A DNA stretch of 40,286 bases from an uncultured Methanobrevibacter sp. Its GTDB lineage: Archaea; Methanobacteriota; Methanobacteria; Methanobacteriales; Methanobacteriaceae. Within the stretch, counting starts at the first letter, position 1; the number at the start of each line of letters is the position of its first letter. The notes under the pieces are model-generated. The model was given only the letters and a program-made list of their open reading frames with translations, had not been told where the DNA came from and made no database searches. The stretch covers positions 16,894 to 57,179 of the forward strand of contig OMVX01000013.1 of NCBI GenBank assembly GCA_900314605.1. The letters run 5' to 3'. Both the position numbers and the translations under genes were made by a program. Positions 1-40,286 of the stretch are shown piece by piece.

Positions 1-360
1 TTTTTTTTTTTTTTTTTTTTTTTTACATATAACATAAAATTATTAATATTTTATTATTTTTAAAAAAAGTTTAATATCATTATATAATAAATAAAAAATT
101 TGAAATATAATTAAATATAGATATATATACGTATTATATTATATTATTTTCTATCAATATAATAATTTATTTAATTATCCCTATTTTTACATTAAATATT
201 TCCTTTTCTATTTTATTTTTTATTATCTTAAATTAATTATATTATATTTTCATTATTTATTATTTTATTTTTATTTTCAATTTACTTTTTTCATTTTTTT
301 TTTTTTATATATTATATAAATAATAAATTAAAATAAATTAATAAAATTGTATATTATTTA
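1..360. other. AT-only intergenic stretch with T24 run
   Basis: No gene is visible here. The window opens with at least 24 consecutive T, the longest homopolymer I see in the window, followed by A/T-dominated sequence with stops in every frame. It lies downstream of the minus-strand acyltransferase gene. The run may continue beyond the window edge. Confidence 0.8.
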
Positions 361-1353
361 TCAGTAGTAACCAGATATTTTATTTACAAAAGGAATTTTA
401 CCTAATACAAATGTAATAATCCATGAAATATTAAATACACCTATGACTATTAATAACCAAAATATACATGTTAAAGTCCCTGATAATTTCATTGGTTTTA
501 TAAAATGAGGAATAATTCCAAAAATTAATGGATGTTGAATTAAATACATTCCATAACAAGATCTACTAATAGATAATATATATTTTTTAATTGGATTTAT
601 TTGAAGTATATTATACAATATGTTTTTTTTACTATCATATATTGATTTAATAAATATAACTAGGGATGATGCTTGTATAATTTGTATTAAACTTAAATCT
701 AAATATGTTTGGAATTCATGTGAATAAGCAAAAACACCTATTTTTAGTTTTAAATAAGAGGATATTAAAAATATTATAAATGATAATAATATTAGCTTAT
801 TTGCTCCCATATTTATTTTTTTATTAAAAATATAATATCCTAATATTAAATATGATACTGGAGTATAGAAAAAACTAATATCTAATGCATATTTTAAATG
901 AAGCACATGACAAACTTGGCAAAATATAGAAAATATAATAAAAATTACAATATAATATTCTATTTCCTTTTCATTTGAATATTGAATAAATTTATTAACA
1001 ATAGGAACTGCAAGTAATACACCTATAATCATCCATGAATACCAATAATAATATAGTATATGATTTGAAATTCCACTAATGAAAACTAATATTGTAAAAA
1101 ATATTAATGGATACACTACTCTAACAAATCTTTTTTCAAGATATTCTTTTAAATCTATGTTTTTATTTAAAAATAATGCACCTGTAATCATTATAAATAC
1201 AGGAATAGCAAATTTACATATATTACCCATTTTTGATAATTTAAAATTTAATACTTCTGCTCCACCAGTATATATTAATGAATGAGCTGCAATTACTGCA
1301 AATATTGCAATAAATTTTAAAGTGTCATAATATTCTATTCTTTTATTTGTCAT
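361..1353 (-). CDS. Acyltransferase 3 family membrane protein (OafA/WecH-like)
   Basis: This 330-residue protein is likely an integral membrane O- or N-acyltransferase that transfers acetyl groups to cell-surface sugars. The N-terminus has the family signature: YYDTLKFIAIF followed by AAHS, where His24 in the first membrane helix matches the conserved catalytic His. About ten hydrophobic segments follow, and SCYGMYLIQHP near residue 270 is typical of the last third of the family. The start is supported by AGGAG eight bases upstream of the ATG. It seems to be a single gene; the upstream neighbour gatA is on the same strand about 45 bases away. The substrate cannot be deduced, but surface glycan or pseudomurein decoration is a reasonable guess. 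Confidence 0.85.
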   Translation of the reverse strand: MTNKRIEYYDTLKFIAIFAVIAAHSLIYTGGAEVLNFKLSKMGNICKFAIPVFIMITGALFLNKNIDLKEYLEKRFVRVVYPLIFFTILVFISGISNHILYYYWYSWMIIGVLLAVPIVNKFIQYSNEKEIEYYIVIFIIFSIFCQVCHVLHLKYALDISFFYTPVSYLILGYYIFNKKINMGANKLILLSFIIFLISSYLKLKIGVFAYSHEFQTYLDLSLIQIIQASSLVIFIKSIYDSKKNILYNILQINPIKKYILSISRSCYGMYLIQHPLIFGIIPHFIKPMKLSGTLTCIFWLLIVIGVFNISWIITFVLGKIPFVNKISGYY

Positions 1354-1397
1354 TAAATCAAACTCCTATTATTAAAGAAAATAAATATTAGAATATT

Positions 1398-2780
1398 TTA
1401 TTCTATTTCATAGGCAGAAATTGTTTGTATAATTTTTAAATCATCTTCTGGTTTTGCTTGAATTTGTAATCCTACAGGTATGTCATCTACTGTTCCAGCT
1501 TTAATACTTGCTGCTGGAATACCTGCTAAATTTGCAATAACTGTCAGTACATCATATGCATACATTTCCATAGGTTCAAGTTTATTTCCTATTTTATGTG
1601 GAAGTTTTGGTACAGTTGGACCTACAATTAAATCAACATCTTTTAACATTTTATTAATTTCATTTCTTATTAGTGATCTAGCTTGAAGAGCTTTTTTATA
1701 GAATTTTCCACTGTATTCTTGCTGTGAAATGTATGAACCAATTTCTATTCTTCTTAAGACTTCTTCACCACAACTTTCCTCTATTCTGTAACCATAATCT
1801 CTTCCATCATATTTTCTTGTAGCTGAAAAGAATTCTACATAATTAATTAAATAATATGTTGGAAGACAAATGTCAATATAATCAAAGTTTAGTTCTACAA
1901 GTTCAGCTCCAAGAGAAATAAGTTTATTAATTGATTCATCTACTATCTTATTAATTTTACTATCACTTACTTCTGTAAATTCTTTTACTTTACCAATTTT
2001 CATTCCTTCTAAAGGTTTTTCTTTTTCTTTAACTTCTTTTGCTGCTTCTGTAAAATTAGGTATTTCATTTTTTAATGTTGTACATTCTTCTTCATCATAT
2101 CCTGCTATAGTATCTAATGCTAAGCTTAAACCATATACATCTCTACTCATTGGACCAATCTGATCTAGACTCATGGACAAATCAAGTAATCCCTGTCTTG
2201 ACACCAGCCCATATGTTGGTTTAAATCCATCTATACCACAATGTGATGATGGGTTTCTTATACTTCCTCCTGTATCAGACCCTAGTGCAATATCACACAT
2301 TTCACTTGCTATTGCTGCTGCTCCTCCACCTGATGAACCTCCTACTATTCTTCCAGGAGCTGCTGGATTGTTACAAACTCCATAATATGATGTTTCTGTT
2401 GAACTTCCTGCGGCAAATTCATCCATATTATTTATTCCAATAATTATTCCATCTGCATCTTTAATTCTTTTTATAACAGTTGCATCGTAACTTCCAATAT
2501 AATTTTCTAAAGTTTTACTTCCAGCTGATATGGTTAAATCTTCAACGTTAATATTTGCCTTTATTCCTATAACCAGACCTGCTAGTGGTCCAACTTCTTG
2601 ACCATTTTTTATTTTTTCATCAATTTCTTTTGCTTTTTTTATAGATTCTTCTTTATTAAGTTCTATAAATGCATTAATTTCGGGATTTTTATCATCAATT
2701 ACTTTTATATAATTATTAACATTATCTAATGCTTTTAATTCTCCATTTTTAATAGCATTAGCTTTTTCTAAAACATTCAT
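1398..2780 (-). CDS. gatA: Glu-tRNA(Gln)/Asp-tRNA(Asn) amidotransferase subunit A
   Basis: This is the amidase subunit of GatCAB, which releases ammonia from glutamine to convert mischarged Asp-tRNA(Asn) (and possibly Glu-tRNA(Gln)) to the amidated form. The 460-residue length is normal. The Ser-cisSer-Lys triad is visible: Lys74 in GIKANINV, Ser149 in the amidase signature GGSSGGGAAA, and Ser173 in SDTGGSIR. The 24-residue spacing between the serines matches the family. AAGGTG five bases before the ATG supports the start. gatB and gatC are not in the window, as is common in archaea where these genes are scattered. Archaea usually use GatDE for Gln-tRNA, so the Asn-tRNA role is the more likely one here (family knowledge). 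Confidence 0.95.
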   Translation of the reverse strand: MNVLEKANAIKNGELKALDNVNNYIKVIDDKNPEINAFIELNKEESIKKAKEIDEKIKNGQEVGPLAGLVIGIKANINVEDLTISAGSKTLENYIGSYDATVIKRIKDADGIIIGINNMDEFAAGSSTETSYYGVCNNPAAPGRIVGGSSGGGAAAIASEMCDIALGSDTGGSIRNPSSHCGIDGFKPTYGLVSRQGLLDLSMSLDQIGPMSRDVYGLSLALDTIAGYDEEECTTLKNEIPNFTEAAKEVKEKEKPLEGMKIGKVKEFTEVSDSKINKIVDESINKLISLGAELVELNFDYIDICLPTYYLINYVEFFSATRKYDGRDYGYRIEESCGEEVLRRIEIGSYISQQEYSGKFYKKALQARSLIRNEINKMLKDVDLIVGPTVPKLPHKIGNKLEPMEMYAYDVLTVIANLAGIPAASIKAGTVDDIPVGLQIQAKPEDDLKIIQTISAYEIE

Positions 2781-2999
2781 TAAAACACCTTAAATTACAG
2801 TAATATGTAAGTTTGAATATATTTAAATTATATTAATTATTATTTAATTTATATAATAATATTATTTTATTTTTTTTAGATAAATATATTATTAATTTTT
2901 ATTATTTTAGAATTGATTAATTTTTATTTTTTATTATTATCAATTTAAAAAAACATTATTAACTTATTTATTAAAATTATTTTATTACCCTGTGATTAC

Positions 3000-3794
3000 A
3001 TGAATCCTAACGCTATAGTATTTGATAATTCTGGAACTTTATTAAAAAGGTTTAAAGCAATTAAAAATGTTAAAACTAATGAATTTATACATGATATTAA
3101 TTCACTTACTATTATTGATAATTTAGATTTTGCTGCTTTAGTTATTTTACAATTTAATACTAAATGTTTATTAAAAATTAATCCTAATACTTCTATTTTT
3201 GATTTAATTTCTCAATATAATATTGATTTTACAGTTAGTTATAGTTCTAAAACTATAGATGAATCTAGTATATTAAATATTATAAAAAATGATTCTACTA
3301 CAATATCTGATATTACAGATGGCTTTAAACATCTTAAAAAAAATGTTCCTCATATGGATATTTGTAATGGAACTGCTTTAATATTAGATTGTAAAAATCA
3401 AGAAATATTATATACTATTACATCTTCTGGTCTATTATTTAATAATGTTAAATTTACAATTCAAAAATTAAAAGAACTAGGATATGATATTTTTATTGCT
3501 TCAGGTGATAGAACTGAAGCTATATTAGAAATTACTCATTTACTAAATATTAATCCATCTCATGGCTTTCCTACTGCTTCTCCTGAGAAAAAAAGAGAGA
3601 TTGTTAAATCTTTAAAAAATAATTATGATAAAGTAGTTATGGTTGGTGATGGTCAAAATGATTACTATGCTTTATTAGAAGCTAATATAGGGGTACTTAC
3701 TATAGCACAATCTCCTATAGAATCAGACTATCTTATTGAAGCTTCAAATTATATTATTTCTGATATTATCGAGCTGTTAAATTTATTAAATTGA
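3000..3794 (+). CDS. HAD-superfamily hydrolase, soluble P-type-ATPase-like
   Basis: This 264-residue soluble protein has the four HAD motifs: motif I at residues 9-13 (D-N-S-G-T), motif II Ser168 in FIASGD, a motif III lysine near 197-198 (PEKKRE), and motif IV GDGQND at 216-221. The second Asp of the usual DxDGT is Ser, so motif I is closer to DKTGT of P-type ATPases than to classical phosphatases, which use that Asp as general acid. The insertion between motifs I and II (about residues 20-140) looks like a cap domain. The substrate is unknown. GTGATT a few bases before the ATG serves as ribosome binding site. The gene is alone on the plus strand, flanked by minus-strand genes. Confidence 0.8.
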   Translation: MNPNAIVFDNSGTLLKRFKAIKNVKTNEFIHDINSLTIIDNLDFAALVILQFNTKCLLKINPNTSIFDLISQYNIDFTVSYSSKTIDESSILNIIKNDSTTISDITDGFKHLKKNVPHMDICNGTALILDCKNQEILYTITSSGLLFNNVKFTIQKLKELGYDIFIASGDRTEAILEITHLLNINPSHGFPTASPEKKREIVKSLKNNYDKVVMVGDGQNDYYALLEANIGVLTIAQSPIESDYLIEASNYIISDIIELLNLLN

Positions 3795-3835
3795 ATTTTT
3801 TATATATTTATTATTTTTATTTTTAGTTATTTTTA

Positions 3836-4600
3836 TTAAATATAATTTAATTTCGTTAATACCTTCTTTGTTTTCATTATTTTTTCAAATGTATTTAATT
3901 CTATAATTCCTTTATCTATAATTTTTAATAATTTTAAATCTAGATTTCCTTCTCCTAATATTAAATGTTGGTCTTTAATACCATTATTATCATTTATATG
4001 GAAATATTCAATATTTTTTAATTTAAAAAACTCTTCGCAATCTTTACATGTATTAGCATGTCCTGTATCTATTGTAATTTTTGACCCTGTACTTTCCTGA
4101 ATTTTTTCTATTTCTTCTATTTTATTTCCTAAGTAATTAAATCTTTTAGGCATATTTTCTACAGATATTTTAACTTTACCTATTTGTTTCGAATAATCTA
4201 CACATTTTCCAATAGAATCAATCGATAATTCTAAAGCATAGTCTCTAAGCCATTTATCCTTTCTTCCTATTTTTCCAGGGTGTATTGTAATAGTATTTGC
4301 TTTTATTTCATTTGCTATATCTATTGCATCTTTGATTTGTTTAACAGATTCTTTTCTTATCCCATCATTTATACTTGCTAAATTTAAATCTACATCAGGA
4401 CCATGAATATTTATTTCTATATTATTATTTTTTAAATTTTTAATTAATCTATTATCTTTTTTTAATCTATATGATGCATATGGGCCCTCTGCCAATATTT
4501 CAATCATTGAAAAATCATTATCTGATGCAATTTCAATTACTTCATTTAAATTTTTATTTAACATTGATAGTGTTGAAAATCCAATCTCCATTTTAATCAT
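3836..4600 (-). CDS. Xylose-isomerase/endonuclease IV-like TIM-barrel protein
   Basis: This 254-residue protein belongs to the AP-endonuclease-2 / sugar isomerase TIM-barrel superfamily. Candidate metal ligands occur at strand ends in order: NIHGPD, TIHPGK, SVENMP (Glu), TIDTGHA (Asp, His), YFHINDNNG (His, Asp) and LGEGNLDL (Glu). This pattern fits either endonuclease IV or a sugar-phosphate isomerase, and sequence alone does not decide which. The ATG at 4600 lies inside the end of the alba gene (8-bp overlap); a second in-frame ATG at 4591 is possible. The overlap implies translational coupling with the chromatin protein Alba, which slightly favours a DNA-related job (inference). Confidence 0.75.
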
Positions 4601-4874
4601 TACTACTGATTATAGGTATTTCTATTGTACTTACTTTTGTTATTCTACCATCAGGATTTGTAATTTCTTCAGTATGTGTTTTAATCTCACCAATTTCAGA
4701 TCCTGGTAAAAATCTATTTTTAATGATTTCAGCTACATCTACAGCTTTACTTATCGCTCTTCCTCTAGCTCTTATGTTAACTTCTGTTTTACCTTCATTT
4801 ATTTGTGTTACTACAGCTAATACATAGTTCATCACCGGTTTATTCCCTATAAATATATTATTTTCTTCTATCAT
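4593..4874 (-). CDS. albA: DNA/RNA-binding chromatin protein Alba
   Basis: Alba is a small dimeric archaeal nucleoid protein that binds double-stranded DNA and RNA. The 93-residue length is typical. The hallmark [10 protein letters not shown] has the conserved lysine (about residue 12) that is acetylated in Sulfolobus Alba, and [15 protein letters not shown] and a C-terminal beta hairpin follow. AGAGGAT upstream of the ATG is a good ribosome binding site. It sits 36 bases downstream of the leuA-like gene and overlaps the next gene by 8 bases, so the three are probably one transcription unit. Confidence 0.95.
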
Positions 4875-4910
4875 AGTATTTATCCTCTTTTTAAAACTAT
4901 ATTTAAATAT

Positions 4911-6452
4911 TTAATTATTTAATTCTTTTTTTATCATTAAAAGTTTGTTTACAGCATTTAATACTGCTTGTACACTAGCTTGAATTATATCTTCATCAGC
5001 AGATCTACCAGTTGCATCATTTCCTTCACCATCAGAAACCATTACAAACACTTCTCCAAGTGCATTAGTACCACCATTTATTGCTTCAATATGGTATTGT
5101 TCTAGTTCAAAAGATGTTGAATCTTTTACCAACCAATCTATTGCATTTAATGCTGCATCAACAGGTCCAACACCTCTTCTTGCTTTTTCTTTCATTTCAC
5201 CATCAATCAATAATCTTACTGTAGCTGTAGGTGATACACTATCTCCACTTGTTACTGATAAACCTAATAGTTCAACATATTTCTTATCTGATCTGTTCAT
5301 TTCACTTAAAGCAATTGCTTTTAAATCATCATCAGTTATAGATTTTCCTTTATCACCTAAAGATTTAACATGTTCTAAAACAGCTTTTAATTGATTTTCT
5401 TTTAAATCTATATTAAATTCTTTAAGTTTACCTTCAATAGCATGTCCACCACTTTGTTTTCCTAAAACAATCCTTCTTGTTTGACCTACCATTTCAGGCC
5501 TTATTGGTTCATATGTATCTGCATTTTCCATTATTCCATGTACGTGAATTCCTGATTCATGTGCAAATGCATTTTTTCCTACAATTGCTTTATTTTGTGA
5601 TAAATTCATACCTGTTACTCTTGATACAAAGTCTGATACATTAAATATTTTTGTTGTATCTACATCCATAGGATGATTATATAAGGAGATTAATGTCATA
5701 ATTGTTTCTTCAATAGATGCATTACCTGCACGCTCTCCAATTCCATTTACCGTTCCGTGGAATTGTTCTGCTCCTGCTTCTATTCCCATTAAAGTGTTTG
5801 CAACAGCTAGACCAAAGTCATTATGGAAATGTGTACTTAAAGGTACTTTTAATTCTTGTTTTAAATCATATATTAATGATTTAGCATCCATTGGAGTCAG
5901 TATTCCAACTGTATCTGGTACATTAATCATATCTACTCCAGCATTTTCTACTTCTTTATAAATTTCTTTTAAGAAACCCCATTCTGTTCTTGTTGCATCT
6001 TCTGCTGAAAATTCTACTTTTAGCCCATGATCTTTACTGTATTCTATTATATTAACTGCTTTTTCTTTGACTTTATCTTTTGATAATTTAAGTTTATAGT
6101 CTCTGTGAAGTGGACTTGTTCCTATAAATGTATGAACATATTCTAAATCACAATCTAAAACTGCGTCTATATCTTTTTCTACTGTTCGTGCTAAACCACA
6201 TATTGTACTGTTTAATCCTAGTGATTTAACTCTTTTTGCCGTTTCTCTTTCTCCTTCAGAAGATATTGGAAAGCCTATTTCTATTTTATCCACACCTAGA
6301 ATATCTAATTTTTCAGCAATTTCAATTTTTTCATCAATTGTTAAAGCAACTCCAGGTGATTGCTCTCCATCTCGTAAAGTAGTATCAAACACAGATATCT
6401 TATCTTGTATATTTTTATAATCTTCTTTCATTTTATAAACAGCTTCTCTCAC
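4911..6452 (-). CDS. leuA: 2-isopropylmalate synthase (LeuA; CimA is the alternative)
   Basis: This enzyme condenses acetyl-CoA with 2-oxoisovalerate in the first step of leucine synthesis. The 513-residue protein has the DRE-TIM motif FDTTLRDGEQSPG near residues 22-34, the metal site THFHNDFG, NGIGERAGN, the linker site AFAHESGIHVHG, and a C-terminal allosteric domain (about 390-513). The close archaeal paralogue citramalate synthase (CimA) makes an isoleucine precursor from pyruvate. IEIGFPISSEGE, HTFIGTSPLH and NVPDTVG look like LeuA to me, but only phylogeny or assay would settle it. The start is GTG at 6452 with GGGGAAG upstream; ATG at 6431 (residue 8) is the alternative. The family's product controls flux, so the C-terminal domain predicts leucine or isoleucine feedback. 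Confidence 0.82.
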   Translation of the reverse strand: MREAVYKMKEDYKNIQDKISVFDTTLRDGEQSPGVALTIDEKIEIAEKLDILGVDKIEIGFPISSEGERETAKRVKSLGLNSTICGLARTVEKDIDAVLDCDLEYVHTFIGTSPLHRDYKLKLSKDKVKEKAVNIIEYSKDHGLKVEFSAEDATRTEWGFLKEIYKEVENAGVDMINVPDTVGILTPMDAKSLIYDLKQELKVPLSTHFHNDFGLAVANTLMGIEAGAEQFHGTVNGIGERAGNASIEETIMTLISLYNHPMDVDTTKIFNVSDFVSRVTGMNLSQNKAIVGKNAFAHESGIHVHGIMENADTYEPIRPEMVGQTRRIVLGKQSGGHAIEGKLKEFNIDLKENQLKAVLEHVKSLGDKGKSITDDDLKAIALSEMNRSDKKYVELLGLSVTSGDSVSPTATVRLLIDGEMKEKARRGVGPVDAALNAIDWLVKDSTSFELEQYHIEAINGGTNALGEVFVMVSDGEGNDATGRSADEDIIQASVQAVLNAVNKLLMIKKELNN

Positions 6453-6577
6453 TTTTCTTCCCCAATATTTTTTTTTAAATTATTAAATACAATCTTATAA
6501 AATATTAAATTTATTATCTTTTTATTTTTATTATAGTTTAAATATTTTTAATTTTTTAAAATATTTCTATTTAAATT

Positions 6578-7237
6578 TTATATTTTATTCCTATTTTTTT
6601 TATATAAATATTTTATTAAATTAATATTTGATGTTCCGTTACCTAATGCTTTTGTTTTTCTATTTTTTATTGCTTTTAACACACTATCAATATCCATTTC
6701 ACAATCTATTTCGGTATAACAATCTTTTATAAATTCTATATAATGAGCATCACTTGAACCAATTTCTGCTATTTTTTTCTCTTTAGCTAATTTTTTTCCT
6801 TTATAATTTGAATATCCTAATATGAATCTACCATTTTTGCTTTCTACACCATCTATTTTTATATTTTTATTTTTATATTTACAAAACAGCCCATGTCTAT
6901 AATAACAGAATGGATGAGGTACTATTGCAAGACCCCCTAAATCATGTATTTTATCAACTGTTTCTTCTACTGATAATCCTTTTTTTATTTTTTCTTCTAT
7001 TCCAAAACCTAGTATATGTCCATATTCACTACTAATTTCAATAGATGGTATTACCAGTATTCCTTCATCATTTTTACTTTCTTGTATTCCAATTTGTGAA
7101 CCTTCTATTGTATTGTGATCACTTATTCCAATTATATCTAGGTTTTTCTCTTTTGATTTCTTAATAATTTCTTTTGGACTGTTAATTGCATCATGTGAAT
7201 AATTACTATGTATATGGGGGTCTAATTTAAGTATCAT
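6578..7237 (-). CDS. PHP-domain metal-dependent phosphoesterase
   Basis: This 219-residue protein has the PHP metal-binding motifs in order: DPHIHSNYSHD (residues 6-16), ISDHNT (about 38-43), VPHPF (about 107) and GSSDAHY (about 160). PHP enzymes hydrolyse phosphoesters; members include histidinol phosphatase, trpH-type nucleotide phosphatases and polymerase proofreading domains. The short stand-alone form and the EGSQIG after the second motif suggest a TrpH/YciV-like phosphoesterase, but the substrate is unknown. It follows the DUF1786-like gene by 26 bases on the same strand, so the two are likely co-transcribed. Confidence 0.85.
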   Translation of the reverse strand: MILKLDPHIHSNYSHDAINSPKEIIKKSKEKNLDIIGISDHNTIEGSQIGIQESKNDEGILVIPSIEISSEYGHILGFGIEEKIKKGLSVEETVDKIHDLGGLAIVPHPFCYYRHGLFCKYKNKNIKIDGVESKNGRFILGYSNYKGKKLAKEKKIAEIGSSDAHYIEFIKDCYTEIDCEMDIDSVLKAIKNRKTKALGNGTSNINLIKYLYKKNRNKI

Positions 7238-7263
7238 ATTATCAATTTTTTATTCATTTTTTA

Positions 7264-8322
7264 TTAATTATTTTCTATATTATATTTCACTGATTTTACT
7301 AGTCCTATTGTTCCAGTCATCATTACATCTCCTGCAGGACTAGCATAGTGATAATCTAAAGTAGTTTTTTCTATTATGTCTCTTCTTGGCCCAGCAACAA
7401 TTACTTTTTCTATTTTTTCTATAGGATTTATAATATATGCTCCATGACCATGATCATTATAGATTTCTTCATTTGTTAAACTACCATTTGCTAATTTTTT
7501 TATATATTTTTCTATTGATTCTTTTGTTAGATTACTAGTATGATGTTCAAATATTCCTTGTATTTTTCCTTTATTTATAGATGCTGCTGTAGTATGACCA
7601 TTACCAATATCTATAACTATATAATTATTCAATTTTTTTGCTATTTTATCATAACACATTCCACATATGGAGGCAAATTTAGTATCCATTAATAAGGGAG
7701 TATTTTTTATTTCTATTTTAGTTTTATTTTTTAATTTATTTTCCACTGATTTCATACGAGAATAATATTTTGGAATATTTCCATAGAATGCAAACTCTTC
7801 GGGGTATATTGGCTCTGTTAATTTTTCTTTAATTTTTTCAAATCTGAAATTTCTATCTCCCATATTTTTATTATATCCATGGTCTTGTACAGCAATTGCT
7901 ATATAGTCAAAATCATAATCTATATCATATTCTTTTATAAAATTAGATAATTTATCTATATCTATTTCTTCTAATTTTATTTTTTTATAATTAGAATAAT
8001 TTTTCGTATTTGATTTATTAACAATTTCTATCCCATATGATTCTACTTGTTTTATATCATCTCTAATTGTTTTTGCACAATTTTCTTCCATTGCTACTTT
8101 ATATCCTTTATTTATATGTTCCATTATTCTTTTTTTTAATTTTCCACCTCCAATTATTTCTCCTGTAAAATATATATCCTTTTTTGTCTTTTTGATTTTT
8201 TGTCCTATTAATAAATGTGGTGATGGTAAAACTAATTTTATTGAATTTTTTATTTCATTTTCACTATTATAATAGATTATATCCTGTGTCCCTGTTCCTA
8301 TATCTATTGCTAATACTTTCAT
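7264..8322 (-). CDS. DUF1786-like ASKHA-fold protein, function unknown
   Basis: This 352-residue protein looks like the archaeal/bacterial DUF1786 family, sometimes misnamed as a pyruvate formate-lyase activating enzyme. I see no radical SAM cysteine motif. Two glycine-rich loops fit the phosphate loops of the actin/Hsp70/sugar kinase (ASKHA) fold: AIDIGTGTQD at the N-terminus and VIDIGNGHTT near residue 235; VIVAGPRR near 315 could be the adenosine loop. A CGMC pair occurs near residue 220. GGTGAAATA before the ATG supports the start. Its function is not known. The conserved pairing with a phosphoesterase downstream could be tested across genomes. Confidence 0.65.
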   Translation of the reverse strand: MKVLAIDIGTGTQDIIYYNSENEIKNSIKLVLPSPHLLIGQKIKKTKKDIYFTGEIIGGGKLKKRIMEHINKGYKVAMEENCAKTIRDDIKQVESYGIEIVNKSNTKNYSNYKKIKLEEIDIDKLSNFIKEYDIDYDFDYIAIAVQDHGYNKNMGDRNFRFEKIKEKLTEPIYPEEFAFYGNIPKYYSRMKSVENKLKNKTKIEIKNTPLLMDTKFASICGMCYDKIAKKLNNYIVIDIGNGHTTAASINKGKIQGIFEHHTSNLTKESIEKYIKKLANGSLTNEEIYNDHGHGAYIINPIEKIEKVIVAGPRRDIIEKTTLDYHYASPAGDVMMTGTIGLVKSVKYNIENN

Positions 8323-8453
8323 TATTTCACCATCTATTATTTTTCTTAATATTTTCTAGGTTTCTTTTATCTTATGTATAATTATTTTTATTTATATATT
8401 TTTTATTTTAATAACTTTTATAATTATTTTTATCTTATTTTATTATACTTTTT

Positions 8454-8530
8454 AACTTATATGTTATTACTTATTTGTTATTACTTATAAGTTATAACTT
8501 TTAATTTATAAGTTATATTTTATATATTCT
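8454..8530. repeat. Heptad repeat block (WWSTTAT), eleven units
   Basis: From 8454 the sequence can be read as consecutive 7-base units without a gap: AACTTAT, ATGTTAT, TACTTAT, TTGTTAT and so on, to 8523 or 8530. Nearly all units end in TTAT and several have C or G at position 3. Neighbouring units create short palindromes such as ACTTATAAGT and AAGTTATAACTT. The same heptad family recurs at 24.3-24.9 kb and 29.5-29.9 kb. Confidence 0.85.
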
Positions 8531-8592
8531 AACATATTATTTATAAGGTATAAATTACAATATTTAAGTAATAAGTTATAAACAATAATATG

Positions 8593-8637
8593 AACTCATT
8601 ATTAATATCTTTAAATTTTATAATAATGAGTTTTTTT
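8593..8637 (+). terminator. Perfect 12-bp inverted repeat plus T7, upstream of parA-like gene
   Basis: AACTCATTATTA (8593-8604) pairs perfectly with 8621-8632 across a 16-base loop, and seven T follow directly on the plus strand. It has the form of an intrinsic terminator, yet no plus-strand gene lies upstream because the neighbour is divergent. It could end an unrecognised small RNA, act in a parA leader, or be a protein-binding site. The structure is certain; the role is not. Confidence 0.5.
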
Positions 8638-8709
8638 ATAAATAAATCATTTATTTATCAATATAATTAAAAATTTATACCTTATATTTTTTTAATTAAT
8701 TAAATCAAT

Positions 8710-8726
8710 ATTATATTTATATCTTT
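8710..8726 (+). promoter_or_regulatory. TATA-like element for the parA-like operon
   Basis: The run AATATTATATTTATATC resembles the archaeal TATA box and lies about 35-50 bases before the ATG at 8760, which allows a short leader carrying the GGAG ribosome binding site at about 8748-8751. In such AT-rich DNA the call is weak. Confidence 0.35.
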
Positions 8727-8759
8727 CTTAATTTTAAACATTTTAATGGAGTTTATCTT

Positions 8760-9539
8760 ATGGGAGAAACTATAGCAATTATGAATCAAAAAGGAGGTTG
8801 TGGTAAAACTACAACCGTTGTAAATCTTGCTACATCACTTGCTGTTATGGGGAAATCCGTTCTTATTGTAGACATGGATCCTCAAGCTAATGCAACTACT
8901 AGTTTTGGTATTGATAAAACAGATTTAGAATATACTATCTATTCTGCTATTAGTGGAGAAGTTTCTATTAAAAAAACAACTTTCCCTACATTTATTCAAA
9001 ATTTATATATTATACCAAGTAATATTTCCTTAAGTGGTGTTGGCGTAGAATTAAGTAAATTAGAAAATTATCATATAATTTTAAAAGATTTACTAGCGGA
9101 TGTTAAAGATTTATTTGATTATATTTTAATAGATCTTCCACCATCCCTAGGTATTATTACTATTAATGGTTTAGTAGCTTCAGATACTGTTATTATTCCT
9201 ATACAAGCAGAATATTATGCTTTGGAAGGAGTTGCAGATTTAATAAATACTATTGACTTAGTAGAAAATAGATTAAACAGTCCTACCCCTATTAAAGGAA
9301 TTTTATTAACCCTTTATGATACAAGGACAAGATTAAGTAAAGATGTACACGAAGAGTTATTGAAATATTTTGGTGGTAAAGAAAAATTATTCAAAACTGT
9401 TATTCCAAGAAATATACGATTGGCTGAAGCTCCTAGTCATGGAAAACCATGTATTATTTATGATTATGAAAGTCCAGGAACAGAAGCTTATATTAATTTA
9501 GCTCAAGAAATTTTAGATATGGAAAATAAGGAGGCATAA
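8760..9539 (+). CDS. ParA/Soj-family partition ATPase
   Basis: This 259-residue cytoplasmic ATPase belongs to the ParA/MinD superfamily, which forms ATP-dependent dimers on DNA and moves or positions chromosomes, plasmids or protein clusters. The deviant Walker A motif KGGCGKTT is at residues 11-18 with the signature Lys11 and catalytic Lys16. VDMDPQANATTSFG follows at 37-50, and Walker B LIDLPPSLG is near 124-132. GGAG nine bases upstream of the ATG fixes the start. The next gene starts one base after the stop and has its ribosome binding site inside this gene's last codons, so the two are translationally linked. There is no membrane-targeting helix at the C-terminus, which argues for Soj/ParA rather than MinD. 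Confidence 0.9.
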   Translation: MGETIAIMNQKGGCGKTTTVVNLATSLAVMGKSVLIVDMDPQANATTSFGIDKTDLEYTIYSAISGEVSIKKTTFPTFIQNLYIIPSNISLSGVGVELSKLENYHIILKDLLADVKDLFDYILIDLPPSLGIITINGLVASDTVIIPIQAEYYALEGVADLINTIDLVENRLNSPTPIKGILLTLYDTRTRLSKDVHEELLKYFGGKEKLFKTVIPRNIRLAEAPSHGKPCIIYDYESPGTEAYINLAQEILDMENKEA

Positions 9540-9540
9540 A

Positions 9541-10041
9541 ATGTCTAAAAATCGAAACCCGGGATTAGGTCGTGGATTAGACTCTCTCATTCCTAATAAA
9601 TATTATAATGACGATTTTGATGCTAATTCTGCCCAATCCTTAGAAGATATGTTAGATGATCAATCAGAAGATTCTACTTCAAATCAAGAAAATGATACTA
9701 AAGAAGTTACAAATTCATCTGAAAAAGAAAACATCGACAAACAAAAGGATAATGCTCAAAAACCTAAAGAAAATGAAAATTCTTCTAATAATAATACTAT
9801 AAAAGAAGAAAAACCAGTTCAAGAAGATTCTGTTGTACAAAAACATGTTGAAGAAGTTTTAGAAATTGTACGAAAAAACCCTAGAATTACTCTCTGGTCT
9901 GTTCATTCTTCTGCAGTTTTTAGATATTTAAGAAAAACTCAACCAGAGTTTAGTATTAGTAATGAAGCTTCTTCTTTAATTGATGAAGTTGTTTCTCAAA
10001 AATATCCTGAAATTTGGCAATTATTTGAAGATGATTTATAA
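9541..10041 (+). CDS. ParA partner with ParB-type GLGRGL motif, no ParB core
   Basis: This 166-residue protein begins like ParB/Spo0J, with GLGRGLDSLIP at residues 8-18, the segment that in ParB contacts ParA and stimulates its ATPase. The rest is different. Residues 25-95 are acidic, Asn/Ser/Lys-rich and probably disordered, and residues 96-166 form a compact helical domain (RITLWSVHSSAVFRYLRK, then a conserved-looking EASSLIDEVV). I see no ParB CTP-binding GERR-type motif and no helix-turn-helix. GGAGG lies seven bases before the ATG. The sequence shows a ParA-coupled partner; that it binds DNA, membrane or another cargo through the C-terminal domain is inference. Confidence 0.75.
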   Translation: MSKNRNPGLGRGLDSLIPNKYYNDDFDANSAQSLEDMLDDQSEDSTSNQENDTKEVTNSSEKENIDKQKDNAQKPKENENSSNNNTIKEEKPVQEDSVVQKHVEEVLEIVRKNPRITLWSVHSSAVFRYLRKTQPEFSISNEASSLIDEVVSQKYPEIWQLFEDDL

Positions 10042-10087
10042 ATTTTTCTTTTTATTTTTAATTATTTACTAAATACTTTTTTTTTAT

Positions 10088-11203
10088 TTAGAAATTATCT
10101 AATGCAGACTGATAATTTCCTTTTATTTTAATATAAGGTTCAGCTCTTGATGTTACCACACCTATCTTTTTTAAATCATTTATACTGTTAAACCCTTTTT
10201 TATTTCTTATATCTATAATACGTCGTGCTGATTTAAGTCCAATACCCGGAACTCTTATTAGTTCATTAAAACTAGCATTATTAATTTCTATTGGAAATAT
10301 ATCCATTTTACTTGCAGCTAGAATTTTCGGGTCTTCTTCAAGGGAAATATTGTTATCTTCATTAAAGACTAATTCTTTAGCTTTAAATTTATATTCATTT
10401 AATAATGCATCTGCATGATATAATTGATTTGTTCTTTGTGGATTACAGTCACATTTACTTTCTAGTTCTGTTTCTTCCATTGATATAAACGGTGAAAAAT
10501 AAGTTCTTTTTAATTCTGTCTTTTTATATATTTTTTCCATTCTTTTTAAAATTTCTAAATCAGTTTCATCGTTTGCTCCTACTATTAATTGTGTTGTAGG
10601 TCCTGATGGACATAAGTTTTTGTCTTTTTTATATAATGAATTTACCCAACTTAACCTTTTTAATATATCTTTGTTATAATCCTTTGTTGATGCTATTTGG
10701 CTCAAACCATCAGAAGATGCAGCTTCTATATTTATACTTACCCTATCTGCAAGTTTCATAGATCTTTTAATAGAATCTTTACTTGCACCAGGGATAATTT
10801 TCAGATGTATATAATCTTCATATCCATAGTTTTTTCTTAATATATTACAGGTTTCTACCAGTCTTTCCATTGTATTATCTATAGTATCACTTACTCCACT
10901 GCTTAAAAATAAGCCATTTACTATTCCTTGATTATAATATCTAATAAAAATCTTAGCTATTTCATTAGGTTCTAGTTCTATTCTTGTAAAATCTCTTTGG
11001 CACTGATTTAGACAATATTTACAATCATTTTTACATTTATTTGTCATTAATGTTTTAAATAATGGTATTATACAACCATTCTTTCCAGTAGCAGGATAGA
11101 TACCAGGTAGATTTACATCTGATATTCTACTATGATTTTGTGAATCACATAAATCAAACTGTGCACTATCAGATAATACTTTAGTTTTTTTTAAACTGTC
11201 CAT
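10088..11203 (-). CDS. Radical SAM protein with C-terminal helix-hairpin-helix (UDG-linked type)
   Basis: This 371-residue protein is probably the family described as a putative DNA modification/repair radical SAM protein, often encoded beside a uracil-DNA glycosylase-like gene. The cluster motif CX3CX2C is Cys57, Cys61 and Cys64 (CKNDCKYC), just after a conserved Cys44. A helix-hairpin-helix DNA-binding motif is visible near residues 310-345 (LIRVPGIGLKSARRI). No glycosylase gene is next to it here. The start has only a weak ribosome binding site (TTTGAT), and the gene runs divergently from cfbB with a 113-base gap. Confidence 0.85.
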   Translation of the reverse strand: MDSLKKTKVLSDSAQFDLCDSQNHSRISDVNLPGIYPATGKNGCIIPLFKTLMTNKCKNDCKYCLNQCQRDFTRIELEPNEIAKIFIRYYNQGIVNGLFLSSGVSDTIDNTMERLVETCNILRKNYGYEDYIHLKIIPGASKDSIKRSMKLADRVSINIEAASSDGLSQIASTKDYNKDILKRLSWVNSLYKKDKNLCPSGPTTQLIVGANDETDLEILKRMEKIYKKTELKRTYFSPFISMEETELESKCDCNPQRTNQLYHADALLNEYKFKAKELVFNEDNNISLEEDPKILAASKMDIFPIEINNASFNELIRVPGIGLKSARRIIDIRNKKGFNSINDLKKIGVVTSRAEPYIKIKGNYQSALDNF

Positions 11204-11316
11204 AATATCAAAAATTTAATTTTTTTCAATATTAATTATAATATTCTTATTAATTTATTAATTATTAGAATATTTTTAATAAACTTTTAATAATATTATT
11301 TATACTATCTATATAT

Positions 11317-12756
11317 ATGAATATTGTATTAGCTGGAACTGGTAGTGCAGTTGGAAAAACAACTATTTCAACTGGAATAATGGGTGCCCTTTCTAAGGAA
11401 AAAAATGTACAACCATTTAAAGTAGGTCCTGATTTTATTGATCCTTCTTATCATAGTTTAGCTACTGGTAATATTAGTAGAAATTTGGATTCTTTTTTTA
11501 TGAATGATTATCAAATAAATAAATGTTTTAAAAGAGGTTTAGAATTATCAAATTCCAAATATGGAATTATTGAAGGGGTTAGAGGTTTATATGAAGGTAT
11601 TAGTCCTACTGGAAATGTAGGTAATACTGCTTCTATTGCTAAATCTTTAAATGCTCCTGTTATTCTTATTATAGATTCTAGAAGTTTAGTTAAAAGTGCA
11701 GCTGCACTTGTTTTAGGTTTTAAATCTCTTGATTCTGATGTTAATATTCAGGGTGTTATTTTAAATAAGGTGAAAGGTAAAAAACACTATCTTAAAACTA
11801 AAGAAGCTATAGAATCTTTAACCAATACTCAGGTTATTGGAGGTATACCTCGAAATGAAGATATAGAAGTTCTTCAACGTCATTTAGGTCTCGTACCAGC
11901 TCTTGAAAGAGATAATATTAAAAATAATATTGATAAATGGGTTGAAGTTGTAGAAAATTATATTGATTTAGATGCATTAATCACTATTATGAAAGATTAT
12001 TCTGCCGACTCTAATAAAGCTATTAATAATCGTATTAATCAAAGTATTAAAAATAACTCATATAAATCAAGCATAGGGTTAAATGAGGATTATCGAAAAG
12101 AAGAATCTTTCCAATTATGGAATAAATCTAATAAACATCATTTAAAAATAGGTGTTGCTCAAGATGAGGTTTTTTCTTTCTATTATCAAGAAAATCTAGA
12201 ATCATTAGAAGATAATAATGCTAAAATTATAGAATTTAGTCCTTATAAAGATGAAGAAATTCCAGATGTTGATGGATTATATATTGGTGGCGGTTATCCA
12301 GAATTATTTATTAAAGAACTTCAATCTAATGAATCTATGAGAAAATCTATTTATGATTTCTATAAAAATGAAGGATATATTTATGGAGAATGTGGAGGAT
12401 TAATTTATTTAAGTAATTCTATTGATAATTATAAAATGTGTCAGGCCTTACCATACTCTTCTTTTATGAATAAACATGTTCAAGGTCTATCTTATACTAT
12501 TGCTAAATCTTATCAAGATAATATTATATCTTCTAAAGATGAAATTATAAGAGGCCATGAATTCCATTACACATCTATTAAAACTGATGATAATGCACAA
12601 TTTGCTTTTAATGTTTTAAGAGGTAAAGGTATTGTAAATAATATGGATGGTTTAATTAGTAAAAATCTTCTTGCAAGTTACATTCATATCCATGCTTGTT
12701 CTCATCCAAATTTTGCTTATAATTTTACTACTAACATTTATGAAGATAAAAATTAA
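11317..12756 (+). CDS. cfbB: Ni-sirohydrochlorin / cobyrinate a,c-diamide synthase
   Basis: This ATP- and glutamine-dependent enzyme amidates the a and c acetate side chains of Ni-sirohydrochlorin (coenzyme F430 pathway) or cobyrinate (B12 pathway). The 479-residue protein has an N-terminal dethiobiotin-synthetase-like domain with P-loop [10 protein letters not shown] (residues 7-16) and [11 protein letters not shown] (36-46), and a C-terminal class I glutamine amidotransferase domain with GGGYPEL (324-330), nucleophile Cys359 in YGECGG and GHEFHYTS near 410. A variable, Asn/Lys-rich linker lies about 225-270. CfbB and CbiA are hard to separate by eye; in a methanogen the F430 role is the safer guess. 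No clear ribosome binding site precedes the ATG, so the mRNA may be leaderless. Confidence 0.85.
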
Positions 12757-13089
12757 TCTTCTTAATTTTTTTATTTGTTTATTTTCTTATTTTCTATTAG
12801 GTTAATAGTAAATATTAAATTTATTTTTTTAAAAAACAAGTTTAGAAAAGCTTTACTCTTCAATTATATCAAATTCTTATTTATAATTCCTTTTATATAC
12901 TTAATTAACAATTATTTTATACTTAATAACTAATTTTTATATTCTTAATTAACTAATTTTATTTCTTAATTAATCTTTTTTATATAATTATTATTAAATA
13001 TTAAAATAATTAATAAAAGCTTATATATTTTTATTTACTAATATTAATTAATTTTAATTTATTTAATTATAATTTTTAAGGTTATTTTC
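12757..13089. other. Intergenic region with 22-bp tandem repeat
   Basis: This 333-base AT-rich stretch separates cfbB from the glycan module. No gene is seen. It holds the short tandem repeat at 12900-12985, and AAGGTT at its end is the probable ribosome binding site of the next gene. Confidence 0.75.
12900..12985. repeat. About four copies of a 22-bp tandem repeat
   Basis: Units beginning CTTAATTAAC or CTTAATAAC start at 12900, 12922, 12944 and 12965, so the period is 22, 22 and 21 bases. Copies differ at several positions. It is separate from the heptad family, although a period near three heptads is notable. Confidence 0.7.
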
Positions 13090-14280
13090 ATGATTTTTGA
13101 TAAAATTAAAGACATTGATTTATTTCATCCTTATATATTAATTTTACTTATGATTATTTTTGTTTTAATTTCTTTACCTATTCATTTTACTAATTATTCT
13201 TTACTTCCTACTCCTTCCATTATATTATTCCTATATATTTTTTTAGGATTTTTATTTTACTTTTTAGGAATAATTTTTTCAAAATTATTATTTCATAAAC
13301 TTAATTTTATCAAAAAACTCAAATCTTTACAATTACATATATCTTCAGATAATTTAAATCATCAACCTATTCATAACTTTAAAGGATATTTAAAGGAGCT
13401 TCCTTTATATGGTAATTATTCAAAATTAGAACTATTTCTTGTAGCCTTAATTTTATTTACTTTACTTTTACAAGTCATTAATTTTTACTTTTTAGGAGGT
13501 ATTCCATTATTCAGTGGAATACTCAAAGGTAAAGCTGCTGGAAAATTATGGTTTATTTCTTTTATCTTGTTTTTACCTTCAATTAATATTTTACTTTCTA
13601 AATATAATCGTAAATCTCATTATTTATTATTAATTACGGGTATTTTTTTATTTGCACTAACTGGTTACAGAACCACTCCTATAGCTATCTTTTTAAGTAG
13701 TTTTATAACATTATATTATACTCGTAAGATTTCAACTAAATATATATTATTATTTTTAGGACTTATTTCAATTTTACTTTTATCAGTAGGTTTTATAGCT
13801 GTTAAATCAATTGAATGGCAACATTGGACTTTAAATCCTATTGAACTTATTTCCTATAGAGCAGCTTTTACTTTAAATATTTTAGATAAAGTTATACCTA
13901 TCCAAACTACTACACATGGTAATTTATTTTATTCTACTATTACAGGATATTTTACTCATACAGATCCTCGTATTTTAGTTGGACAAGCTGTTTTATCTCA
14001 AACTAAATCTATTACTTCTACCATATTAGGTCCATCTCTTTTAGATTTTGGAATAATTGGAATGATTATTCAAATGTTTTTTATCGGTTTAATCCTTAAC
14101 ACTTTACATACTATTCAATCCTACCAACATTATATTTCTACAGCATTTTATGGAATAATCTTATCACAATCTATTATTTGGATTGAAACCGGACCAACAG
14201 ATATAGTTATTTGGATTTTTTATCTTATAGCTATTTTAATCATTTTTTTTATTTTAAATAAATTAAAATTTATCAATTAA
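13090..14280 (+). CDS. Oligosaccharide repeat unit polymerase-like membrane protein
   Basis: This 396-residue protein is very hydrophobic with roughly ten or more membrane segments. The motif region GGIPLFSGILKGKAAGK (about residues 138-154) followed by LTGYRTTPIA (about 192-201) matches what I know of Wzy-like oligosaccharide repeat unit polymerases from methanogens. Such enzymes join lipid-linked oligosaccharide units at the outer face of the membrane. The next gene, 77 bases downstream on the same strand, is glycosyltransferase-like, which supports a surface-glycan role. A flippase is encoded at 18780-20336, but on the other strand. AAGGTT is the probable ribosome binding site. Confidence 0.65.
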   Translation: MIFDKIKDIDLFHPYILILLMIIFVLISLPIHFTNYSLLPTPSIILFLYIFLGFLFYFLGIIFSKLLFHKLNFIKKLKSLQLHISSDNLNHQPIHNFKGYLKELPLYGNYSKLELFLVALILFTLLLQVINFYFLGGIPLFSGILKGKAAGKLWFISFILFLPSINILLSKYNRKSHYLLLITGIFLFALTGYRTTPIAIFLSSFITLYYTRKISTKYILLFLGLISILLLSVGFIAVKSIEWQHWTLNPIELISYRAAFTLNILDKVIPIQTTTHGNLFYSTITGYFTHTDPRILVGQAVLSQTKSITSTILGPSLLDFGIIGMIIQMFFIGLILNTLHTIQSYQHYISTAFYGIILSQSIIWIETGPTDIVIWIFYLIAILIIFFILNKLKFIN

Positions 14281-14357
14281 TTTTTTCCATAATAATTTAA
14301 ATATTAGATTAAATCAAATTATCATTATAATACTTTTTTCTACTTGGGTTGGTTTAT

Positions 14358-15977
14358 ATGAAAAATTCTTCTAAATCTAATTTAAATAAGAATAATTACT
14401 CAAATCATCCTATTCTCCTAGAATTGAATATGACTCCAGAGGAGTTTGAAAAAAAATATGGTGTATCATTTGATGATTTTGAAAATGACGTAGATTTATC
14501 TACTCATCAATTATTAGAACAATTAGATTTATTAGAAGATGAAACTCAAGAAAAAAATAATTCTACTAAAGAAAAATCTAATTTAAAAGACCGCAAAAAA
14601 TTTTCTAATAAAAAAAATAATAAAAATTCTGATTCTAAAAAAAAGTCATCTTCTTATTTTTCTCTTTCTAAAACTTCTAATAATAAATATATCAATCAAA
14701 TTAAAGATATTGAAGATGAATCTATCAGTTCTGGTATTAGTAATGTTAGAACTTTTTTTAATCAAAATAGATATACAAAAGTTTCAGATAGGGAATTAGA
14801 GGAAGTAAGAACTATTGCTGTTGCTTGCGAACTTGCCCCTGCTAAAACACTTATTCCTATTTTAAAACTTATTAGAAAATTTGAAAAAGAAAATTCTTTA
14901 AATTGGAAAAAAACTCGTATTATCGGATTAGTTCATGGAGAAGGTGCTGAAGAATTAATTAAACCTTATTGTGATGATATATTTTATATTGGTCAAGGTA
15001 GAAGAGCCAATCGTTCTCGTAATTCTAAAATTAATCTTTTTAGATTAATTATTCAGGATATTTATAAGGCTACTATTGCTATGTCTGGAGAACAAATAGA
15101 TTTACTAATTACTTGTGGAAATGCAGGTGATGTTAGAAAATCTATTTATGCTGCTAGATTACTTCGTACTCCTGTTTTACATATAGAACAGGATATTTAT
15201 AATCCTATTGAATTTATATCTTATGCTAATCTTATAGTTACTACTTCTTTTGATAATGAGATTTACTTAAAAAAACAATATGGTCTTAAAAATGTTAAAA
15301 ATATTGGAGGATTTCCTCAGGCGGCTTATGTTCATAGTATTCTTAAATCTAATCAATTACTCAAAAAAGACGATATTATCAAACAATATGGTTTTGATCA
15401 TTATATTTTAGTAGTTTTAGGTGGAGATTTATCTTTAGATGATGTTCAAGATTTAATACCCTTGATAGATGGTTTTGATTATCCTACCTTAATTGCTCCT
15501 TATCGTTTTGATAAAAAATTTGTTGAAGATTTATCTAATTCTGATAAAGTTATTATTTTAGATAATTTTGTTGATGTTTTAAGTTTATCATATCATTGTG
15601 ATGCACTTATTTTTGGTGCTGGTATGGGTATGACAATAGAAGCAGGAGTTCTTAAAGTTCCTTCTGTTAAACTCTATGGTTTCCACCCATTCCATAGTAG
15701 TATAAATTTAGCAAAAGACATGAATATTCCTATAGTTCAGATATATGATATTCCTAATGTTTTACAAAAATTATATCCTCCCCAAGGAGATATTGTTCAT
15801 GATGGACAATTAGCAGCTTATAAGGTTGTTAATTTAATTAATAATTTTGATTACTCCCTTAAAAAAGGAGATTTTTTATCTACAATTAAAATTTGGAGAG
15901 CTCGATCCAGATTTAAAAAATCTAGAAAACGTTCTTTTTCTTCTAAATTTAAAAAATTTTTTAAAAAATCTAAATAA
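14358..15977 (+). CDS. GT-B-like glycosyltransferase/epimerase-fold protein with disordered N-terminus
   Basis: I place the start at ATG 14358 (539 residues) because GGGTTGG lies just upstream; an in-frame TTG nine bases earlier is the only longer option. Residues 1-130 are Lys/Ser/Asn-rich and look disordered. From about 150 the protein resembles the two-Rossmann fold of UDP-GlcNAc 2-epimerases and GT-B glycosyltransferases: ACELAPAKTLIPIL, GLVHGEGAEE, LITCGNAGDVR, and a C-terminal half with VVLGGDLS and the nucleotide-site-like FGAGMGMTIEAGVLKVP. The last 30 residues are strongly basic (RSRFKKSRKR and similar), as in peripheral membrane enzymes. The fold assignment is moderate; the substrate is unknown. 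Confidence 0.55.
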   Translation: MKNSSKSNLNKNNYSNHPILLELNMTPEEFEKKYGVSFDDFENDVDLSTHQLLEQLDLLEDETQEKNNSTKEKSNLKDRKKFSNKKNNKNSDSKKKSSSYFSLSKTSNNKYINQIKDIEDESISSGISNVRTFFNQNRYTKVSDRELEEVRTIAVACELAPAKTLIPILKLIRKFEKENSLNWKKTRIIGLVHGEGAEELIKPYCDDIFYIGQGRRANRSRNSKINLFRLIIQDIYKATIAMSGEQIDLLITCGNAGDVRKSIYAARLLRTPVLHIEQDIYNPIEFISYANLIVTTSFDNEIYLKKQYGLKNVKNIGGFPQAAYVHSILKSNQLLKKDDIIKQYGFDHYILVVLGGDLSLDDVQDLIPLIDGFDYPTLIAPYRFDKKFVEDLSNSDKVIILDNFVDVLSLSYHCDALIFGAGMGMTIEAGVLKVPSVKLYGFHPFHSSINLAKDMNIPIVQIYDIPNVLQKLYPPQGDIVHDGQLAAYKVVNLINNFDYSLKKGDFLSTIKIWRARSRFKKSRKRSFSSKFKKFFKKSK

Positions 15978-16059
15978 TTTCTTTAATCTATTATTTTTAT
16001 TCTAACTTTTTTTATATTATTTTTTTTTAAATTCTATCCCCTATTTATCAAAAAATATA

Positions 16060-16097
16060 TTTATTATATATAAATTTTTTGATTTGTTTTAAACAAA
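16060..16097 (+). promoter_or_regulatory. mtd promoter: TATA box and adjacent palindrome
   Basis: A TATA-like element (TTTATTATATATAAA, 16060-16074) is followed by a perfect 7-bp inverted repeat TTTGTTT-T-AAACAAA at 16083-16097, close to the expected transcription start. The ATG is at 16140 with GTGAT as ribosome binding site. The palindrome position would suit a repressor, but no regulator is known to me for it. Confidence 0.45.
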
Positions 16098-16139
16098 AAT
16101 ACTTAATAAGTTACTATATATAATTAAATATGTGATATT

Positions 16140-16970
16140 ATGGTTGTTAAAATCGGAATTATCAAAAGTGGTAATATTGGTGCTTCACCAGTATTAGAAC
16201 TCTTACTTGACGAAAGAGCAGATAGACCTAACATTGATGTTAGAGTATTTACTTCTGGTGCAAAAATGAACCCAGAACAAGTTGAAGATGTTGTCCCTAA
16301 AGTTAAAGACTTTGATCCTGACTTCTGTATCTTCACTAGTCCTAACCCAACTGCACCAGGTCCAGCAAAAGCTAGAGAATTATTATCTGCTATGGACGTT
16401 CCTGCATTCATCATTGGAGATGCTCCAGGTAAACGTGCAAAAGATGAAATGGATGAACAAGGTATTGGATACATCATTGTAGAAGCTGATCCTATGATCG
16501 GTGCTAGAAGAGAATGGTTAGACCCTACTGAAATGTCTTCATTCAACGCTGATGTTATTAAAGTATTAGCTGCTACTGGTGCTTACAGATTAATCCAAAA
16601 CACTATAGATGCTGCAATTGCTGATGTAGAAGCAGGTAAATCTGTAGAATTACCAAAATTAGTTATTAATGCTCAAAAAGCTGTTGATGCTGCTGGATTT
16701 GCAAATCCATATGCTAAAGCTAAAGCTTATGCTGCATATGAAATTTGTGCTAAAGTTGCTGATATCGACATGAAAGGTTGTTTCATGATGAAAAATTATG
16801 AAGAATACTTACCTGTCGTAGCTGCTGCTCACGAAATGGCTACTGTAGCTGCTCATTTAGCTACCGAAGCAAGAGAAATTGAAAAATCCAACGATACCGT
16901 TTGCAGAACTCCTCACATGGGTGACGGTTCTACCGGTTCTAAAGTTGAATTAATTTCAAAACCTCAATAA
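16140..16970 (+). CDS. mtd: F420-dependent methylene-H4MPT dehydrogenase
   Basis: Mtd reversibly oxidises methylene-tetrahydromethanopterin to methenyl-H4MPT with coenzyme F420, a core C1 step in methanogens. The 276-residue length is normal and the whole sequence is characteristic: KIGIIKSGNIGASPVLELLL at the N-terminus, TSPNPTAPGPAKARE, IGDAPGKRAKDEM, EADPMIGARREWLDP and the C-terminal TPHMGDGSTGSKVEL. Codon use differs from most neighbours, with many AAC, TTC, ATC and GAC codons in an AT-rich genome, which suggests high expression. It has its own TATA box and a hairpin terminator. If the organism is Methanosphaera, which reduces methanol with H2, Mtd would mainly supply C1 units for biosynthesis (inference). 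Confidence 0.98.
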   Translation: MVVKIGIIKSGNIGASPVLELLLDERADRPNIDVRVFTSGAKMNPEQVEDVVPKVKDFDPDFCIFTSPNPTAPGPAKARELLSAMDVPAFIIGDAPGKRAKDEMDEQGIGYIIVEADPMIGARREWLDPTEMSSFNADVIKVLAATGAYRLIQNTIDAAIADVEAGKSVELPKLVINAQKAVDAAGFANPYAKAKAYAAYEICAKVADIDMKGCFMMKNYEEYLPVVAAAHEMATVAAHLATEAREIEKSNDTVCRTPHMGDGSTGSKVELISKPQ

Positions 16971-16980
16971 TTTTAATTTT

Positions 16981-17018
16981 TAGTAGTTTTTAACTACTAC
17001 CTTATTTTTATTTTTAAT
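16981..17018 (+). terminator. Hairpin terminator of mtd
   Basis: TAGTAGTT (16981-16988) pairs with AACTACTA (16992-16999) across a TTT loop, ten bases after the mtd stop, followed by CCTTATTTTTATTTTT. A similar ACCTTATTTTT tail follows the ilvC hairpin. Confidence 0.75.
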
Positions 17019-17115
17019 ATAATCAATTTTTTAATATTTTTTCATATAACCTTATTTTAGAACAATTGTTTTAAATAATTTAATACTATTTTAATTAAAA
17101 AAAAGTTATTTATTT

Positions 17116-17694
17116 TTATAATACTCCTTTTGTACTAGGTATTTTATCATGTTCTATTATACATGCATCATGCATTGATTTTGCAAAAGCTTTAAACAGT
17201 GCTTCTGCTTTATGGTGGTCATTTTCACCAATTGATTTTCCATATAGATTTATTTTTGCTCCATTTGTAAAAGATTCTAAAAAGTGTTTTATATTATCAC
17301 TTGTTAAATCCCCTATTTTTTCATTTTTAAAGTTTAAATCTAAATTACAGTAACTACGTCCGCTTATATCTATTGCAACTGTTGCTAATGCATCATCCAT
17401 TGGAACAGTCCTATCAGCCATACGTCTTATTCCTCTTTTATCACCTATTGCCTCAAGGAAACTTTCACCTAATATGATTCCAATATCTTCTACTGTGTGA
17501 TGATCATCTACTTCAATATCTCCATTTGCCTTTATTTTCAAATCCATCAAACTATGTTTAGCAAATGATTCTAACATATGATTTAAGAAATTAATACCTG
17601 TATCAATATTATAGGAACCTTCTCCGTCTATGTTTAATTCTAATATTATATTAGTTTCATTTGTTTTCCTTCTATTTTTCACATTTCTTGACAT
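17116..17694 (-). CDS. hisB: Imidazoleglycerol-phosphate dehydratase
   Basis: HisB removes water from imidazole glycerol phosphate in step six of histidine synthesis. The 192-residue stand-alone form is typical of archaea. Metal-ligand motifs are present: [22 protein letters not shown] and [21 protein letters not shown], which mark the two internal repeats. GTGAT lies just before the ATG. It is the last gene of a minus-strand run and starts 26 bases after the small ferredoxin gene; other his genes are not in the window. Confidence 0.97.
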
Positions 17695-17720
17695 ATTATC
17701 ACTATAATTTTTTTAGTTAT

Positions 17721-17951
17721 TTAATTATCATAATATGGTTTTTGATATTTTTTATCTATCCAGGGCCTATTTATTTTTATTGCTTCTTTATTACATTTCA
17801 TTTGGCATAACATACAAGCATGACAAAATTTAAGGTTAGATACATGTGCTAATTTATTACTTATATTCCATATTTTTTCCCCTTTAGCACATACTTCTTT
17901 ACATTTTCCGCATCCATTGCATCTATTCTTATCTATTATTATTTCTATTAT
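17721..17951 (-). CDS. Small 2[4Fe-4S] ferredoxin-like protein with apparent ATA start
   Basis: This frame encodes about 76 residues with two cysteine sets: CNGCGKCKEVC near residues 13-23 and CHACMLCQMKC near 43-53, each CX2CX2CX3C, so two [4Fe-4S] clusters are expected. It ends PYYDN before TAA at 17721-17723. No ATG, GTG or TTG is in frame between the upstream stop and the first cysteine. The strong ribosome binding site AGAGGGTG (17957-17964) is correctly spaced for ATA at 17951 (or 17948); the GTG in it is in another frame and meets TAA after two codons. Either it starts at a non-canonical codon, or a one-base change broke it. It sits between a ModE-type regulator and hisB. Confidence 0.7.
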   Translation of the reverse strand: MIEIIIDKNRCNGCGKCKEVCAKGEKIWNISNKLAHVSNLKFCHACMLCQMKCNKEAIKINRPWIDKKYQKPYYDN

Positions 17952-18020
17952 ATAAACACCCTCTTTTAGAAATTTTATTCTTTGTTATCAATTAAATTTA
18001 ATAATTTTGTTTTAATTATA

Positions 18021-18731
18021 TTATAATTTTAATGTTGCAATTGATAATGCTTTAAATCCTATGTAAATAGGTTTTCCTATAGATAGTTTCAAATCTTTAG
18101 ATGATGATAAGGTAACATCAGCACAAATATTTATTCCATCTACTTCTACTACAAGTCTTATCATTTCATTTATTAATTTCATTTCTACTATTTTTCCTTT
18201 TAAAATATTACCTATACTTGTCTCTTTTGGTTTTAACATTACTATTATATTATCATAACTTATTAATCCTATAATCGTATCTCCTACTTCATACTCTTCT
18301 TTAACTGGTAAGGTTATTATAGTATTATTCATTTGTATTTTCATTAAACTTCTATTTTTATTCACTTCCACTACAGTTCCCTCTATTTCATTAACATCCC
18401 TATGTAGTTTCATTATAGCATTTATTTTTTTACATTCTTTAAGAATAGCTTCTCCTTCTTCCGTTAAAGTAGCACTACCTCCCCCACCACTTCCTCCTTT
18501 AGAAGTATTTACTAGTGCAATGTCTAAATTTTTTTCTATCTTATCTATATAATTTAGAGCTGTTCTATATGAAATTTTTGTTAATTTTGCTGCTTTAGTA
18601 ATAGAACCAGTATTTTTAATATTTTTTAAAAGATTAAATTTCCTTTCATCTAATAAATAACCTTTTCCATCAATATTTATTTTATATTCTATTCCCGCTG
18701 TAACTTCTGTCATATTACCTACCAGATTCAA
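18021..18731 (-). CDS. ModE-type transcriptional regulator with TOBE domains
   Basis: This 236-residue protein has a LysR-like winged helix near residues 25-100 (NTGSITKAAKLTKISYRTALNY, broken here only by naming) ending in the ModE hallmark GGSGGGGSATLTEEG (79-93). Two molybdate/tungstate-binding TOBE (Mop) repeats follow, about 115-170 and 172-236 (IEGTVVEV, LKGKIVEMK). ModE senses molybdate and controls transport and cofactor genes. No mod transporter genes are nearby. The ATG at 18731 or the in-frame ATG six codons later could be the start. It lies 48 bases downstream of the flippase gene on the same strand. Confidence 0.88.
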   Translation of the reverse strand: MNLVGNMTEVTAGIEYKINIDGKGYLLDERKFNLLKNIKNTGSITKAAKLTKISYRTALNYIDKIEKNLDIALVNTSKGGSGGGGSATLTEEGEAILKECKKINAIMKLHRDVNEIEGTVVEVNKNRSLMKIQMNNTIITLPVKEEYEVGDTIIGLISYDNIIVMLKPKETSIGNILKGKIVEMKLINEMIRLVVEVDGINICADVTLSSSKDLKLSIGKPIYIGFKALSIATLKL

Positions 18732-18779
18732 TATTATTTTCTTATTTATAGTAATTTTTAGATATATTTTTGATTTATA

Positions 18780-20336
18780 TTATACCCTTTTTTCAATTAA
18801 TCTTATCATTTTTACATAAATTCCTTTTAATGGCCCTGTTTTATTTTCAAAATCTTTAAGTGTTTTTACATCGTTTTCATCAAAAACTTTTAGTATTAAT
18901 AAACTTATGAAATATATAATTGGACTAATTATTACTCCTATTAATAATCCATATATGTTTGAAGGAAGCAAATATATAATTCCTCCCATTATTAAGGAGG
19001 ATATTATAATATTCATTATTTTAATTTTTTCTATCTTTGCTTCTGTTTTTTTAAGTGTATAATAAATACTTGGTATTGTTAAGATTATTGTAGTAATAGT
19101 GGTTGCTATAGCTCCACCATTAATCCCTATTGCTTGTATAAAAAACCAATTTAGAACAACATTTAAAGCAGATCCTAATACTAAAATATACATTGTAATT
19201 TTAGGATATCCTATTCCTTGAACTATTCCTGTGGAAACTCCATAAATTGAATAGAATGTCATACCAATTACAAGGATAGATAATGCAGGTGCCCCACAAC
19301 TGTATGCACTATTAGTAAAGTAGACAAGTCTCATTATTGGCCCTGCAAACACTGAAATGAATATACATAATGGTACTGTAAATATTAGTGAATATTCATA
19401 TGATTTAAAAACATATTTGTCTAATAGTTCTTTATTTTTTGTACTATATGCAGCTGATGCTGCTGGTAATATTGTTGTTGCTATTGATATTGATATTGTT
19501 AAAGGAAGTCTTGCAATCGGATCTGCTGCTGTAAAATATCCAATTAAATTATTTGTTAAAAAAACTCCCATAATTATAGTTGATATACTATATATAACCA
19601 TTTCTGCTAGTGCAGTAATTGTTACAGGTATAGAGAAGAAAATTAATTGTTTAGCAAGTTTTAATTCATCTCTTCTTGTAAAATTAAAATTTTCACTTCT
19701 TTTTTTTTGAATAAAGTTTCCCATATATTTTTTGTAGATTATATAACCAGTACTTGCACTAGCCATAAATCCTACTACACTTCCAAGTACTCCTCCTGTT
19801 GCTTGTAAACCTATTAATATAAATCCTGACGCACATAAAATCATAACTATTTGTTCAACAGCTCTTGTTGCAACAATATATTCCATTTTATATACACCTT
19901 GAAAAGCTCCTCTATATGCACCAACTATTACACTAAAAGGAGTTATAAGTCCTACTGTTTGTAGAGGAAGTAAAGCATCAGGATTTCTCCAAACTTCATT
20001 TGCAATATATGGCCCTACTATGAATACCATTAAAAATCCCATTAATAGCCCTAATATTATCATTGTTTTTAAAGCTGTTAATATAGTTTGTCTGGCCATA
20101 TCTTCATTATTTAGAGCTTTATATTCAGATACATATTTAGCTATTGCAGGGGGTAGTCCTCCTGCTGCTAAAATTTGGAATATTCCTTGTAAAGGTAGAG
20201 TTAATCCTAGTATCCCATACATAGCTGGTCCTAGTAAGTTTGTCATCATAAACCTATATACATAACCACCTACACGGAATATAATATTTCCAAAAAGGAT
20301 AAAAAAACTTCCTTTAGCTAAGCTAGGATTACTCAT
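18780..20336 (-). CDS. MOP-family polysaccharide flippase (MurJ/SpoVB-like)
   Basis: This 518-residue integral membrane protein has about 14 hydrophobic helices. The N-terminus (AKGSFFILFGNIIFRVGGYVYR, shown in part) and GPAMYGILGLTLPLQGIFQIL followed by GGLPPAIAKYVSEY are typical of the Wzx/SpoVB branch of the multidrug/oligosaccharidyl-lipid/polysaccharide exporters. It likely flips lipid-linked glycan precursors, possibly for pseudomurein or surface polysaccharide. TAGGTG upstream of the ATG supports the start. It is 74 bases downstream of the zinc-ribbon gene and may be co-transcribed with it. Confidence 0.85.
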   Translation of the reverse strand: MSNPSLAKGSFFILFGNIIFRVGGYVYRFMMTNLLGPAMYGILGLTLPLQGIFQILAAGGLPPAIAKYVSEYKALNNEDMARQTILTALKTMIILGLLMGFLMVFIVGPYIANEVWRNPDALLPLQTVGLITPFSVIVGAYRGAFQGVYKMEYIVATRAVEQIVMILCASGFILIGLQATGGVLGSVVGFMASASTGYIIYKKYMGNFIQKKRSENFNFTRRDELKLAKQLIFFSIPVTITALAEMVIYSISTIIMGVFLTNNLIGYFTAADPIARLPLTISISIATTILPAASAAYSTKNKELLDKYVFKSYEYSLIFTVPLCIFISVFAGPIMRLVYFTNSAYSCGAPALSILVIGMTFYSIYGVSTGIVQGIGYPKITMYILVLGSALNVVLNWFFIQAIGINGGAIATTITTIILTIPSIYYTLKKTEAKIEKIKIMNIIISSLIMGGIIYLLPSNIYGLLIGVIISPIIYFISLLILKVFDENDVKTLKDFENKTGPLKGIYVKMIRLIEKRV

Positions 20337-20410
20337 ATTAACACCTATAAATTCAATTAATTTTTACTATTTATGAGTTATATCTTAAAATTAGATTTCT
20401 ATTATTATAT

Positions 20411-20743
20411 TTATTCATCAAAATTAGTCCCTTTATTTCTATAACCACGTTCTTTACTTTGGTGATGGTTTACTTCTTCATCAAAATTAGGGTTCCATCG
20501 TTTTAAATTTGGTAAAAAATACATTAATAATCCTGTTGCATCTTCTTCTCTTAAATCGGGATTTTTATCTAACATTTCTTTTGCTTTTTTTACTATCATA
20601 TCTTGAACTGTTAAATTTGGTTCTGTAAATTCTCCATTTTGATAACATTCACTACAGTAATATTCATTTTTTGAACCATCTTTATTAGTACCTAATTCAT
20701 CTCCTCTACTCATAGGTTTACCACAAGAATTACAAAATCCCAT
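20411..20743 (-). CDS. Zinc-ribbon protein, function unknown
   Basis: This 110-residue protein has an N-terminal treble-clef or ribbon motif with Cys4-Cys7 (CNSC) and Cys30-Cys33 (CSEC), and MSRGDELGTN between them, which resembles a family annotated as putative zinc ribbon domain. Residues 45-75 are helical and the tail is polar. AAGGTGG before the ATG is a good ribosome binding site. Its partner or target is not evident. Confidence 0.75.
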   Translation of the reverse strand: MGFCNSCGKPMSRGDELGTNKDGSKNEYYCSECYQNGEFTEPNLTVQDMIVKKAKEMLDKNPDLREEDATGLLMYFLPNLKRWNPNFDEEVNHHQSKERGYRNKGTNFDE

Positions 20744-20813
20744 CTTACCACCTTATTAGAATATTTAAAAATAATATAAAAATTATAAAAAAAGATAAAA
20801 TAAATAATTTTTT

Positions 20814-20832
20814 AAAAATCCTTTGGATTTTT
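20814..20832 (-). terminator. Hairpin terminator of fae-hps
   Basis: AAAAATCC pairs with GGATTTTT across a three-base loop, 31 bases after the fae-hps stop on the minus strand, followed by an A/T-rich tail with T runs. Its position and shape fit transcription termination of the minus-strand gene. Confidence 0.6.
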
Positions 20833-20862
20833 TTTTAAAAAATTATATAAAAAAATAGTTAA

Positions 20863-22089
<1,227 letters not shown>

Positions 22090-22283
22090 ATATTATCCTC
22101 CATATATGACATCTTTAGTTTTGCATAAAATATTACTTCTATTTTGTATAACTAATATACATAATATAATATTAAAATACTGCTATATATTTTTATTTTT
22201 ATTAATTTATTTTTTAAAACCTTTTTTATATTTTATAAACTATTTTTTTTATATCATTAATTTATTTTTTATATTATTTTTTT

Positions 22284-24113
22284 TTAGAAATGAATCCTTT
22301 GAGAAGTATTTCTAGGTATTGGTAATTTTCTATAAGGCATATCTTCATTTTCTTTTGATACTATTTCTATCAACTCTTTAATATCCATATTCACTTTTTC
22401 TCCACTAGACCTTACAGTTACCTGGAATTCTTCTGATTCTATTTCATTATCTCCTACTACAAATGTATATGGAACCCATTCTTTTCCTGCATTTCTAATC
22501 TTTTTACCTACTCTATCTTCACTATTATCAATATCTACTCTAATATTAGCTTTTTCTATTTTGTCTGCTAATTCATTTGCATATTCAATGTGCCTTTCTG
22601 CTATAGGCAATATTCTCACTTGTATGGGACTTAACCATACTGGTAGCATAGGTTGTTTTTCATTTATTTCTATTGCATTTTTTTCTAATAAACTACATAT
22701 TACTCTTTCAATACTTCCTGTTGGTGAGCAGTGTAATATTATAGGATGATGTTCTTTATCATCTTCACCTAGGTATTTTATATCAAATCTTTTACCACTT
22801 TCAATATCTATTTGCACTGTAGGGTTTTCTATAGGTCTTCCTAAATAGTCTATAGCTGCGAAGTCTATTTTACAACTCCAATAATGTTTTCTTTCAGGTA
22901 AGATTTCAAGTAGCATTGGTTTATTTATTCTTTTAGCTGTATTATACATCCATTCTTTATGATCTTTATAAAAATCTTCAGTTGCTCTAAAAATAATTTC
23001 ATAATTTACATCTAAATCTTTACCAGTTTGTACACACATATCCACTTGTTTATCAAATTCTTCTAATGTTGATTCCATATCTTTACAGAAACTGTGGAAA
23101 TCTGGCATAGTGAATGCTCTTAATCTTTTTAATCCTACTACTTCTCCTTTCTGTTCATATCTAAAACTATATGTTGAAAGTTCATAGACTTTTGCTGGTA
23201 AATTTTTCCATGTTAAAAAAGTGTTTTTCATTACTCTAAATGCTCCAAAACAACATGCAAATCTAAGCATCAATGGATTTTTTGTTGCAGTTCTATATTG
23301 TCTTTCTCCAAATTTTGCAGCATGTTCTTTTATCGCTTCATTTTCTAAATTATAGAAAACTGGAGTTTCTATAGGCATTGCTCCTTGACTTACAACTAGG
23401 TCATAAACATAATCTGCTAATAAATCTCTTATTAATCTTCCTTTTGGATACCATTTTAGATTTCCTGCATCAGATGCACTTTCATTATCACATATTTCTT
23501 TTTCTTTCATTAATTTTACATGTGGAGGTTCTCCTTCATCTGATTCTCCTTTTCCTATTTCATATTTAACTAATTTTTCTAGCTGATCTTTTCCGTTATA
23601 GTTAAATTCTTTGATATCACTAGTTTTACTATCATTTAATATATACCATTTAGATTCTGGACCTTTTTCTTTTGTTTCTTCTTCATCTATTTCAGTACTT
23701 ATTGTTCGTGATAGTTCACTTAATGGATGTCCCTTACATGATAATTCGAAACCTTTATACCAACCAAATGGTACTCTGTATACTTCATATCCTTCTTCTT
23801 TCAATAATTCTTTTGCTTTTTTTAATATATCTATTGCAAATTTTGGAGATCCGAGTGAACTTGATAAATGTGCATATGGATAAAGTACTATTCTTTCTGC
23901 TTTTACTTCTTTACTTACCTGTTTAGCTTCTTTTGCTAAGTTCTTAGCAATAGCGTCAGGATTTTTTTCATCATCTTTTTCTACAGATGTAAACACTACT
24001 AAGGATTCATTAAATACTCCTTCTTTATTAGTCTCTTTAATCTCTTCAGCTACTGGAGTTTTATTTTTTGTTTTGTATTTTAAATAATCAGAATGTATTA
24101 TCAATACACGCAT
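22284..24113 (-). CDS. thrS: Threonyl-tRNA synthetase, archaeal type
   Basis: ThrS charges tRNA(Thr). The 609-residue protein starts with the archaeal editing domain related to D-aminoacyl-tRNA deacylase (residues 1-140; [23 protein letters not shown]), which clears Ser-tRNA(Thr) and differs from the bacterial N2 domain. The class II core follows (about 190-490), with [18 protein letters not shown] as motif 2 and [12 protein letters not shown] as motif 3. The anticodon-binding domain forms the end ([15 protein letters not shown] onward). GGTGATTAA before the ATG gives the start. Upstream is the largest intergenic region of the window. Confidence 0.97.
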
Positions 24114-24366
24114 TTAATCACCTTGTTTTTTTAAATATTTAAATTCCATTTAATATTTTATTTAATATTTACATTAAATTTAATTTTTTTTTTAATTTTA
24201 TAATAATTTATTTTTTACAATTTATATTATTTTATTATTTTTTTAAAATATTAATTATACATTCTCTTTTATCAATAATTTATATTATTTTATAACTTAT
24301 TACTTATAACTTATAATATATTTATTATAACTTATATCTTATAATAATTTATTATAAGTTATATCT

Positions 24367-24716
24367 TATTACTTATTTTTTATAACTTATTCCTTAATTC
24401 TTATAACTTTTTACTTATTTCTTATTAGTTATATTTTATAACTTATAACTTATTTTTTAGAACTTATATTATATAACTTATAACTTATTTCTTATAACTT
24501 ATATTATATAATTTATAACTTATTTTTTATAACTTATCTAGTATAACTTATAACCTATTTCTTATAACTTATATCTTATAACTTTTTACTTATTTCTTAT
24601 TTCTTATATTTTATAACTTATAACCTATTTCTTATTAGTTATATATTATTAGTTATATCTTATAAATTATATCTTATATTTTAAAACTTATTACTTAAAT
24701 CTTATAAGTTATAACT
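24367..24716. repeat. Ten-copy 35-bp tandem array built of five heptads
   Basis: Units begin at 24367, 24402, 24437, 24472, 24507, 24542, 24577, 24612, 24647 and 24682, exactly 35 bases apart. Each divides into five 7-base words, most starting with TAT and close to TATAACT; in the best units the third word is TATTTCT. Phase is kept without any insertion or deletion over 350 bases despite many substitutions. I checked the register base by base. Confidence 0.9.
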
Positions 24717-24802
24717 TATTCTTATTAATTTTTTCTTATAAGTTATAACTTATTCTTACTAATTTTTTCTTATAAGTTATAACTTAAACTTACTAAATTA
24801 AT
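24701..24802. repeat. Three-copy 34-bp tandem repeat with palindromic heads
   Basis: Units starting CTTATAAGTTATAACTTA begin at 24701, 24735 and 24769, 34 bases apart. The head contains the palindromes CTTATAAG and AAGTTATAACTT; the tail is T-rich. The first unit overlaps the end of the 35-bp array. Confidence 0.85.
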
Positions 24803-25358
24803 CTTATAATTTTCTCTAAATTTTATCATTATTTTTTCAAATTTTTCCCTTAGCATATAATTTATTTTTTTTTACATCAATTAATTATTCTTTTTATTCA
24901 AATTTTTTTATTATAAGTTATTACTTATAACTTATACATTCCATTATAATATTATTTTTTTTATTTTTTTTATATAATTTTTATTTTTTTATCTTTTTTT
25001 TAATATTTTGTTCATATCACTTTTTTTTAAATTTTCATTAAAAAAAAATAGAAATACTAATCTTATTTTTTCACTTAATTTTATTTTTAAAATTTTATTT
25101 TTTTTATCTTCTTTTTATTATAACTTATAACTTATAATTTATAATTAAAATATATTCATTTTTAATTATATTTTTTTTACATTATTAATTTTTATTCCTA
25201 TTTTTTTATTATATTGTTTATAATTTTTCATATCTATTTTTCTCTATTTTTCAATTTTTTTTTTTAAATATTTTTTTTTATTTTATACAATATTTAATCA
25301 ATTTTTTATAAAATGAATAATAAAATAAAAATATATTATAAATTATTGTTGTGATTTT

Positions 25359-27014
25359 ATGAATAGTGATATTATTAAAAAAGGTTCTCAGCGAGCACCT
25401 CATAGGTCTCTTTTAAGAGCTTGTGGACTTAATGATCAAGACTTTGATAAACCATTTATTGGTATTGCAAATAGTTATGTTGAAATTGTTCCAGGTCATA
25501 TTCACCTTAGACATTTAGTTGAATTTGTTAAACAGGGTATACGCGATGGAGGAGGTATACCTTTTGAATTTAATACAATGGCTATTTGTGATGGTATAGC
25601 TATGAATCATGATGGTATGAAATATTCTCTTCCTTCAAGAGAGATTGTTGTAAGTACTGTTGAAAGTATGTCTAAAGGTCACAGTTTTGATGGCCTTGTA
25701 CTTATGCCTTCTTGTGATAAAGTAGTTCCAGGAATGCTTATGGCAGCTGGTAGATTAGATATTCCTTCAATTTTGGTTACTGGTGGACCAATGGAACCTG
25801 GACATTATAAAGGTAAAAATGCAGATTTAATCTCTGTTTATGAAGCATGTGGTCAATTATACGCAGGAACTATTACCGAAGACGATTTAGATGAACTAGA
25901 ACGTTCTGCTTGTCCAGGAGCTGGAAGTTGTTCCGGATTATTTACAGCTAATACTATGGCTTGTATTACAGAAACTTTAGGTATGTCCCTTCCAATGTGT
26001 GCTACTTCTCTTGCTTTAAGTGAATTTAAAGAACAAATTGCTTATGAATCTGGTAAACGTATCGTTGAATTGGTTAAACAAAATATTAAACCTTCTGATT
26101 TAATGACACAAGATGCTTTTGAAAATGCTATAGCAATGGATATGGCTTTAGGAGGAAGTAGTAATACAGCTCTTCACATTCCGGCTATTGCTTCTGAATT
26201 TGAAGATAAAGGAGTTAAAGTCACTCTTGATTTATTCGAAGAATTTAGTAATAAAATTCCTCATATTACTTTACTATCTCCTGCAGGTACTAGTACAATG
26301 CTAGATTTACATAATGCCGGCGGTATTCCTGCAGTTTTAAAATCTTTAGATTCTAAAATTAATAAAAATTGTAAAACTTGTTCTGGAAAAACAATTGGGG
26401 AAATTATCGATGGGGCTACTATTGAAGATTCAGAGCTCATTCGCCCTTTAAATAATCCAATTCATGAAGCAGGAGGACTTTCTATTTTAAAAGGAAATAT
26501 TGCTCCTAATGGTTCTATTGTTAAAAGTGCTGCTGTTACTGAAGATTTATTATATTTAAAAGGTCCTGCTAAAGTTTATAATAGTGAAGAAGATGCAGTT
26601 AATGCTATTTTTTCCAATGAAATCGTTGAAGGGGACATAATTGTTATCCGATGTGAGGGTCCAAAAGGTGGCCCTGGTATGAGAGAAATGTTAAACCCTA
26701 CTTCTGCTATAATGGGTATGGGTATTAAAAAAGTTGGCTTAATTACTGATGGAAGATTTTCAGGTGGTACTAGAGGACCTTGTATAGGTCATGTTTCTCC
26801 TGAAGCTATGTCAGGAGGCCCTATTGGTCTTTTACAAAATGGTGATATCATTGAAATTGATATTTCAAATAAAACTATTAATGTCTTATTATCTCAAGAT
26901 GAATTAGATTCTCGTAAAGGCACTGTTAAACTTCCTGAAAAATCAGTAGATGGTTGGTTAGCTTTTTATAGACAATCAGTTTCTTCTGCTGATAAAGGTG
27001 CTATATTAAAATAG
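25359..27014 (+). CDS. ilvD: Dihydroxy-acid dehydratase
   Basis: IlvD dehydrates dihydroxyacids to the 2-oxo acid precursors of valine, isoleucine and leucine. The 551-residue length is typical. Conserved cysteines are Cys119 ([10 protein letters not shown]), Cys185 and Cys191 (CPGAGSCSG). At the position where the [2Fe-2S] plant-type enzymes have a third cluster cysteine this protein reads IVPGHIHL, as in the oxygen-sensitive E. coli [4Fe-4S] enzyme, which fits a strict anaerobe. GTGAT before the ATG is the ribosome binding site. It stands apart from ilvB-ilvN-ilvC, about 6 kb away on the same strand. Confidence 0.97.
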
Positions 27015-27286
27015 TATTTTTTATTTTTTCTTATATCTTTTTTATTCTATTTTTTATTTTTTTTTCTTAAAATGTATTTTTTGCTTTTTTTTTTCATAGA
27101 TTTTTATTATAATTAGCCTTATTTATTTTTAATAATTTTTTATTTATTTCATTATTCTTTAATGAATTTTTAAATTTATTTAATTATAAAATTTTATACT
27201 TAAATATTAATAAACACATATTTATATTAAACTACATATAATATATTTATAAAATTTTTTTTAATTTATTAATTAAAGGTGTTTTC

Positions 27287-27709
27287 TTGACTAATTATAA
27301 AGATATATTTCTATATGCAATTTTAATTATTGTACTATTTACTGCTTCTCAACATTTAAATGTAGTTGTTTCAGGAAGTATGGAGCCAGTTTTCTATAGA
27401 GGGGATATTGTTATTGTTGAGAAAACTAATTTTTTTGGTTTTCACGAATTCGATCCTCATGATGTTAAAGTAGGAGATATAGTTGTTTATAATGCTGTTT
27501 GGCACAATAGTCCAGTAGTTCATAGAATTGTTAATATTACAGAGATTAATGGTACAACATATTATGAGATTAAAGGAGATAATAATCAACGTTCTGATCC
27601 TTACTATGTTTCACCAGAACAAATACAGGAACGTGTTTTAACTTTTAATGATCAACCTTTAATTATCCCTAAATTAGGTTATATTACTATAATTTTAAGA
27701 GGATATTAA
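27287..27709 (+). CDS. Signal peptidase I, archaeal Sec11 type
   Basis: This membrane-bound serine protease removes signal peptides from secreted proteins. The 140-residue protein has one N-terminal membrane helix (about 8-21) and the S26B catalytic set: Ser31 in SGSMEP, His79 in VVHRIV (in place of the bacterial Lys) and Asp98 in KGDNN. The start is TTG at 27287, supported by AAAGGTG five bases upstream; no ATG lies in the right place. The active site is on the outer face. Neighbours ilvD and argS are unrelated. Confidence 0.93.
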   Translation: MTNYKDIFLYAILIIVLFTASQHLNVVVSGSMEPVFYRGDIVIVEKTNFFGFHEFDPHDVKVGDIVVYNAVWHNSPVVHRIVNITEINGTTYYEIKGDNNQRSDPYYVSPEQIQERVLTFNDQPLIIPKLGYITIILRGY

Positions 27710-27785
27710 TTTTTTATATTCTTATATAATTTAATTTTAAATTTTATTTATTTCTTTTTTTTAAATCATTATTATAGGTGAAATA

Positions 27786-29510
27786 ATGTATAATGAAATC
27801 GAAAAACAAGCTATCGATGTTTTGTTTAATGCTACTATTAAATTAGATTCTGAAGTTTCAAAAGATAAAATTACCTTAGAATTTCCACCAAATCATGATA
27901 TGGGGGATATAGCTTCTACAGTTACTTTTCAATTAGCTCCTATTTTGAAAAAATCTCCTGCTATGATTGCTGAAGATATAGTGGAAGTCATAGAAGTTCC
28001 TAAGATTTTTACCAAAATAGAATCTAAGGGACCTTATGTTAACTTTTTTATAGATTATAATATATTTGCTGAAGGATTACTTAATTCTATTAATTCAGAT
28101 TATGGTCAACTTTCTAAAATTGATGAAAAGATAGTATTAGAGCATACTTCTGCTAATCCTAATGGTCCTTTACATATTGGCCATATTAGAAATTCTATCA
28201 TTGGGGATTCTATTCGTAGACTTTTATTATCTTCAGGTCGTCAAGTAGAAACACAATATTATGTAAATGATATGGGTAGACAATTAGCTATGGTAGTTTA
28301 TGGTATTAAAGAATTAGGTTTACAAATAGAAGATCAAGGCCAATCTAAAATCGACCATAATATTGGTTTAATTTATCTTAAAGTCAATCAAGAATTAGAA
28401 AAAGACCCTTCTATAGATGAAGGTGTTACTAATCTCATCAAAGAATATGAACAAGGTACTAATGAAGAATTAAATCAATTATTCCATGACACTATTGATA
28501 AATGTCTTACAGGATTTAAACAGACTCTTAAACGAATGAATGTTTATCATGATAAATATGTTTGGGAAGGTGACTTCATACGTAATGGAGATGTAGATAA
28601 ATATGTAGATGAAATGGTAGAAATTGGTTATGCTCGAATGGAAGATGTTTTAAGACTAAAACTAGGTGATTATCAAATTAAAAATGATTTAGTTTTAAGA
28701 AGAGCAGATGGAACCTCACTTTATTCTACTAGGGATATTGCTTATCATATGTATAAATGTGACCAAGGTGATATTGTTTTAGATATTTTAGGTTCTGACC
28801 ATAAATTAGCTTTTAAGCAGGTAAAAGCTGCTCTTACTATTTTAGAAAAAATTGAAGAAGATAGTGATGATGTTAGCGTTCTCTTTTATGAATTTATTAC
28901 TTTAGTTGATGGTTCTATGTCTTCTCGTACAGGTAATTTTATTTCAGTTGATGATCTTATTGATGAATCCGTTAAAAGAGCTAATATAGAAATTAAATCA
29001 CGTCGTCAAGATTTATCAGAAGATGAAATATCAGAAATTGCTGAAATAATCGGTGTAGGTGCAATAAGATATTATATATCTAGACTATCTCCTGAAAAAC
29101 ATATTAAATTTAAATGGGATGAAGCTTTAAACTTTGAGAAAGGTTGTGCTTCTATTCAATATGCTCATGCTAGAGCATCAAAATTACTTCAAAATGCTAT
29201 TGACCAAGGAATTAATTTAGATCAACTCTCTTTTGAAGATAATTGGCAGCCAAATCAATTTGAAATTAATCTTGTTAGAACTCTTTCAAAATTCCCTAAA
29301 CTTATTTCAGAATCTGCTGAAATTCGTAGAATCCATCCTATTGCTAATTATTGTCAAGAGTTAGCTAGTGACTTTAATCGTTTTTATAAAGAAAACAAGG
29401 TTGTGGGTTCAGAATTTGAATCATCAAGACTTATTTTAGTAGAAAAAGCTAAAATTACTTTACATAATGCCCTTGATATTTTAGGTGTAACTGCACCTGA
29501 AAGAATGTAA
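27786..29510 (+). CDS. argS: Arginyl-tRNA synthetase
   Basis: ArgS charges tRNA(Arg). The 574-residue class I enzyme has the N-terminal tRNA D-loop-binding domain (1-105), HIGH motif HIGH at 130-133 within NPNGPLHIGHIRNS, YYVNDMGRQ, a KMSKS-like region MSSRTGN near 379, and an anticodon-binding helical domain at the end with the C-terminal TAPERM common to ArgRS. GGTGAAATA before the ATG supports the start. No other gene overlaps it. Confidence 0.98.
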   Translation: MYNEIEKQAIDVLFNATIKLDSEVSKDKITLEFPPNHDMGDIASTVTFQLAPILKKSPAMIAEDIVEVIEVPKIFTKIESKGPYVNFFIDYNIFAEGLLNSINSDYGQLSKIDEKIVLEHTSANPNGPLHIGHIRNSIIGDSIRRLLLSSGRQVETQYYVNDMGRQLAMVVYGIKELGLQIEDQGQSKIDHNIGLIYLKVNQELEKDPSIDEGVTNLIKEYEQGTNEELNQLFHDTIDKCLTGFKQTLKRMNVYHDKYVWEGDFIRNGDVDKYVDEMVEIGYARMEDVLRLKLGDYQIKNDLVLRRADGTSLYSTRDIAYHMYKCDQGDIVLDILGSDHKLAFKQVKAALTILEKIEEDSDDVSVLFYEFITLVDGSMSSRTGNFISVDDLIDESVKRANIEIKSRRQDLSEDEISEIAEIIGVGAIRYYISRLSPEKHIKFKWDEALNFEKGCASIQYAHARASKLLQNAIDQGINLDQLSFEDNWQPNQFEINLVRTLSKFPKLISESAEIRRIHPIANYCQELASDFNRFYKENKVVGSEFESSRLILVEKAKITLHNALDILGVTAPERM

Positions 29511-29544
29511 TTTTATTTATTCTATTTATTTTTTTTTAAATAAT

Positions 29545-29955
29545 TTATTATAACTTATAACTTATAATATTTTTTTTATTATTTTTAACTTATAACTTAA
29601 TACTAAAATTTTAACTTATTTCTTATAAATTATACTAATTTTCTGATAACTTATATTTTATAATTATAACTTATCATTTTATATTAGAACTTTTAATTTT
29701 TTTCTTATTTCTTATTACTTATAAGTTATAACTTATTATTAATTTTATTATAACTTATAACATATAATCATTAATTTTTTATAAGTTTTAACTTATTACT
29801 TATAACTTATAATATTTCTTAAATTATAAGTTATAACTTATAATATTTCTTAAATTATTACTTATAACTTATAATTTTTTATTTTACTTATAAGTTTTAA
29901 CTTATTATTTATAACTTATAATTATCACCATTTTTTTTATAAGATATAAGTTATA
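29545..29955. repeat. Degenerate heptad repeats with a 31-bp sub-array
   Basis: AACTTAT/AAGTTAT/TACTTAT words recur in short runs, e.g. TACTTAT-AAGTTAT near 29715-29735. Between 29805 and about 29897 a 31-bp unit beginning ACTTATAAT repeats three times (starts 29805, 29836, 29867). It is less regular than the 24.4-kb array and alternates between orientations of the heptad. Confidence 0.75.
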
Positions 29956-29957
29956 TT

Positions 29958-30003
29958 ATTAAAAGAAATCAGGTTGAACTTCTTTCCATTAGATTCTTTT
30001 AAT
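29958..30003 (+). other. Stem-loop at the end of the heptad cluster
   Basis: ATTAAAAGAAATC (29958-29970) pairs with GATTCTTTTAAT (29992-30003) with one bulged A, enclosing a 21-base loop that is richer in G and C than its surroundings and contains GGTTGAAC. T-rich sequence follows. It may be a terminator for plus-strand transcription from argS, or part of a small structured RNA. Confidence 0.4.
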
Positions 30004-30310
30004 TTAATTTTCCTTTAATTTATTTAATTTATAATCTGTAAATATAATTATTTTAATCGATTTTTTAATTAAATTATTTACTAATTAAAAGATGATTTTT
30101 GATTTATATACATATATATCAATCTATTCTTTTACATATTTTTTTCAAATTATTTTTTTCTACAAAATCAATATTAAATAATTTACAATTATAATTAAAT
30201 TATCAATTATAAATTATAATTTTTTGTGATTTATTTACATAATCTAATTATTAACTTATAATCTTTATACAAACAAAAAAAATAGTAAAACCATTCGATG
30301 ATTTAAGAAA

Positions 30311-30341
30311 TTAGATTTTGATTAGAAATCTTTTAATCTAA
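30311..30341 (-). terminator. Inverted repeat, possible argF terminator
   Basis: TTAGATT (30311-30317) pairs with AATCTAA (30335-30341), with an inner GATT/AATC stem, about 29 bases after the argF stop on the minus strand. The stem is AT-rich and the terminator role is tentative. Confidence 0.35.
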
Positions 30342-30369
30342 GGAATAGATTAATAAAAAAAGATTAAAA

Positions 30370-31275
30370 TTATTCTTTTAAATAATGATACAATATAGCT
30401 TTTTGAGCATGAAGTCTATTTTCTGCTTGATCATATATTACAGATTGTTTACCATCAATTACATCACTTGTAACTTCCTCTCCCCTAATAGCTGGTAAGC
30501 AATGCATAAATATTGCATCTTCTTTTGCAAGTTTCATAGACTCAGTATTTACTTGGTATGGTTTAAAATCAGCATGTCTTTTTTTTGATTCTTTTTCATC
30601 CCCCATACTTACCCAAACATCAGTATATACTATATCAGCATCTTTAAGAGCAAGTCCTAAATCGTCGGTAACTATAATTTCACTACCAGTTTTACTTCCT
30701 ATTTCTTTGCCTTTTTTATAAATGTCTTCATTTATTTCATAACCTTTAGGACAAGCAATTGTAAAATCCATACCTAAATATGCACAAATAAGTAAAAGTG
30801 AGTTTGAAACATTATTTCCATCACCAACAAATGTTAATTTTCCATTGAAGTTATTTTTATATTCTTTAATTGTTAACATATCTGCAAATGCTTGGCATGG
30901 ATGTTCTAAATCAGTAAGACCATTAATTACTGGAATATCAGATTGTTTTGCAAGTTCAACTACATCTGAATGTTTTTTAGCCCTTATCATTATTCCATCA
31001 ACATATCTACTTAACACTTTAGCAGTATCTTTAATTGGTTCCCCTCTACCTATTTGCAAATCATTAGTTGATAAGAAGAGTGCAGTTCCTCCAAGTTCAT
31101 ACATTCCAACTTCAAAAGATACTCTTGTACGAGTTGATGATTTTTCAAATATCATAGCAAGTGTTTTATTCCTTAAGGGTTTTTCTTTTATTTTACCATT
31201 TTTAAAATCACCAGCTAAATTAATAATGTTTTCAATATCATTTTCAACATCACACACTGATAAAAGACTATTCAT
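30370..31275 (-). CDS. argF: Ornithine carbamoyltransferase
   Basis: ArgF makes citrulline from ornithine and carbamoyl phosphate in arginine synthesis. The 301-residue protein has the carbamoyl-phosphate motif STRTR at 47-51, the HPCQA motif in LEHPCQAFAD (about 122-131), ornithine-side DVWVSMGDE, and MHCLPA (about 257-262). GGAGAT before the ATG supports the start. It runs convergently with argS and no other arg genes are adjacent. Confidence 0.97.
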   Translation of the reverse strand: MNSLLSVCDVENDIENIINLAGDFKNGKIKEKPLRNKTLAMIFEKSSTRTRVSFEVGMYELGGTALFLSTNDLQIGRGEPIKDTAKVLSRYVDGIMIRAKKHSDVVELAKQSDIPVINGLTDLEHPCQAFADMLTIKEYKNNFNGKLTFVGDGNNVSNSLLLICAYLGMDFTIACPKGYEINEDIYKKGKEIGSKTGSEIIVTDDLGLALKDADIVYTDVWVSMGDEKESKKRHADFKPYQVNTESMKLAKEDAIFMHCLPAIRGEEVTSDVIDGKQSVIYDQAENRLHAQKAILYHYLKE

Positions 31276-31530
31276 TTCAAATCTCCAATAATCTATAAAA
31301 GTAAAGTTTTATATTTATTGTTTTTTACTTATAAATATATAATAAATACTGAAAAATTCTATAAAAAAAAGTTTTATTCAAATTAAATAATTAACTCTTT
31401 TAAAAGATTTTAAGGATAATAAAAATTTTAAAATTATATTAAATCCAATAAATTTCCTATTATTAAGTGTTCTAATTATCTTTTAATATTTTTAAAATTA
31501 AAATAAAAAATAAATATAATTAGATTTTTT

Positions 31531-32844
31531 CTAATTATTTAATATTTCATTCATATGTTTTACTCGTTTATCAACAAGTGATTTTGTTCCTACATCACTT
31601 CTATGATAAACATTACCTTTAACATAGGAACATGCTTCTTCTGCTATTTTTTCTGCTTCAAATATGCTTTCACCTTGAGCAACGATTCCAAGTGCTCTTG
31701 ATGAAGAAAGTATTATTTGATCATTATCTTCAGATACTGATGCGTAGAATACATCAGCACCTAAATTTTTTATAGATTCCTCATCCACTTCAATAGGTTC
31801 TTGCCCATGTTCGGTTTCAGGATATCCTTTAGGTACAATATATTTACATACACTTGCAAGGTTTTTAAATTCTACTTTATCAAGATTTCCTTCAACTATT
31901 GCCTTACAAACATTTATCATCGGTGTTTTCATAAGTGGAAGGACATTCATTGCTTCAGGGTCGCCAAATCTTGCATTAAATTCTATTAAACGAGGTCCAT
32001 CTGCAGATAACATAAACTGACCATATAAAATTCCTTTGTAAGGTTCAGCTTCTTTTGCAATTGCTTTTATTACTTCTTTCATTATTTTAACAGATTTATC
32101 ATAATCTTCCTGTGATAGGAATGGTAAAAGTCCCCCGACATCAGAGTATGAACCCATTCCTCCTGTTATTGCTCCTTTATCATTTTCAAATGCATGAGGA
32201 TGATCTTGTGCAGCTGGCATTGGGGCTAAATGGGTTCCGTCTGAAAATGCCTGTATTGTATATTCTTCACCTATTACACGTTCTTCAATTATAACTTGTG
32301 CAAATCCACCCATTGCATTATCAATTACTTCTGAAGCATATTCTTTAGCTTCTTGATTATCTTTTAAATGGTCACCTACAATTTTAACTCCTTTACCCCC
32401 TGTTAAACCTACAGGTTTTACTACTACATCTTTATCATAAGAGTCTAAAAATTCATTTAAGTCTTTAGTATTATCAAATACTTTATAGGTTAATGATCCT
32501 TCAATATTATATTTTTCAAAAAGGTTCCTCATAAATGATTTGTCAGTTTCTATTCTAGCAGCACTTTTTGTTGGTCCTACACATTTAACACCTATGGATT
32601 CTAGTTTATCTACAATTCCTTTCCCTAATGGTGCTTCTGGTCCAATTATCCCTATTTCTATATTATTTTCTTTAGCAAATTCTGCTACTTTATCAACTTC
32701 CCCTTCATCACCTATATGATAAGTAGATATTTTACTAATTCCAGGATTTTTTTTACTTATGTAGCTATATAAATCTACATCATCTTTTAATACATTACAA
32801 ATGGCATGTTCTCTTGCTCCTGCTCCAACAACTAAGACTTTCAT
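31531..32844 (-). CDS. purD: Phosphoribosylamine-glycine ligase (GAR synthetase)
   Basis: PurD ligates glycine to phosphoribosylamine, the second step of purine synthesis. The 437-residue protein has the N-terminal nucleotide fold ([13 protein letters not shown]), [12 protein letters not shown], the ATP-grasp region [16 protein letters not shown] (about 140-155), the metal site [12 protein letters not shown] (about 285-296) and a typical C-terminal barrel domain (RSDVGTKS). AAGGTG before the ATG is the ribosome binding site. It is divergent from ilvB with about 250 bases between. Confidence 0.97.
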
Positions 32845-33091
32845 TATTACACCTTAATTAAGTTATTATTCTTTGAGTTAATTTTCATATTAAATTTTTT
32901 TATCATTGTTAAAGTTTATATTAATCTTATAATATATACTATTATATTATAGATTTATTTTTTTAAATCTTTTTATCTATCTAATAAATTCTAATTTATA
33001 TTATACTTAATAATCAATCTACCATATTAAAGAATAATTTTTTATTTAATTATTTTTGGCAGAGTTCACTATTAAGTAAAAAGGTGATTAA

Positions 33092-34807
33092 ATGAATGGT
33101 GGAGAAGCTATATTAAAAGCTCTTAAAGAACAGGATGTAGACACTATATTTGGATATCCCGGAGGATCTGTTATTCCATTATATGATTCTTTATATGATG
33201 ATGATTTAAGACATATTTTAGTTCGTCACGAACAATGTGCAGTTCATGCAGCAGAAGGTTATGCAAGGGCTTCTGGTAAAGTAGGAGTATGTTTAGCTAC
33301 CTCAGGTCCTGGTGCTACTAATTTGGTTACAGGTATTGCTGATGCAAATATGGATTCTACTCCTCTTGTTGCTATTACAGGCCAAGTTAATTTAAGCGCT
33401 ATTGGAAATGATGCTTTTCAAGAAGCTGATATGATAGGCATATCAATGCCAGTTACTAAACATAGTTATCAAATTACAAATGTTGATTCCATTCCTTCTA
33501 TTGTTAAATCCAGTTTTGACATTGCTAAAAGTGGACGTCCAGGTCCAGTTCTCATTGATTTTCCTAAAGAAATGCAACAAGGAGAATTAAGTAAATATGA
33601 AACTACATTAATTGAAACTCCTGGATACAATCCTACTTTAAAAGGTAATATTAAACAAGTTACAAAATCAATTGATTTAATTAAAAAGGCTTCTAATCCT
33701 ATAATATTAGCTGGTGGAGGAGTAATAATATCTGGTGCTAGTGAACAGTTAGCTAAATTTGCTAAAACTATTAATGCTCCCGTTGTTACTACCTTAATGG
33801 GTAAAGGTGCAGTTCCAGAAGATGATGATTATGCACTTGGAATGCTTGGAATGCATGGAAGATTAGTTGCTAATAAAAACATTAACAAATCAGATTTATT
33901 AATTGCTATTGGATGCAGATTCTCTGATAGGACTACAGGTAAAATTGATGAATTTATACCTAATGCAAAAGTTATTCATATAGATGTAGACCCTGCAGAA
34001 ATAGGTAAAAATGTAGATGTTGATATTCCGATTGTTGGAGATGCATTTAATGTATTAAAAATGTTTAATGATAAGTTAACAAAATATGAACCTAATCCTA
34101 ATTCAATTAAATGGTTAGATGAGTTAAAAGCTAAAAAAACTAAATTTTCTCTTAAAACTAATTATGATACTACTCCTTTAATGCCACAAACTGTAATTAG
34201 TGAGATTTCTGAAAGTTTAACTGAAGATTCTATTGTTACAACCGATGTAGGTCTTCATCAAATGTTTGCTGCTCATTATTTAAATGTTAATAAGCCACGT
34301 AAGTTTATATCTTCTGGTGGTCTTGGAACTATGGGTTATGGATTTCCAGCAGCTATTGGTGCTAAGGTTGCTTGTGAAGATGATCCCGTTATTGCTATTT
34401 GTGGTGATGGTGGTTTCTTAATGGTTTCTCAAGAGCTTGCAACCATTCAATCCTATGATTTACCTATAATTATTACTATTCTTGATAATCGTAAATTAGG
34501 TATGGTTTACCAATGGCAAAATCTTTTATATAATAAACGTTTATCACAAACAGATTTAGGTACTGTTCCTGATTTTGTTAAATTAGCTGAAAGTTATGGT
34601 ATTAATGGTGTTAATATTACAAAACCAGGTGAAACAAAAGAAGTAATTAAAAATGCTATTAAAGATAATGAAGCGATTCTTTTAAACATTGATATTCAAA
34701 AAGATGAATTCTTACCAATGGTTCCTCCAGGAGCAGCTATTGAAGAAGTCATTGGAGAATATAATTTTGTAGATGAATCCCTTTCAAATGAGGATGCTGC
34801 TAAATAA
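33092..34807 (+). CDS. ilvB: Acetolactate synthase, large catalytic subunit
   Basis: IlvB is the thiamine-diphosphate enzyme that condenses pyruvate with pyruvate or 2-oxobutyrate to start valine/leucine or isoleucine synthesis. The 571-residue protein has the catalytic Glu47 in VRHEQCAVHAAEGYARA, the FAD-region sequence SDRTTGKIDEF, and the ThDP motif beginning ICGDGGFLM (about 443) and ending in ILDN. AAGGTGATT before the ATG supports the start. ilvN follows after 14 bases with its own strong ribosome binding site, so they form an operon. Confidence 0.97.
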   Translation: MNGGEAILKALKEQDVDTIFGYPGGSVIPLYDSLYDDDLRHILVRHEQCAVHAAEGYARASGKVGVCLATSGPGATNLVTGIADANMDSTPLVAITGQVNLSAIGNDAFQEADMIGISMPVTKHSYQITNVDSIPSIVKSSFDIAKSGRPGPVLIDFPKEMQQGELSKYETTLIETPGYNPTLKGNIKQVTKSIDLIKKASNPIILAGGGVIISGASEQLAKFAKTINAPVVTTLMGKGAVPEDDDYALGMLGMHGRLVANKNINKSDLLIAIGCRFSDRTTGKIDEFIPNAKVIHIDVDPAEIGKNVDVDIPIVGDAFNVLKMFNDKLTKYEPNPNSIKWLDELKAKKTKFSLKTNYDTTPLMPQTVISEISESLTEDSIVTTDVGLHQMFAAHYLNVNKPRKFISSGGLGTMGYGFPAAIGAKVACEDDPVIAICGDGGFLMVSQELATIQSYDLPIIITILDNRKLGMVYQWQNLLYNKRLSQTDLGTVPDFVKLAESYGINGVNITKPGETKEVIKNAIKDNEAILLNIDIQKDEFLPMVPPGAAIEEVIGEYNFVDESLSNEDAAK

Positions 34808-34821
34808 TTGGAGGTTTAAAT

Positions 34822-35313
34822 ATGTGTACAACTCATACTATTAGTATTCTAGTAGAACATAAACCTGGTGTTTTACAAAAAGTCACTGGACTTTTTTCTA
34901 GAAGAGGATTTAATATTGAAAGTATTACTGTAGGTTCTTCTGAAATTGAAAATTTAGCAAGAATGGTCATTGTTGTATATGCAGATAATAAGGGTTTAGA
35001 ACAAGTAAAAAAACAATTAAATAAATTAGTTGATGTTATTAAAATTCAAGAATTACATTCTAATTCCTCTGTTAAAAGGGAACTTTGTTTAATCAAAGTT
35101 CAAACTAAAGATTCTAAAGCTAGAACTGAAGTTTTCCAATACACTGACGTTTTTAGATGTAATATTGTTGATGTTTGTGATAATTCAGTTACTATTGAAG
35201 TAATAGGACATCCTAATAAAATTAATGCTTTTATTAAATTACTTAAACATTATGGAATTAAAAAAATTGCTCGTACTGGACCTACTGCAGTTGCACGTGG
35301 TTCTGCAAATTAA
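34822..35313 (+). CDS. ilvN: Acetolactate synthase, small regulatory subunit
   Basis: This 163-residue subunit activates IlvB and gives feedback inhibition, usually by valine. The N-terminal ACT domain is clear (ISILVEHKPGVLQKVTGLF, then RRGFNIESITVG), and the C-terminal domain (about 85-163) ends with GIKKIARTGPTA, typical of full-length small subunits. GGAGGT lies just upstream of the ATG. A 7-bp AT-only hairpin directly after the stop may reduce read-through into ilvC, which begins 281 bases downstream. Confidence 0.96.
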   Translation: MCTTHTISILVEHKPGVLQKVTGLFSRRGFNIESITVGSSEIENLARMVIVVYADNKGLEQVKKQLNKLVDVIKIQELHSNSSVKRELCLIKVQTKDSKARTEVFQYTDVFRCNIVDVCDNSVTIEVIGHPNKINAFIKLLKHYGIKKIARTGPTAVARGSAN

Positions 35314-35332
35314 TTATAATTTTTCATTATAA
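35314..35332 (+). terminator. Weak hairpin after ilvN
   Basis: TTATAAT (35314-35320) pairs with ATTATAA (35326-35332) across five bases and is followed by T-rich sequence including T7. The stem has no G-C pairs, so this may be an inefficient terminator inside an ilvBN-ilvC unit. Confidence 0.35.
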
Positions 35333-35594
35333 ATTTTTAATTCTTTTTTTCATATAACTATTTTTATAATTTTCTTTATTTTCTTCTTAAAGCTTTAAAA
35401 TTAATTTAATATCAATTTAAGCCTTAATTTATTCATATAATAAATTTTTTATAAATTTTTTATATAAAATAATTGATTAAATTTATATGTTATAAATTTT
35501 ATATTATTTACTGATATTATTGTAACATAATTATTTTTTTACATAATATTTTATCAAAATTTTTTTTATTAGATAAATTATAGGAGATCATTAT

Positions 35595-36587
35595 ATGAAA
35601 ATGTATTATGATGATGATGTTAATACAGATATCATCGCTGATAAAACTATTGCAGTAATGGGATATGGAAGTCAAGGACGTGCTCAATCTAGAAATATGG
35701 CTGATAGTGGTTTAAATGTTATCGTAGGTCTTAGAGAAGGCGGTAATTCTTTCCAACTTGCTAAAGATGATGGTATGAATGTAATGTCTATTGAAGATGC
35801 TGCAAAAAATGCAGATATCATTCACATTTTACTTCCTGATGAAATTCAAGCTAAAGTTTATGAAGATCAAATCAAACCTTATTTAGAAAGTGGTAACACC
35901 ATTTCTTTCTCTCATGGTTACAACATTCACTTTGGTTTAATTGCACCTCCTGAAGATGTAAATATTGTTATGTTTGCACCTAAAGGTCCAGGTTCTATGG
36001 TAAGAAGGACTTATTTAGAAGGATTTGGAATTCCAGGTCTTGTTGCTGTTGAACAAGATCCTTCCGGAGATGCATTACAATTAGCTTTAGGTATGGCTAA
36101 AGCTGCTGGTTTTACTAAAGCTGGAGTTATAGAAACTACATTTAAAGAAGAAACTGAAACAGATTTATTCGGTGAACAAGCTGTTCTTTGTGGAGGGCTC
36201 ACAGAACTTATAAAATCTGGATTTGAAACTTTAGTTGAAGCAGGATACCAACCTGAAATTGCTTACTTTGAAACCTGTCATGAAGTTAAACTTATTGTTG
36301 ATTTAATCTATGAGAAAGGTTTCGCTTCCATGTGGAGAGATGTAAGTAACACTGCTGAATATGGTGGATTAACTAGAAGGTCTTCTGTTATTGGTGAAGA
36401 ATCTAAAAAGGCTATGAAAGAGGTTTTAAAACAAATCCAAGATGGTAGCTTTAAAAAAGAATTCGCTGATGAATATGCAACTGATTTCTCTAACTTAAAA
36501 GAAATGAGAGATGCAGAAAATGCAGAAGAAATTGAAGTTGTAGGAACCAGACTTAGAAAAGCATGTGGTTTACAAAAAGATGATTAG
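35595..36587 (+). CDS. ilvC: Ketol-acid reductoisomerase (class I)
   Basis: IlvC isomerises and reduces acetolactate or acetohydroxybutyrate with NAD(P)H and Mg2+. The 330-residue length marks the short class I form. The dinucleotide fold has [13 protein letters not shown] (about 23-35), then SHGYNIHFG, and the knotted helical domain carries the metal ligands in [12 protein letters not shown] (about 190-201) and the conserved [22 protein letters not shown] before the ATG is the ribosome binding site. Codon use is richer in C-ending codons than most neighbours, like mtd, suggesting strong expression. A hairpin terminator overlaps its last codons. Confidence 0.97.
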
Positions 36588-36611
36588 ATTCATCTTTACC
36601 TTATTTTTTTT
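36576..36611 (+). terminator. ilvC terminator overlapping the stop codon
   Basis: AAAGATGA (36576-36583) pairs with TCATCTTT (36590-36597), the stop codon TAG lies in the six-base loop, and ACCTTATTTTTTTT follows. The last three sense codons (Lys-Asp-Asp) form the left arm. Confidence 0.7.
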
Positions 36612-36913
36612 ATAAATTTATATTATCATAGACTCTTTTTAATATTGATAAACTTTTTTTATAATCTAATTTTTTTTCAAAGCAATTTAAGTTTTAATTT
36701 TTTTACTCTAATTTTATTTTAAATAATATTAGATTTAATTTAAATCGTTATAAAAATTTAAAATCATCTGTTTAATTAGTTTAAAATTGCATTTCTTAAT
36801 TTTTTTTAGTAAATTTTAGTAATTAATTATAAATATTTTTAAATTCAAAATTATTTTATATTATTGTTTTTATAATTATTTTATTTTAAAAATTCTATTT
36901 TTTGAGTGAAAAT
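36612..36913. other. AT-rich intergenic region, nothing recognisable
   Basis: About 300 bases between ilvC and the marker-12-like gene contain no gene or clear repeat. GAGTG at 36905-36909 is the probable ribosome binding site of the downstream gene. Confidence 0.7.
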
Positions 36914-37918
36914 ATGGTATTTATTGGAACTGATCATGGAACAACAGGAATAAGTTTTGCTATATCTGATGATGATGGTAAATTATTAGATGTTTTTAAA
37001 TTATCCCGTGAAGATACAAAATCTGGTAAAGTAAGTTCAATAGATGAAATATCTAAACGTTGTAATATAGATGATATTAAACTTATGATACTTACATATG
37101 CTATGGGTGATGGTATAAATAGAATATTACCATTAGATAAGGTAGAAAATCGAGGAATATTATCTATTGATGGTGCAGGTAAAGTAACTGGTGGTGGAAC
37201 CAGTGTTTATGAAGAGATTGAAAAATCTAATATTCCTACACTTCTAATACCAGGGCTACATAAAAATTCACCATCTTTGGATAAACTATTTAATGCTGCA
37301 TACTCTCATCAGGCAAGTCCGGAAAAGGTTTCAATTGCATATAATGCAATTAAAGAAACTGGATGGAAAAACCTTATTGTTGCAGATTTAAGTTCAAATA
37401 GTGTTAATATTTTAATAGAAGATGGAAAAATAAGGGGAGCTATTGATGCATGTTTAGGTGCTATGGGATTTGTTCATGGACCAATAGATTTAGAAATGAT
37501 TAGAAACATAGATGAAGGTAAAATTAGTGCAAATGAAGCATTTTCTCATGCTGGTGCAGTTAAAATTGGAAATATAGATACTAATGTTTCATTTATGAAA
37601 GACCAACTACTAGAAAACTATAAAAATAATGATGAAAATGCTGTAACTGCTATTGATACAATAACAATGACTATTGCTATGGAAATATTTGGTCTTATAG
37701 GAATTAGTAATAATGATATTGAAGGAATTGTTTTAACAGGTTCACTTGGTTCAATGAAAGAACCATTTGATTTTCAAAAAAAGTTAAATAAATATTTTAA
37801 AAATAAATATCCATTCAAAATAATATCTTCAGATTCTGGAGCTATAGGAGCTGTTCAAATAGCTTATGATATATATCATGGTCAGGATAATATTTTAGGA
37901 ATAGAAGTAGATTATTAA
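36914..37918 (+). CDS. Methanogenesis marker protein 12-like ASKHA-fold protein
   Basis: This protein resembles the family called methanogenesis marker 12, found almost only in methanogens and of unknown function. I choose ATG 36914 (334 residues) over the in-frame TTG 12 bases earlier because GAGTG then has proper spacing. The N-terminal FIGTDHGTTGISFAI looks like a phosphate-1 loop of the ASKHA (sugar kinase/Hsp70/actin) fold, and ADLSSNSVNIL (about 160) and VLTGSLGSM (about 275) fit the phosphate-2 and adenosine loops. YAMGDGINRI and DGAGKVTGGGTSVYEEI look conserved. A kinase or ATPase role linked to cofactor F430 or methyl-CoM reductase maturation is only a guess. Confidence 0.72.
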   Translation: MVFIGTDHGTTGISFAISDDDGKLLDVFKLSREDTKSGKVSSIDEISKRCNIDDIKLMILTYAMGDGINRILPLDKVENRGILSIDGAGKVTGGGTSVYEEIEKSNIPTLLIPGLHKNSPSLDKLFNAAYSHQASPEKVSIAYNAIKETGWKNLIVADLSSNSVNILIEDGKIRGAIDACLGAMGFVHGPIDLEMIRNIDEGKISANEAFSHAGAVKIGNIDTNVSFMKDQLLENYKNNDENAVTAIDTITMTIAMEIFGLIGISNNDIEGIVLTGSLGSMKEPFDFQKKLNKYFKNKYPFKIISSDSGAIGAVQIAYDIYHGQDNILGIEVDY

Positions 37919-38164
37919 ATTAAGAAATATTAATTTTATCTTATATTAATATAAATTTCATTTTTTATTCTATAAACCTACTCTTAAAATATTATTTACC
38001 AAAATTCTATAGGTATTACTAACAAAATTAAAATTAAGACAACTTAAAAAAAGTTTTAATTAATTATAAAAATGTGATTAAGTATTTTGTATAATTTTTT
38101 CATTTATATAAATACAAAAAAAGTTTATTTAAATTTTATAAATTTTTAAAAATTAAAATAAAAA

Positions 38165-38365
38165 TTATTCATTAATTGAAATAAATAGTATTTTTCCGCC
38201 TTTAATAACTTCTACACCATTTTCAACTTCTAAAACAGTATTTAAAAAGTTATCAATTGCAAGTACTTTACCTGAGTATTCTTCTTTATTTTTTAATCCA
38301 ATTAAAACATTTTTACCTTTAAATTGTATGAAATCTTTATTGACTTGTAAATTATTGTTCGGCAT
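38165..38365 (-). CDS. Sm-like archaeal protein (SmAP/Lsm)
   Basis: SmAPs form heptameric rings that bind U-rich RNA. The protein has the Sm1 motif as EEYSGKVLAIDNFLNTVLEV and the Sm2 motif as VIKGGKILFISI, with the short loop between them typical of small archaeal versions. I choose ATG 38365 (66 residues): GAGG lies eight bases upstream, whereas the alternative TTG at 38383 would place that site inside the gene. It is divergent from the 48-residue gene at 38507. Confidence 0.85.
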   Translation of the reverse strand: MPNNNLQVNKDFIQFKGKNVLIGLKNKEEYSGKVLAIDNFLNTVLEVENGVEVIKGGKILFISINE

Positions 38366-38506
38366 AAATTTTTCCTCTATCAATTTTACTATAATTTATT
38401 AATCCTTTTATTTATATTTTATTTATTTTTAAAATACTACATTTGGTTAATTATATATATTATAAAGATTAGAATAAATTTAAAGTTAAAGTTGGAGGGA
38501 TTTATT

Positions 38507-38653
38507 ATGGCAATTAATTTAGCTGAAAGTAATTTAGAAGCTCTTTCAAATACTATAGCAATATTAGAAAAACAAGATTCTCCTGATGAAAAACAATTAG
38601 AAAAATTAAGAAAAGAAAGGGATATAATCTTAAAAGATTTAAATTTAAAATAA
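38507..38653 (+). CDS. 48-residue helical small protein
   Basis: A short frame starts with ATG at 38507 behind a strong ribosome binding site GGAGGG (38495-38500) and a TATA-like run near 38448-38464. The product begins MAINLAESNLEALSNT and ends DIILKDLNLK; it is highly charged, with leucine/isoleucine spacing of a two-helix coiled coil and a turn at DSPDE (about 25-29). No cysteines and no membrane segment are present. I do not recognise the family. The ribosome binding site and the sense-like composition make it a probable real gene. Confidence 0.75.
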   Translation: MAINLAESNLEALSNTIAILEKQDSPDEKQLEKLRKERDIILKDLNLK

Positions 38654-38893
38654 TATTTATTTTATATTATTTTCTAATTTTCACCCGATAATTTTTTAAA
38701 CTATTTTTTATTCTTGTATAAAATCTTTATTTAATTATACTACCTTTATATTCATTATTCTTTAACAATTTTTAGAATTTTTAGAAAATTATAAAAAATC
38801 TTTACAATAACTAAACTTTATAATTATTGATTATTTATAATTTAATAAATAAAATTCTAATAATTTTTCTAACTAAATATTATTTATGTATTA

Positions 38894-39700
38894 TTATTTT
38901 TTATTTAACCATTCTTCCGTTGATTTAAAATTTTTAGCAAAATCAAGTGTAAGTGGTGTTAATGTACTAACCTGTTCTTTTTTAATATAATAACCATCAG
39001 TTCCTTCTTCATCATTTTCTATAGGATTTCCATCAATCCAATAATATGGTTTTCCCCTAGGATCTAATTTTGATGTTACATAAGGCGAATACATTCGAGG
39101 TGTAAGTTTAGCTATTTTTATATCTTCGGTTCTAGGATTAGATGGAATATTAAGATTTAAAAGATCAACACCTTCAGGTAAACCAGATTTAAGAACTTTT
39201 TTAGCAATCTTATTTAGGATTTTAATAGCAAAACTAAAGTCAACATCTCCATATCCGTTTTCATAATATTTATATGAATCATCTACAGATTGAGAAACTG
39301 CAATTGTTGGTATACCATAGGATGCTGTTTCTATTGCTGCACCTAATGTACCAGATGTTGTAAGCTCTGCTTTTCCTATATTATATCCAATATTTATTCC
39401 AGATATTACTAAATCAGGTTTTTCATCTAAGATTTCATATACTCCAAGTAATACAGAATCTGATGGGGTTCCAGATATAGAATACCCAATATCACCATTT
39501 ATTAATTTTACTTTATCTATTCGTACTGGTTCCATAAATGTTATAGCATGGCCAATTCCACTTCGTTGTTTTGATGGAGCAACAATTATTGCTTTTCCCA
39601 AGTCTTTTACAGCTTCATTTACAGCTAAAAGTCCACTTGATGATATACCATCATCATTAGTTATTAGAATATTTTTTTTCATATATCTATTTAGATTCAT
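38894..39700 (-). CDS. surE: 5'/3'-nucleotidase SurE
   Basis: SurE is a metal-dependent phosphatase that acts on nucleoside monophosphates. The 268-residue protein has the metal site ITNDDG (about 12-17), PSKQRSGIGHAIT (about 41-53), SISGTPSDSV (about 73-82) and the conserved SGINIGYNIG (about 99-108). An in-frame ATG at 39682 would give the more usual start MKKNILITNDDG; neither start has a clear ribosome binding site. The gene is alone, with about 240 bases to the small gene downstream. Confidence 0.95.
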   Translation of the reverse strand: MNLNRYMKKNILITNDDGISSSGLLAVNEAVKDLGKAIIVAPSKQRSGIGHAITFMEPVRIDKVKLINGDIGYSISGTPSDSVLLGVYEILDEKPDLVISGINIGYNIGKAELTTSGTLGAAIETASYGIPTIAVSQSVDDSYKYYENGYGDVDFSFAIKILNKIAKKVLKSGLPEGVDLLNLNIPSNPRTEDIKIAKLTPRMYSPYVTSKLDPRGKPYYWIDGNPIENDEEGTDGYYIKKEQVSTLTPLTLDFAKNFKSTEEWLNKK

Positions 39701-39909
39701 CTAAATTTTATAGCTTTTCATTATTCTTATTTTTTTAAATAAGTATATGATATTATTATAATTGTTTATATTATTTTAATAATTTTATACATAAGAATTA
39801 GCTTTTATTTTTAAATTAAAATTTTTTATTCTTTTTGTTTTTAAAATTTTACAAATGTAAAATATCCATTTAATTAATAAAAATAATTATAAATTTATAA
39901 TAATAGAAA

Positions 39910-40149
39910 GGGCTATTTCAAAAACTTGTGTGATAAATTTTATTTCCAATTTTTTACCCTAGAAAATTTTGTTTAACACGTTCAAACATACATATAGGTC
40001 TTTTATTTTTATATTACACAAAAAATATATAAGTTCCACTTAATATATTAAGTTTATATTTTTTAAATTTAAAATAAATTATAAATTGGCGGAAAATTTT
40101 TAGCGTGTATAACTTGTAAAAATTCAAATCACACAAGTTTTGAAAGCGC
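39910..40149. mobile_element. MITE-like element with terminal inverted repeats
   Basis: The left end GGGCTATTTCAAAAACTTGT continuing GTGAT pairs with the right end at about 40128-40149, whose reverse complement reads GCGCTTTCAAAACTTGTGTG and AT. The core AACTTGTGTGAT is identical. The 240-base element has no coding capacity and an internal perfect 16-bp palindrome at 40038-40053 flanked by further imperfect pairing. This is typical of a non-autonomous transposon, though target-site duplications are not clear. Confidence 0.6.
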
Positions 40150-40186
40150 ATAGAAACTTACTTAATTAATAAAATTTATTATAAAT

Positions 40187-40286
40187 AGGCACTTTCAAAA
40201 ACTTAAGTGATTTTAATTTTTAAAAAAATATTCCGATACAATTTTTTCTCTATTAATTTTCCGTTATTTTTAATTTAAAAGTAGTA
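40187..40286. mobile_element. Second related terminus, cut by window end
   Basis: AGGCACTTTCAAAAACTTAA and the following GTGATTTTAA closely resemble the left end at 39910 (TTTCAAAAACTT and GTGAT shared). The preceding bases TTAATTAATAAAA also resemble those before the first element. It is probably the start of another copy or of the parent insertion sequence, whose transposase would lie beyond the window. Confidence 0.45.

Follow-up and report, generated by a model that had tools for sequence, protein, structure and literature searches.

A two-gene locus of an uncultured Methanobrevibacter sp. is best explained, judging from its sequence, as a hybrid SegAB chromosome-partition system acting on origin-linked heptad centromeres, a reading that we consider very probable. 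The locus lies in a stretch of 40,286 nucleotides (the window; contig OMVX01000013.1, positions 16,894 to 57,179) and encodes a Soj-type ParA followed by a small partner protein, in which a ParB-type amino-terminal peptide is joined to an archaeal SegB domain. Our reading builds on the observed homology, gene pairing, peptide motif, co-conservation of this motif with a pocket of ParA, and placement of the arrays (Table 1).

Table 1 Features of the segAB locus and of the heptad arrays, with positions given for the window
Feature	Position	Strand	Basis
parA, ParA ATPase of the Soj type with 259 aa, acting as SegA	8760..9539	+	Pfam AAA_31, E = 6.8e-63
segB homologue with ParB-type ParA-docking tail (predicted), 166 aa	9541..10041	+	phmmer against SegB 7duv, 7.4e-8; order-wide presence
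GLGRGLDSLIP (residues 8-18), predicted ParA-docking peptide	9562..9594	+	Motif conservation; same in bacterial ParB beside ParA
Linker, low-complexity, probably disordered	9595..9837	+	Length range in relatives; AF2 model of low pLDDT
SegB core domain, residues 100-166; predicted by homology to dimerise and to bind DNA (RHH)	9838..10041	+	PDB SegB profile matches
Heptad array 1 of TTATAAS type, 5' of segA; predicted to serve as SegB site and operator	8453..8581	.	TRF period 7; lag-7 periodicity; class-wide upstream conservation
Heptad array 2, largest, thrS/ilvD intergenic; predicted SegB site	24290..25144	.	TRF score 315, TTATAAC x74.9
Heptad array 3, about 55 heptads, argS/argF intergenic; predicted SegB site	29547..29950	.	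TRF TTATAAC x55.6
Threonyl-tRNA synthetase	22284..24113	-	Pfam

A conserved gene pair of ParA and a small partner protein

The ParA ATPase contains the Walker A motif KGGCGKT, and its stop codon is separated from the ATG of the partner gene by 1 base. The partner begins with MSKNRNPGLGRGLDSLIP, continues into a low-complexity stretch rich in Ser, Glu, Lys and Asn, and ends in a conserved domain starting at about residue 100. A preliminary description of this DNA had proposed a ParB-like motif at the amino terminus of a protein devoid of the ParB CTPase and helix-turn-helix core, and both points were borne out. The motif is present, and no ParB domain was detected in the partner by Pfam. Searches of the partner against Pfam, NCBIfam and PHROGs yielded no family, the matches reflecting compositional noise only. 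Likewise, no ParB_N domain was found in the whole genome by a search giving positive matches in control genomes, which led us to reject the presence of a full ParB at another locus. The genome encodes one Soj-type ParA, the sole other match to the same query being weak and distant, and the SegB homologue is single-copy.

Homologue searches identified the partner in 135 of the 151 genomes of the order, representing all 19 genera, as well as in one other order belonging to the class. Matches beyond the class came from one family whose SegBs exhibit the same tail (f10), from Sulfolobales-like genomes, from a Methanohalobium plasmid and from a few other sources. At nearly all loci with enough upstream sequence a ParA gene is located immediately 5' of segB, extending across the order the tight parA coupling initially deduced from the one-base gap. 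One contig labelled as a Bacilli bacterium (JAFRZY010000007.1; L085) carries a Methanobrevibacter segAB and is probably a mis-binned MAG contig. A SegB-like open reading frame in another genome (L202; G672:C10:44000-48500) comprises a repeated linker (SEVITPKSEVKTEESRVLSEEDREM...) followed by two tandem SegB domains and is reminiscent of the repeat-bearing SegB of Metallosphaera. SMC_N searches of the Methanobacteria G000, G012, G046, G118 and G150 listed no open reading frame larger than ~930 residues, except for a 973-residue frame in G118; the comparison genome G157 yielded 1135 residues. Canonical SMC may be missing from these Methanobacteria, and SegAB may then be their main candidate segregation system.

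The carboxy-terminal domain is of the SegB type

The carboxy-terminal domain, taken for a short unknown helical domain in the preliminary description, is by sequence homology an archaeal SegB domain. A phmmer search of the partner against the PDB returned only two entries, both SegB (7duv and, with E = 1.8e-5, 7dv2), and a profile built from Methanobacteria only matched the SegB entries at 2.2e-10 (7dv2) and 4.5e-10. These single-sequence and Methanobacteria-only searches are the clean tests; the search with profile A4 is partly circular because A4 includes Sulfolobales SegB. The AF2 monomer of the carboxy-terminal domain exhibited four helices with a pLDDT of 84, and the model of full-length SegB was poor (pLDDT 60). 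Foldseek recovered no SegB structure with either the full-length or the better carboxy-terminal model, and the RHH fold is therefore a prediction by homology.

In Sulfolobus SegB, the amino terminus is unstructured and the carboxy terminus adopts an RHH fold (PMC5120986; PMC12284271). By this homology the domain would bind DNA, in line with the earlier proposal of a different carboxy-terminal domain supplying this function. Given its SegB domain, the pair is therefore a SegAB system and of a known kind. As an archaeal segregation system, SegAB has been published before: a 2016 review listed it for Methanothermobacter (PMC5120986), and its occurrence in Euryarchaeota was reported in 2025 (PMC12284271). 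From the minimal archaeal partition module originally envisaged, the partition-type pair is thus retained and the claim of a new module is dropped.

Soj-type ParA and ParB-type tail are conserved together

Within the PDB, ParA matched 8ray (6.6e-70), which from its sequence we take to be Myxococcus ParA, and Soj (6iub, 9.8e-61), with SegA (7dut) reaching only 4.9e-16. It is 48–52% identical to bacterial ParA over nearly the full length. In a tree of 40 ParA sequences, an inner branch measuring 3.8 changes per site (support 100/100) set the SegA group apart, and the ATPases of the motif-bearing SegBs were of the Soj type, far from Sulfolobus SegA. Since ParA groups with bacterial Soj and SegA resides on this long branch, SegAB membership applies in the wide, published sense only. 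The placement of a paralogous ParA (G139) as neighbour of SegA was weak, involved long branches and was disregarded.

A ParB-type tail of the form LG[RKML]GLD[AS]LI is carried by 102 of 120 distinct SegBs from Methanobacteria and the second archaeal family. Its LG.G core is invariant in these 102 sequences, the third position being K (62), R (33), M (5) or L (2) and thus K/R in 95, and the linker between motif and core varies from 25 to 250 residues. As the partner occurs in most genomes of the order and the motif is kept to this extent in an otherwise variable tail, the pair is not due to chance. In 7 of the 102, including the Methanothermobacter tail GLGMGLDALI, Met or Leu stands in place of the basic residue, which in Myxococcus is critical for stimulating the ATPase. 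Bacterial ParB genes adjoining ParA share the tail sequence, for example MSKRLGKGLDALIP in Paenibacillus.

A study of Myxococcus positioned the ParB peptide arginine beside ParA residues Y81, E82, D110 and E117, with Y81 and E117 being invariant (PMC12462528). Y61 and E97 of the window ParA are the equivalents of the latter two, and all 99 scorable archaeal pairs with the tail retain both residues. A second ParA/SegB-like pair (L047; G139:C1:476500-481000) represents a natural double loss: its SegB has lost the tail, reading GFGADMGSML, and its ParA has R and Y at the Y81 and E117 positions, so that the peptide pocket is lost as well. SegA is devoid of the Y81 position. The one exception is L176, where the pocket Tyr and Glu are kept and the tail is absent. 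It is this joint pattern of tail and pocket that most strongly suggests a ParB-like docking of the tail.

Tandem heptads as predicted SegB sites

Autocorrelation over the region of array 1 (8441–8600) gave z values of 5.8, 7.5 and 5.2 at lags of 7, 14 and 21. Pooling 86 distinct segA-upstream regions resulted in peaks only at lags 7, 14, 21 and 28, with the repeat unit clearest in the G+C-richer Methanothermobacter (TTATAAGTTATAACTTATAAG). The best 20-bp triple heptad upstream of segA exceeded all 60 dinucleotide shuffles in 80 of 103 loci, based on a heptad consensus read partly from the loci later tested; the Sulfolobales and two paralogue loci did not beat their shuffles. Within the window, TTATAASTTATAAS was matched 71 times with 1 mismatch allowed (0.9 expected), exclusively in the three arrays (for array 1 at 8477–8581), which an unbiased scan identified as the three strongest 7-bp periodic regions. 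Array 2 showed the top periodicity of the window, its dense part of about 75 heptads spanning 24290–24809. In Methanothermobacter and others (L034, L035, L041, L048), a gene with a ThrRS-like carboxy terminus was seen by eye just 5' of segA.

The window contained a single match to the Sulfolobus motif TCTAGASTCTAGA compared to 0.7 expected, showing no enrichment of it. The Sulfolobus SegB site is TCTAGA-S-TCTAGA (PMC12284271), and because both elements consist of a 6-bp palindrome and a G/C spacer with a period of 7, we read the TTATAA-S heptads as retaining the Sulfolobus SegB recognition geometry and differing in the hexamer. The heptads had been put forward early on as a candidate binding site, and this case has become stronger with the Sulfolobus-type architecture, the class-wide conservation and the larger orc1/cdc6-linked arrays. 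In genome G157, linker repeats (SDKL) of one segB (L162) are encoded by the heptad-like GTGATAAGTT, and SegB sites may lie inside this coding region. Genome G157 has a second SegAB pair (L163; G157:C6), upstream of which a different 7-bp-like repeat, ATCTACG/ATCTACT, was apparent by eye, suggesting paralogue-specific sites.

Genome-wide, we counted 36 triple-heptad sites compared to 4 for a reversed control, nearly all of them on this contig. An orc1/cdc6 gene (contig positions 14408–15562; Pfam Cdc6_C, 4e-24) is located 1.3 kb beyond the window edge and about 10 kb from segAB. In archaea generally, orc1 marks the replication origin. In three Methanothermobacter chromosomes, which are related and not independent cases, all sites fall within 8–88 kb of orc1; segAB lies near +40 kb, and for three of the sites offsets of about 16, 39 and 58 kb recur between the chromosomes. 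The distance between segAB and orc1 was 10–85 kb in 8 of 9 chromosomes where both could be placed. The exception is a Methanothermus-like genome with segAB 203 kb from orc1; it contains six near-identical arrays within 31–94 kb of segAB and 109–172 kb from orc1, and no array directly 5' of segA. Methanothermobacter and the window genome have clustered sites, and in several genera sites lie near orc1; Methanosphaera and some Methanobrevibacter exhibit extra sites that are scattered and not clustered. Six near-identical copies of the element GTTATAAGTTATAACTTATAAGTTATAA were observed in genome G151 (L233–L238; six places at 1073612–1136474). Some copies have the flanks GCTAGAGAGAATT... and GTGAAATAGAGATAGACTTAT in common, and duplication of a longer unit may therefore account for the spread of the site.

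Comparison with known partition systems

SegAB of Sulfolobus/Saccharolobus (SegB 7duv and 7dv2, SegA 7dut) shares with the Methanobrevibacter locus a ParA-type gene directly followed by segB, an unstructured amino terminus (here probably so) on the same carboxy-terminal domain, a 6-bp palindrome plus one S base with period 7 upstream of segA, and enrichment of sites, here predicted ones, near segAB. In contrast, the ATPase here is a Soj-type ParA instead of SegA, the tail is of the ParB type and not the SELDF[IL]L[NK][RK]K of Sulfolobales SegB, the hexamer is TTATAA instead of TCTAGA, and long tandem arrays and orc1 linkage are found. With bacterial ParABS (Soj/Spo0J-parS) the locus has in common the Soj-type ParA with its conserved peptide pocket, the amino-terminal LG[RK]GLDALI peptide, and perhaps the location of sites near the replication origin, the predicted heptad sites being orc1-linked in Methanothermobacter and the window genome and scattered in Methanosphaera. 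Unlike ParABS, it comprises no CTPase (ParB_N), HTH or ParB carboxy-terminal domain, DNA binding being predicted by homology to be of the RHH type, and heptad arrays are found with no 16-bp parS. Type Ib plasmid partition systems, δ-ω of pSM19035 and ParF-ParG of TP228, also combine a ParA-type ATPase with a small RHH partner bearing a flexible amino-terminal tail, and use iterated short repeats as centromere, with ω binding heptads. We detected no sequence relation to their partner proteins, and the present system differs in being chromosomal, origin-linked and equipped with a ParB-type tail. A literature search covering few subscription papers yielded no published mention of a ParB-type tail on SegB, of Soj-type ParA and pocket co-conservation in these SegAB pairs, or of heptad arrays in Methanobacteria.

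Proposed mechanism and alternative explanations

Drawing on Sulfolobus SegAB and bacterial ParABS as analogues for DNA binding, ATPase stimulation and segregation, we propose that SegB dimers would bind tandem TTATAA-S heptads via the carboxy-terminal RHH domain, both at the arrays linked to the origin region and at the one upstream of segA; binding at the latter probably autoregulates the operon as well. Through the flexible linker, the LG[RK]GLDSLI tails would be offered to the nucleoid-bound ATP-dimer of Soj-type ParA. Docking of a tail in the dimer-interface pocket used by the ParB peptide would then induce ATP hydrolysis, and repeated release and rebinding in a diffusion ratchet would separate newly copied origin regions.

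Were SegB chiefly a transcription regulator, the heptads would be operators of segAB and neighbouring genes, with ParA modulating binding and no role in segregation. RHH proteins are commonly repressors, arrays 2 and 3 are intergenic and one array precedes segA, all of which fit such a role. Yet the largest arrays, of up to about 75 heptads, are situated away from segAB beside the unrelated housekeeping genes thrS/ilvD and argS/argF, sites cluster near orc1 in several genera, and deletion of SegAB disturbs segregation in Sulfolobales (PMC12284271), making a purely regulatory function unlikely. The resemblance of GLGRGL to ParB might also be coincidental and the tail serve another partner, as only nine residues are concerned, short motifs converge easily and Sulfolobales SegB is devoid of the motif. 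That the motif hardly varies among 102 sequences whose adjacent linker is variable, and that the L047 paralogue has lost tail and pocket together, renders coincidence quite unlikely.

We regard two further explanations as very improbable. ParA/MinD ATPases position many cargoes (PMC12462528), and the partner could bind a non-DNA cargo with its carboxy-terminal domain; this domain, however, is of the SegB type, and an array with SegB-site layout is found upstream across the class. An origin as relic of an integrated plasmid or virus partition locus would agree with the SegB homologue on the Methanohalobium plasmid and with the abundance of ParA relatives on plasmids, but not with the occurrence in nearly the whole order, the single copy in the genome and the orc1 linkage in all but one of the placed chromosomes. 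Beyond the hybrid SegAB system of this genome, we lean slightly towards a wider view: Methanobacteria and the second archaeal family may possess a chimeric partition machine, in which a bacterial-type ParA and a ParB-type activation peptide on archaeal SegB operate on origin-linked heptad centromeres. It would represent a ParABS counterpart without the ParB CTPase clamp, with amino-terminal tails and ATPase types swapped as a unit between SegB lineages.

Implications for archaeal chromosome segregation

Beyond the Sulfolobales, a 2025 study of SegB reported on one euryarchaeon, Thermococcus sibiricus; it detected no SegB sites in the vicinity of segAB and predicted that a different sequence is used (PMC12284271). 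To SegAB as already known, including that of Methanothermobacter, our analysis adds the ParB-type tail, the Soj-type ParA with its pocket and the TTATAA-S heptads. The latter provide a candidate SegB-site sequence for Methanobacteria, together with a map of its occurrence in methanogen genomes, among them those of gut and laboratory species, and the SegB tail and ParA pocket constitute a specific hypothesis for the motor contact. If true, ParA systems can retain the activation peptide while swapping the whole DNA-binding and clamp part.
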